Below, piece by piece: positions 1-40,100 of a stretch of 40,100 nt of DNA (the first letter of the stretch is position 1; each line of letters starts with the position of its first letter). The DNA is taken from assembly GCA_017538965.1 (NCBI GenBank), contig JAFYHU010000088.1, forward strand, positions 1 to 40,100. The letters are read 5' to 3'. The notes under the pieces were generated by a model. It was not told where the DNA came from and made no database searches. It worked only from the letters and a program-made list of their open reading frames with translations. The position numbers and the translations under genes are program-made. This stretch comes from Oscillospiraceae bacterium. GTDB lineage: Bacteria > Bacillota > Clostridia > Oscillospirales > Oscillospiraceae.

Positions 1-615
1 ATACCTGGCAGCTTCTTCCATCAATGCGTAATTCATGTCATCCGGGTCCCAGCATGAAAAATCATGCATCAGTTTCCCGAGTGGTGTATCGCCCCGGTAT
101 TCGCCGTTGATATACAGAATATGGGATCCGTCCTGAAATGGTTTACCATCATGGAGCGTGACACGTTCAATCTGATAATAAGGCAGGCTCTGATTCAGGA
201 CATCGTGTTCGGTAATGAAAATGGTGTAGGTATCGGGGAGCTCATCAAAATCCTGACCGGCATCCAAATTTTCGATATCCATGGCACTCGAATGATACCT
301 TGCTCTATGTGTCCCGGCGCCAAGGTCAGAACGCTGAATCTCCAGGTCAAATTTCTTTCCTGAAGAATCCGTTGCATAGGCATCCAGACAAACCGAGCGG
401 GCACCAACCAGGCGTTTAAAATCCTTCTGGGTTTCCAGATCCGTTACCTGAAGATCATCCTTGCCTGTCAGAATGCGCAGCACGAACTGTGCCAGCGGAA
501 TATTATCCCGAAAGATGCAGCGCATGAAATCATCGTCAATGGGACGAAGACCACGAAGCCTTGCAAGGTCTTCCCGGCGTTCGCGCTCTCTGCGGGCCTG
601 TTCTGTGTCCTGCAC
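1..615 (-). CDS. Rpn-type PD-(D/E)XK nuclease/transposase, partial at left window edge
   Basis: The reading frame opens with GTG at 615 (ribosome site GAGGTGA six bases upstream) and stays open to base 1, giving 205 N-terminal residues; the C-terminus lies outside the window. The N-terminal stretch is basic and acidic (QARRERERREDLARL), followed by a nuclease core with LDAYATD and then FDLEIQRSD, the D...ExQ form of the PD-(D/E)XK active site. Families of this type are annotated as PD-(D/E)XK nuclease family transposase or Rpn recombination-promoting nuclease; known members nick or cut DNA and promote recA-independent recombination. The first 19 codons and the promoter recur at 7491-7617 in a deleted copy. 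Function as an active mobile element is inference. Confidence 0.85.
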   Translation of the reverse strand, partial: MQDTEQARRERERREDLARLRGLRPIDDDFMRCIFRDNIPLAQFVLRILTGKDDLQVTDLETQKDFKRLVGARSVCLDAYATDSSGKKFDLEIQRSDLGAGTHRARYHSSAMDIENLDAGQDFDELPDTYTIFITEHDVLNQSLPYYQIERVTLHDGKPFQDGSHILYINGEYRGDTPLGKLMHDFSCWDPDDMNYALMEEAARY

Positions 616-685
616 TCTGATCACCTCATTTCAGCATTAATATTCTACAGGAGAATTATGACTTTTTCAAGAATGAATTCCGGTT
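559..685. repeat. Direct repeat copy 1 (5' end of Rpn gene plus promoter)
   Basis: This 127-bp segment aligns without gaps to 7491-7617 with 9 mismatches counted by eye (about 93% identity). It covers the promoter, ribosome site and first 19 codons of the Rpn gene. Homology stops abruptly at 685/7617 on one side and at 559/7491 on the other. Both copies have the same orientation, so recombination between them could delete or amplify the roughly 6.9 kb in between. Confidence 0.9.
642..670 (-). promoter_or_regulatory. Promoter of the Rpn nuclease gene
   Basis: On the minus strand TTGAAA (665-670) and TAGAAT (642-647) are separated by exactly 17 bases, about 30 bases before the GTG start at 615. 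The same elements are conserved in the second copy of the repeat near 7574-7602. Confidence 0.65.
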
Positions 686-771
686 TTCTTTTCAGTAGAA
701 CTGGAACTTATTCCTGCAAGCCGGGACCTCAGTTTACGATTGAGCGGAAGAATTGAAAGGAGGAAAGCGCT

Positions 772-1038
772 ATCGACTTTTTCGGTTCGGTGAAAAGATC
801 AATAACGGGGCAGAATGTGCTGATCTGGCTGACGGTTGCGGCGGCGGTCGGCATGGTCTGCGTGATTCTGTGCCGGGCCGGGAAGATGAAGAAGGGCACG
901 GCGGTGCTTGCCGCACTCCTGTGATTCTATCTCGCTGTTATTTTCACCTTTACGCTGGGACACCGTGTTCCGGGGCAGGGGTATGATTATAGACTGAATG
1001 AATATATTCCAGCGCCGCAGCCCCGGCGGCTCATTTAA
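772..1038 (+). pseudogene. Degenerate small membrane protein (VanZ-like at best)
   Basis: One frame can be read through a TGA at 922-924: the first half gives a hydrophobic helix (VLIWLTVAAAVGMVCVIL), the second half another (FYLAVIFTFTLGH). A ribosome-binding sequence AGGAGG sits about eight bases before 772, but the codon there is ATC, not a start. After 1000 a different frame reads sensibly to 1064, suggesting a further frameshift. Two helices with a short basic loop recall small VanZ-like proteins, but this is weak. The segment is best treated as a decaying gene; no function can be given. Confidence 0.35.
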
Positions 1039-1115
1039 TCCCGAACTGGTGGCTCAGTGGCATACAGAATAATCATGATGAAGGATAGGGACGTTGTCCT
1101 GACGGTGGTGGCAAA

Positions 1116-1367
1116 ATGATTATCGATATACACGAGAAGTACGATGTCAGCCCAGAGTGGTTTGAGCAGCAGGTGAAGGAAGCGTTAGCGGTTTCGGATG
1201 TTGGCGTGATCGAGAAGCTGGTTCTTCCTCACCTCTGTACATTACTCTCCATCTATAAGGTGAAGGACGAGGCTGGAGCGAAAGAAGCAGCAGAGCGGAT
1301 GAAGAGCTCAATCGACAGTCCACTGATTGATGCTGCAATGGAACAACTTACAACTGGCAAATACTAG
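1116..1367 (+). CDS. Small acidic helical protein, unknown function
   Basis: 83 residues, largely alpha-helical and mildly acidic, without Cys clusters, signal peptide or membrane segment. It starts with ATG at 1116 after a weak purine stretch (GGTGGTGG). The gene ends 17 bases before the large PIN-like gene, whose strong ribosome site lies in the gap, so the two are probably cotranscribed. Not recognised as any family. The position before a putative nuclease suggests an accessory or antitoxin-like partner, which is inference only. Confidence 0.6.
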   Translation: MIIDIHEKYDVSPEWFEQQVKEALAVSDVGVIEKLVLPHLCTLLSIYKVKDEAGAKEAAERMKSSIDSPLIDAAMEQLTTGKY

Positions 1368-1384
1368 GAAGGAGGCAAATAGAA

Positions 1385-3364
1385 ATGGCAAATCAAAATC
1401 TGCTTACTGGAGCGGTAATGCTGGAAACAATGTGGAAAACAAGACATCAAGATTTGCTGGATCTTGTGTCCCCTTTTGTTTTCTATGCTGTTGCAAAGGT
1501 GTGCTCGCCAAAGGAGGCTATTGATCAGCAGCGCGTACTCGATATTGTGAGGAGTGAATTCGGTTACACTGATATGCCCCCCACAATCATTGAACGCGTT
1601 TTCAAGAGAAACCCAAGACTCTTTCAGAGAGAGCATGGACAATACAAACTGAACAAAAGCCTGGACTCTTCAGTATCCGAAATTGAGAAGAGAAAAGATG
1701 ACTGTGAAAAGAAAATTCAGACTCTTGGAAATCAGCTCGTTCCTTACCTTGAGAGCCATATAAGAACTAACCGAAAGTATACTCTTGACCAAGCAATAGC
1801 TGCGCTTCAAGGATTCTTTTCCAGGCAGGGTATATTTCTTGGCACAAATCAGATGGAGGAACACACCGAAGAAATTCGAGGGCGGGAAGAAGATTACTAC
1901 ATTGCACAATATCTCTATGAGAAGAGAGACTCTCATGCAATCGAATTTGATTATGCTATTGATCTTGTTAAAGGTTATTTTCTTCAATCAGCATTATATC
2001 TACAGGCAGGAAACGGGAACATTACCACATCTACATACCGAAATGTCTCTTTTTACTACGACACACCATTTTTGCTTCGCCTACTGGGATATAAGACCTC
2101 TGAAGACGAGAAAAGCGCTGGTGAATTGCACAAGGCTCTAGAAAAGCAGAAAGGAAGCTTTTTCTATTTTCCACAGACACAACATGAAATTGAAGGAATC
2201 TTAAACGCATATCAACGTAATATTGGACATTCGAGTTCAGTGACCTTGGAAGGGCTAGATGAGAGGAAGTATTCTTCATCAGATGTACAGAGGTTAAAAC
2301 AGACATGGGAAGGAAAGCTCAATTCGGCATTTAAGACTTTCCTTGCGGCAAGACCTGAATATCCAAAGAATCCGGATGGTTCTATTGATGATAGTTTTGT
2401 TATTAATGAAGATGAACTCGGTATAATACTGAAAAAGAAGATTTTCTGGCGTGTTCAAGAAAGCATGGATGCAGATATGGAGTCTGTCTTGGGTATCCAT
2501 AAACTGCGTGGGAGTGTTCAATCAGAAGAAATAGAACATTGCAAGGCTGTTTTTGTCACAACAAATACGGCATTAGCAAAAGAAGTTAACAAGTATTACA
2601 GACGAAATGTCAACGCAGATACATTTCCGCTCTTAATAACGGATTCTGATTTAGCGGCACTTACGTGGATAAAATGCGGTTCTGTTGGTGATTTACCTGA
2701 ACGGCAGCTTTTGCGTAATGCTTATATGGCAACTCAGCCAACACCGGAAGTGTTGGAAAAGTTTGGTCAAGTATTAGATCAAATGCAAGCTGAGGGAAAA
2801 GTAACGGAAGAAGTGGCAGTTGCCATACGTTCTAGCAGATATACCAAGAAAGAAATACTTTTTGCATCGTTTGAAGGCGATGAGGGCATAGACGAAAACC
2901 TTATCCTCAGGATTGAAAATAAATTACGTGAAGAGTATTCCAATGATGCAAGAGAAGACGAACGTCATAAAGCCGAACTACAACGAAAAGCGGAAAACCA
3001 TGCCCGATTAGAAAATTCAGATAAGCAGGCAAGACTCATAGCTGCAAAGGCCATGGATGACCAGTTGGCAAGAGAAAGAAGAATTGCCACATGGACCGGC
3101 CGTTTTTGTGTTCTTGCGGCAATCATTGGTCTCATTTATTCATTAGTAGGCTTAAAGAGCAACAACATCTTTCTAATTATTGCACTGGTAGCATTTGCTG
3201 TGTTTTCAGTCATTTCCATAATAGATACATCAAAGGGAAAAGAGAAGATTATAGACTTATGGCTGGTTAGACGAGCTAACAGGAAACATGAAAAAGTATT
3301 TACTGAGAAACAAGCGGAGTATAGAGCTATAGCGGACGGAAATAGCGGGAAGGCAAATGGGTGA
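1385..3364 (+). CDS. Large PIN-like nuclease-related protein with C-terminal membrane anchor
   Basis: 659 residues with AAGGAGG nine bases before the ATG. Residues 1-95 look like a helical, winged-helix-type region. Residues about 217-430 have a PIN-like pattern: a strand ending in an Asp (FYYDTPFLLRLLGY, near 222), an acidic helix (HEIEGIL, near 267), TTNTALA near 391 and LLITDSDLAALTW near 419. Residues 520-565 are charged, coiled-coil-like and Arg/Lys/Glu rich. Two hydrophobic helices follow at about 571-589 and 594-614, then a basic tail of about 45 residues. A membrane-tethered RNA or DNA nuclease is the natural reading, but the catalytic set is not proven. Base composition is clearly more AT-rich than the core genes to the right, consistent with transfer. 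Confidence 0.65.
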   Translation: MANQNLLTGAVMLETMWKTRHQDLLDLVSPFVFYAVAKVCSPKEAIDQQRVLDIVRSEFGYTDMPPTIIERVFKRNPRLFQREHGQYKLNKSLDSSVSEIEKRKDDCEKKIQTLGNQLVPYLESHIRTNRKYTLDQAIAALQGFFSRQGIFLGTNQMEEHTEEIRGREEDYYIAQYLYEKRDSHAIEFDYAIDLVKGYFLQSALYLQAGNGNITTSTYRNVSFYYDTPFLLRLLGYKTSEDEKSAGELHKALEKQKGSFFYFPQTQHEIEGILNAYQRNIGHSSSVTLEGLDERKYSSSDVQRLKQTWEGKLNSAFKTFLAARPEYPKNPDGSIDDSFVINEDELGIILKKKIFWRVQESMDADMESVLGIHKLRGSVQSEEIEHCKAVFVTTNTALAKEVNKYYRRNVNADTFPLLITDSDLAALTWIKCGSVGDLPERQLLRNAYMATQPTPEVLEKFGQVLDQMQAEGKVTEEVAVAIRSSRYTKKEILFASFEGDEGIDENLILRIENKLREEYSNDAREDERHKAELQRKAENHARLENSDKQARLIAAKAMDDQLARERRIATWTGRFCVLAAIIGLIYSLVGLKSNNIFLIIALVAFAVFSVISIIDTSKGKEKIIDLWLVRRANRKHEKVFTEKQAEYRAIADGNSGKANG

Positions 3365-3370
3365 AGAGCA

Positions 3371-3583
3371 ATGAACGAATTCTTCACCAACAACGCCTCC
3401 TCCATAGTGGCCTCCAACCGAATACTCTACACACCATCCACCTTCGCCAAAACCAGTCTCCTTCATCTCCAGGAGATCGGTGAGTTGGAAGCACGGCGAG
3501 CACATACCTCTTCTCGCTCATGGCTCCAGTCTTTCTTGTTCTTTATGACGGTGCTGTTTTCTTCCAGTAGCTGTTCTTTGTAG
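3371..3583 (+). pseudogene. N-terminal fragment of an AraC-family regulator
   Basis: The frame encodes about 58 residues (NRILYTPSTFAKTSLLHLQE followed by GELEARRAHTSSR...LFF) that resemble the extreme N-terminus of AraC-type regulators with a cupin sensor domain in Clostridia; this recognition is from memory of the family. The expected cupin continuation (after FLFFMTV) is lost and the frame ends after a short Ser-rich run. No AraC DNA-binding domain follows. It is a truncated relic. The rest of 3365-3731 holds nothing else that can be supported. Confidence 0.45.
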
Positions 3584-3731
3584 CAGTTCAGATCGTTTTC
3601 AAGGAACAGGGAAGCAGAAACTTGACACATACTGCTCAGAAGCATCTAAAAATTATTTGTTGATATTTCCAGAACTCATCTTTATAATAAAAGAAACGGA
3701 TAAGCTTGCCGATGAAAGGGATGATTGTTGG

Positions 3732-4175
3732 ATGAGAGTATACCTTGATATGTGCTGCTACAACAGACCGTATGACGATCAATCACAGCTTAAAGTTGCT
3801 ATGGAAGCCCAGTCAAAACTCTATATTCAGAATCTCATTAAACGCAGGGAACTGGACCTTATAGGATCGTACGTTTTGGATTATGAAGTTAGCCGGAACC
3901 CTTATGAAATGAGAAAGCAGTCGATAATTCAGTTCATTCGGGATAATATGGCGGGGTATGTCGGTGGAGAACGGGACGAGGCAGTCAAGCCTATCGCTGA
4001 TGATATCATGAAAACCGGCGTTAAAGAGAAAGATGCGTATCATCTTGCTGCGGCAATTTATGCCGGATGTGAATATTTTATATCTACGGATATTCGTCTG
4101 CTGAAATATAAGACCGATAAGATAAAGTTGGTAACACCGATTGAGTTTGTTACAGGAATGGAGGGAGAAGAATGA
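3732..4175 (+). CDS. PIN-domain protein
   Basis: 147 residues from the ATG at 3732; the longer frame from 3657 adds a run not typical of PIN proteins, so the internal start is preferred (MRVYLDMCCYNRP). The protein has the expected PIN acidic residues: YLDMC at the first strand, SYVLDYEVSRNP mid-chain, and VKEKDAYHLAAAIYAG followed by YFISTD near the C-terminus. PIN domains are Mg-dependent ribonucleases, commonly the toxin of VapBC pairs. The stop codon overlaps the next start (ATGA), so it is translationally coupled to the 75-aa gene. No classic upstream antitoxin is seen; the gene before it is a broken AraC fragment. Confidence 0.8.
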   Translation: MRVYLDMCCYNRPYDDQSQLKVAMEAQSKLYIQNLIKRRELDLIGSYVLDYEVSRNPYEMRKQSIIQFIRDNMAGYVGGERDEAVKPIADDIMKTGVKEKDAYHLAAAIYAGCEYFISTDIRLLKYKTDKIKLVTPIEFVTGMEGEE

Positions 4176-4399
4176 GCTCTAATACGATTGAACTTATGAA
4201 TCGAGGAATGGAATGCCTTACAGAAGCCCTCGGCGTAGTTGATGCGGAACAGTTTATTTCCGTTATCATCAGAGAAAGATTTGACTACACAAAATGGCAG
4301 CGTCAGTACTTTGACAGGATGGTTCCCGGCGAATTCCATGAGAATGTGGTAAAATATGCGGTTGTGCATCCCTATACCGGAAGCGCAGAGAGATTGTGA
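4172..4399 (+). CDS. 75-aa partner of the PIN protein, unknown function
   Basis: A small, soluble, helical protein beginning inside the stop of the PIN gene (4-base ATGA overlap) with GGAGGGAGAAG just upstream. Sequence features: a helical N-terminal half (TIELMNRGMECLTEALGVVD), then FDYTKWQRQYFDRM and a C-terminal VHPYTGSAERL. No DNA-binding motif can be assigned. The tight coupling to a PIN nuclease suggests an antitoxin or accessory role, but the order (PIN first) is opposite to the usual VapBC order, and the family was not recognised. Confidence 0.6.
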   Translation: MSSNTIELMNRGMECLTEALGVVDAEQFISVIIRERFDYTKWQRQYFDRMVPGEFHENVVKYAVVHPYTGSAERL

Positions 4400-4413
4400 A
4401 GAAAGAAACAAAA

Positions 4414-4450
4414 AGCGGGGCCCGGGGTGATGAAAGAACCGGGGTCCGCT
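4414..4450. terminator. Possible hairpin downstream of the PIN pair
   Basis: AGCGG (4414-4418) pairs with CCGCT (4446-4450) and CCCGG (4421-4425) with CCGGG (4439-4443), with a small internal mismatch. On the plus strand no T-run follows; on the minus strand the stem is followed by CTTTTTG. It may end transcription after the PIN pair, but is a weak call. Confidence 0.35.
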
Positions 4451-4514
4451 TAACAGGACGTTGTAAAAACAGTGCTTGTTTTCAGAATTGTTAATGATGA
4501 GAAGGAGACTACCA

Positions 4515-4595
4515 GTGGCAAAGAAAAAAGAATCAACAATTCAGGCTTTGCTCGAAATAGAGTTTTCTGATATGATGTATCTGATCCATTGCTAA
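4515..4595 (+). CDS. 26-residue open frame, possible gene fragment
   Basis: A GTG at 4515 is preceded by GAAGGAG at good spacing and opens a 26-residue frame (AKKKESTIQALLEIEFSDMM...). It has the look of the N-terminus of a larger protein cut off by a stop at 4593. Between 4400 and 4866 nothing else convincing is seen. Function unknown. Confidence 0.25.
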   Translation: MAKKKESTIQALLEIEFSDMMYLIHC

Positions 4596-4866
4596 CATTC
4601 TCCTTTCCTCCTTGTTCTTCTATTTGTCTTGCCAGACAGAGACAAGGATATATGATAAGAAGAATATCTGCAATGGATTTTTATAGCTTCCGGGTTAAAA
4701 CCAGTTGCTATGAATTGCCGCTAAAAGTTACGAATTCTGAATTGCCGTTTTCTCCATTCATTCATATTTTACCATAAACCGTAAATATGCGTTGAAGGAG
4801 TAATTCTTGCAAGGTGCAATAAGGATAATCTATCAGATTCGCTGCAAAAATGTTGAGGGATTAGAT

Positions 4867-5850
4867 ATGAAATGTGAGTGCTGCGGGAGGGAGACGGAGG
4901 TCCTGATTGAGATCGGGGCGGTGAGTCCGAAGGTTTCGATAACAGGGAAGTGCTGCGCCGATTGCTGCGCGTTTATTCTGACTGCGCTGGAGGATGGGCG
5001 GGAAGATCCGCCGGTACGGCAGGCGGAGATCATCCCGGCGGAGGAAGACCGGCTTTTCGTGGATGAGGACGGGGAGAAGATCGGGAAAGATGAGATCCGA
5101 TTCGGCATGAAAGATGCCGGCGGCAGAGTGCACTATTTCTGTATCCGCCGGTTTGATCAGATTCCGGAATATGAGGCGGTTGAGATTTATCTGGCAGATC
5201 AGTTTTCAAGAGCCGACAGAAACAGAACATCATACTGCTTTCGCAGCTTCGGGCACGGAACACCGGATGAATACCTGCTGATGGATGTAATCGAGAAGCT
5301 GGAAACGGCACTTCTGAATCCGGTGATTCGGGAAGAAGAGAGAGGCGTGCCGTCCTGCGGTTTCTTTGGGAAACAGAGGGATCTGCGGGACCGCGGCTGG
5401 GCGGAAATTGAAAGCCGCAACGGTGAGATTGGCTTCCGCGTCGACGGGAAACTGTACAGCGCTCAGGAATTCGCGGATATGCTCAGTTCCTTTGAAGGGT
5501 TTCGGATGAACTGGCAGGTACAGGATGCTCTGACGGAGATCTCTGATCGGGATACCTACTGGCTGCCGGTTCGGATCACAGATGAGCTGCTGCTGAATGA
5601 ACTGGAGCTGATTATCTTTTCAGCATCCGGCAACAGGGATTTTATCAGCTATAAAGACATGAATGCTTTTGATCTCGGGTTTGACGCACTTTATGAGAAA
5701 CTGAAGCTCTATTACAGATGCAATCCTCCCGGAATTGGGAAGGTGGCCGGGATGAAGCTGATCCACCGGCTGGAAGAACTGGAGACGGATGACGATACGT
5801 TCCCGCAGTATCAGATTGAGACGATCCGGGATTTGATCGGAGAGTTTTAA
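4867..5850 (+). CDS. Hypothetical protein with N-terminal Cys cluster
   Basis: 327 residues from the ATG at 4867, chosen because GAGGGA lies six bases upstream and because the protein then opens with a zinc-finger-like motif (MKCECCGRE, then GKCCADCC around residues 27-34). The remainder is acidic and globular with no membrane segment: a region GEKIGKDEIRFGMKDAGGRVH, then a long helical C-terminal part rich in Glu and Leu. The four-Cys arrangement suggests a structural zinc site. The family was not recognised. It precedes a small gene by 36 bases and may be cotranscribed with it. Confidence 0.7.
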   Translation: MKCECCGRETEVLIEIGAVSPKVSITGKCCADCCAFILTALEDGREDPPVRQAEIIPAEEDRLFVDEDGEKIGKDEIRFGMKDAGGRVHYFCIRRFDQIPEYEAVEIYLADQFSRADRNRTSYCFRSFGHGTPDEYLLMDVIEKLETALLNPVIREEERGVPSCGFFGKQRDLRDRGWAEIESRNGEIGFRVDGKLYSAQEFADMLSSFEGFRMNWQVQDALTEISDRDTYWLPVRITDELLLNELELIIFSASGNRDFISYKDMNAFDLGFDALYEKLKLYYRCNPPGIGKVAGMKLIHRLEELETDDDTFPQYQIETIRDLIGEF

Positions 5851-5886
5851 ATCTGGTGTGATCAATGTGAGACGGAGAGAAAACCA

Positions 5887-6174
5887 ATGGTGATTAAGAT
5901 GCCGAAGCCTACAAAAGCTGATCTGATTCGCGGATTGCTGTCATATTGGGATCCGCTGGCATTTGAGGACAAGGCCGGACCTATGTTTTACAACTACGAG
6001 GCCGAGATTCTGGCACAGAGTATCAGGAAGAACAGCAAGCCGGAGAATGTGGCGAAGAAAGTCAGAGAACTCATCGAAGAAAAGATGAGGGTTGAAGGAG
6101 TGAACCTGGGGATTGATTCCGGTTCCGTTGACCGTATTGCGATTGCGATGATCCAGGCTCTGAAGAATATGTGA
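5887..6174 (+). CDS. Small protein, DUF1871-like
   Basis: 95 residues with GGAGAG upstream. The pattern LLSYWDPLAF...YNYEAEILAQSIRKN...PENVAKKVRELIEE...DRIAIAMIQAL resembles small all-helical DUF1871/YugE-type proteins, where WDPL and a later Y..EI occur at similar spacing; that family has no established function. It lies 36 bases after the Cys-cluster gene. Start could also be Met5 at 5899. Confidence 0.6.
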   Translation: MVIKMPKPTKADLIRGLLSYWDPLAFEDKAGPMFYNYEAEILAQSIRKNSKPENVAKKVRELIEEKMRVEGVNLGIDSGSVDRIAIAMIQALKNM

Positions 6175-6313
6175 ACCCAAACCCGCTGTGGACGGAATTA
6201 GAAGATGTTACGCAACATGAAGGAATGGAATGAGAAAATCGGAAGAGCATGCCAATATGATCGTAGGAAATGAGAACCGGTACGGTCTTAGTTTTCAGGT
6301 CGTAAAAGATACA

Positions 6314-6400
6314 GAGAAGATAATCTGAGGAACAGCCAAAAAACTTACACAATTTCCTGATGGTTTTATCATCAAGGCTCCGCTTTTCATTCATTTTCAT
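6314..6400 (-). pseudogene. Fragment of an XRE-type HTH regulator
   Basis: The minus strand encodes DDKTIRKLCKFFGCSSDYLL, the usual end of an XRE/HTH_3 domain (last two helices). The first half of the helix-turn-helix is missing and the frame then runs into non-coding sequence. Nothing else is recognisable in 6175-6440. It is a relic, with no expected function. Confidence 0.45.
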
Positions 6401-6444
6401 ACATGGAGACGGCTAGTTCCGGTATTTTTTATAATAAAATATGC

Positions 6445-6472
6445 TTGCATTTCCCGGGACCTGTGGTATAAT
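6445..6472 (+). promoter_or_regulatory. Promoter of the putative antitoxin RNA
   Basis: TTGCAT (6445-6450) and TATAAT (6467-6472) are separated by 16 bases, with an AT-rich stretch just upstream. Transcription would start near 6479, directly before two stem-loops and with no obvious coding gene behind it. Confidence 0.65.
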
Positions 6473-6478
6473 ACGGGC

Positions 6479-6547
6479 ATGAGGTCGTGAAACGCGGACA
6501 AATAGGGCTTCACGAGGAAACCCCGGGAGGTGCATCTCCCGGGGTTT
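6479..6547 (+). ncRNA. Putative antisense RNA antitoxin (type I TA)
   Basis: From the predicted start near 6479 the RNA would form a 7-bp stem (6485-6491 with 6509-6515) and then a perfect 12-bp stem with a six-base loop (6518-6529 with 6536-6547). It is transcribed towards, and overlaps the 3' end of, the small toxin gene on the other strand. That arrangement matches the txpA/RatA type of type I toxin-antitoxin locus. The 3' end is uncertain because only TTT follows the stem; readthrough would extend complementarity to the toxin frame. Expression and function are inferred. Confidence 0.5.
6518..6547. terminator. Bidirectional terminator hairpin of the type I TA locus
   Basis: AAACCCCGGGAG (6518-6529) pairs perfectly with CTCCCGGGGTTT (6536-6547) around a six-base loop. 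It lies at the 3' ends of both the toxin mRNA (minus) and the small RNA (plus), so it probably terminates both. Confidence 0.7.
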
Positions 6548-6594
6548 CTGCCGGATTTATAGGGCGTTCGGCTAACACCGCCAGGCTGTTGCTG

Positions 6595-6678
6595 TCATCT
6601 CTTATCCAGCCATTTGCAGATGTAATGTGCATATACACCTGCCACGATAGAGATTATGAGGTCAATTAACGAGGACAA
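6595..6678 (-). CDS. Small hydrophobic peptide, putative type I toxin
   Basis: A 27-residue peptide starting at TTG 6678 with a near-perfect ribosome site AAGGAGGTG six bases upstream. The sequence is one hydrophobic helix (LIDLIISIVAGVYAHYI) ending in CKWLDKR. Short peptides with this helix-CKWLD signature are frequent hypothetical ORFs in Clostridia, and single-helix peptides of this size are typical membrane-acting type I toxins. A consensus promoter (TTGACG-17-TATAAT) lies just upstream and an antisense promoter faces it from 6445. The frame is below usual gene-calling cutoffs. Toxicity is inferred, not shown. Confidence 0.6.
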   Translation of the reverse strand: MSSLIDLIISIVAGVYAHYICKWLDKR

Positions 6679-6721
6679 AGGCTTCACCTCCTTCCACTGC
6701 GAAGGAGCCGACAGCAAGGTT

Positions 6722-6750
6722 ATTATAACGGGTTTTGGGGAGAGCGTCAA
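6722..6750 (-). promoter_or_regulatory. Strong promoter of the small hydrophobic peptide
   Basis: On the minus strand TTGACG (6745-6750) and TATAAT (6722-6727) are 17 bases apart, predicting a start near 6715 and a leader of about 37 bases before the TTG codon. Confidence 0.75.
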
Positions 6751-6769
6751 GGAAATTGGAGGGGACGGA

Positions 6770-6883
6770 ATGAATGTAAGGCAACACTTGAAAGAATTGT
6801 GGAGCCCTGATAATCAGAAGGATGAAAAACAGAAATGCGGAGGTGTCCAGGCGGACAGGGAGAAATATAAAAATGCAGGATGA
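6770..6883 (+). CDS. 37-residue open frame, uncertain
   Basis: ATG at 6770 with GGAGGGGA upstream opens a charged 37-residue frame (MNVRQHLKELW...). A second short frame (6873-6974) overlaps its end. Both sit next to gene debris, including the helicase relic that follows, and may be fragments. No family recognised. Confidence 0.25.
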   Translation: MNVRQHLKELWSPDNQKDEKQKCGGVQADREKYKNAG

Positions 6884-6972
6884 TCCGATAAAAGAGAAAC
6901 TTTCCGTCCTTTGGAGATTTCAGTTTCAGTTGGTTACAATCAGTAACCGACTCATTGCCCTCATCCTTCCGT

Positions 6973-7122
6973 GAGAAGACAGAGAATAATAAAACCAGTC
7001 ATCTATTGTATGTAGCGTTGACCAGATCGCTTGATCATCTGACGATACTGATCATGAAAGAAGTTGAAGAGATGTATACACGGCGAACGATAGAGGATTT
7101 TTTCAACAAAGTACCTGGCTGA
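6973..7122 (+). pseudogene. C-terminal fragment of a UvrD/Rep-like helicase
   Basis: The frame ending at TGA 7120 encodes SHLLYVALTRSLDHLTIL, which matches motif VI of superfamily 1 helicases (LLYVALTRA), followed by a helical tail of about 20 residues. No other helicase motifs are present upstream, so only the last 45-50 codons survive. The gap 7123-7226 holds nothing recognisable. Confidence 0.7.
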
Positions 7123-7226
7123 AAGACCAAGGTTATATAAGGACAACTTTTCACTGCGCTGGGGAGAGACGGGAAGAACTGCCGGAACGGCGCGTGGAAG
7201 AACAGTTTGATGTCGAATTCGGAAAT

Positions 7227-7252
7227 CAAAAAACCGCCCGGGGTGGGCGGTT
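7227..7252 (-). terminator. Intrinsic terminator of the deleted Rpn copy
   Basis: On the minus strand AACCGCCC (7245-7252) pairs with GGGCGGTT (7232-7239) around a five-base loop and runs straight into a T-tract. It lies about 40 bases after the stop of the Rpn remnant. Confidence 0.85.
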
Positions 7253-7288
7253 GAGATGCAGATTGCGGGATTTGGATTTTGCCGGGAA

Positions 7289-7547
7289 TCAGACTGACAG
7301 CATCTCGGCGTACTTTGGCTGATCCTCGGCGGGAATTCTGAGGGCTTCCATAGCGTTTTGGGCAGACCAGTTCATGCTCTCCATCAAAGTTTTAATATTG
7401 CTGATTTCTTTCTGTTGCATGCCCTGCTGCATACCGCGGCTAAAGCTTTCATTTCTGACTTCTTCAAATGCTTTGCACATATTCTCCACTCCTTGCAAGG
7501 TCTTCCCGGCGTTCGCGCTCTCTGCGAGCCTGTTCTGTCTCCTGCAA
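7289..7547 (-). pseudogene. Rpn nuclease gene with internal deletion
   Basis: The first 19 codons (TTG start at 7547) match the Rpn gene at 615, then at 7491-7492 the sequence jumps to the C-terminal portion of such a protein (VENMCKAFEEVRNESFSRGM... ending in KYAEMLSV). The nuclease core with its active site is missing and the join is out of frame: the first frame stops soon after the junction. A 69-residue frame from TTG 7498 could in principle yield the C-terminal piece alone. The gene keeps its own terminator at 7227-7252. Inactive as a nuclease. Confidence 0.8.
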
Positions 7548-7617
7548 TTCGATCACCCCATTTCATCATCAATATTCTACAGGAGAATTAAGACTTTTTC
7601 AAGAATGAATTCCGGTT
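7491..7617. repeat. Direct repeat copy 2 (5' end of Rpn gene plus promoter)
   Basis: Same-orientation counterpart of 559-685, 127 bp, 9 mismatches. Its right end at 7617 coincides with the point where the nucleotide-sugar epimerase frame is lost, marking an insertion or recombination boundary. Confidence 0.9.
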
Positions 7618-7769
7618 ACCTCGTAGTAGTCGTTCATGTTGTCGAGGCTGATGACGGTTCCGCCGGCCATCTCGCGCAGCAGACGGATGACCAGATAGGC
7701 CCCGATGAATCCCGGAGAACCGGTGACGAGGATGGTTTTGTTGTTGAGATCGACCTGCGTTTTTGCCAT
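7599..7769 (-). pseudogene. NAD-dependent epimerase/dehydratase, truncated after about 50 codons
   Basis: Starts with ATG at 7769 behind GGAGGG, three bases after the dehydrogenase gene, and encodes NKTILVTGSPGFIGAYL, the Rossmann nucleotide-binding motif of SDR-type nucleotide-sugar epimerases, then ISLDNMNDYYE. In UDP-glucuronate 4-epimerase-like proteins this is the first fifth of the enzyme. At 7617/7618 the frame enters the Rpn repeat and stops at 7599 (56 residues in total). The missing four-fifths is nowhere in the window. The partner UDP-glucose dehydrogenase would make the substrate for such an epimerase, so the pathway step is lost or supplied elsewhere. Confidence 0.85.
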
Positions 7770-7772
7770 GGC

Positions 7773-9266
7773 TCAATCCCTCCGGAACAGATCGCGGGTA
7801 TATACTTTCTCGCTGACGTCGTCCAGGTCGGCACTGTAGCGGTTGGCGATGATGCAGCTGCACATTTTTTTGAATTTCTTCAGATCGTTGACGACTTTGC
7901 TGCCGAAGAAGGTGCTGCCGTTTTCAAGCGTCGGTTCATAGATGATGACCGTCGCACCCTTGGCTTTTATTCGTTTCATAATACCCTGGATGGAGGACTG
8001 ACGGAAATTGTCGCTGTTGCTTTTCATGGTAAGACGGTATACGCCGACAACAACTGGACGCTCCTTATCAGGGTTGAAGTTTTCGCTTCCTGTATATGCG
8101 CCGGCGATGTCGAGGACGCGGTCGGCGATGAAGTCCTTGCGGGTGCGGTTGCTCTCGACGATGGCCTGAATCAGATTCTCGGGCACATCCTGATAGTTGG
8201 CGAGGAGCTGCTTGGTGTCCTTCGGCAGGCAATAGCCGCCGTAGCCGAAGGAGGGGTTGTTGTAGTAGTCGCCGACGCGGGGATCCAGGCAGACGCCCCT
8301 GATGATGCCCGCGGTATCCAGATTCTTGATTTCGGCATAGGTGTCGAGCTCGTTGAAGAAGCTGACGCGAAGGGCCAGATAGGTGTTTACGAAGAGCTTG
8401 GTGGCCTCGGCTTCGGTGGTACCCATGAAGAGGGTGGGAATGGGGTTCTTGACGGCGGCCTGCTGCAGGAGAGCGGCAAAGATGCGGGCGGCGTCTGCGT
8501 TCGCGGGATCGCAGCCCACGATGATGCGGCTGGGGTAGAGGTTGTCATACAATGCTTTGGATTCGCGCAGGAACTCCGGGCTGAAGAGGATGTTGTCCAT
8601 GCTCAGCTTTTCGCGGATGTGGACGGTATAGCCGACCGGGATCGTCGACTTGATGACGACGGTCGGTTTTTTCTCTCGGGAAGCAGTTGCGGATTTGATC
8701 AGGGTCAGGACGGATTCCACGGCGGAGCAGTCAAAATAATTGGTCTTGGGGTCATAATTCGTCGGGACGGCGATGAGAATGAAGTCGGCATCGGCGTAAG
8801 CGGCGGCGCCGTCGGTGGTGGCGGCGAGGGTGAGGCGGCGCTTTCCGGCTTTCGCTTCGGTAAAGAACTTCTCGATATAGTTGTCCTGGATGGGGGATTG
8901 ATACGCGTTGATCATCTCGGCCTTTTCGGGCTTGGTGCAGACGGCGGTGACGGGATGGTGCTGGGAGAGCAGAACGGCAAGAGAGAGACCGACGTAGCCG
9001 ACACCGGCAACGGCGATTTTACAGGTGTGATCCACGGTGACGGGTTCGCCGCTCTGCTCGACGAACATCTCGGTGAGGTCAAAGCTGAGCACGGAAGCGA
9101 GGGCTTCGAGCTGCCGGACAGAAGGGGTGTACAGACCGTTTTCGAGATTGGAGAGAATGGGGCGGTTCATACCGGTCAGTTCGGCGAGCTTTGTCTGGGT
9201 CAACTTCATGGCTTTGCGCCTGGCGACCACGGTCTCGGCGAGAAGGGAAAGGGAAAGAGTACGCAA
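7773..9266 (-). CDS. HTH-domain/UDP-glucose 6-dehydrogenase fusion
   Basis: 497 residues, TTG start at 9266 with AGGAGG eight bases upstream. Residues 10-66 are a canonical XRE helix-turn-helix ([19 protein letters not shown], then [17 protein letters not shown]). Residues 83-95 ([13 protein letters not shown]) begin a complete nucleotide-sugar dehydrogenase of the short HasB type, with the catalytic Cys346 in [12 protein letters not shown] and [10 protein letters not shown] near 206. The enzyme would oxidise UDP-glucose to UDP-glucuronate with two NAD+, for capsule or exopolysaccharide. Joining a DNA-binding domain to this enzyme is unusual and suggests autoregulation; TGACA/TGTCA repeats occur around its promoter. 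The downstream operon partner is the truncated epimerase. Confidence 0.9.
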
Positions 9267-9279
9267 GGAAAAAACCTCC

Positions 9280-9372
9280 TGACAAGAATGTCAATTAAAA
9301 CGACAAGAAATTATGTTAATATGCACTTTGATTGCGGGAAGCATAATAGCACGATACAAACCAACTTGTCAA
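9280..9372 (-). promoter_or_regulatory. Promoter with GACAAG/CTTGTC repeats before the HTH-dehydrogenase gene
   Basis: On the minus strand TTGACA (9367-9372) and TATTAT (9343-9348) are 18 bases apart. A dyad TGACA-AGAA-TGTCA lies at 9280-9293 directly before the ribosome site; another GACAAG occurs at 9302-9307 and CTTGTC at 9365-9370 overlapping the -35. These are candidate binding sites for the HTH domain of the encoded protein. The rest of 9373-9536 shows nothing that can be supported. Confidence 0.55.
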
Positions 9373-9536
9373 TAAATAGAAGAATAAAATGTTAGCAGAT
9401 GACTTCATTCTGCTGAAAATTTTGCGAGAAGTCGAGCAAAGTTTTCAGTAGAAATACTCGGAGATTCTTGAATAAACCTGTTTGGGTCAAACTCTCCAAA
9501 TCTCTTGAAAAGTGCTCAATGATCTGGAAGCGTAAC

Positions 9537-9562
9537 AGAAAAAGAGGCCGCGGAGCGGCCTC
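9537..9562 (-). terminator. Intrinsic terminator of the first DUF4143 ATPase gene
   Basis: GAGGCCGC (9544-9551) pairs with GCGGCCTC (9555-9562); on the minus strand the stem is followed by TTTTTC. It lies 23 bases after the stop codon at 9585. Confidence 0.9.
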
Positions 9563-9584
9563 GGGAGAGAAAACGGGAGCTGGC

Positions 9585-10901
9585 TCAAATGGCATCGATG
9601 CTGTCGGGGTTGAGCAGGAAAGGAATGATGCCGGTATAGCAGATTCCGTTCTCATCCATATGAGGCTTGCTGTTTCCGGCGGTTACGACAATCTTCTTAA
9701 AGAAATCTCCACTCCTGAGAAGCGGGATGATCTCCTGCTTCTTTTTTTCTTCATCTGCAATGCTGAAAGCAGATTGAATATAGACTTTTTTCATGCCCAT
9801 ATTTACTACAAAGTCGATTTCATGCATCTTCTCGACTTTTTTGCCTTCTTTTGTTTCGGCGAAGCGGATCGCGCCCACATCGACGCTGTAGCCGCGAATC
9901 ACAAGTTCGTTAAACAGGATATTCTCCATCAGGTGCGTTTCTTCGATCTGCCGGAAACCAAGGCGGGCATTTCTGAGGCCAACGTCAGTGCAGTAGTATT
10001 TTAAGGGAGACTCAAAATAGGCTTTTCCTTTGATGTCATATCGCTGCGCTTTTTCGAAGATGAAGGCATCCTCCAACGCGTCCAGGTATTTTTTCACCGT
10101 CTTATCGCTGGTATGAGCGTGATTGACGGAGTTGAGCGTATTTGCCAGTTTGCTGGGATTGGTCAGGGAACCGACGCTGGATGCAATGACATCAATCAGG
10201 TTTTCCAGATAAGCATCCTCAACACCGTAACGCTCGACGACGTCGGCGATATAGACGCGATCAAAAAGACCGGCGAGATAGTTCGCTTTCTCATTCTCAT
10301 CCGGCTCCAGTACGGCGAGCGGCATCCCGCCGTAGAAGACATACTCCGCCCATGCGTCTGCTTTTTCCAAAGCCGAAATTGCGCAAAACTCCGAAAAACT
10401 CAGGGGGAACATTCGGATTACGCTGCCGCGATCCCGGAAATTGGTCGCAATGTCTTTTGAGAGCATCCGGGAATTGGAACCGGTTACATAGATATCAAGG
10501 TTTGGCTTTGCCATAAGGTCGTTCAGAATATCATAGAAGGTCGTATAGGCCAGTTCCCGATCTTCCTCCGCAATGATACTCAAATCTGCGTCCTCACGCT
10601 TTACCTTGTAGGATAATTGAATCTCATCTACAAAAAGGAAATAATCGCCTTCCCCGTCAATGTGACGGATGACGTAATCATACAGAGCGTTTGGATTGCG
10701 GTACTTTTCGAACTCTTTCTGATCCAGCGCGATTTCAAGAATATGATCGGCTTTTACTCCGTTGGCCAGAAGATAATCTTTAAAGATGTGCCGCAGCAGA
10801 TAAGACTTCCCGCACCGGCGAATACCGGTGATGACCTTGACCTTTCCGTTGTGCATTTTGGAAATCAGCCTGTTCAGATACAGATCCCTTTCGATTCTCA
10901 T
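9585..10901 (-). CDS. AAA_14/DUF4143 family ATPase (copy 1)
   Basis: 438 residues from ATG 10901 (AAGGAG upstream; the longer frame would start inside an operator). Walker A is TGIRRCGKS at 25-33, Walker B YFLFVDEIQ at 87-95, sensor VTGSNSRML near 139. A winged-helix segment follows (NPSKLANTLNSV...SDKTVKKYLDAL), then a C-terminal nuclease-fold domain (DUF4143) with EIDFVV and VYIQSAFS. Proteins of this architecture are common in anaerobes but have no settled role. A clear paralogue lies at 13055-14356 (near-identical Walker A and many aligned blocks). The promoter is bracketed by two 31-bp dyads, suggesting self-control through the winged helix. Terminated by 9537-9562. Confidence 0.9.
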   Translation of the reverse strand: MRIERDLYLNRLISKMHNGKVKVITGIRRCGKSYLLRHIFKDYLLANGVKADHILEIALDQKEFEKYRNPNALYDYVIRHIDGEGDYFLFVDEIQLSYKVKREDADLSIIAEEDRELAYTTFYDILNDLMAKPNLDIYVTGSNSRMLSKDIATNFRDRGSVIRMFPLSFSEFCAISALEKADAWAEYVFYGGMPLAVLEPDENEKANYLAGLFDRVYIADVVERYGVEDAYLENLIDVIASSVGSLTNPSKLANTLNSVNHAHTSDKTVKKYLDALEDAFIFEKAQRYDIKGKAYFESPLKYYCTDVGLRNARLGFRQIEETHLMENILFNELVIRGYSVDVGAIRFAETKEGKKVEKMHEIDFVVNMGMKKVYIQSAFSIADEEKKKQEIIPLLRSGDFFKKIVVTAGNSKPHMDENGICYTGIIPFLLNPDSIDAI

Positions 10902-10914
10902 AGGAAGCTCCTTT

Positions 10915-11020
10915 CCGAATTTGGTCGACATTCTCCGAAATTCGGTAATATAATGAAGCAATTATAACATACCCGTTTTACAAGTCAAGCCGAATTTCGT
11001 CGAAACTCTCTGAAATTCGG
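10915..11020 (-). promoter_or_regulatory. Promoter bracketed by two CCGAATTT...AAATTCGG dyads
   Basis: TTGACT (10983-10988) and TATAAT (10961-10966) on the minus strand are 16 bases apart, with a start near 10954. Two 31-bp dyads with the same perfect 8-bp arms CCGAATTT/AAATTCGG and similar 15-base centres lie at 10915-10945 (about +9 to +39) and 10990-11020 (just upstream of the -35). Centre-to-centre distance is 75 bases. The arrangement fits two operators clamping one promoter. 11021-11181 shows nothing further. Confidence 0.8.
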
Positions 11021-11181
11021 AATTAAAAAAGAAGAAATTGAAGAATGGATAAGCTGAGCTGTAGAAACGAAGGGTAACAAGGGCGCTGATCGTTGATTTC
11101 AGCTTGACTACAAAAGTCGATTGGGCGTAGCTGGCATTGCGCCTTAATAAAAACGATCACGCCACAAAATTTCAGCTTGTC

Positions 11182-11219
11182 AAAAAAAAGAGCAGCGGAG
11201 CGATGAACTCCGCTGCTCT
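11182..11219 (-). terminator. Intrinsic terminator of the kinase/HTH operon
   Basis: AGAGCAGCGGAG (11189-11200) pairs with CTCCGCTGCTCT (11208-11219); on the minus strand the stem is followed by a run of T. It lies six bases after the stop codon at 11225. Confidence 0.95.
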
Positions 11220-11224
11220 TGCAG

Positions 11225-12034
11225 TCAGTCTTTTCGGCGCTGCATGACTTCCGCTTTGGAAAACAGCTTGTATTTGGCGTCGGTGCGGATTGGATGCAGT
11301 TTGTCTCTTCGCATCAGGTCATCGATGTTCTGACGAGAACACTCGAGAAGGCTGCAGGCTTCAGACGCGCTGACGACGCGATCCTGGACGTAATGATGAA
11401 AGTCAAGCAGCGTCAGCGGGACCGTCACACCGTGCATAAACAAATCCCGATGGGAAATCATCGCCTGAGCATTCCAGTATACGCCATAACCGTCCGGCTG
11501 AACTTCAACGGTGCTGAACCGATCCTGATTGGAAAGATAAGGCGCACATGCAGGATCAGCGACTTCCTGAGTATCAATTATCTTCGTCATGCCGTTTCGG
11601 AAGAACACCAGAAGCAGTGGTGCATCCAGAGGAATGATATCTTCCACTTTGGTCTGCCAACGACGGATGAGAAGCTCCGGCGGATTGTCCGGGGATATTT
11701 CCTCCAGATAACAGTCGTCCTGTTCGCATCGACCCTTTGTGAGCATAAGAAGGGAAAACTCATCGTATTCTTTCAGACCGTTGTCTCTCAGTATTTGCCC
11801 GATATTTTGCCGGTCCTGCGGAACAATCCGCTGCTGCACCCAGCGTCGGCTCCAGCTGCTGTCAATGCTGTATATGCCGCGATTTACAAAAGGGGAAAGG
11901 ATAGGAGATGTTTCCCATGGGTCTGCATGATCAGGCAGTTCGATATAGAATGATTTGGGGATCTCGTAATAAATCAGGTAACCAAGAACTTTATCCTTCG
12001 GCATCGTTTCATCCTTGACAGCGAAGAGCCTCAT
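11225..12034 (-). CDS. HTH-domain partner of a HipA-like kinase
   Basis: 269 residues, ATG at 12034 behind GGAGGTGG. The N-terminal two thirds (ILSPFVNRGIYSIDSSW, then IVPQDRQNIGQILRDNGLKE and LLMLTKGRCEQDD) recalls the N-terminal domain that accompanies HipA-type kinases. The last 50 residues form an excisionase/MerR-like helix-turn-helix (SASEACSLLECSRQNIDDLM). The start lies 26 bases inside the end of the kinase gene, so the two are translationally coupled. A role as DNA-binding regulator and possible antitoxin of the kinase is inferred from order and domains; the exact family was not recognised. Confidence 0.7.
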   Translation of the reverse strand: MRLFAVKDETMPKDKVLGYLIYYEIPKSFYIELPDHADPWETSPILSPFVNRGIYSIDSSWSRRWVQQRIVPQDRQNIGQILRDNGLKEYDEFSLLMLTKGRCEQDDCYLEEISPDNPPELLIRRWQTKVEDIIPLDAPLLLVFFRNGMTKIIDTQEVADPACAPYLSNQDRFSTVEVQPDGYGVYWNAQAMISHRDLFMHGVTVPLTLLDFHHYVQDRVVSASEACSLLECSRQNIDDLMRRDKLHPIRTDAKYKLFSKAEVMQRRKD

Positions 12035-12830
12035 ATGCCTGCCACCTCCTCCAAATCATTTCCCAGGTACGGTCTAACCGATACTTGCTGATTGCCGCGT
12101 CAAGGCCGTCAAACAGAGCGGAGCGGTCTGTTTCCTTTAATGGACAAACGCGCGGAAATTGATCCTGAGGGATCAGATGGAGATTGTCCCACGCGGACCG
12201 CGAACCGACAAAGCACTGTACCGGCTTATCTGCCATCGGGTCCTCTTTTTCGAGCGCTGCATCATCCGGACTCCGGCAGTAGAAGGAAACACCATGATCG
12301 AACAGCGGAGCGAGTCTGACAGTTTTCCGATACCGGTTGATCAGAACTTCTATGTTTGCTCCGTGTCTGTCCCGGTTCAGGATCAGGTAATCCACGAGGA
12401 GCATCTGATAGATGTATTTTGCCCAGCCATTGCGGATGCAGAAATCAAGAGGAGATTCATCCGGCAGCTTATTGCTGTCGTAGTAAGCATCCAGAGCGTC
12501 CTTCTTTTCACCGCGCTCCCTGAAATTATGTGACGCACAGAGCCATGTGCGGATAGGTTTGCTGTCCACAATGATATCTGCATGGATCAGCTGATAGGAT
12601 AGATGAGGAATGTCAAGTATATTAAGCAGTCGATCCGCGATAATTTCATTGACGGACTCATGCCCCACAATGCCGTGAAAGGAGTCATAGTTAGAGAGTT
12701 TATAGTAAATTCGACCGTCAGGCGTATCCTCCTGAGACTTTAGAAAAGAGCCTGCTGTGCCGGATGAATTGCGGATCCTGGACCAACTGAGGTAAGTCAG
12801 ATCCTGCGGGGTACAGATGATTTGTTCCAC
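12009..12830 (-). CDS. HipA/CtkA-like Ser/Thr kinase
   Basis: 273 residues, GTG at 12830 with AGGAGGTG upstream. Kinase signatures of the HipA group are visible: a nucleotide-binding Lys in IYYKLSNYD, a Glu in GHESVNEIIADRLL, the catalytic loop DYLILNRDRHGANIEVL and the metal-binding DHG in PLFDHGVSFY. HipA-type kinases phosphorylate translation factors or tRNA synthetases and act as toxins of two-gene systems. The protein is shorter than E. coli HipA because the N-terminal subdomain seems to be carried by the separate overlapping gene. Transcribed divergently from the second DUF4143 ATPase. Confidence 0.8.
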   Translation of the reverse strand: MEQIICTPQDLTYLSWSRIRNSSGTAGSFLKSQEDTPDGRIYYKLSNYDSFHGIVGHESVNEIIADRLLNILDIPHLSYQLIHADIIVDSKPIRTWLCASHNFRERGEKKDALDAYYDSNKLPDESPLDFCIRNGWAKYIYQMLLVDYLILNRDRHGANIEVLINRYRKTVRLAPLFDHGVSFYCRSPDDAALEKEDPMADKPVQCFVGSRSAWDNLHLIPQDQFPRVCPLKETDRSALFDGLDAAISKYRLDRTWEMIWRRWQAYEALRCQG

Positions 12831-12849
12831 AATATCACCTCCTGCCTGC

Positions 12850-12878
12850 AGGATATCATGCTACTTTAAGAATGTCAA
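12850..12878 (-). promoter_or_regulatory. Promoter of the HipA-like kinase operon
   Basis: Minus-strand TTGACA (12873-12878) and TATCCT (12850-12855) are 17 bases apart. The 8-bp palindrome CCTGCAGG overlaps the end of the -10 element (from about 12845) and may be an operator for the HTH partner. Confidence 0.65.
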
Positions 12879-12939
12879 GTAAAAACGACTGCATAGATTA
12901 CGAAGAAAGTAAAAAGTGTGTATCTTGTGTGAAAAATCC

Positions 12940-13032
12940 TGCGTAAATACGCAAAAATTTTACGAGTACCGCTTGCTTTCTAAGGGAAAGATATGGTACA
13001 ATCAATTCGTTAAAAAAATGCGTATTTACGCA
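12940..13032 (+). promoter_or_regulatory. Promoter bracketed by two TGCGTA-centre-TACGCA palindromes
   Basis: TTGCTT (12973-12978) and TACAAT (12997-13002) are 18 bases apart. TGCGTAAATACGCA lies at 12940-12953 upstream of the -35 and its exact reverse complement TGCGTATTTACGCA at 13019-13032 just after the predicted start (about 13009). Centres are 79 bases apart. This is the same layout as at 10915-11020 but with an unrelated palindrome. Confidence 0.8.
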
Positions 13033-13054
13033 GGTTTGTTTTGAGGTGTGCAAG

Positions 13055-14356
13055 ATGGAGCTGGAGAGAAAAGAGTACCTTCAAAAGCTGATCGACAAGA
13101 AAGATAACGGAAGGGTCAAGATCATTACCGGTATCCGTCGCTGCGGGAAATCATACCTGTTGTTTGAGCTTTATACAAAGTATCTTCAGGAACAGGGTGT
13201 TGAAGAGGAGCAAATCATCGGCATTGCGTTGGATGAATTGTCTAACGCAAAGTATAGAGATCCTTTTAAACTGGACCAGTACATCAGGGAGCAAATCACG
13301 GATAAGCAAAAAAGATATTACATTCTGATTGATGAAATCCAGTTTGTGTCTGAAATTCAAAATCCGTATATTGACGATCCTCAGGCGAAAATCAATTTTA
13401 TCGATGTGGTTCTTGGCCTCATGAGAATCAAAAATGCTGATGTTTATGTGACGGGAAGTAACTCGAAGATGCTGTCCTCGGACATTCTCACACAGTTCAG
13501 AGATCGAGGGGATGAGATTCGTGTTTACCCTCTTTCGTTTGCGGAGTTCTATGCTGCGTATCAGGGGGACAAGCATAACGCATGGGTTGATTACTATACC
13601 TATGGAGGAATGCCGGTTGCGCTGACACTCTCTTCGCATGAGCAGAAGAGCCGATATCTCAGAGATTTATTCACCAGGACATATTTGAAGGACGTAGTCG
13701 AGAGACATTCAATTCAAAATGACACTGAGGTACTTGAGGATCTGCTGAACATCCTTGCATCTGCGATAGGTTCCTTAACAAACCCGACCAAACTCTCCAA
13801 CACCTTTGATAGTGAGAAACATTTGAAAATCTCATCCGCAACTATAGACAAATATCTTGGCTATTTTTCGGAAGCATTCCTGCTGTCCAAGGCGGAACGG
13901 TATGACGTCAAAGGGAAAAAGTATATGAAAACTCCTGCCAAATATTACTTCACTGATGTTGGGTTGCGTAACGCGAGACTGGGATTCAGACAGCAGGAAG
14001 AGACCCATATTATGGAGAATGTGCTCTATTGTGACTTGCTGAGACGAGGATTTGATGTCGATGTAGGTGTCGTTGAGCACAATTACAAGAAGGAAGACGG
14101 AAAGAGTGCAAGGGTGCAATTGGAGATTGATTTCGTAGTCAATCGCGGAAACCAGCGATACTACGTTCAATCAGCGTTGTCTATTGCCGACCCGGAAAAA
14201 CGGGCAAAGGAGATTAACTCTTTAATAAAAGTTCCGGATTCATTTAGAAAAATCGTTGTGGTCGGAGATAGGATCAATCCATGGAAGGATGAAAATGGAA
14301 TCCTTTACATTGGGATAGAGCAGTTCCTCCTGGATGAGAAAGCAATTGATATGTAG
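13055..14356 (+). CDS. AAA_14/DUF4143 family ATPase (copy 2)
   Basis: 433 residues from ATG 13055 with TTGAGGTG six bases upstream. Walker A TGIRRCGKS at 25-33, Walker B YYILIDEIQ near 88, sensor VTGSNSKML, arginine-rich FRDRGDEIRVYPLSFAEF, winged helix NPTKLSNTFDSE...SSATIDKYLGYF, and C-terminal DUF4143 nuclease-like fold with LEIDFVVN and YYVQSALS. It aligns end to end with the 9585-10901 protein, including KYYFTDVGLRNARLGFRQ, and is clearly a paralogue. The active-site Lys of classical PD-(D/E)XK enzymes is replaced by Gln/Ser in both. Its promoter carries its own palindrome pair, different from that of the paralogue. Cellular role unknown. Confidence 0.9.
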   Translation: MELERKEYLQKLIDKKDNGRVKIITGIRRCGKSYLLFELYTKYLQEQGVEEEQIIGIALDELSNAKYRDPFKLDQYIREQITDKQKRYYILIDEIQFVSEIQNPYIDDPQAKINFIDVVLGLMRIKNADVYVTGSNSKMLSSDILTQFRDRGDEIRVYPLSFAEFYAAYQGDKHNAWVDYYTYGGMPVALTLSSHEQKSRYLRDLFTRTYLKDVVERHSIQNDTEVLEDLLNILASAIGSLTNPTKLSNTFDSEKHLKISSATIDKYLGYFSEAFLLSKAERYDVKGKKYMKTPAKYYFTDVGLRNARLGFRQQEETHIMENVLYCDLLRRGFDVDVGVVEHNYKKEDGKSARVQLEIDFVVNRGNQRYYVQSALSIADPEKRAKEINSLIKVPDSFRKIVVVGDRINPWKDENGILYIGIEQFLLDEKAIDM

Positions 14357-14462
14357 GAAAGCAAGAAAGTGGGAAAGACAGAGCAGCCCATTATAATGCA
14401 GTGCTTTCCGCTTGCGTCTTTTGGAAAGAATACTGTGATGAAGCGAGTTTCTGAAAATATTT

Positions 14463-14540
14463 TCTCTGAAAAAATATTCAGAGACATGACGTGGGCAGTC
14501 GGATGGGTTAACATGATATCAATCTGAATAAGAATTCAGA
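14463..14540 (+). promoter_or_regulatory. Promoter bracketed by two TCTGAA...TTCAGA dyads
   Basis: TCTCTGAA (14463-14470) and TTCAGAGA (14477-14484) form a perfect 8-bp-arm dyad just upstream of a weak -35 (ATGACG, 14486-14491); TAACAT (14509-14514) follows after 17 bases. A second dyad, TCTGAAT-AAGA-ATTCAGA, lies at 14523-14540 at the predicted start. Centres are 58 bases apart. Third case of a dyad pair around an ATPase promoter in this cluster. Confidence 0.65.
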
Positions 14541-14572
14541 GAAAAATAATTAATAGCGTAAGGAGCAGACCT

Positions 14573-15943
14573 ATGTTTATTGGACGGGAAAAAGAGCTGA
14601 AAGCCCTCTTGGCCGAACTTTCGACATGGAAGAAAAAAACCGCTGTCCTGATTTATGGAAAGCGCAGGGTTGGAAAAACAACGCTGATTCATGAGGCAGC
14701 CAAGGCGTTTGATGGAATCGTCGTCAATCACTTATGTGTGACGAGCACCTTTGAGGGAAACCTGGAGCTTATCTATAAAAGCGTGTCGGAGAGCCTGTCT
14801 CTCCCGAACATCCGGTTTGATTCCCTGTTTGCGATGATGGATTATCTTAAAACCCTGGATAAGAAGATTCTGTTGATCATTGACGAGTATCCCTATCTCA
14901 AGGAGACAAAAAAGAAGAACGAAGTAGATTCCTATATGCAGGCGGTCATCGACAGGCTTCCAGAAAATGTGAAACTGATTCTGTGCGGTTCCTACATTAC
15001 AATCATGAAGGAATTGCTTGCTGAAGACAACCCGCTGTTCGGAAGATTCTCTCTGATTCAGCACATTCACGATTTCGATTACTACGATGCATCACAGTTC
15101 TGCCCGAATCTGCCGGTGCGGGAGAAAGTCGCCTTTTACAGCGTGTTTGGAGGATGCCCTTATGTCCTTGAGAATCTTGAAACGGACAAGTCAATAAAAG
15201 ACAATATCATCCGCCTGCTTCTGCCTGAAACAGGGATTATTCGGTCGCATATCGAAAACGTAATGCTGAAAGAAATCCGGAAATCCTATGATGCAAGGAT
15301 ACTGGAGACTCTCGGAAACGGAAAGAAAAAATACACCGAGATCAGGGATCAATTAGGGGGAAGTGAGACAGGCCTGCTGGATAAACAACTGAAAATCCTT
15401 CTGGATATGGAGACGATACAGAAGACCGAGCCGATCAATCGGCGGAATGACAAGAAGAAGCAGTTTTATGAAATCATGGATAATTTGATGCGCTTCTACT
15501 TTTCGTTTATCTTCGGAACCGCCGGCACCATTGTCAGAATCGGGGAAGAGCAGTATTATGCCAGGAACATTGAGGAGACTCTTGAGCAGTTTATCAGCAG
15601 AAGATTTGAAGGAATCACGCTTCAATACTTCCACAGGATGTCCATCCGGGGAAATTATCCGGACATTGAAGACTTCGGCTCCTATTGGTATGATGATCCG
15701 GTAAAAAAAATAAACGGAGAATTCGATTGTGTTATCAAACGCACCGGAGATTTGTATGATTTTTATGAATGCAAATACTTTGACAGGCCTATGACGCTGA
15801 AAGAGTGCGAACAGGAAAAGAATCAGTTGCGGAAGGTGCAAGGAATAGAAGTGTCTGATATCGGGTTTGTCTGTACGGGAGGCTTTGATTTTGAAAACAA
15901 AACAGAATTTATTCTGATCGACGGGAAAGCCCTTTATCAGTGA
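14573..15943 (+). CDS. ATPase_2/DUF234 family ATPase
   Basis: 456 residues with AAGGAG seven bases before ATG. Begins MFIGREKELKAL, the usual opening of this family. Walker A YGKRRVGKTT at 28-37, Walker B LLIIDEYPYL near 100-109, sensor LCGSYITIM near 156. A winged-helix region (KKKYTEIRDQLGGSETGLLDKQLKIL) is followed by a DUF234 nuclease fold with GEFDCVI and FYECKYF, an intact D...ExK motif. These NTPases are widespread in archaea and anaerobic bacteria with unproven roles. It belongs to a different family from the two DUF4143 ATPases but shares general plan and operator layout. A terminator follows the stop codon. Confidence 0.9.
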   Translation: MFIGREKELKALLAELSTWKKKTAVLIYGKRRVGKTTLIHEAAKAFDGIVVNHLCVTSTFEGNLELIYKSVSESLSLPNIRFDSLFAMMDYLKTLDKKILLIIDEYPYLKETKKKNEVDSYMQAVIDRLPENVKLILCGSYITIMKELLAEDNPLFGRFSLIQHIHDFDYYDASQFCPNLPVREKVAFYSVFGGCPYVLENLETDKSIKDNIIRLLLPETGIIRSHIENVMLKEIRKSYDARILETLGNGKKKYTEIRDQLGGSETGLLDKQLKILLDMETIQKTEPINRRNDKKKQFYEIMDNLMRFYFSFIFGTAGTIVRIGEEQYYARNIEETLEQFISRRFEGITLQYFHRMSIRGNYPDIEDFGSYWYDDPVKKINGEFDCVIKRTGDLYDFYECKYFDRPMTLKECEQEKNQLRKVQGIEVSDIGFVCTGGFDFENKTEFILIDGKALYQ

Positions 15944-15946
15944 CCG

Positions 15947-15984
15947 GAAATCCGAGATTCCGCTAATTTGGAATCTTGGATTTC
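15947..15984 (+). terminator. Intrinsic terminator after the DUF234 ATPase
   Basis: Fifteen-base arms (15947-15961 and 15970-15984) pair with a single G-T wobble, loop of eight bases, followed by TCTTATTT. Located four bases after the stop codon. Confidence 0.85.
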
Positions 15985-16027
15985 TCTTATTTGGCTGTTG
16001 TTCTGCAGAAAAACATGGAAAAAACGG

Positions 16028-16086
16028 TTGACATCAGAATGAGAATTTACTATAATACATCTAAATGAAAGAAATCTTTCATTTAG
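16028..16086 (+). promoter_or_regulatory. lexA promoter and 26-bp perfect palindromic operator
   Basis: TTGACA (16028-16033) and TATAAT (16051-16056) are exactly 17 bases apart. From 16061 to 16086 lies a perfect inverted repeat with 11-bp arms CTAAATGAAAG and CTTTCATTTAG and a four-base centre AAAT, covering the predicted start and reaching the ribosome site. It is unlike the Bacillus SOS box (GAAC-N4-GTTC) and is probably the self-operator of the following LexA-like repressor. Confidence 0.85.
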
Positions 16087-16097
16087 GAGGCGGCCTT

Positions 16098-16700
16098 ATG
16101 AGAAGCAAAAGCAAAGAAACAATCGCGGAGATTGAGCAGTTTGTCCGCGATCAGAATGACCGGTACGGCCGTTCGCCCACGATGCAGGAGATCGGCGATG
16201 CGGTCGGCATTTCTCTTGCGACCGCTTACAGGTATATCAAGGCAATGGAGAAGGACGGCCTGATCGATTACTGCGGCGTCAGGGGCATCACTGCCGCAAA
16301 AAGCAGGCCGGAACAGACAGGGCTTCCCGTGATCGGGCAGGTGGCCTGCGGCACGCCGATTCTGGCGGAGGAGAACGTTGAAGAGTATGTCAGGCTCCCC
16401 GTATCGCTGATCGGCCGGGGGAAGTTCTTCATCCTCCGTGCGAAAGGCAATTCCATGATCAATGTCGGGATTGAAGAGAATGACCTTGTGATCGTCCGAC
16501 AGCAGGATACCGCAGATCCCGGCCAGATCGTGGTTGCGCTGATCGATGACGAGGCAACGCTGAAGAGATACTGGCCGGAACCGGAGAACAGGCGTATACG
16601 GCTGCAGCCGGAGAATTCCGAGATGGATGATATTTATGTTGACTGCTGCCAAATTCAGGGCGTAGCGGTAAGAGTGCTGAAGAATCTGGAAGGAAAGTAG
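16098..16700 (+). CDS. LexA-like autocleaving repressor
   Basis: 200 residues from ATG 16098 (AGGAGG seven bases upstream; an upstream ATG at 16065 would lie in the operator). Residues 1-65 form a LexA-type winged helix (YGRSPTMQEIGDAVGISLATAYRYIKAMEKDGLI). Residues 78-200 form an S24 peptidase domain with cleavage site VACG (Cys84-Gly85), catalytic Ser119 in GNSM and Lys156 in ATLKRYW. LexA is cleaved on RecA filaments to induce SOS genes. The operon continues with two paralogous genes not usually linked to LexA, so this may be a dedicated local repressor rather than the global one. The palindrome in front supports autoregulation. Confidence 0.85.
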   Translation: MRSKSKETIAEIEQFVRDQNDRYGRSPTMQEIGDAVGISLATAYRYIKAMEKDGLIDYCGVRGITAAKSRPEQTGLPVIGQVACGTPILAEENVEEYVRLPVSLIGRGKFFILRAKGNSMINVGIEENDLVIVRQQDTADPGQIVVALIDDEATLKRYWPEPENRRIRLQPENSEMDDIYVDCCQIQGVAVRVLKNLEGK

Positions 16701-17288
16701 ATGGAAGAGACAAAGTTTGAACTGGAAATACAGGGAATCGAGGATGTGCTGAGGGAAATGTGGAACCATACGGATGATGAGTGGTTCCTTTCCCGCCTGG
16801 GGGATGTGGCCAACGCTCTGGATCATCTGCGGGGCCTTTATGATGAGGCGGTCGGAGATGAAGGCGAAGAGGAAGACAAGGGAGCAGACGAGGACGCAGA
16901 TGAAGTCGGGAACGAGGAGAAAGACGAATACGAAAGGAAAGATGCCGGGGCGGCGCTGATCGGGAAGGAAGAGTTTATGCTTCGTTATGCGCAATTGGCA
17001 GGTCTTTCCGAACAGTTTACCGCGCTGGGGCGGAAGCGGCCGGAGAGCGCCTGCGGGACCTTTAAGGCGCAGCAGGTGAACCGGGTTCTTCTTCCGCTGA
17101 AGGAACAGATCAAAGAAAACCTGGATCTGGTTTCCGAGGAGGGGGAGCAGAGCTACAGTGACGTTTCTCTGCTGATTCGGGGCTATATGGATCTGTGTTC
17201 CGGTTTTGCGCTTCGGCATTACAGACTGAAATACGATATCCGGGGGCGCGAGATCCCGTCGTCGGAGTATGGCTATGGACGCCGATAA
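16701..17288 (+). CDS. Acidic hypothetical protein, first of two tandem paralogues
   Basis: 195 residues, starting immediately at the base after the lexA stop. Predicted helical N-terminus (IEDVLREMWNHTDDEWFLSRLG), then a highly acidic low-complexity linker (about residues 51-82, rich in Glu, Asp and Lys), then a conserved block FKAQQVNRVLLPLKEQIKENLD...SEEGEQSYSDVSLLIRGYMDL that recurs in the next gene. It lacks the C-terminal winged helix of its paralogue. No family recognised. Cotranscribed with lexA, and its end overlaps the next start by 14 bases, so an SOS-linked role is plausible but unproven. Confidence 0.75.
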   Translation: MEETKFELEIQGIEDVLREMWNHTDDEWFLSRLGDVANALDHLRGLYDEAVGDEGEEEDKGADEDADEVGNEEKDEYERKDAGAALIGKEEFMLRYAQLAGLSEQFTALGRKRPESACGTFKAQQVNRVLLPLKEQIKENLDLVSEEGEQSYSDVSLLIRGYMDLCSGFALRHYRLKYDIRGREIPSSEYGYGRR

Positions 17289-18027
17289 GGGCTGGCTTCT
17301 CCCGCCGGAGCGCTTTTCGGACGGCACGCCGAAAGACCGGATGGATTCGATCGGCAGGCTGGGCCTGAAGGCGGCTGTGCAGATTCATCTGAAGGATCTC
17401 CTCGATATGACGGATGATGAAGAGATGCTCAAGCTTATAGTGCTTGCCATGCTCTCGCTGAATACCTATTATGAAGTGAACGAGCGGGTGATTGCGCGGC
17501 ATGAGGCAAAGGGAACCTGGGATCGTTTCCGCCTGCTGCATCGGCAGCTGTCCGGGGCGGCCTCCGAGTTTTCTGCTCTGGCTGCCGGGAGGCCTGAGTA
17601 GAGCTGCAACGCCTTCAAGGCGAGGCAGGTGAACCGGATTCTCGTTCCGCTGAAGGAGCTGATCGGGGAAGAACTGGAGACGGTTTCCGAGGAAGGGGAG
17701 CAGAGCTACGGCGATGTATCCCTGCTTCTCCGCGGCTGGCTGGACCTGAGCGCGGACTATGCCTGGCGTCATTATGACGGAAATCCACCAGTTATTCCAC
17801 CAGATAACGCCGATTACAGGGAGCGGCTTGTGCAGGAGAGGATTCTGGCCTTCTGCCAGAATGAGCCGAAAGGCATTCTGGAAATCGGGGAGATGCTCTG
17901 CTACCGGGACAAGAAGACCATCCGGAAGTATCTTGACCCGCTGCTTGCCGACGGATGGCTTGCGCGAACGGTTCCGGATAAGCCGAACAGCCGGAACCAG
18001 AAATACATCACCGCCCGGATGATCTGA
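17275..18027 (+). pseudogene. Second tandem paralogue, wHTH at C-terminus, interrupted by in-frame TAG
   Basis: Read from ATG 17275 (GGAG upstream) the frame is open to 18027 except for TAG at 17599-17601. Aligning to the first paralogue, PE-Ser-Ala-Cys becomes PE-stop-Ser-Cys at the same position, so the amber replaces a Ser codon (for example TCG to TAG) without any frameshift. After it the shared block resumes (FKARQVNRILVPLKELIGEE, then SYGDVSLLLRGWLDLSADYA). Residues beyond 185 form a winged helix (ERILAFCQNEPKGILEIGEM, then DKKTIRKYLDPLLADGWL, PDKPNSRNQKYI). Either a recent null allele or two separate products (17275-17601; 17629-18027 from an internal ATG with weak ribosome site). No sign of stop-codon reassignment. 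Confidence 0.75.
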
Positions 18028-18038
18028 TATGTGGGAAT

Positions 18039-18067
18039 AAAAAGCGGAGGCATCTGGGGATGCCTCC
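18039..18067 (-). terminator. Intrinsic terminator of the zinc-ribbon/TPM/radical SAM operon
   Basis: GGAGGCATC (18046-18054) pairs with GATGCCTCC (18059-18067); on the minus strand it is followed by GCTTTTTATT. It lies about 30 bases after the stop of the radical SAM gene and also after the end of the convergent plus-strand operon. Confidence 0.85.
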
Positions 18068-18098
18068 CTGCGAAGAAGTAATGGATGAGAAGTCGGGG

Positions 18099-19076
18099 TT
18101 ATTGCCAACAGTCGGGATCTCTGCCTTGCCATGTTCCTGTTTTCGCACAGGCGATGCACTTTGCGCCGCCGCGGCAGCGGGCGGCGGCGGGACAGGCGGA
18201 ACACGCCTCGGGGACGGGAGCATCGTGCAGAGCGCGCATGATTTCGCTTGCTGCCAGCGTTTCCTCCAATTCTCCGTCGAAGATGTTTCCGATCGTATAG
18301 GGCAGGCGACGGCAGGGCATGAGCGTGCCGTCGGCCAGCAGGATCAGCAGATTCCCCCCGGCATCGCAGTGATAACAGCCGGAATAAGACACGTCCCGGA
18401 ACTGCAGAGCACGGACACATTTTACGGGCGTGAAGCGCTCGAGCAGATGCGCCGTGCGCACCAGACGCCGGAAGTCCTCTCCCGTCAGACTCCGTTCGTC
18501 GCGATCTTCTTCCGCCGGAATTACGACCCGATCAAACCAGAGCTTGTCCACGCCGTGAGCCCGGCAAACGAGCGCCAGCGCCGGAAGGGAACGGCGGTTG
18601 AGCCGCTGGGCGGTAAAGGAAACCTGGACAGGCACTCTGCAGCGCTTCAGCCGGTCGATTCCTTCCAGAGCGCGCCGGAAACTGCCTTCGCCGCGGATCC
18701 GGTCGTGGACGGGCTCTGTCCCGTCCAGACTGATCTGCACGAATTCCGGCTTCAGAAGGGCGAGATGCCAGGCCGTTTCCGCATCGACCATGGTGCCGTT
18801 GGTCAAAACCGCGAGACGGTGGCCGTGCCGCCGAATTTCCTCCGCCAGCAGGAAAAAGTCCGGATGCAGCAGTGGTTCGCCGCCGGTCAGGTTGATCTGC
18901 GCGGACAGGCTTTCTGCCTGCAGGAAGCGTTCATAGCGCTCAAGCGAAGAGAAAAGTTTCTCCCGGCTCATTTCACAGCTGTAATTATCCTGGTAGCAGT
19001 GCCGGCAGCGCAGATTGCAGCGATGGGTGATATGCCACTGCAGGATGTGCCGCCCGGTAAAAACGGTGTCGGGCAT
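18099..19076 (-). CDS. Radical SAM/SPASM-domain maturase-like protein
   Basis: 325 residues. Cys20, Cys24 and Cys27 (CNLRCRHC) form the CX3CX2C site for the SAM-binding 4Fe-4S cluster; LTGGEPLLHP is the usual GGE motif. The C-terminal third carries a SPASM-type set: a Cys pair in CYHC, MPC about 20 residues on, then CSACPAAARCRGGAKC and a final DPDC, binding auxiliary clusters. SPASM enzymes modify peptides or proteins (thioether bonds, Cys-Tyr-derived cofactors, formylglycine). Its ATG lies three bases after the stop of the TPM gene with no good ribosome site, so translation is probably coupled. The Cys/Ser-rich tail of that TPM protein is the obvious candidate substrate; this is inference. 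Confidence 0.85.
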   Translation of the reverse strand: MPDTVFTGRHILQWHITHRCNLRCRHCYQDNYSCEMSREKLFSSLERYERFLQAESLSAQINLTGGEPLLHPDFFLLAEEIRRHGHRLAVLTNGTMVDAETAWHLALLKPEFVQISLDGTEPVHDRIRGEGSFRRALEGIDRLKRCRVPVQVSFTAQRLNRRSLPALALVCRAHGVDKLWFDRVVIPAEEDRDERSLTGEDFRRLVRTAHLLERFTPVKCVRALQFRDVSYSGCYHCDAGGNLLILLADGTLMPCRRLPYTIGNIFDGELEETLAASEIMRALHDAPVPEACSACPAAARCRGGAKCIACAKTGTWQGRDPDCWQ

Positions 19077-19079
19077 GGA

Positions 19080-19919
19080 TCAGAAGCTGCTGGAACCGCC
19101 GCCGCCGCAGCTGGAACAGCTGCTGCCGCTCGAACAGCTGGAGCAGCTGCTTCCCGAGCTGCTCGACGGAGGATCGTACTCGCGCTTTGTTCCCCGGCTG
19201 ACGACGGCAGCGGTCGTAAAGGCGAACGCCGTCGCCCCGATCACCTGCGCCATGTCAGACTTTCGAAAGGTGGTCGAACTGCGGAACACCCGGCCGAGCA
19301 TCAGCATCAGCCCGACCATCAGGGCAATGCAGGCATTGGAAAAGTGCTTCATCGGCTGGGCGATGCGGTTGCCGCGCATGAGGCTGTTCATTTGGGAATA
19401 GGCTTTCTGAGAAGCTTTATAATACTCGCCGCGGGTCAGATCATTGCGGACGTTGTTGGTAATGCTGTTTGCGCGCGAAGAAGTCAGCACGTCGTACATG
19501 GCGCCATAGCTCTGGATGCTGACCTTGCGGATCTCCATGTTGATGACAAGAATGCCCGCACTTTCCAGTTCGAAAAGCGAGCGCCGCTTGAGACGGGCCT
19601 GCTCGATTTCGTCCGAAGCATACTCCCGGGTGGACCAGAAAGCCACGCTGCCGTACTCCGTCAGCGGCTGCATGTCCTCGAGCAGCTGCCGCTCCTCCGT
19701 CGGCGTCAGCAGGTCAATATCGTCCTCGATGACGACACGGTAACCGGTATCGGCATTGCGCCATTCGAGGCCGGTATCGGTCAGAATACCAAGGCTGGGC
19801 ATGGCGGAGTAGGGGTTTACGTTCGGCGCGGCGAAGGCCGCCGCCGGCAGGAGAGAAAACAGGAGCAGGAGCAGCAGGACAGACGCTCCGAGCTTTCGGG
19901 AAAACACAGGCTTACGCAT
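19080..19919 (-). CDS. Secreted TPM-domain protein with Ser/Gly/Cys C-terminal tail
   Basis: 279 residues. Signal peptide at 1-31 (basic MRKPVFSRK, Leu-rich core, AAAFAA cleavage site). Residues about 55-185 match a TPM domain (TPTEERQLLEDMQPL, YGSVAFWSTREY, AGILVINMEIRKVSIQSYG). Hydrophobic helices follow near 196-212 and 226-242. The last 28 residues consist of Ser, Gly and Cys plus a final Phe, with two CSSC units (SGSSCSSCSSGSSCSSCG) and a GGGG run. Related TPM proteins often end in Ser/Gly-only tails; the four regularly spaced Cys next to a radical SAM gene are what is unusual. Its start overlaps the zinc-ribbon gene by eight bases. Confidence 0.85.
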   Translation of the reverse strand: MRKPVFSRKLGASVLLLLLLFSLLPAAAFAAPNVNPYSAMPSLGILTDTGLEWRNADTGYRVVIEDDIDLLTPTEERQLLEDMQPLTEYGSVAFWSTREYASDEIEQARLKRRSLFELESAGILVINMEIRKVSIQSYGAMYDVLTSSRANSITNNVRNDLTRGEYYKASQKAYSQMNSLMRGNRIAQPMKHFSNACIALMVGLMLMLGRVFRSSTTFRKSDMAQVIGATAFAFTTAAVVSRGTKREYDPPSSSSGSSCSSCSSGSSCSSCGGGGSSSF

Positions 19920-21285
19920 GATCCTGCCCTCCTTTCTTGTTGAACTGGGGCGGCTTGCGGGTTGCCAGCTGCATCTGAAGACGGAAAGCCTTGTCGATCA
20001 GCGCAAACAGGATGACGGCCTCGGCAATGCAGACCCCGTAGAAGACGGCATTGTAGACCGGATCGGTCAGAAGAACAAGTCCGCTCACAATCAGGGCGAG
20101 CACGGTCAGAACCGTCGCCGTCTTCTGCGAGCGTATAAAAGCCGCCCGCCTTGCGGCGGCTTCCTCGTCGTTATAGCGCTCGCTGAGCCGTTTGGACTGT
20201 CTCCGGCACATGAGAACGCCGATGATCAGCAGCAGGCTCGTCAGCAGCAGCGCCGCTTCGGGCTTGAGGGTAAAGAAGAGGCTGAGCGCCGCAAACACCA
20301 GAAGCGCCGTACCTAAGGAGGCAAGCAGAAAGCGGAGCGGACTGATCGGAAAGTCGGCGACGACCTTCCCGGTCTGACCGTTGACCGAGGCATAGGTAAT
20401 GCGGTCTCCTTCCCGGTAGCTCATGAACCAGACGGGATAGAGCACCTGGTCGATCCGGGTGACTTTGGTCGGGACGGAGACGCCGGTAATGCCGACGGTA
20501 TGGGCGTGAGTCTCTTTTGCCGCGCGGTTGACCTCATCGTCTTCCAGCAGCTTTTCGGCCGTCAGGTTCTCAAAATATCTCTTTGCGTCGTCCGCGTACT
20601 TGCTCGAACGTTCGTCCGCCACATCGACATAGAAGCCGCTCAGGAAGCCCGGCGTGAAGGGCTTTCGGTCTTTCGTGTCAAAGGGAGCCAGACATTCGCT
20701 GATTTCATCATCAAAGGCCTTTGAGGCATCATGGGTAAAACCGTCATACGCGATGTCGACATCTCCTTTGATGGTGTACTGCTCGGTAACGAGATAATCC
20801 CCGTCACGGCTGGTACTGCTTTCCACATCCACCCTGGCTTCGCCTTTCTGTTCGACCGCATAGCTCCAGAAGGGCATATAGATCGCACGGAAGCCGTCGA
20901 CCATCTCGGCTTTTTTATACCGTGAGGGAGTAAAGATCGCCCGGCGCGCCGCTTTTCGATATTCACGCCGGCAGCGATTCCGGTCCACCTGAAAGGGAAT
21001 GATCCAACTGGGGTACTTCACCTTGCGCAGGCGATCGAAGAGGATCGAAGTACCTCCGCAGTAGGGACAGAAGGCAGCGGCATCGGTTTCATCGGTGGTC
21101 ATCAGGCGGGCTCCGCAGCTCGGGCAGGAATACACCCAGGCGTTATACTTTTTTTCGCGGGTCGCGTCCTTCTGCATGCTGTCAAACTGATAGGGATCAT
21201 AGCTGGTTTCACAGTAACTGCACTTCATCTGCTGGGATGCGATATCAAAGAGCAGATTCGCACCGCAGCCGGGACAGGCAATCAT
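19912..21285 (-). CDS. Zinc-ribbon membrane protein
   Basis: 457 residues from ATG 21285, eight bases after GGAGG (a GTG at 21291 is too close to the ribosome site). N-terminus has two zinc ribbons: CPGCG with CSYC, and CPSCG with CPYCGG at about residues 4-80. A soluble mid-region follows (KYPSWIIPFQVDRNRC, then GFRAIYMPFWSYAV). The last third has about four membrane helices (LRFLLASLGTALLVFAALSLF, LLLTSLLLIIGVLM and two more). TFIIB-type zinc-ribbon proteins of this kind are often encoded beside TPM-domain proteins in Bacillota; the joint function is unknown. First gene of a three-gene operon with overlapping or touching ends. Confidence 0.85.
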   Translation of the reverse strand: MIACPGCGANLLFDIASQQMKCSYCETSYDPYQFDSMQKDATREKKYNAWVYSCPSCGARLMTTDETDAAAFCPYCGGTSILFDRLRKVKYPSWIIPFQVDRNRCRREYRKAARRAIFTPSRYKKAEMVDGFRAIYMPFWSYAVEQKGEARVDVESSTSRDGDYLVTEQYTIKGDVDIAYDGFTHDASKAFDDEISECLAPFDTKDRKPFTPGFLSGFYVDVADERSSKYADDAKRYFENLTAEKLLEDDEVNRAAKETHAHTVGITGVSVPTKVTRIDQVLYPVWFMSYREGDRITYASVNGQTGKVVADFPISPLRFLLASLGTALLVFAALSLFFTLKPEAALLLTSLLLIIGVLMCRRQSKRLSERYNDEEAAARRAAFIRSQKTATVLTVLALIVSGLVLLTDPVYNAVFYGVCIAEAVILFALIDKAFRLQMQLATRKPPQFNKKGGQDHA

Positions 21286-21317
21286 GGGCACAGCCTCCTT
21301 TCGCTTCGCTTTTCGTT

Positions 21318-21346
21318 ATTTTACAGGGCCGGAAAGAAAAAATCAA
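21318..21346 (-). promoter_or_regulatory. Promoter of the zinc-ribbon/TPM/radical SAM operon
   Basis: Minus-strand TTGATT (21341-21346) and TAAAAT (21318-21323) are 17 bases apart, about 33 bases before the ATG at 21285. Confidence 0.65.
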
Positions 21347-21353
21347 CTTTTCC

Positions 21354-21382
21354 TTTACAAATCCATTGAATAAGAGTATAGT
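21354..21382 (+). promoter_or_regulatory. Promoter of the Re-citrate synthase operon
   Basis: TTTACA (21354-21359) and TATAGT (21377-21382) are 17 bases apart. Overlapping and downstream, GTATA (21376-21380) and TATAC (21393-21397) form a short dyad that could bind the operon's own GntR regulator; this second part is weak. Confidence 0.55.
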
Positions 21383-21421
21383 TGCATACAGTTATACGAG
21401 AGCACAAGGAGGACGCTGCGC

Positions 21422-22807
21422 ATGCTGGAGCTATCCCAAAAAACCAATCTCCTGGAAGAGAACGACTATCGCTATTCTCTGCAGGATGTAAAGGAGCCGG
21501 TTCTGTACCGCGACGTGTATGATTATGACGAGGTGCCGAAGGTGGCTTTCAACCATCGCCGTGTGCCGATGTCTATGCCGGAAGACATCTGGATTACGGA
21601 CACCTCGTTCCGCGACGGACAGCAGTCCATCAATCCCTATACGCCGGATCAGATCGTGACGCTGTTCAAGCTGCTGTCGAAGCTGGGCGGACCTTACGGG
21701 ATTATCCGTCAGACCGAGTTCTTCATCTACAGTCAGCGTGACCGCGAGGCGATCGCACGCTGCATGGATCTGGGGCTGCGGTTTCCCGAGATCACGACCT
21801 GGATCCGGGCCAGCCGGGAGGACTTCCGGGCGGTCAAGGATCTGGGCATCCGCGAGACGGGCATTCTGGTCTCCTGCAGCGATTATCATATCTTCAAAAA
21901 GCTGAAGATGACGCGCAGCCAGGCCATGGAGCATTATCTGGCGACGGTAAAGGATGCTTTTGAAGCCGGCGTTATGCCGCGCTGCCATCTGGAGGATATT
22001 ACCCGCGCCGATTTCTACGGCTTCGTGGTTCCGTTTGTCAACGAGCTGATGCGGCTGTCCGAGGATGCGGAGATTCCTGTGCGCATTCGGGCCTGCGATA
22101 CGATGGGCTACGGCGTGCCCTACACCGAAGTGGCGCTTCCGCGGAGCGTGCCCGGCATCATCTACGGCCTGCAGCATTACTCCGGAGTTGCGAGCGAAAA
22201 CCTCGAGTGGCACGGACACAATGACTTCTATAAGGCAGTGGCGAATGCGGCGACGGCATGGCTTTACGGGGCCAGCGGCGTCAACTGCACCCTGCTCGGC
22301 ATCGGGGAACGCACCGGGAACGTTCCGCTCGAAGCGATGGTCATGGAATATGCTTCGCTGCGCGGTTCGCTGGACGGGATGGATCCCACGGTGATCACCG
22401 AAATCGGGGATTATTACCGCAGCGAGATCGGTTATCCCATTCCCCCGATGACGCCTTTCGTAGGTCGCAACTTCAACGTTACACGGGCCGGCATCCACGC
22501 AGACGGTCTGCTGAAGGATGAGGAAATCTACAACATCTTCAATACCGAGAAGCTGCTGCACCGGCCGGCATCGGTGGCGATCAGCAAAAACTCGGGACTG
22601 GCGGGAATCGCCTACTGGATCAACCAGAACTACGGCCTGAAGGGCGGGGAAGAGCTGAACAAACACAGCCCTCTGGTCACGGCGCTCAAGGAATGGGTGG
22701 ATCTGCAGTACGAAGACGGCAGAACGGCGGCGCTGTCCAATGACGAGCTGGAAAAGAAGATCAGCGAACTGTCCGGCGGGAAGCTCCGGCATGCGGGAAG
22801 GAAGTAA
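21422..22807 (+). CDS. Re-type citrate synthase
   Basis: 461 residues; the HMGL/isopropylmalate-synthase fold begins with DTSFRDGQQS at 60-69 and includes HGHND near 263 (metal-binding His pair), CDTMGYGVPY and NCTLLGIGERTGN. The sequence closely follows what I recall of the Clostridium kluyveri Re-citrate synthase family (GGPYGIIRQTEFFIYS, CHLEDITRADFYGFVVPF, TPFVGRNFNVTRAGIHADGLLKDEEIYNIF) rather than LeuA or CimA; the C-terminal regulatory domain of LeuA is absent. It condenses acetyl-CoA and oxaloacetate to citrate with Re stereochemistry, replacing GltA in many anaerobes. Followed after three bases by a GntR regulator and then isocitrate dehydrogenase, indicating 2-oxoglutarate/glutamate synthesis. 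No aconitase is in the window. Confidence 0.85.
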   Translation: MLELSQKTNLLEENDYRYSLQDVKEPVLYRDVYDYDEVPKVAFNHRRVPMSMPEDIWITDTSFRDGQQSINPYTPDQIVTLFKLLSKLGGPYGIIRQTEFFIYSQRDREAIARCMDLGLRFPEITTWIRASREDFRAVKDLGIRETGILVSCSDYHIFKKLKMTRSQAMEHYLATVKDAFEAGVMPRCHLEDITRADFYGFVVPFVNELMRLSEDAEIPVRIRACDTMGYGVPYTEVALPRSVPGIIYGLQHYSGVASENLEWHGHNDFYKAVANAATAWLYGASGVNCTLLGIGERTGNVPLEAMVMEYASLRGSLDGMDPTVITEIGDYYRSEIGYPIPPMTPFVGRNFNVTRAGIHADGLLKDEEIYNIFNTEKLLHRPASVAISKNSGLAGIAYWINQNYGLKGGEELNKHSPLVTALKEWVDLQYEDGRTAALSNDELEKKISELSGGKLRHAGRK

Positions 22808-22810
22808 GAG

Positions 22811-23464
22811 ATGAGAGAACACAAGAACATTTCGATTGCCGATCAGATTTTCGAGCAGCTGGAGAGGGAAATCCTGTCCGGAAAATACCCCCGCAGCACC
22901 GTGCTCAGCGAACTCGGGCTTTCAAAGGAACTCGGCGTAAGCCGGACACCGGTTCGAGAAGCCATCCGGCGGCTCGAGCAGGAAGATATTCTGGAAGAGT
23001 GCGGAAAGGGCATGGTCGTGGTCGGCATTACCCGGGAAGACATGCGGGATATGTTTGAAATCCGCCTTGAGGTCGAGGGAGAAGCGGCCAGACGGGCAGC
23101 GCAGAACATCAGCGACGAACAGCTTCGCCAGCTGCGAGAGATTCTGGACCTGCAGCGCTTCTACAGCGAGAAGGGCGGAGAAAACAGCTCGGACCAGATC
23201 AAGAACATGGACTCGCAGTTTCATGAGCTGATTTACCGCGCCTGCGGAAGCCGGCCCTATATGCGGACGCTTCTGCCGCTGCACAAACGCATGATGAAGA
23301 TGCGCAAGGCTTCTGTTTCCAGATACAGCCATGCGCTCCAGTCTCTCGAGGAGCATGAGGCCATCTATGAGGCGCTTCGGAAGCACGACCCCGACGCCGC
23401 CGAGGAAGCGATTCTGTCTCATACCCGGAATGCCCGGGAGCGAATGATCAACATGGAGATGTGA
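22811..23464 (+). CDS. GntR-family (FadR/FCD subgroup) regulator
   Basis: 217 residues. N-terminal winged helix at about 8-72 (IADQIFEQLEREILSGKYP, then LSKELGVSRTPVREAIRRLE) and an all-helical FCD ligand domain from about 78, with the expected metal-binding pattern: an Asp in MDSQFHELIY and His residues in the later helices (SLEEHEAIYEAL, SHTRNARERM). FCD domains often sense organic acids such as citrate or lactate. The gene sits between Re-citrate synthase and isocitrate dehydrogenase with three-base gaps on both sides, so it very likely regulates this operon, perhaps in response to citrate; the ligand is inferred. Confidence 0.9.
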   Translation: MREHKNISIADQIFEQLEREILSGKYPRSTVLSELGLSKELGVSRTPVREAIRRLEQEDILEECGKGMVVVGITREDMRDMFEIRLEVEGEAARRAAQNISDEQLRQLREILDLQRFYSEKGGENSSDQIKNMDSQFHELIYRACGSRPYMRTLLPLHKRMMKMRKASVSRYSHALQSLEEHEAIYEALRKHDPDAAEEAILSHTRNARERMINMEM

Positions 23465-23467
23465 AAC

Positions 23468-24655
23468 ATGGAAGAGATGATCCGAAGCGCAGCGGCACAG
23501 TTTGAAACCCTGCTGCGGGAACAGCTGCAGCGGCAGAGAGACATGGAAACCGAAGCCTGCAGGAAGAATTTTGAAAATGCGGAGAAAATCTGCATCGGCA
23601 TCATCGACGGCGACGGCATCGGACCCATCATCATGAAGGAAGCCGTGCGGGTGCTGGAAAAGCTTCTGGAAGACGAGGTGAAGAGCGGCCGGGTCTGCCT
23701 GACGCGCATCGAAGGCCTGACCATTGAAAACCGCCTGGCCTGCGGGCAGTCGGTGCCGGAAGAGACGCTGGCGGCGATCAGGACCTGCGACGTCCTGCTG
23801 AAGGGACCGACGACGACCCCGAAGGGCGGAAACATGGAGAGCGCGAACGTCACGCTGCGCAGGGAACTGGATCTGTACGCCAACGTGCGCCCCGTCCGCG
23901 TGCCGGAGGAGAACATCGACTGGGTTTTCTTCCGCGAAAACACCGAAGGGGAATATGCGCTGGGAAGCCGCGGCATCGAAGTGCCGGGGCTGCTGAGCAT
24001 GGATTTCAAGGTGACCACCGATGCGGGAACCAGGCGGATTGCGCGAGCTGCATTTGACTATGCCCGCCGAAACGGGAAAAACAATGTGGCGATCGTCACC
24101 AAAGCCAATATCATGAAGAAGACGGACGGCATGTTCAGCCGCATTGCGCATGAAACGGCAGCGGAGTACCCAGAAATCCAGGCCGAGGACTGGTATATCG
24201 ACATCATGTCGGCAAACCTCGTCAACCCGGCGGTGCGCAGCCGGTATCAGGTGTTTCTGCTGCCGAATCTGTACGGCGACATTCTCACCGATGAAGCCGC
24301 GCAGATTCAGGGAGGCGTCGGCACGGCCGGCAGCGCCAATCTGGGCGACCGCTATGCGATGTTCGAAGCCATCCACGGTTCGGCGCCGCGGAAAATCGAA
24401 GCCGGAGAGGGCGATTATGCCAATCCCGCCAGCATTCTGAAGGCGGCAGAGATGATGCTCCGGCACATCGCGATGCCCGAAAAGGCGGATCTGCTGCAGG
24501 AGGCCATGCGCATCTGCACGGAGACCGAGCGGCGCGTGGTTGTCACCGGCCATCGCGACGGCGCAAGCTGCAGGGAATTTGGAGATTACCTCTTGGAAAC
24601 ACTGTCAACCCTGCAGGCAGGTACCGGGGCTCATGCCGGTAATGCCCGTTCCTAA
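23468..24655 (+). CDS. icd: Isocitrate dehydrogenase (isocitrate/isopropylmalate dehydrogenase family)
   Basis: 395 residues. After an unusual helical extension of about 40 residues (rich in Gln, Arg and Glu) the fold begins at ICIGIIDGDGIGP. The substrate loop is ESANVTLRRELDLYANVRPV near 123-142, the Ser-x-Asn-x-x-x-Arg pattern of isocitrate rather than isopropylmalate enzymes. FFRENTEGEY, then LYGDILTDEAAQ with the metal Asp residues, and HGSAPRK...GDYANPAS in the cofactor region follow. It oxidises isocitrate to 2-oxoglutarate. Operon context with Re-citrate synthase supports this over LeuB or tartrate dehydrogenase. NAD or NADP preference cannot be called. Confidence 0.75.
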   Translation: MEEMIRSAAAQFETLLREQLQRQRDMETEACRKNFENAEKICIGIIDGDGIGPIIMKEAVRVLEKLLEDEVKSGRVCLTRIEGLTIENRLACGQSVPEETLAAIRTCDVLLKGPTTTPKGGNMESANVTLRRELDLYANVRPVRVPEENIDWVFFRENTEGEYALGSRGIEVPGLLSMDFKVTTDAGTRRIARAAFDYARRNGKNNVAIVTKANIMKKTDGMFSRIAHETAAEYPEIQAEDWYIDIMSANLVNPAVRSRYQVFLLPNLYGDILTDEAAQIQGGVGTAGSANLGDRYAMFEAIHGSAPRKIEAGEGDYANPASILKAAEMMLRHIAMPEKADLLQEAMRICTETERRVVVTGHRDGASCREFGDYLLETLSTLQAGTGAHAGNARS

Positions 24656-24752
24656 GCCTCTGCATTTGCATGGAAGAGAAGCGAGCACCTCGCTCTGACG
24701 TTTCACCGCCGCTCTTTTGTTCTTTGGTATATTCAGGAGGAGAGCATCCTTT

Positions 24753-27700
24753 ATGATCCAGTGGCAGCACCTGTTTTCGGTGTCAATTCTGAACCGGGGA
24801 CGGGAATACTTCCGAAAAAACAAGGTCCGTTCGCTCATCCGGGACGGCGCGACGTATTACGCCGTCGTCGAGGGAAGCCGCGAATATGAGGTCGAGATCC
24901 GTCTGCACGGAACTCAGATCGAAGAGATGAACTGCGACTGTCCGTATGCGCAGGAGGGGAACTTCTGCAAGCACATGGCGGCAGCCCTTTACGAAATCGG
25001 CGCACGCGAAACGACGGACCCGCGTCAGAGCAGGAAAAAAGACCCGGCCGGAACGGCCGGGCCGGTTCGACTCTACCCTTTTGCCGGCGACACGACAGCG
25101 GAAGGAGAGTATCGCTATTACGTACCGGCGCGCTTTACGCAGAATCTGCTGATTACCGCCGATGTCTATGAAAAGGCGCAAGGCCTTCTGGAAGAAGGAA
25201 AACTGAGAGAAATCGAACTGCTGGACTGCTATTCCGACGACCCGGAAACGAACGGAAAACTGGCCGTAGCCCGGGGCACGCTGGACCGCGCCGGCCTGCT
25301 GATCGCGGAGCTGAGCTTTTCCCGGGACCGGGTGCATCGCCTTCGCTGCCCGGTCTATCGGTGCAAAGGCTACTTTCGGACGTATTTCGACCGGGACAGC
25401 ATGGAAATCTGCGAGCACTGCCTGGCCCTGCTGATCCGGGCGACGGAAGAGCTGCGTGAAAAACGGGAATGGGACGCCACGGACCGGCAGGCCAGACGCA
25501 TGATCGACGGGTTCTGGAACCGCTATCGCGATCGTGCGCTGATCGGCGGCGAAGAGGAGGAAATCGGACGGGCGGGCCTGACCGTCCGTCTGGAACCCCG
25601 CATCGAAGATACGGGCGAGGCTCTGGAACTGGGCTTTCGGATCGGAACGGATGAAAAACGCTATGTGCTGAAGGACCCGGAAGAGCTGGTCGAGGCGGTG
25701 CGGGACAAAAGCGCGTTCCCGGCTGGAAGCCGGATGCAGCTCCATTTTGCCGCAGACCGTTTCGGCGAAAAGGATCAGGCATACTATGACCTGATCCGCC
25801 AGGCGGTGCTGGAGAAGCAGGTTCATGAATCAGGCGGCTGCGGCCGCGGCCGGAAACTGCAGGGCATCCGTCTTTACGGCGCCCTGCTGGACGACTTTTA
25901 TGAACTGGCCCTGGGAGAGCAGCTGATCTTCAAGACCCCGGAACGGGACAAGGGGGTTCTGCAGGTCTGCAGCGAACCGCCGAAAATCCGTCTCGAGCTG
26001 AGCTGCGATGAGACGGACGACGGCATTTTTCACGGGATGATTCTTCGCGGTGAGCTTCCCCGGATTCTGGACGGGGTGCATGCCCGCTACTGTCTGATGG
26101 CGGGCGTACTCAGCCGCATCGACGGGCAGCAGCTGCGCGTGCTGGAACCGCTTCTGTCGGACGACACGCAGGAGACGCTGAACATGCACATCGGACGCAA
26201 CTATCTGTCCGATTTCTATTATCATGTACTGCCGGCCCTCTCGGAAAGCGTCGAGATTCAGGAACCGGACCGGGAGAAAATTCTGCCTTATCTCCCTCCG
26301 GAAGCGCATTTCTGCTTCTGGCTGGATGCCGCCGACGGCGTGCCGCTGTGCCGCCCGGAAGCCCGCTACGGCGAGAGCGACGTCTTCTCCGTGACGGACT
26401 GGAAGCAGCAGAAAAAAGAAATCCAGATGAATTACCGCGATCAGATGCAGGAGAGCGCCGTACTGCTGAAGCTGCTGCAGTATTTTCCGGAGGACTGCGG
26501 AGACGGGGAACTGCGGGCGGCGGAGGATGAAGAGAGCATCTTCCGGGTGCTGACGGAGGGAGTGGATCTGCTCTGGCGTCTCGGCGAGGTGATGAGCACG
26601 GCCCGCTTTGATGCCCTTCGCGTGCGGCGGGGCGTGAAAGTGCAGGTCGGCGTGTCGCTCGCAAGCGACATCATGGATCTGAAGATCTCATCCGAGGACG
26701 TAAGCCCGGAGGAACTGGCTGCGATCCTGCACAGTTATCGGCTGAAAAAGAAATATCACCGTCTGAAAAACGGCGACTTTGTACGGATGGATGAGAGCAT
26801 CGGCGAACTTGCCGCACTCACGGACAGCCTGCAGCTGAGCAAAAAAGATCTGCTGAGCGGCAGGTTCAGCGTGCCGGCCTACCGGGCGCTCTATCTGGAA
26901 AAGATGCTCGAGCAGGCACAGGAAATCTACGCTGTCCGCGACCGGCACTTCCGGCGCCTTGTCAAGGACTTTCAGACGGTCCGCGACTCGGACTATGAAG
27001 TACCAGAGGAGCTCACGCAGGTCCTGCGGGGCTATCAGGTGTACGGCTATAAATGGCTGCGGACACTGAAGACCGCCGGCTTCGGGGGAATCCTGGCGGA
27101 CGAGATGGGACTCGGAAAGACCCTGCAGATCATTGCCGTGCTGCTGAGCGCCAGACTGGAAGGCGAAATCGGAACCTCGCTGATCGTCTGCCCGGCCTCG
27201 CTGGTCTACAACTGGGTGGAGGAATTCCGGCGCTTTGCGCCGCTGCTGAGCGTTTGCCCCGTAGAAGGAACGCAGGCGGAGCGGCAGGAAATTCTCTCCC
27301 GTACCGGGCGCTGGGACGTGCTGATCAGTTCTTACGATCATCTGAAGCGGGACATCCCCCTTTATGAGGACAAGCTGTTTCTCTGCGAGGTGCTGGACGA
27401 GGCGCAGTTCATCAAAAACCAGAGCACCGCGGCGGCAAAGGCCGTCAAGACCGTGCGGGCGAAGCATCGCTTTGCGCTCACGGGAACCCCGATCGAAAAC
27501 CGCCTGAGCGAGCTTTGGAGTATTTTTGATTTCCTGATGCCGGGATTTCTGTATCGCTATGAGACCTTCCGCAGCGAAATGGAGCGGCCGATCACCCGGG
27601 ATGGGGACGAACAGGTCTCGCAGCGGCTGCGCCGGATGGTGGCGCCGTTTCTTCTGCGGCGTCTGAAGACCGAGGTACTGAAGGATCTGCCGGAAAAGGT

Positions 27701-28409
27701 GGAAGAATGCCGGGTGGTCCGCTTCGGCGAGGAACAGCAGCGCCTGTACGATGCGCAGGTCCTGCGTATGAAACAGATGCTGGATGAGGAAACGGACGAG
27801 AGTTACAGAAGAAGCAAAATCCAGATCCTGGCGGAACTGACACGGATACGGCAGATCTGCTGCGACCCGAAGCTGCTGTTTGAAGACTATGACGGCGGCT
27901 CGGCCAAGATGGAGGCCTGTCTGGACCTGGTAAACAGCGCCATTGAGGGCGAACACCGGATTCTGCTGTTCTCGCAGTTCACGAGCATGCTGGATCTGCT
28001 GAAAGAGCGTCTGAAGCAGGAAGGCATCCGATGGTATGAGATTACGGGCGCAACTCCGAAGAAAGAACGCCTGCGCCTGGTGACCGATTTCAACGAGGGC
28101 GAGGTGCCGCTGTTCCTGATTTCCCTGCGGGCCGGGGGCACCGGGCTGAACCTTACGGGGGCGGATATCGTGATTCACTATGATCCCTGGTGGAATGCGG
28201 CCGCCCAGAATCAGGCGACGGACCGCGCCCACCGCATCGGCCAGCAGAAGCCCGTCACGGTTTACAAACTGCTGGCGAAGGACTCCGTGGAAGAAAAAAT
28301 CCAGCAGCTTCAGGAGAGAAAACTGAACCTCGCCGACGAGATTATCGGCGGCGAGGCAGTGTCCTTCTCCTCTCTTTCCAGAGAAGAGCTGCTGGAACTG
28401 ATCGGGTAA
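24753..28409 (+). CDS. SWIM-SNF2 family helicase/ATPase
   Basis: 1218 residues from ATG 24753, preceded by AGGAGGAG. An N-terminal SWIM zinc finger has CDC at 61-63 and CKH at 72-74. A long divergent bacterial SNF2-associated region follows to about residue 740. The ATPase core begins with LRGYQVYGYKWL; motif I is DEMGLGKT near 783, motif II DEAQFIKN near 881, then LTGTPIENRLSELWSIFDFL, and the second lobe has LLFSQFTSMLDLL, SLRAGGTGLNL and ATDRAHRIGQ near 1157. Such proteins translocate on double-stranded DNA; a role in genome maintenance or transcription is likely but unproven. Stands alone; convergent with the phosphodiesterase gene, three bases apart. Confidence 0.95.
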   Translation: MIQWQHLFSVSILNRGREYFRKNKVRSLIRDGATYYAVVEGSREYEVEIRLHGTQIEEMNCDCPYAQEGNFCKHMAAALYEIGARETTDPRQSRKKDPAGTAGPVRLYPFAGDTTAEGEYRYYVPARFTQNLLITADVYEKAQGLLEEGKLREIELLDCYSDDPETNGKLAVARGTLDRAGLLIAELSFSRDRVHRLRCPVYRCKGYFRTYFDRDSMEICEHCLALLIRATEELREKREWDATDRQARRMIDGFWNRYRDRALIGGEEEEIGRAGLTVRLEPRIEDTGEALELGFRIGTDEKRYVLKDPEELVEAVRDKSAFPAGSRMQLHFAADRFGEKDQAYYDLIRQAVLEKQVHESGGCGRGRKLQGIRLYGALLDDFYELALGEQLIFKTPERDKGVLQVCSEPPKIRLELSCDETDDGIFHGMILRGELPRILDGVHARYCLMAGVLSRIDGQQLRVLEPLLSDDTQETLNMHIGRNYLSDFYYHVLPALSESVEIQEPDREKILPYLPPEAHFCFWLDAADGVPLCRPEARYGESDVFSVTDWKQQKKEIQMNYRDQMQESAVLLKLLQYFPEDCGDGELRAAEDEESIFRVLTEGVDLLWRLGEVMSTARFDALRVRRGVKVQVGVSLASDIMDLKISSEDVSPEELAAILHSYRLKKKYHRLKNGDFVRMDESIGELAALTDSLQLSKKDLLSGRFSVPAYRALYLEKMLEQAQEIYAVRDRHFRRLVKDFQTVRDSDYEVPEELTQVLRGYQVYGYKWLRTLKTAGFGGILADEMGLGKTLQIIAVLLSARLEGEIGTSLIVCPASLVYNWVEEFRRFAPLLSVCPVEGTQAERQEILSRTGRWDVLISSYDHLKRDIPLYEDKLFLCEVLDEAQFIKNQSTAAAKAVKTVRAKHRFALTGTPIENRLSELWSIFDFLMPGFLYRYETFRSEMERPITRDGDEQVSQRLRRMVAPFLLRRLKTEVLKDLPEKVEECRVVRFGEEQQRLYDAQVLRMKQMLDEETDESYRRSKIQILAELTRIRQICCDPKLLFEDYDGGSAKMEACLDLVNSAIEGEHRILLFSQFTSMLDLLKERLKQEGIRWYEITGATPKKERLRLVTDFNEGEVPLFLISLRAGGTGLNLTGADIVIHYDPWWNAAAQNQATDRAHRIGQQKPVTVYKLLAKDSVEEKIQQLQERKLNLADEIIGGEAVSFSSLSREELLELIG

Positions 28410-28412
28410 TGC

Positions 28413-28880
28413 TTACAGATCGGCAAGCTCGGCCCAGGCGGAGCCGTTGGCACAGAACAGACGGGCATAACTCGGCTGAAAAAAACCGCATGCTCCGGGA
28501 TTCAGCACAAGAATGTCCTCCTGAGTTTCCATGTACGGAACATGGGTATGACCGAAAAGAACGACGTTCGCCTGCTCGTGGCGGGCGGAGCGGAGGAGAT
28601 AATCCAGATCCTGGTCGTACTTTACATCATGGCGGTGCCCGTGTACCGCGAAGATCCTCACGCCTTCCAGCGTGAGGATCAGCTTATCCGGGAGGGAAAA
28701 GCCGACGTCACAGTTGCCGCAGACCACATAAACGGGAAGATTGGGATAACGGCGGCGGATGGGCTTCAGGTCACGCTCGCCGTCTCCGAGGAAAATGACC
28801 GCATCCGGTTCTTCGACATAGACGGCATGAAGCATGTTGTCGGAGACACCGTGAGAATCGGAAAACACACAGATTTTCAT
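28413..28880 (-). CDS. YfcE/MJ0936-type metallophosphoesterase
   Basis: 155 residues with the calcineurin-like motifs in order: SDSHG at 7-11, FLGDGERD near 30, VCGNCD near 53 (Cys in place of the usual His of GNHD, as in this subfamily), HGHRHD near 80 and FGHTH near 109. Members hydrolyse phosphodiesters with Mn2+. The start overlaps the end of the DJ-1 gene by four bases, so the two form an operon. Confidence 0.9.
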   Translation of the reverse strand: MKICVFSDSHGVSDNMLHAVYVEEPDAVIFLGDGERDLKPIRRRYPNLPVYVVCGNCDVGFSLPDKLILTLEGVRIFAVHGHRHDVKYDQDLDYLLRSARHEQANVVLFGHTHVPYMETQEDILVLNPGACGFFQPSYARLFCANGSAWAELADL

Positions 28881-29446
28881 GGCTGTTCGGAGGCGAGACC
28901 GGGGAAGACAATCTTCCTGCCGATCCGGTCTGCCGTTTCCCTCCCTTCCAGATAAGCGATAATCTGAAGCGCAAAGGGAATCGAGGTGCCGAGACCGCGG
29001 CTCGTGATTACGGTTCCGTCCTGCATGACAGGGTCAAAGCAGACCTCGGCACCGATGAGCCGATCCTCAATCCCCGGATAGCAGACGGCTTTCTTTCCCT
29101 GCAGCAGGCCCGCTGCACCGAGAACCGACGGAGCAGCGCAGACGGCGGCGGTCAACCTGCCTTCACGGTAAAAGAACTGCAGGAGTTCTTTTACCCGGTT
29201 GTCGGCCAGAAGGGCTTTGGTGCCCCGGAGACCTCCGGGCAGAATCACGGCATCATAGCTGCTGAAATCGGTGCTGCTGAAGGCTTTGTCGGCGCTGACG
29301 CGGATGTCGTGGGAACCGATAATTTTCTTGCGGTCGGAAAGAGCGACAATGTCGCAGACCAGATCGGCACGGCGGAGCAGATCTACGACGGTCAGGCCTT
29401 CGACCTCTTCAAAGCCGTCCGCGGCGATCAGTGCAGTTCTTTTCAT
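28877..29446 (-). CDS. DJ-1/PfpI family protein (YajL/ThiJ-like)
   Basis: 189 residues with GGGAGGAGG upstream of ATG 29446. Glu in ADGFEEVEGLTVVDLLRRA and the nucleophile-elbow Cys in TAAVCAAPSVLGAAGLL match DJ-1 proteins; LPGGLRG lies between them. TIGR01383-type DJ-1 proteins of this length act in oxidative or glycation stress, with the exact reaction debated. Cotranscribed with the phosphoesterase. Confidence 0.9.
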   Translation of the reverse strand: MKRTALIAADGFEEVEGLTVVDLLRRADLVCDIVALSDRKKIIGSHDIRVSADKAFSSTDFSSYDAVILPGGLRGTKALLADNRVKELLQFFYREGRLTAAVCAAPSVLGAAGLLQGKKAVCYPGIEDRLIGAEVCFDPVMQDGTVITSRGLGTSIPFALQIIAYLEGRETADRIGRKIVFPGLASEQP

Positions 29447-29491
29447 GGAGAGCCTCCTCCCAACATTTCGGGTGCGGGTATCTGCAGGAAA

Positions 29492-29514
29492 GCCCTCCGC
29501 TTGAAGCGGAGGGC
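29492..29514 (-). terminator. Hairpin terminator after the ABC ATPase gene
   Basis: GCCCTCCGCTT (29492-29502) and AAGCGGAGGGC (29504-29514) are exact complements, in practice with a TTGAA loop; on the minus strand TTTCC follows. It lies 20 bases after the stop at 29534. Confidence 0.75.
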
Positions 29515-29533
29515 CGAAACAGGGACAAAAGAA

Positions 29534-30706
29534 TCAGAACTCGAGGTTCTTTTCGGTTTCCTTGCTGAAGACGTGAGCAACGCTGCCCTGGAAGTCGAAG
29601 TGGACGGTATCGCCCATGCTGTAATTGCCCTTCATGTCCAGAGTCGGGACGATGATGATGACATCGCGGTCTTCAGCGGTGACGTGCAGGTGGACGCTGG
29701 AGCCCATCATTTCGGAAACATCAACCTTGGCGGCGACACCGGAATCGGTGATGTTGGTATGCTCGGGACGGACGCCGAGCACGACCTCCTGAGACTCGAC
29801 ATTGTTCTTCAGCAGACGCTCTTCCTTCTCTTTGGAGAGCTCAACCCTGTAACCGCCGAGTTCGACAAAGTACTTGCTGCCTTCGCGGGTCAGCTGAGCA
29901 TCGAACATGTTCATGACGGGCATGCCGATAAAGCCGGCAACGAAGAGGTTGGCAGGATGGTTGAAGACTTCCTGCGGAGTGCCGATCTGCTGGATGTAGC
30001 CGTCGCGCATGATGACAATGCGGTCACCGAGCGTCATGGCCTCGGTCTGGTCGTGTGTAACATAGATAAAGGTGGTATTGATGCGCTCGCGCAGCTTGAT
30101 GATCTCTGCACGCATCTGGTTGCGCAGCTTGGCGTCAAGGTTTGAGAGCGGCTCGTCCATGAGGAAGACCTTCGGGTCGCGGACAATGGCGCGGCCGATC
30201 GCGACGCGCTGGCGCTGACCGCCGGACAGCGCTTTCGGCTTGCGGTCAAGATACTGGGTGATGTCAAGGATCTCGGCCGCTTCGCGGACCTTCCGATCGA
30301 TAACATCCTTGCTCTCCTTGCGGAGTTTCAGCGAGAAGGCCATGTTCTCGTACACGGTCATATGGGGGTAAAGAGCATAGTTCTGGAAAACCATGGCAAT
30401 GTCGCGGTCTTTCGGCGCAACATCATTCATCAGTTTACCGTCGATGTAGAGCTCACCGGAGCTGATCTCTTCCAGGCCGGCAATCATGCGGAGGGTTGTG
30501 GACTTGCCGCAGCCGGAGGGGCCGACCAGAACGATGAATTCCTTGTCGGCGATGTCCAGGTTGAAGGCCTGAACGGCGACAACCCCTTCATCTGTGATCT
30601 GCAGGTTGACTTTCTTTTCCGGGGAAGCGTCTTTCTTCGCTTTTTTCTTGTCGCCGGAAGCGTGCGGGTAGACTTTCTTGATGTCTTTCAGCTGAACAGA
30701 AGCCAT
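29534..30706 (-). CDS. ugpC: Sugar ABC transporter ATP-binding protein, UgpC/MsmX/MalK family
   Basis: 390 residues from ATG 30706 (MASVQLKDIKKVYP; GGAG nine bases upstream), though an upstream in-frame ATG exists. Walker A GPSGCGKST, Q-loop VFQNYALYPH, signature LSGGQRQR, Walker B VFLMDEPLSNLDAKLR and H-loop THDQTEAM. The C-terminal regulatory OB-like domain (VVLGVRPEHTNI) identifies the MalK/UgpC/MsmX group. An insertion of about 25 Lys-rich residues after the first strand (SGDKKKAKKDASPEKK) is unusual. No permease or binding protein genes are adjacent, so it is probably a shared ATPase serving several sugar importers. The promoter contains a LacI/CcpA-like operator, fitting carbon control. 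Confidence 0.9.
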   Translation of the reverse strand: MASVQLKDIKKVYPHASGDKKKAKKDASPEKKVNLQITDEGVVAVQAFNLDIADKEFIVLVGPSGCGKSTTLRMIAGLEEISSGELYIDGKLMNDVAPKDRDIAMVFQNYALYPHMTVYENMAFSLKLRKESKDVIDRKVREAAEILDITQYLDRKPKALSGGQRQRVAIGRAIVRDPKVFLMDEPLSNLDAKLRNQMRAEIIKLRERINTTFIYVTHDQTEAMTLGDRIVIMRDGYIQQIGTPQEVFNHPANLFVAGFIGMPVMNMFDAQLTREGSKYFVELGGYRVELSKEKEERLLKNNVESQEVVLGVRPEHTNITDSGVAAKVDVSEMMGSSVHLHVTAEDRDVIIIVPTLDMKGNYSMGDTVHFDFQGSVAHVFSKETEKNLEF

Positions 30707-30905
30707 GTTTTCGACTCCGGACATCCGGCCTCCGCCGGAACTGCCCTCGCGGCCATCCGCAAAGGGATGCGCCGCCTTGCGACAGGTCTCCACACTGCCG
30801 CACCCCGAGTCAGGGGATGTTCTTTTCCTCCTTTTTAAAGCTGTATGCAGCCGGAATCATGGAGAGCCGCATACGCAGTCAGATTTCGGGTAAAACCCCA
30901 AAAAT

Positions 30906-30934
30906 ATTATAACGCAAACGTTTTCGAAAAACAA
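30906..30934 (-). promoter_or_regulatory. Promoter with LacI/CcpA-like operator in the spacer
   Basis: Minus-strand TTGTTT (30929-30934) and TATAAT (30906-30911) are 17 bases apart. The spacer contains CGAAAACGTTTGCG (30913-30926), with an exact AAACGTTT core, similar to LacI-family and catabolite-responsive operators. Binding there would block RNA polymerase. The 200-base leader to the ATG shows no other recognised element. Confidence 0.65.
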
Positions 30935-30975
30935 GAAGAAAATAAAAAACTGAAAAACGTTGCCATGTTCGGGGA

Positions 30976-31004
30976 TTGTCACGGACCGGGAATCGTGATA
31001 GAAT
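30976..31004 (+). promoter_or_regulatory. Promoter of the first aminotransferase gene
   Basis: TTGTCA (30976-30981) and TAGAAT (30999-31004) are exactly 17 bases apart, about 42 bases before the ATG at 31047. It is divergent from the ABC ATPase promoter. Confidence 0.7.
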
Positions 31005-31046
31005 AAAGTCACAGCAAACGACAAAAAAAGAAAAGGAGAGAGAAAC

Positions 31047-32243
31047 ATGAAGTTTTCAGCGAAGATGGAACGCTGCGGGCTTTCCCCGATGCGCAAGTTT
31101 GCCCCTTATGCTCTGAAAGCAGAAGAGAAGGGCCGCAAGATTTATCATCTCAATATCGGGCAGCCCGACATCGAAACGCCGCCGGTTTACTTTGAAGCCG
31201 TAAAGAATTTCAGTCAGCCCGTCCTGGCCTATGCGCCGAGCGCCGGCGTTCCCGTGCTGCTGGATGCGATTCGCGATTACTACGGATCCATCGGCGCCTC
31301 CCTGACAGACGACAACATTCTGATCTCCACCGGAGGATCCGAGGCGCTGCAGATGGTGATGAGCGCCATCCTGGATGAGGGGGACGAGATCATCATTCCC
31401 GAGCCGTTCTATCCCAATTATTCCACCTTCATCACTCTGACGGGGGCAAGCATCCGTCCGATTACCACGAGACCGGAAGAGGGATATCGCTTTGCCGTCC
31501 GGGAGCGCGTCGAAGCCTGTATCAACGAGCATACCCGGGCCATCCTGTTTACCAACCCCGGCAACCCGACCGGAACGGTCATGACGGCCGATGAACTGAA
31601 GCTGATGGCCGAGATCGCAAAAGAACATGATCTGTTCCTGATCGGAGACGAGGTTTACCGCGAGTTCGTCTACGGCGGCGAGCCGCTGATGAGCCTGCTG
31701 CAGCTGGAAGGCTATGACGAGAACGTCGTTGTTATCGATTCGGTCTCCAAACGCTTTTCCGCCTGCGGTGCCCGTATCGGCTGCGTAATCACCAGAAACC
31801 GCGAGCTGTACAACCAGGTGATGAAGTGGTGCCAGGGCAGACTCTGCACTTCGACCCTTGACCAGATCGCCTCTGCAGCTCTTTATTCCGTCGGTCCGGA
31901 ATATTTCGACGCCGTCCGCAAAGAGTATAAAGCCAGAAAAGACGCGCTGACCGAAGGCCTGAAAAAAATCCCGGGCATTGTCTATTCCGAACCGAAGGGC
32001 GCGTTCTATGTCATGGCAGCCCTGCCGGTGGATGATGCCGAAAAGCTGCAGATCTGGATGCTGGAGGAGTTCGAGGATCAGGGAGAAACCCTGATGTTTA
32101 CACCTGCCGAGAGCTTCTATCGGACGCCGGACACCGGGAAAAATGAAATCCGCATGGCCTACGTCATCAACCGGAAGGATATCGCCCGGTCCATGGAACT
32201 GCTGGCAAAAGGAATCGAAGCCTACAACAACAGACAGACCTGA
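31047..32243 (+). CDS. Class I PLP-dependent aminotransferase
   Basis: 398 residues behind AAAGGAGAG. Family marks: LNIGQPDIETP, STGGSEALQMVM, FTNPGNPTGTVM, GDEVYREFVYGG and the PLP-lysine motif SVSKRFSACGARIGC, with the substrate Arg in NEIRMAYVIN. It resembles aspartate-type aminotransferases (group I-gamma); the substrate cannot be named securely. Followed 44 bases later by plsY and then a second aminotransferase, probably one transcript. Confidence 0.9.
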   Translation: MKFSAKMERCGLSPMRKFAPYALKAEEKGRKIYHLNIGQPDIETPPVYFEAVKNFSQPVLAYAPSAGVPVLLDAIRDYYGSIGASLTDDNILISTGGSEALQMVMSAILDEGDEIIIPEPFYPNYSTFITLTGASIRPITTRPEEGYRFAVRERVEACINEHTRAILFTNPGNPTGTVMTADELKLMAEIAKEHDLFLIGDEVYREFVYGGEPLMSLLQLEGYDENVVVIDSVSKRFSACGARIGCVITRNRELYNQVMKWCQGRLCTSTLDQIASAALYSVGPEYFDAVRKEYKARKDALTEGLKKIPGIVYSEPKGAFYVMAALPVDDAEKLQIWMLEEFEDQGETLMFTPAESFYRTPDTGKNEIRMAYVINRKDIARSMELLAKGIEAYNNRQT

Positions 32244-32287
32244 ACCGGGCCTGAGCAAAGATTCCCGCATTGTAAAGGAAATCAAGT

Positions 32288-32962
32288 ATGCAGATCACCG
32301 AAGCCGTTCTCTGCTGTCTGATCGGATATCTGCTGGGCAACTTCAGCCCGGCCTATCTGTTCGGGAAAATCAAAGGTTACGACATCCGAAAAGAAGGTTC
32401 GGGCAATGTCGGCGCGACGAATGCCTTCATTCTGGTAGGGAAACATGCCTTCTTCATCACGGCGGCCCTGGATATTCTGAAGGCTTTTGCCGCCTGGAAG
32501 CTCTGCGCGTTTCTGTTCCCGGACTTCGTCGTTGCCGGCCCCCTTGCCGGCGTGGCCTGCGTGGTCGGTCATATGTATCCCGTATTTCTGGGCTTCCAAG
32601 GCGGGAAAGGACTCGCAAGTCTCGGCGGCGTGGTCCTCGCCTGGCATTGGCAGTGGTTCTTCTTCCTGCTCGGCGCAGCGATCCTGATCGCCTTTGCCAC
32701 GCGCTATGTCTGCCTGGTGGCGCCGATCATGTCGGTTGTCATCCCGGGCTGCTATTACTGGGACACCGGATTCGTGACCGGCACGGCTGTGCTGCTTTTG
32801 CCCGCGATCCCCATCTTTGTCAAGCACTGGGAAAACTTTGTCCGCATCCGGGAAGGAACGGAGATGCGGACAAGCTTCATCTGGAATAAGGAAGCGGAGC
32901 TCAGACGCATAGGAAAATGGAATCAAAAAACCGAGAATCAGCTGAAGAGACGCGAACAGTAG
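32288..32962 (+). CDS. plsY: Acyl-phosphate:glycerol-3-phosphate acyltransferase
   Basis: 224 residues, five or more membrane helices. The three PlsY signature blocks are present: GNFSPAYLFGKIKGYDIRK with GSGNVGATN near 39-47, GHMYPVFLGFQGGKGLAS near 97-114, and the C-terminal IFVKHWENFVRIREGTE. It transfers acyl groups from acyl-phosphate to glycerol 3-phosphate, the first step of phospholipid synthesis in Bacillota. The C-terminal tail is about 25 residues longer and basic. Located between two aminotransferase genes; a functional link is not evident. Confidence 0.95.
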   Translation: MQITEAVLCCLIGYLLGNFSPAYLFGKIKGYDIRKEGSGNVGATNAFILVGKHAFFITAALDILKAFAAWKLCAFLFPDFVVAGPLAGVACVVGHMYPVFLGFQGGKGLASLGGVVLAWHWQWFFFLLGAAILIAFATRYVCLVAPIMSVVIPGCYYWDTGFVTGTAVLLLPAIPIFVKHWENFVRIREGTEMRTSFIWNKEAELRRIGKWNQKTENQLKRREQ

Positions 32963-33037
32963 ACGGCAGGCGCTGCTGCGCTGCACTGCGGCCGCATCCG
33001 TCCGAAAAAGCGTCTGTAAAAGGAGGAAGACAACGAC

Positions 33038-34210
33038 ATGTATAATGAAATCGTGCACAGCCTGGGTGTTGCACCCAACCCGATCCGCCAGGTCTTTGAA
33101 TACGGACGCCGGCAGGCCAAACTGGTCGGGCCGGAGAATGTATATGACTTCAGTCTCGGCAATCCGTCCATTCCGGCGCCGCCTTCGGTGAACCGCGCCA
33201 TTCACGAGATTCTGGACAGTCAGAGCAGCATCCGGGTTCACGGCTATACAAGCGGCGCAGGCGGAGACCTGCTGCGCAATGCCGTTGCCGAAAACCTCAA
33301 CCGCCGATTCGGAAGACATGCCGGACCGGAGAATGTGTTCATCACCTGCGGAGCCGCCCCGGCTCTCCTCGCGGCCATGTCGGCACTTTCGGTGCCGGGC
33401 AGCGAAATCATTGCCATCGCGCCGTACTTCATGGAGTACAAGCCCTTTACCGAAGCGGCCGGCAGCCGTTTTGTGCTGGTTCCGGCGGATCCAGAGGCCT
33501 TCCAGATCAACTTCGAGGCGCTGGATGCGGCCATCAACGAACACACCCAGGCGGTGATTCTGAATTCCCCGAATAACCCGAGCGGCGTTGTGCTCAGCGA
33601 AGAAACCCTGCGCCAGGCAGCCGCGCTCCTGAGCGGGAAAGCGGCAAAGTTCGGGCACCCGATCTATATTCTCGCAGACGAGCCGTACAGAGAACTGGTC
33701 TACGACGGGGTGACGGTTCCGTTTATCCCGAACATCTACCCGGACACCATCGTCTGTTATTCCTGGTCCAAATCCCTGAGCCTGCCGGGCGAGCGAATCG
33801 GCTATGTCTATGTGTCCGAAGACGCAGCCGATTCCAAAGAGGTCTTTCATGCCGTTGCGGGTGCTTCACGGGCGATCGGACATATCTGCGCGCCGTCACT
33901 GATTCAGCAGGCCGTTGCCGCCTGCATTGACTGCATGCCCGATCTGGAAGCCTATGATGTCAACCGGAAGCTCCTCTGGAACGGCCTGACGGAAATCGGA
34001 TATGAATGTGTCAAACCCGAAGGCGCTTTCTACCTCTTCGTGAAAACGCCCGGCGGCGACAACAGCGTGTTTGTGGAGAAGGCCCTGAAGCGGAATCTGC
34101 TGCCGGTCGCCTCAGAACCTTTCGGAGTCGAAGGCTATCTGCGCCTCGGCTACTGCGTTTCCAAGAACATGATCGAACGCGCCCTACCCATCTTCAGGGA
34201 AATCTTCTGA
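33038..34210 (+). CDS. Class I PLP-dependent aminotransferase, second copy
   Basis: 390 residues with AAAGGAGG upstream. Marks: DFSLGNPSIPAP, TCGAAPALLAAM, LNSPNNPSGVVL, ILADEPYRELVYDG and the PLP-lysine motif SWSKSLSLPGERIGYVYV, ending GYLRLGYCVSKNMIERALP. It differs clearly from the 31047 protein (different N-terminal motif and active-site segment), so it is a separate subfamily rather than a recent duplicate. Substrate unknown. Ends just before a bidirectional terminator. Confidence 0.9.
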   Translation: MYNEIVHSLGVAPNPIRQVFEYGRRQAKLVGPENVYDFSLGNPSIPAPPSVNRAIHEILDSQSSIRVHGYTSGAGGDLLRNAVAENLNRRFGRHAGPENVFITCGAAPALLAAMSALSVPGSEIIAIAPYFMEYKPFTEAAGSRFVLVPADPEAFQINFEALDAAINEHTQAVILNSPNNPSGVVLSEETLRQAAALLSGKAAKFGHPIYILADEPYRELVYDGVTVPFIPNIYPDTIVCYSWSKSLSLPGERIGYVYVSEDAADSKEVFHAVAGASRAIGHICAPSLIQQAVAACIDCMPDLEAYDVNRKLLWNGLTEIGYECVKPEGAFYLFVKTPGGDNSVFVEKALKRNLLPVASEPFGVEGYLRLGYCVSKNMIERALPIFREIF

Positions 34211-34225
34211 TCCCGAGAAAAAATC

Positions 34226-34251
34226 AAAGCCCTGCCGTCCGGCAGGGCTTT
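34226..34251. terminator. Bidirectional terminator between aminotransferase and DUF554 genes
   Basis: AAAGCCCTGCC (34226-34236) pairs with GGCAGGGCTTT (34241-34251) between two convergent genes. The minus strand shows a T-rich stretch (GATTTTTTC) after the stem. Confidence 0.9.
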
Positions 34252-34254
34252 GCG

Positions 34255-34947
34255 TCATTTCAGGATTGCGAACCACAGGATGGGAAGGAAGATTGCCGGC
34301 AGCATGTTGGCAACGCGGATGCGTTCGTTGGCGCAGTCCAGCAGGTTCAGCGCCATGCCGATCAGGATGACGCCGCCGACGGCCGACATCTCGGTAACGG
34401 CCGCCTCGCTGAGCGCACCGCCGATCACGCCGGCCAGAAGCGTGAGCGCTCCCTGAAACACAAGAACGAACAGCGCGGAACAGGTGACGCCGAAGCCCAT
34501 GGCGGCGCCGAAGGCCATCGACGAGACAAAGTCCATCATGCTTTTGGCATAGATGATGCTGTAGTTGTGCCGGATGCCGGCCTCCAGCGAGCCCATAATG
34601 GTCATCGAGCCGATGCAGAACAGAATGCTGGCCGAAACAAAACCCTCGGTAAAGCGGCCGCTCTCGGCTTTTCCTTTCGGAAGCTTCGCTTTGATAGCGT
34701 CACCGGCATGCTCGATGGCATCGTCGATGTGCAGCAGTTCGCCGATGACGGTTCCGAGCACCATGCACAGGATCACGCACAGCAGTTCCTGCGTCCCGAG
34801 GGCGCTCTGAATGCCGATCAGCGCCGTACACAGTCCCAGGGCTTTCATGACGGCATTTCGAAGACTCTCGCTCAGACGGCTGCGGAACAGAATGCCGATC
34901 AGGCTTCCGCACAGCACCGTTGCAGTGTTTACCAATACAGCAGGCAT
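34255..34947 (-). CDS. DUF554 family membrane protein
   Basis: 230 residues, six or seven hydrophobic helices, with the family's typical opening (NTATVLCGSLIGILF) and SASILFCIGSMTIMGSLEAG, MDFVSSMAFGAAMGFGV and GGALSEAAVTEMSAVGGVILIGMALNLL. DUF554 (YdfK/YqgA-like) proteins are inner-membrane proteins with uncertain, possibly transport, function. Starts at ATG 34947 with GGAGGTTGTGAGG upstream. Confidence 0.9.
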   Translation of the reverse strand: MPAVLVNTATVLCGSLIGILFRSRLSESLRNAVMKALGLCTALIGIQSALGTQELLCVILCMVLGTVIGELLHIDDAIEHAGDAIKAKLPKGKAESGRFTEGFVSASILFCIGSMTIMGSLEAGIRHNYSIIYAKSMMDFVSSMAFGAAMGFGVTCSALFVLVFQGALTLLAGVIGGALSEAAVTEMSAVGGVILIGMALNLLDCANERIRVANMLPAIFLPILWFAILK

Positions 34948-34966
34948 ATCGTCCTCACAACCTCCA

Positions 34967-34996
34967 TTACTCGCTGCTCCAGCCGGTAGGCTTCCG
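34967..34996 (-). pseudogene. Relic duplicate of the 3' end of the YhaN-like gene
   Basis: On the minus strand these 30 bases encode RKPTGWSSE and a stop, matching the last codons of the gene ending at 35041 (RKPAGWTSE and stop) with 24 of 30 bases identical. Several differences are silent third-position changes. It lies beyond the terminator hairpin of that gene and is probably the remnant of a lost tandem paralogue or of a duplication. Confidence 0.55.
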
Positions 34997-35006
34997 ATAT
35001 CTGTCT

Positions 35007-35031
35007 CCCTCCCCGCCGAAGGCGGGGAGGG
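35007..35031 (-). terminator. Hairpin after the YhaN-like gene
   Basis: CCCTCCCCGCC (35007-35017) pairs with GGCGGGGAGGG (35021-35031) around GAA. The T-run is absent on the minus strand and weak (TTCTTT) on the plus strand; position ten bases after the stop of the minus-strand operon supports a terminator role. Confidence 0.6.
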
Positions 35032-35040
35032 TTCTTTCCC

Positions 35041-36963
35041 TTATTCACTGGTCCAGCCGGCAGGTTTGCGGCAAGTGAAGAGGATGATCTGCCGCTTTAA
35101 TGCCAGCTTCCGCAGAAGCTTCATGGCCTGCGCCTCGCGCGTCTCATCCAGGTTGACCAGAGCATCGTCCAGAATCAGCGGACAGGGTTCTCCCTCGGGG
35201 AGAGCCAGCTCGCAGACAGCCAGGCGGACGGCCAGATACATCAGATCCAGCGTTCCGGCGCTCAGGTATTCCGAATCCCGGGCAACCGTATCGTCCCTGG
35301 TACGGGTACGGGCGGAAAAGTCCTGCCCGATCAGGATATCTTCATAGCGTCCGCCGGTCATCTCGCTCATATATTGTGCGGCGACCCTTCCGAGCTCCGG
35401 CGAGAATCGGTTCTGGATTTCGGTGTCAGCCTCCCGCAGCAGTTCCTGTGCAAGGGTGATGGCGTCGTATTCGTCCTGAATGGTTTCGTATTCGCTGCGC
35501 AGCGCCGAAAGGGAGCTGGTCAGAACCATCGGATCTCCCATCGCGGAGAGTTTGCCGCTGATGCCCGAAATGTGGGCAGTGAGAGCAGACACTTCGGCGC
35601 GTTTTTGCTGCAGTCGGCGATTCAGCCGAGCAGCCTCCGAGTCACCGCCGGTAAAATCAAGATCGTTGACGGCTTCTTCTTCGAGACGGTGCAGTTCCTG
35701 CCCGGCGCGGTCCAGCCGCTCACGGCTTGCACGTTCGGCCTCCTCCGCCTGAGAAATGGCAGCTTCCAGAGCTTCCCGTTCCGCCAGAATTCGATCCAGA
35801 TCCTCCGGAACCGAAATGCCGTACTTCCTGAGGAGACGGCCGCGCTCGGCCTGCGCTTCCCGCGAAGCCTGAAGCGAACGGGAATAACGCAGGAAAAAGA
35901 TGACCGCACCGATACAGCAGAGCCCGGCACCGAGAATCAGAGGCAGGCGGGATGCCATGCCGTAAAAAGCGGCGAGGACAACAGCCAGAATCGAGAAGGC
36001 AACGGCCGGCAACAGCGCAAGCCCGGGCTTGCTTTCCGCTTCCGCCTCGCTGAGGAAGGCACGATCCTGCCGGACTTCCGCCTCCAGCTCTTCAGCGGAA
36101 CGGTTGCCGAATTCGTTTCTGCGCAGGGCGTCCCGGCTCTGGCTGAGTGAGAGCAGCGCGGCATCGTGATCGTCGCTGCGGGCCTGAACCTGAGAGCGGC
36201 CGTCGCGCAAACGGCGCATGGCTTCGGTACGCTGACGCCGTCGGGCGTCGGAGACCTGCTCTTCCAGGGCGGCACATTCCCTGTTGGCCGCCTCCAGTTT
36301 GGCTTCCAGCTCGTTTGCGGCATCCACACTGCTGTCCATTTCGCTGAGCCGCCGCTGGGTTTCGTCCATCTCAACCTCAAGAGCGGGAAGAAGGCCTTTG
36401 CGATGATAGCGGCGTTTATGCTGCCAGGCTTTCAGGCGGGCGTCGGCCTCGGAGAATGAGGTCTGCTCATCGCCGCTGGAGACAATGGAATGAATCCGTT
36501 TTTCCAGCTCGGGACTTCCCTTGACGGCGACGCCGCCCTGCTCGATAAAGGCGCTGCGCCGAAAGACTTCCCGGTTGATGCCGGTCAGAAGCTCGCCGCA
36601 GTTGGAACCCGTCATCCCCTCCACGGGACGGTTGCTTCCTGTATAAACGGCGGAGAACTCCCGCATGGGTGCGCTGCGCGAAACGGTTGTACGCTGCAGG
36701 GTCATGTCAAAGCCGTCCGCGGTCACATCCATGCTGCCTTCCATCGGCGCACCGGACCAGGGAGCATAGCGCTGCTTATCCGGCAGCGAGCCGGCCCGCG
36801 CGCGCTCGGAACTGTCGATTCCGTAAAGCATGGCGCGGATAAAGGCGCACCAGGTGGATTTTCCGCTCTCATTCGGCGCATAAATGACGTTCAGCCCGCC
36901 GTGAAAACGCAGGGTCTCATTCTGCAGTTTCCCGAAAGAGGCCTGCAGTTTACGAATGATCAC
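35041..36963 (-). CDS. YhaN-like SMC/Rad50-type ATPase
   Basis: 640 residues from GTG 36963, behind GAGGAGGTGG inside the end of the upstream gene (14-base overlap). Walker A is YAPNESGKST at about 28-37; a Q-loop-like FIEQGG follows. Long coiled coils (residues 205-310 and 365-510) flank two hydrophobic helices near 311-358 (LALLPAVAFSILAVVLAAFYG, LILGAGLCCIGAVIFFL), as in YhaN and unlike SbcC. ABC signature LSAGTLDLMYLAVRLAV and Walker B LILDDALVNLDE lie at the C-terminus. It pairs with the upstream phosphoesterase as a YhaO-YhaN (SbcD-SbcC-like) DNA repair complex, probably membrane-associated. Confidence 0.9.
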   Translation of the reverse strand: MIIRKLQASFGKLQNETLRFHGGLNVIYAPNESGKSTWCAFIRAMLYGIDSSERARAGSLPDKQRYAPWSGAPMEGSMDVTADGFDMTLQRTTVSRSAPMREFSAVYTGSNRPVEGMTGSNCGELLTGINREVFRRSAFIEQGGVAVKGSPELEKRIHSIVSSGDEQTSFSEADARLKAWQHKRRYHRKGLLPALEVEMDETQRRLSEMDSSVDAANELEAKLEAANRECAALEEQVSDARRRQRTEAMRRLRDGRSQVQARSDDHDAALLSLSQSRDALRRNEFGNRSAEELEAEVRQDRAFLSEAEAESKPGLALLPAVAFSILAVVLAAFYGMASRLPLILGAGLCCIGAVIFFLRYSRSLQASREAQAERGRLLRKYGISVPEDLDRILAEREALEAAISQAEEAERASRERLDRAGQELHRLEEEAVNDLDFTGGDSEAARLNRRLQQKRAEVSALTAHISGISGKLSAMGDPMVLTSSLSALRSEYETIQDEYDAITLAQELLREADTEIQNRFSPELGRVAAQYMSEMTGGRYEDILIGQDFSARTRTRDDTVARDSEYLSAGTLDLMYLAVRLAVCELALPEGEPCPLILDDALVNLDETREAQAMKLLRKLALKRQIILFTCRKPAGWTSE

Positions 36964-38065
36964 GCACGGCCACCTCCTCGGCATTGTCCAGCGCAGCCAG
37001 ACCCCAGCGCGCCGCCTGCTCGATGCGGACACGCTCGCTTTCATCTTTTGCCGCGTCAAAACGGGTCCGCAGCTTGCTGAGGAAGATGCCCCGCAGGCTG
37101 TCTTCTCCGGCGCAGTCCCAGATGTCCCGACGCAGCCGGGTCTTGTCTTCCAGCTGGAGCGCAAAGAACATCTCGTCCAGATTCTGATGCAGTTTTCGCA
37201 GGTCCGGAGCCTGATCGGTCTCGCCGGTCAGGGTGATCCGATAAATATCCCGGGAAGTGTCATCCGGAAGCGTGGTATGAATCAGCAGAAGCGGATCTTT
37301 GCCCGTGATATCCAGCTGCAGCGATTCATAGCGGCGGGAAGCAACGGAAGCCGTCCGCAGGATGCAGTCATCCCCATTGAGTTCGACAATATTCACGGTC
37401 TTCTGTCCGCACTCATCAAAGCCGCGCCCTTCCGGACAGCCCGGCCAGGCGTACCAGGTGTTCCCGCTGCGCTGGAGCCCGGAGGCAAGGTGCGTATGAC
37501 CCAGCGCGGCATAATCGATGCCGCTGGCGGCGAGGTCTTCGGAAGAGACGGGATTATACGGAGAATTCGGATTTCCGACTTCGGCGTGCATGCACAGGAG
37601 ATTGTAGACACCGGGCTTCCGCTCGGCATGGAAGCCCCGCAGCAGCGCAGGAGCATTCTTGTCCGTGAAGGCGGCGCCGTAGACCCGCGCATCGGCAGAG
37701 GGAACCGAGAGAAAGTGAATCGCGTTTTCGCGGAACACATGTACATTTTCCGGAAGCTTCAGCCGAGCCCAGGGAGAGCGGTCCGTATAGCAGTCATGAT
37801 TCCCGGGAGAGATGAAAACAGGGCAGGGGACATTCGAAAGACTGCGGATCAGTTCTTCTCCGGTTTCGTGATAGGTGTTTTCACTGTCCAGCAGATCGCC
37901 GCTGAGCAGCAGCAGGTCAGCGCTCTCATTTGCCGCAAGGACGGAGAGCGCATTCAGCAGATCGCGTTGCTCTTCCCTGCGCATGGCCGCCTTGGCTGCC
38001 GAAAGCGCCTGAAAGGGCGAATCCAGATGGAAATCCGCCGCATGGATGATTTTGATGCTTCTCAT
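36950..38065 (-). CDS. YhaO-like DNA repair exonuclease (SbcD/Mre11 family)
   Basis: 371 residues from ATG 38065, which overlaps the ymdB stop (ATGA). Calcineurin-like nuclease motifs: HAADFHLDSPF at 7-17, LSGDLLDS near 50, PGNHDCYTD near 85, CMHAEVG and GHTHLASG. The C-terminal capping region is of YhaO type. Mre11/SbcD-type nucleases work with an SMC-like ATPase; that partner is the next gene, sharing 14 bases. Confidence 0.9.
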   Translation of the reverse strand: MRSIKIIHAADFHLDSPFQALSAAKAAMRREEQRDLLNALSVLAANESADLLLLSGDLLDSENTYHETGEELIRSLSNVPCPVFISPGNHDCYTDRSPWARLKLPENVHVFRENAIHFLSVPSADARVYGAAFTDKNAPALLRGFHAERKPGVYNLLCMHAEVGNPNSPYNPVSSEDLAASGIDYAALGHTHLASGLQRSGNTWYAWPGCPEGRGFDECGQKTVNIVELNGDDCILRTASVASRRYESLQLDITGKDPLLLIHTTLPDDTSRDIYRITLTGETDQAPDLRKLHQNLDEMFFALQLEDKTRLRRDIWDCAGEDSLRGIFLSKLRTRFDAAKDESERVRIEQAARWGLAALDNAEEVAVRDHS

Positions 38066-38835
38066 GTCAGCCTCACCGCCTCCGCCTGCAGACACTTGCC
38101 CGTTTCGCTGTCAACGGTAAAAATGCAGCCTTCCAGCCTGCACGGCCCTTTGCCCGCCTCGTAGCGCCGCGGCGGGTCCCCCATGAACTTGCCGATGCTC
38201 TGCTCTACATCAATCCCCAGAACCGAGTGGACGGCACCGGTCATCCCCAGATCCGTGATATAGCCGGTGCCTTTCGGCAGCACGCAGGCGTCCGAAGTCT
38301 GCACATGCGTGTGGGTGCCCCAGACAGCCGAGACCTTTCCGTCCAGCAGATAGCCCATGGCACGCTTCTCGCTGGTCCCTTCCGCGTGAAAATCCACAAG
38401 GACAATTTTCTCCTGAATTTCGGCGGCGTAGCCGTCGGCGATCAGGAAGGGGTTGTCCGTGTTGTTGTCCAGCGTAAAACGCCCTAAGAGATTCAAGACG
38501 CAGATGTCGCCGAAATCACGGCTGTAGACCGCAATGCCGCGTCCCGGACACTGCGGACCGTAGTTGGCCGGCCGCAGGATGCGGCTGCGCTCGGCGAGAT
38601 AGGGCTGCAGCTCGGTCCGGGTCCAGGTGTGATTTCCCAGCGTGATGACGTCAGCTCCTGCACGCAGAATGCTGTCCGCCTGGCGGGGAGTGATGCCGAC
38701 CACATTGGCATTTTCTCCGTTCACCACGGTAAAGGCAATGCCGCGGTCTTTCTGCAGCTGCTTCAGATTTTTTTCCAGAAACTGCAGCCCGGGATCTCCG
38801 CAGATGTCCCCGACCGCAAGAATGTTGACTTGCAT
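38062..38835 (-). CDS. ymdB: YmdB-family phosphodiesterase
   Basis: 257 residues from ATG 38835 (MQVNILAVGDICGDPG), chosen because GGAGCGG lies upstream and the family begins here. Metal-binding motifs: VGDICGDPG at 8-16, NGENAN, LGNHTW, DFHAEGTSEK and GTHTHVQT. YmdB hydrolyses 2',3'-cyclic nucleotides and affects biofilm and motility decisions in Bacillus. Here it heads an operon with the YhaO/YhaN-like pair, with a four-base overlap. Confidence 0.9.
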   Translation of the reverse strand: MQVNILAVGDICGDPGLQFLEKNLKQLQKDRGIAFTVVNGENANVVGITPRQADSILRAGADVITLGNHTWTRTELQPYLAERSRILRPANYGPQCPGRGIAVYSRDFGDICVLNLLGRFTLDNNTDNPFLIADGYAAEIQEKIVLVDFHAEGTSEKRAMGYLLDGKVSAVWGTHTHVQTSDACVLPKGTGYITDLGMTGAVHSVLGIDVEQSIGKFMGDPPRRYEAGKGPCRLEGCIFTVDSETGKCLQAEAVRLT

Positions 38836-38866
38836 GAATAACCGCTCCAAATGAATAAGTGAGAGT

Positions 38867-38895
38867 ATTCTACCATTTTCCGCGCTGATTCGCAA
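38867..38895 (-). promoter_or_regulatory. Promoter of the ymdB operon
   Basis: Minus-strand TTGCGA (38890-38895) and TAGAAT (38867-38872) are 17 bases apart, about 31 bases before the ATG. Confidence 0.6.
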
Positions 38896-38933
38896 CGGGG
38901 TCTTTCCGCTCTTTCCATTTTCCGCAAAAAAAG

Positions 38934-38963
38934 TTGAACTGTCCCCGCATCCTGTGATATAAT
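38934..38963 (+). promoter_or_regulatory. Promoter of the GMP synthase gene
   Basis: TTGAAC (38934-38939) and TATAAT (38958-38963) are 18 bases apart, about 30 bases before the ATG. The leader is too short for a purine riboswitch. Confidence 0.7.
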
Positions 38964-38994
38964 CTGCCGGAAATCATGATAACGGAGGTACATC

Positions 38995-39978
38995 ATGGCA
39001 GATATCAGACGACCTGAGGATATGCAGCGGATTACCACATCCGAGCTGGCAAAAGCTTTTATCGATGAACAGATTGCTGCCCTGCGCGCGCAGATCGGAG
39101 ACCGGAAGGTTCTCCTGGCCCTGTCCGGCGGAGTCGATTCGTCCGTTGTTGCCGCCATGCTGATCAAGGCGGTCGGCCCGCAGCTGACCTGCGTTCATGT
39201 GAACCACGGTCTTCTGCGCAAAGGGGAACCGGAGCAGGTGATCGAGGTTTTCCGCAATCAGATGAACGCCAATCTGATCTATGTCGATGCGGTAGATCGT
39301 TTTCTGGACAAGCTGGCCGGAGTTTCGGATCCGGAAACCAAGCGGAAGATCATCGGCAATGAATTCATCGAAGTCTTTGCCGAGGAAGCCCGGAAGCTGG
39401 ACGGCATCAGTCTGCTGGCACAGGGAACCATCTGGCCGGATATTCTGGAAAGCGAAGCGGGCATCAAGGCCCACCACAATGCCGGCGGTCTGCCTGACGA
39501 TCTGAACTTTGAACTGGTCGAACCAGTCCGCATCCTCTTTAAGGACGAGGTCCGCGTGGTCGGCAAGGAACTCGGCCTTCCGGACGGCATGGTCTACCGC
39601 CAGCCCTTCCCCGGACCGGGGCTCGGCGTACGCTGCGTCGGCGCTATCACCCGCGACCGGCTCGAAGCCGTGAGAGAGTCCGACGCCATTCTGCGCGAGG
39701 AGTTTGCCAAAAACGGACTCGCAGGCAAGGTCTGGCAGTATTTCACGATTGTACCGGACTTCCGGTCTACCGGCATCTGCGACGGGCAGAGAACCTTTGA
39801 GTGGCCGGTCGTGATCCGTGCCGTCAACACGCGCGATGCCATGTCGGCGACCGTCGAAGACGTGCCCTTTGCCCTGCTGCAGCATATCACGCAACGGATT
39901 ACTCACGAGGTCAAAGGCGTCAACCGCGTCCTCTTCGACCTGACGCCGAAACCCACCGCTACCATCGAGTGGGAATGA
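38995..39978 (+). CDS. guaA: GMP synthase ATP-pyrophosphatase subunit, no glutaminase domain
   Basis: 327 residues, ATG behind GGAGG. P-loop SGGVDSS at 44-50, VNHGLLRKGE, AQGTIWPDILES, QPFPGPGLGVR and the dimerisation end TPKPTATIEWE make a complete ATP-PPase plus dimerisation part of GMP synthase (XMP to GMP). The usual 190-residue N-terminal glutamine amidotransferase domain of bacterial GuaA is absent and the promoter lies directly in front, so this is not a truncated annotation. Such two-subunit enzymes are usual in archaea; here the glutaminase is either encoded elsewhere or the enzyme uses ammonia. No glutaminase gene is in the window. Confidence 0.9.
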   Translation: MADIRRPEDMQRITTSELAKAFIDEQIAALRAQIGDRKVLLALSGGVDSSVVAAMLIKAVGPQLTCVHVNHGLLRKGEPEQVIEVFRNQMNANLIYVDAVDRFLDKLAGVSDPETKRKIIGNEFIEVFAEEARKLDGISLLAQGTIWPDILESEAGIKAHHNAGGLPDDLNFELVEPVRILFKDEVRVVGKELGLPDGMVYRQPFPGPGLGVRCVGAITRDRLEAVRESDAILREEFAKNGLAGKVWQYFTIVPDFRSTGICDGQRTFEWPVVIRAVNTRDAMSATVEDVPFALLQHITQRITHEVKGVNRVLFDLTPKPTATIEWE

Positions 39979-39988
39979 GATACGAAAA

Positions 39989-40056
39989 CCGGAAAACCCA
40001 GTAAAATCAAGGCTTTCCGGCTTCGCAATGGTTCCTTTGATAACAATTTGATAACA
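39989..40056. other. Inverted and direct repeats after guaA, possible attachment site
   Basis: CCGGAAA (39989-39995) and TTTCCGG (40014-40020) form a dyad 18 bases apart; TTTGATAACA is repeated in direct orientation at 40036-40045 and 40047-40056. The 3' end of guaA is a known integration site of genomic islands, and such short repeats are typical of integrase sites. No integrase is visible before the window ends; the rest of 39979-40100 shows no gene. Confidence 0.35.
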
Positions 40057-40100
40057 GTTGCATGATCTCCCTTTATTCTCCCTATCAAGGGGTTTGGGGG

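Follow-up and report, generated by a model that had tools for sequence, protein, structure and literature searches.

The window, by which we mean the whole 40,100-nucleotide stretch of Oscillospiraceae DNA analysed here, harbours the three ATPase genes considered below. P0001 (9585..10901, minus strand, 438 aa) and P0002 (13055..14356, plus strand, 433 aa counted from its ATG) encode AAA_14/DUF4143 ATPases, and P0003 (14573..15943, plus strand, 456 aa) encodes an ATPase_2/DUF234 ATPase; comparison with orthologues favours the ATG of P0002 at 13055 over a GTG at 13046. Two minus-strand neighbour genes (11225-12034 and 12009-12830, together 11225..12830) lie outside both ATPase units and bear a weak likeness to PDC-M03B (6.6e-4) and PDC-M03A (7.1e-11), respectively.

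Among PADLOC profile HMMs, P0001 (6.6e-110) and P0002 (1.8e-112) match PDC-S01, and P0003 (5.5e-40) matches PDC-S27. These families are reported to be ATPases fused to PD-(D/E)XK members, PDC-S01 ranks fourth among the commonest prokaryotic defences, and most such defence candidates still await validation (PMC12988326). The three proteins belong to abundant candidate phage-defence families, and may themselves act against phages. The PD-(D/E)XK-like motif of P0003 reads FD..ECK, and P0002 retains E357, D359, Q372, E386 and K399 but without the ExK. A preliminary description had credited all three proteins with a predicted winged helix; this stands to the extent of weak profile matches, to FUR in 4/14, to MCM_C in 2/14 and to MarR/ArsR chains at E 0.04-0.09. 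PDB searches with P0002, the AAA_14 profile and the winged-helix profile gave nothing reliable. The DUF234 profile matches AF1548 (0.0026), Cdc6 (weakly, E 0.068) and the transposition ATPase TnsC.

Paired palindromes at the ATPase promoters

A pair of dyads accompanies the start of each ATPase gene, and all six dyads of the preliminary description were re-found at their coordinates. P0001 has two 31-bp dyads of the form CCGAATTT-N15-AAATTCGG, one upstream (10990..11020) and one downstream, on the 5' UTR side (10915..10945). At P0002, the 14-bp cores TGCGTAAATACGCA (upstream, 12940..12953) and TGCGTATTTACGCA (downstream, 13019..13032) are embedded in larger dyads spanning about 12929-12966 and 13008-13044. 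P0003 is preceded by two copies of TCTGAA-N6-TTCAGA, namely TCTGAAAAAATATTCAGA (upstream, 14465..14482) and TCTGAATAAGAATTCAGA (downstream, 14523..14540). The centre spacings of 75, 79 and 58 proposed for P0001, P0002 and P0003 are likewise correct, and the pair scores (z = 12.5, 9.7 and 7.3, respectively) were reached by 0 of 100 dinucleotide shuffles.

The motif is common to each pair and differs between genes, as had been claimed: in a search of the 3.39-Mb assembly, exact copies of each motif occur at its own two sites only. Allowing up to one mismatch yields no further site for P0002 in the assembly and one extra place for P0003; the P0001 motif has one extra place with two mismatches.

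The claim that each gene has a recognisable promoter fared less evenly. Between the dyads of P0001 lies a sigma-70-like promoter, TTGACT-16-TATAAT, matching at 11/12 positions (10961..10988, minus strand). P0002 has a weak candidate between its dyads, TTGCTT-18-TACAAT (8/12; 12973..13002, plus strand), which falls below the threshold of one promoter scan and was not called there. For P0003 the claim does not hold, since its sole candidate (9/12) overlaps into the downstream dyad.

Enrichment and geometry among relatives

The preliminary description would have been refuted had paired palindromes been no more frequent upstream of family members than of random genes; it survived this check in two samples. 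Among non-redundant RRxGKS-type AAA_14/DUF4143 genes, significant paired dyads (z > 5) were found in 21/59 genes of the first sample versus 4/137 controls, and in 17/41 of the second, from which L269 and L270 were left out as DUF234-type, versus 2/214 controls. The first control set began with 150 genes, 13 of which were dropped as neighbours with the same intergenic DNA; for the second, 30 were dropped and 228 then thinned to 214. Loci without a scorable gene (L054-L056, L059, L064, L072, L075) were left out. Among DUF234 genes, paired dyads occur in 5/18 of the first sample and, more weakly, in 3/15 of the second (above z = 5). Paired dyads are not universal in DUF4143 genes: RQxGKT-type relatives show no enrichment (2/25 above z = 5, Fisher p 0.23), and over half of the RRxGKS genes score below z = 5 (38/59 and 24/41 in the two samples).

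The arrangement is also constrained. Dyad spacing is 67-95 bp in 27/32 genes of the P0001/P0002 clade and 39-41 bp in 28/68 other genes, versus 7/150 controls; the second dyad keeps a constant distance of about 30 bp to the ATG, and 18/24 pairs enclose sigma-70-like boxes. Geometry (about 40 or 67-95 bp) is conserved among relatives, and motif sequence mainly among close ones; motifs common to different genera were seen in NPWW genes and some DUF234 genes. Conserved operators at a gene's own promoter, as expected of a winged-helix autoregulator, are present, with the promoter of P0003 not clear.

Could the pairs simply be chance or generic repeats? Some controls do score above z = 5 (the 4/137 and 2/214 given above), and a few high-scoring ATPase regions, such as that of L090, resemble other repeats. 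The shuffles, both enrichments, the fixed geometry and the footprint described below contradict this explanation, to which we assign a negligible probability; it was rejected on the dinucleotide shuffles and the two control sets.

A unit with changing neighbours

The stretch that blastn finds common to P0002 and orthologous loci begins in the upstream dyad, at its outer arm, and ends shortly past the stop codon (12930..14362, plus strand); its left edge falls at 12930-12940 in 8/11 near-complete blocks and its right edge at 14352-14362 in 11/11. Across nine loci, the window and eight P0002 orthologues, identity is 100% and 94% in the two palindrome cores, about 51% in the DNA separating the dyads, and 30% and 25% in the flanks; the loop centre and outer arms of the dyads are also conserved.

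This pattern bears on whether the dyads are transcription terminators or mRNA hairpins that insulate a cargo gene, as might be supposed from the terminator-like hairpins that scans call at the P0002 and P0003 dyads. None is called at P0001, the upstream dyad precedes the -35 wherever a -35 is known, terminators would not require a shared private sequence, and conservation extends to the loop centre and outer arms. The terminator reading, which we consider very unlikely, was rejected on the missing call at P0001, the position before the -35 and the conserved loop and arms.

The promoter, the dyads and the gene stay together as one unit beside changing neighbours, without a constant companion gene. 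In principle, the dyads might then serve recombination or replication and so mobilise the cassette, with the promoter between them by accident: the unit does change neighbours, its left edge is the upstream dyad, and the DUF234 profile matches TnsC. Its right edge, however, has no dyad, similarity simply stopping at the stop codon, and neither the fixed distance of about 30 bp from second dyad to ATG nor the sigma-70-like boxes between the dyads (18/24) fits an accidental promoter. We therefore hold this possibility to be rather improbable. Because unit and motif move together while no neighbour gene is conserved, the binder of the dyads is most simply the product of the gene itself.

Does operator sequence follow the protein? 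In 24 genes of the P0001/P0002 clade with fixed geometry, operator similarity correlates with similarity in the winged-helix region (rho 0.29), also when the AAA region is controlled for (partial 0.25, p 0.007), but not with the ATPase region once the winged helix is controlled for (0.02); the p values are uncorrected for the 27 windows and for the test having followed the family-wide null. That family-wide Mantel test compared operators with protein regions in 29 more diverged genes, after manual exclusion of five genes and retention of two on visual inspection, and found nothing. The anticipated covariation between palindrome and winged helix is thus modest within the clade and null in the wider set. 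In a ten-gene cross-match matrix, a gene's own second dyad is its best match in 8/10 cases; the exceptions are L008, tied with P0001, and L019, which fails.

Alternatively, the dyads may be operators of one or more unlinked host regulators, with the ATPase not involved. The family-wide null leaves room for this, and the sequence does not name the protein that binds the dyads. A private host regulator would nonetheless be needed for each gene, since every motif is exact at its own two sites only; the motif is retained while all neighbours change, and the clade covariation points to the winged helix of the ATPase. On balance, we judge such regulators unlikely.

A putative self-repressing cassette

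The two enrichments, the genome-wide privacy of the motifs and the clade covariation support the earlier suggestion of autoregulation with insulated specificities, and we consider it probable that every one of these ATPase genes works as a self-contained, self-repressing cassette of a single gene. Many relatives repeat this layout, each gene with its own palindrome, which suggests that each protein shuts off its own gene only. In this scenario a protein made up of an AAA+ ATPase, a winged helix and a PD-(D/E)XK-like domain would occupy, in dimeric or higher oligomeric form, both of its long palindromes, the one in front of the -35 and the one within the 5' UTR, and thereby hold its promoter low. 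Specificity would reside in the winged helix and change fast, and might thus permit many paralogues in one genome without mutual repression. Such cassettes change neighbours singly, for instance moron-like among late phage genes, and a cassette entering a new cell would briefly be unrepressed. The protein may serve as an anti-phage effector.

It is conceivable, if doubtful, that the private palindromes are also targets of the ATPase-nuclease, a resident cassette acting against incoming DNA that carries the same pair. Cassettes that share a specificity would then be mutually exclusive, in the manner of incompatibility groups, and this would drive paralogues to diverge fast in both winged helix and operator. 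Self-repression through private operators would itself be informative: each operator predicts a DNA sequence for the purified protein to bind, specificity becomes readable from genomes, the many paralogues in one genome would be explained, and the promoter becomes part of the mobile unit. The family would also provide a large natural collection of winged helices paired with their operators.

In an open-licence collection of papers, preprints excluded, a single paper names DUF4143, as an entry in a listing, and none that was found deals with how DUF4143/DUF234 ATPase genes are regulated; the accessible text on PDC-S01 and PDC-S27, whose models the window proteins match, does not mention private paired operators (PMC12988326). 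The BrxR/WYL system of defence islands is alike in that a winged-helix protein acts on inverted repeats beside the promoter of its own gene (PMC9122601), as the putative winged-helix ATPases of the window would. BrxR differs in being a dedicated regulator of other genes, whereas here a putative effector would regulate itself, each copy through a private motif.

Toxin-antitoxin systems and the C proteins of restriction-modification systems also repress themselves via paired operators in mobile modules, but rely on a separate antitoxin or C protein, whereas one gene is the whole unit here. Orc1/Cdc6 initiators likewise combine AAA+ and winged helix beside inverted repeats, the origin repeats near their own gene; in our case the repeats enclose a promoter instead of an origin, and the motifs are private. 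Phage morons, finally, are autonomous units of promoter and gene between late genes, and at L173 and L210 the unit sits in this manner in phage contigs. The neighbour genes scanned, ten plus ten, were picked non-randomly from 37 loci, with longer frames first. A promoter of its own together with a position between two genes that adjoin each other in related phages was found for L210 alone: in Javan261 terminase and portal are side by side, and Javan105 carries another gene at that spot. Viral contigs scanned with P0001 and P0003 yielded no relatives. Many other copies of the unit, those of the window included, are chromosomal and have no adjoining phage genes.

Paired palindromes before the ATPase genes

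The window is an entire contig (C85, 40,100 bases), one of the 91 that make up a 3.39-Mb assembly, and its three ATPase genes comprise P0001 (9585-10901, minus strand) and P0002 (13055-14356, plus strand), two AAA_14/DUF4143 ATPases of about 50% identity, and P0003 (14573-15943, plus strand), an ATPase_2/DUF234 ATPase. The preliminary description had assigned each gene a recognisable promoter and a private pair of palindromes. The pairs are indeed present: CCGAATTT-N15-AAATTCGG at 10915-10945 and 10990-11020 for P0001, TGCGTAWWTACGCA at 12940-12953 and 13019-13032 for P0002, and TCTGAA-N6-TTCAGA at 14465-14482 and 14523-14540 for P0003, spaced by 75, 79 and 58 bases, respectively. The promoters held up unevenly, that of P0001 being strong and that of P0002 weak, whereas none is recognisable for P0003. 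A plus-strand promoter-like site, TCGACA-18-TATAAT (11/12; 10925-10954), overlaps the downstream dyad of P0001, which might thus also control a divergent transcript.

Exact matches to each of the three motifs are confined, across the assembly, to the gene's own two sites; P0001 has one extra site at two mismatches and P0003 one at a single mismatch. When ten own-genome genes with a pair, picked from sixteen (nine via P0001, seven via P0003), were matched against each other, the upstream dyad found its best match in the gene's own second dyad in eight; of the exceptions, L008 tied with P0001 and L019 failed. For the three window genes, the assembly-wide search upholds the view that a motif is common to the two dyads of a gene and differs between genes. 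The highest operator similarities belong to close relatives (L164/L166, L003/L124, L065/L007, P0002/L033 and L129/L130). As judged by eye, AGTATAC-like elements recur across genera before genes of the NPWW type (L057, L058, L060, L085) and a TTAGTAA-like element before DUF234 genes (L106, L109, L278), in contrast to the private motifs of RRxGKS-type genes.

Is this arrangement a property of the families? We searched the 300 bp upstream of each gene for two dyads with a common half-site, comparing all four half-sites at centre distances of 30-110 bp, and expressed the pair score as z relative to 100 dinucleotide-shuffled versions of that region. In the first sample (a phylum sample, the own genome, a family search and the loci of a P0002 scan of GTDB genomes; 140 genes read, 109 retained at 80% identity), z exceeded 5 in 21/59 RRxGKS and 5/18 DUF234 genes versus 4/137 cleaned controls (Fisher p 2.9e-9 and 0.0011), and z exceeded 3 in 9/18 DUF234 genes versus 9/137 controls (p 1.2e-5). 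A second sample, mainly phage contigs and additional family genomes, gave 17/41 RRxGKS genes versus 2/214 controls at z >5 (p 1.6e-13), and 3/15 DUF234 genes at z >5 and 5/15 at z >3. The enrichment is borne out in both samples for RRxGKS genes and in the first for DUF234 genes, which are weaker in the second, but not for RQxGKT genes of the first sample (2/25 versus 4/137 controls at z >5, Fisher p 0.23; rank test 0.04). In that sample, z exceeded 5 in 0/7 NPWW genes. Over half of the RRxGKS genes lie below z = 5, some with one imperfect dyad and others with nothing present, and a few high scores resemble other repeats (e.g., L090).

Geometry differs within the RRxGKS type. In the clade of P0001 and P0002, 27/32 genes have their best pair spaced by 67-95 bp, versus 42/150 controls, with the second dyad mostly centred 24-38 bp 5' of the ATG; the remaining RRxGKS genes show a spacing of 39-41 bp in 28/68 versus 7/150 controls (second sample alone: 10/41 versus 15/214, p 0.002). 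The dyads look bipartite: in 24 clade genes picked for their geometry, four-way identity is highest 2-6 and 11-16 positions away from the centre and dips at position 7, as if each half-site were contacted on two successive helix turns. Between the dyads, at least 9/12 bases of a sigma-70 consensus occur in 18/24 clade genes (mean 9.8 versus 7.9 in shuffles).

A unit that changes its neighbours

The P0002 scan of GTDB genomes gave 16 loci, twelve of them with a near-whole relative (identity 65% or more); the viral contig L173 carries a further relative at 94%. Thirteen loci were compared (the window, L022-L032 and L173; the 65% relative L033 was excluded). A strict pattern finds both cores in nine, 78 or 79 bp apart, the downstream core alone in L028, L030 and L031, and the upstream core alone in L173. 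Among the nine loci with both cores (the window plus eight orthologues), identity is 100% and 94% for the cores, 83% and 80% for the 36-bp dyads and 51-52% for the inter-dyad DNA; it falls to 30% beyond the upstream dyad and 25% past the stop codon, both near chance. Blastn blocks shared with the window begin at 12930-12940 in 8/11 near-complete blocks and at 12973-13005 in L028, L030 and L031, and end at 14352-14362 in 11/11. Around the units, tblastx matches are scattered, show no common order and span 91 aligned residues at most, the exception being the end of a tape-measure gene. Because of this footprint, the block edges and the lack of a shared flank order, promoter, dyads and gene can be taken as a single unit whose neighbours change.

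On the phage contig L173, the P0002 unit (2880-4308) lies between a tape-measure gene and dit. The end of a tape-measure gene stands directly 5' of the unit in L022, L026 and L031 also, and in L024 the same stretch, matched by tblastx, occupies this position, as though these four copies had derived from phages. For phage-contig relatives chosen from 37 loci, ten upstream and ten downstream neighbours were scanned. Those upstream encode four terminase large subunits (L194, L203, L210, L224), three integrases (L179, L228, L229), two helicases and a methyltransferase. Of those downstream, two encode portal proteins (L210, L226), two encode tape-measure proteins (L180, L192), two encode proteins of unknown function and four have no match. 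Similarity between L210 and Streptococcus phage Javan105 ends at the terminase stop codon and picks up again where the ATPase gene ends. The terminase-portal junction (L210 2193-3947; L295; L296) looks like a cargo hotspot: it holds an ATPase unit in L210 and a MerR-family gene in Javan105, and is empty in Javan261 (gap of 15 bp).

The scanned neighbours in the window are genes resembling the phage defence candidate PDC-M03 and a LexA-like S24 gene; phage late genes are not among them. Three long open frames (1385-3364, 659 aa; 7374-9395, 673 aa; 18060-19943, 627 aa) have no Pfam match at E 1e-4. Among same-genus genomes, presence of the cassette is patchy: P0001 found no match in the two listed and P0002 matches in three of the five listed (best identities 73%, 48% and 43%); the own genome yields nine genes via P0001 and 16 DUF4143 matches. 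In L025, a 30-bp stretch (6342-6371) 3' of the P0002 orthologue is 90% identical to the P0003 downstream operator, the next large gene being an RRxGKS ATPase on an unrelated strand; it may be what remains of a P0003 unit that was lost.

Operator similarity and the winged helix

Which part of the protein might read the operator? Residues 214-312 of P0002 match DUF4143, and some of 14 family members gave weak winged-helix profile matches, to FUR in 4/14 (best 2e-4) and to the MCM_C winged helix in 2/14 (best 3.9e-4). With the DUF234 profile, matches fall on the archaeal ATPases 2qen and 2fna, TnsC and the AF1548 chain and, weakly and at 236-292, on MarR/ArsR winged helices.

The expected covariation of palindrome and winged helix was found within the clade but not across 29 diverse genes, where operator similarity tracked none of the protein domains. 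In 24 clade genes, operator similarity shows a correlation of rho 0.29 with the winged-helix region (p 0.0045), also given the AAA domain (partial correlation 0.25, p 0.007), whereas the AAA domain given the winged helix does not contribute (0.02, p 0.41). Along 27 windows of the protein, the partial correlation peaks at P0002 residues 226-265 (0.24, uncorrected p 0.006). Within the clade, operator similarity averages 0.44-0.52 for proteins sharing over 60% identity and 0.22-0.23 for those sharing less; among pairs under 60%, rho reaches 0.22 with the winged helix, against 0.04 with AAA and 0.05 with the nuclease-like part. This covariation, modest and with uncorrected p values, favours the winged helix of the ATPase itself as the probable source of operator specificity.

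Relation to known systems

The ATPases of the window match the PADLOC models PDC-S01 and PDC-S27, the former being reported as the commonest individual locus in rumen genomes (PMC13356809). Operator-based self-repression is already known. BrxR is reported to be a winged-helix autoregulator acting at inverted repeats in defence islands (PMC9122601). For private paired operators in these ATPase families, we found no description in the openly licensed literature. What we propose as new is a candidate defence effector with its own insulated double operator inside a one-gene mobile unit. In the stretch 16061-16700, a perfect inverted repeat of 12 bp marks the start of the LexA-like gene after P0003 (16065-16700), which encodes an S24 peptidase with a winged HTH.
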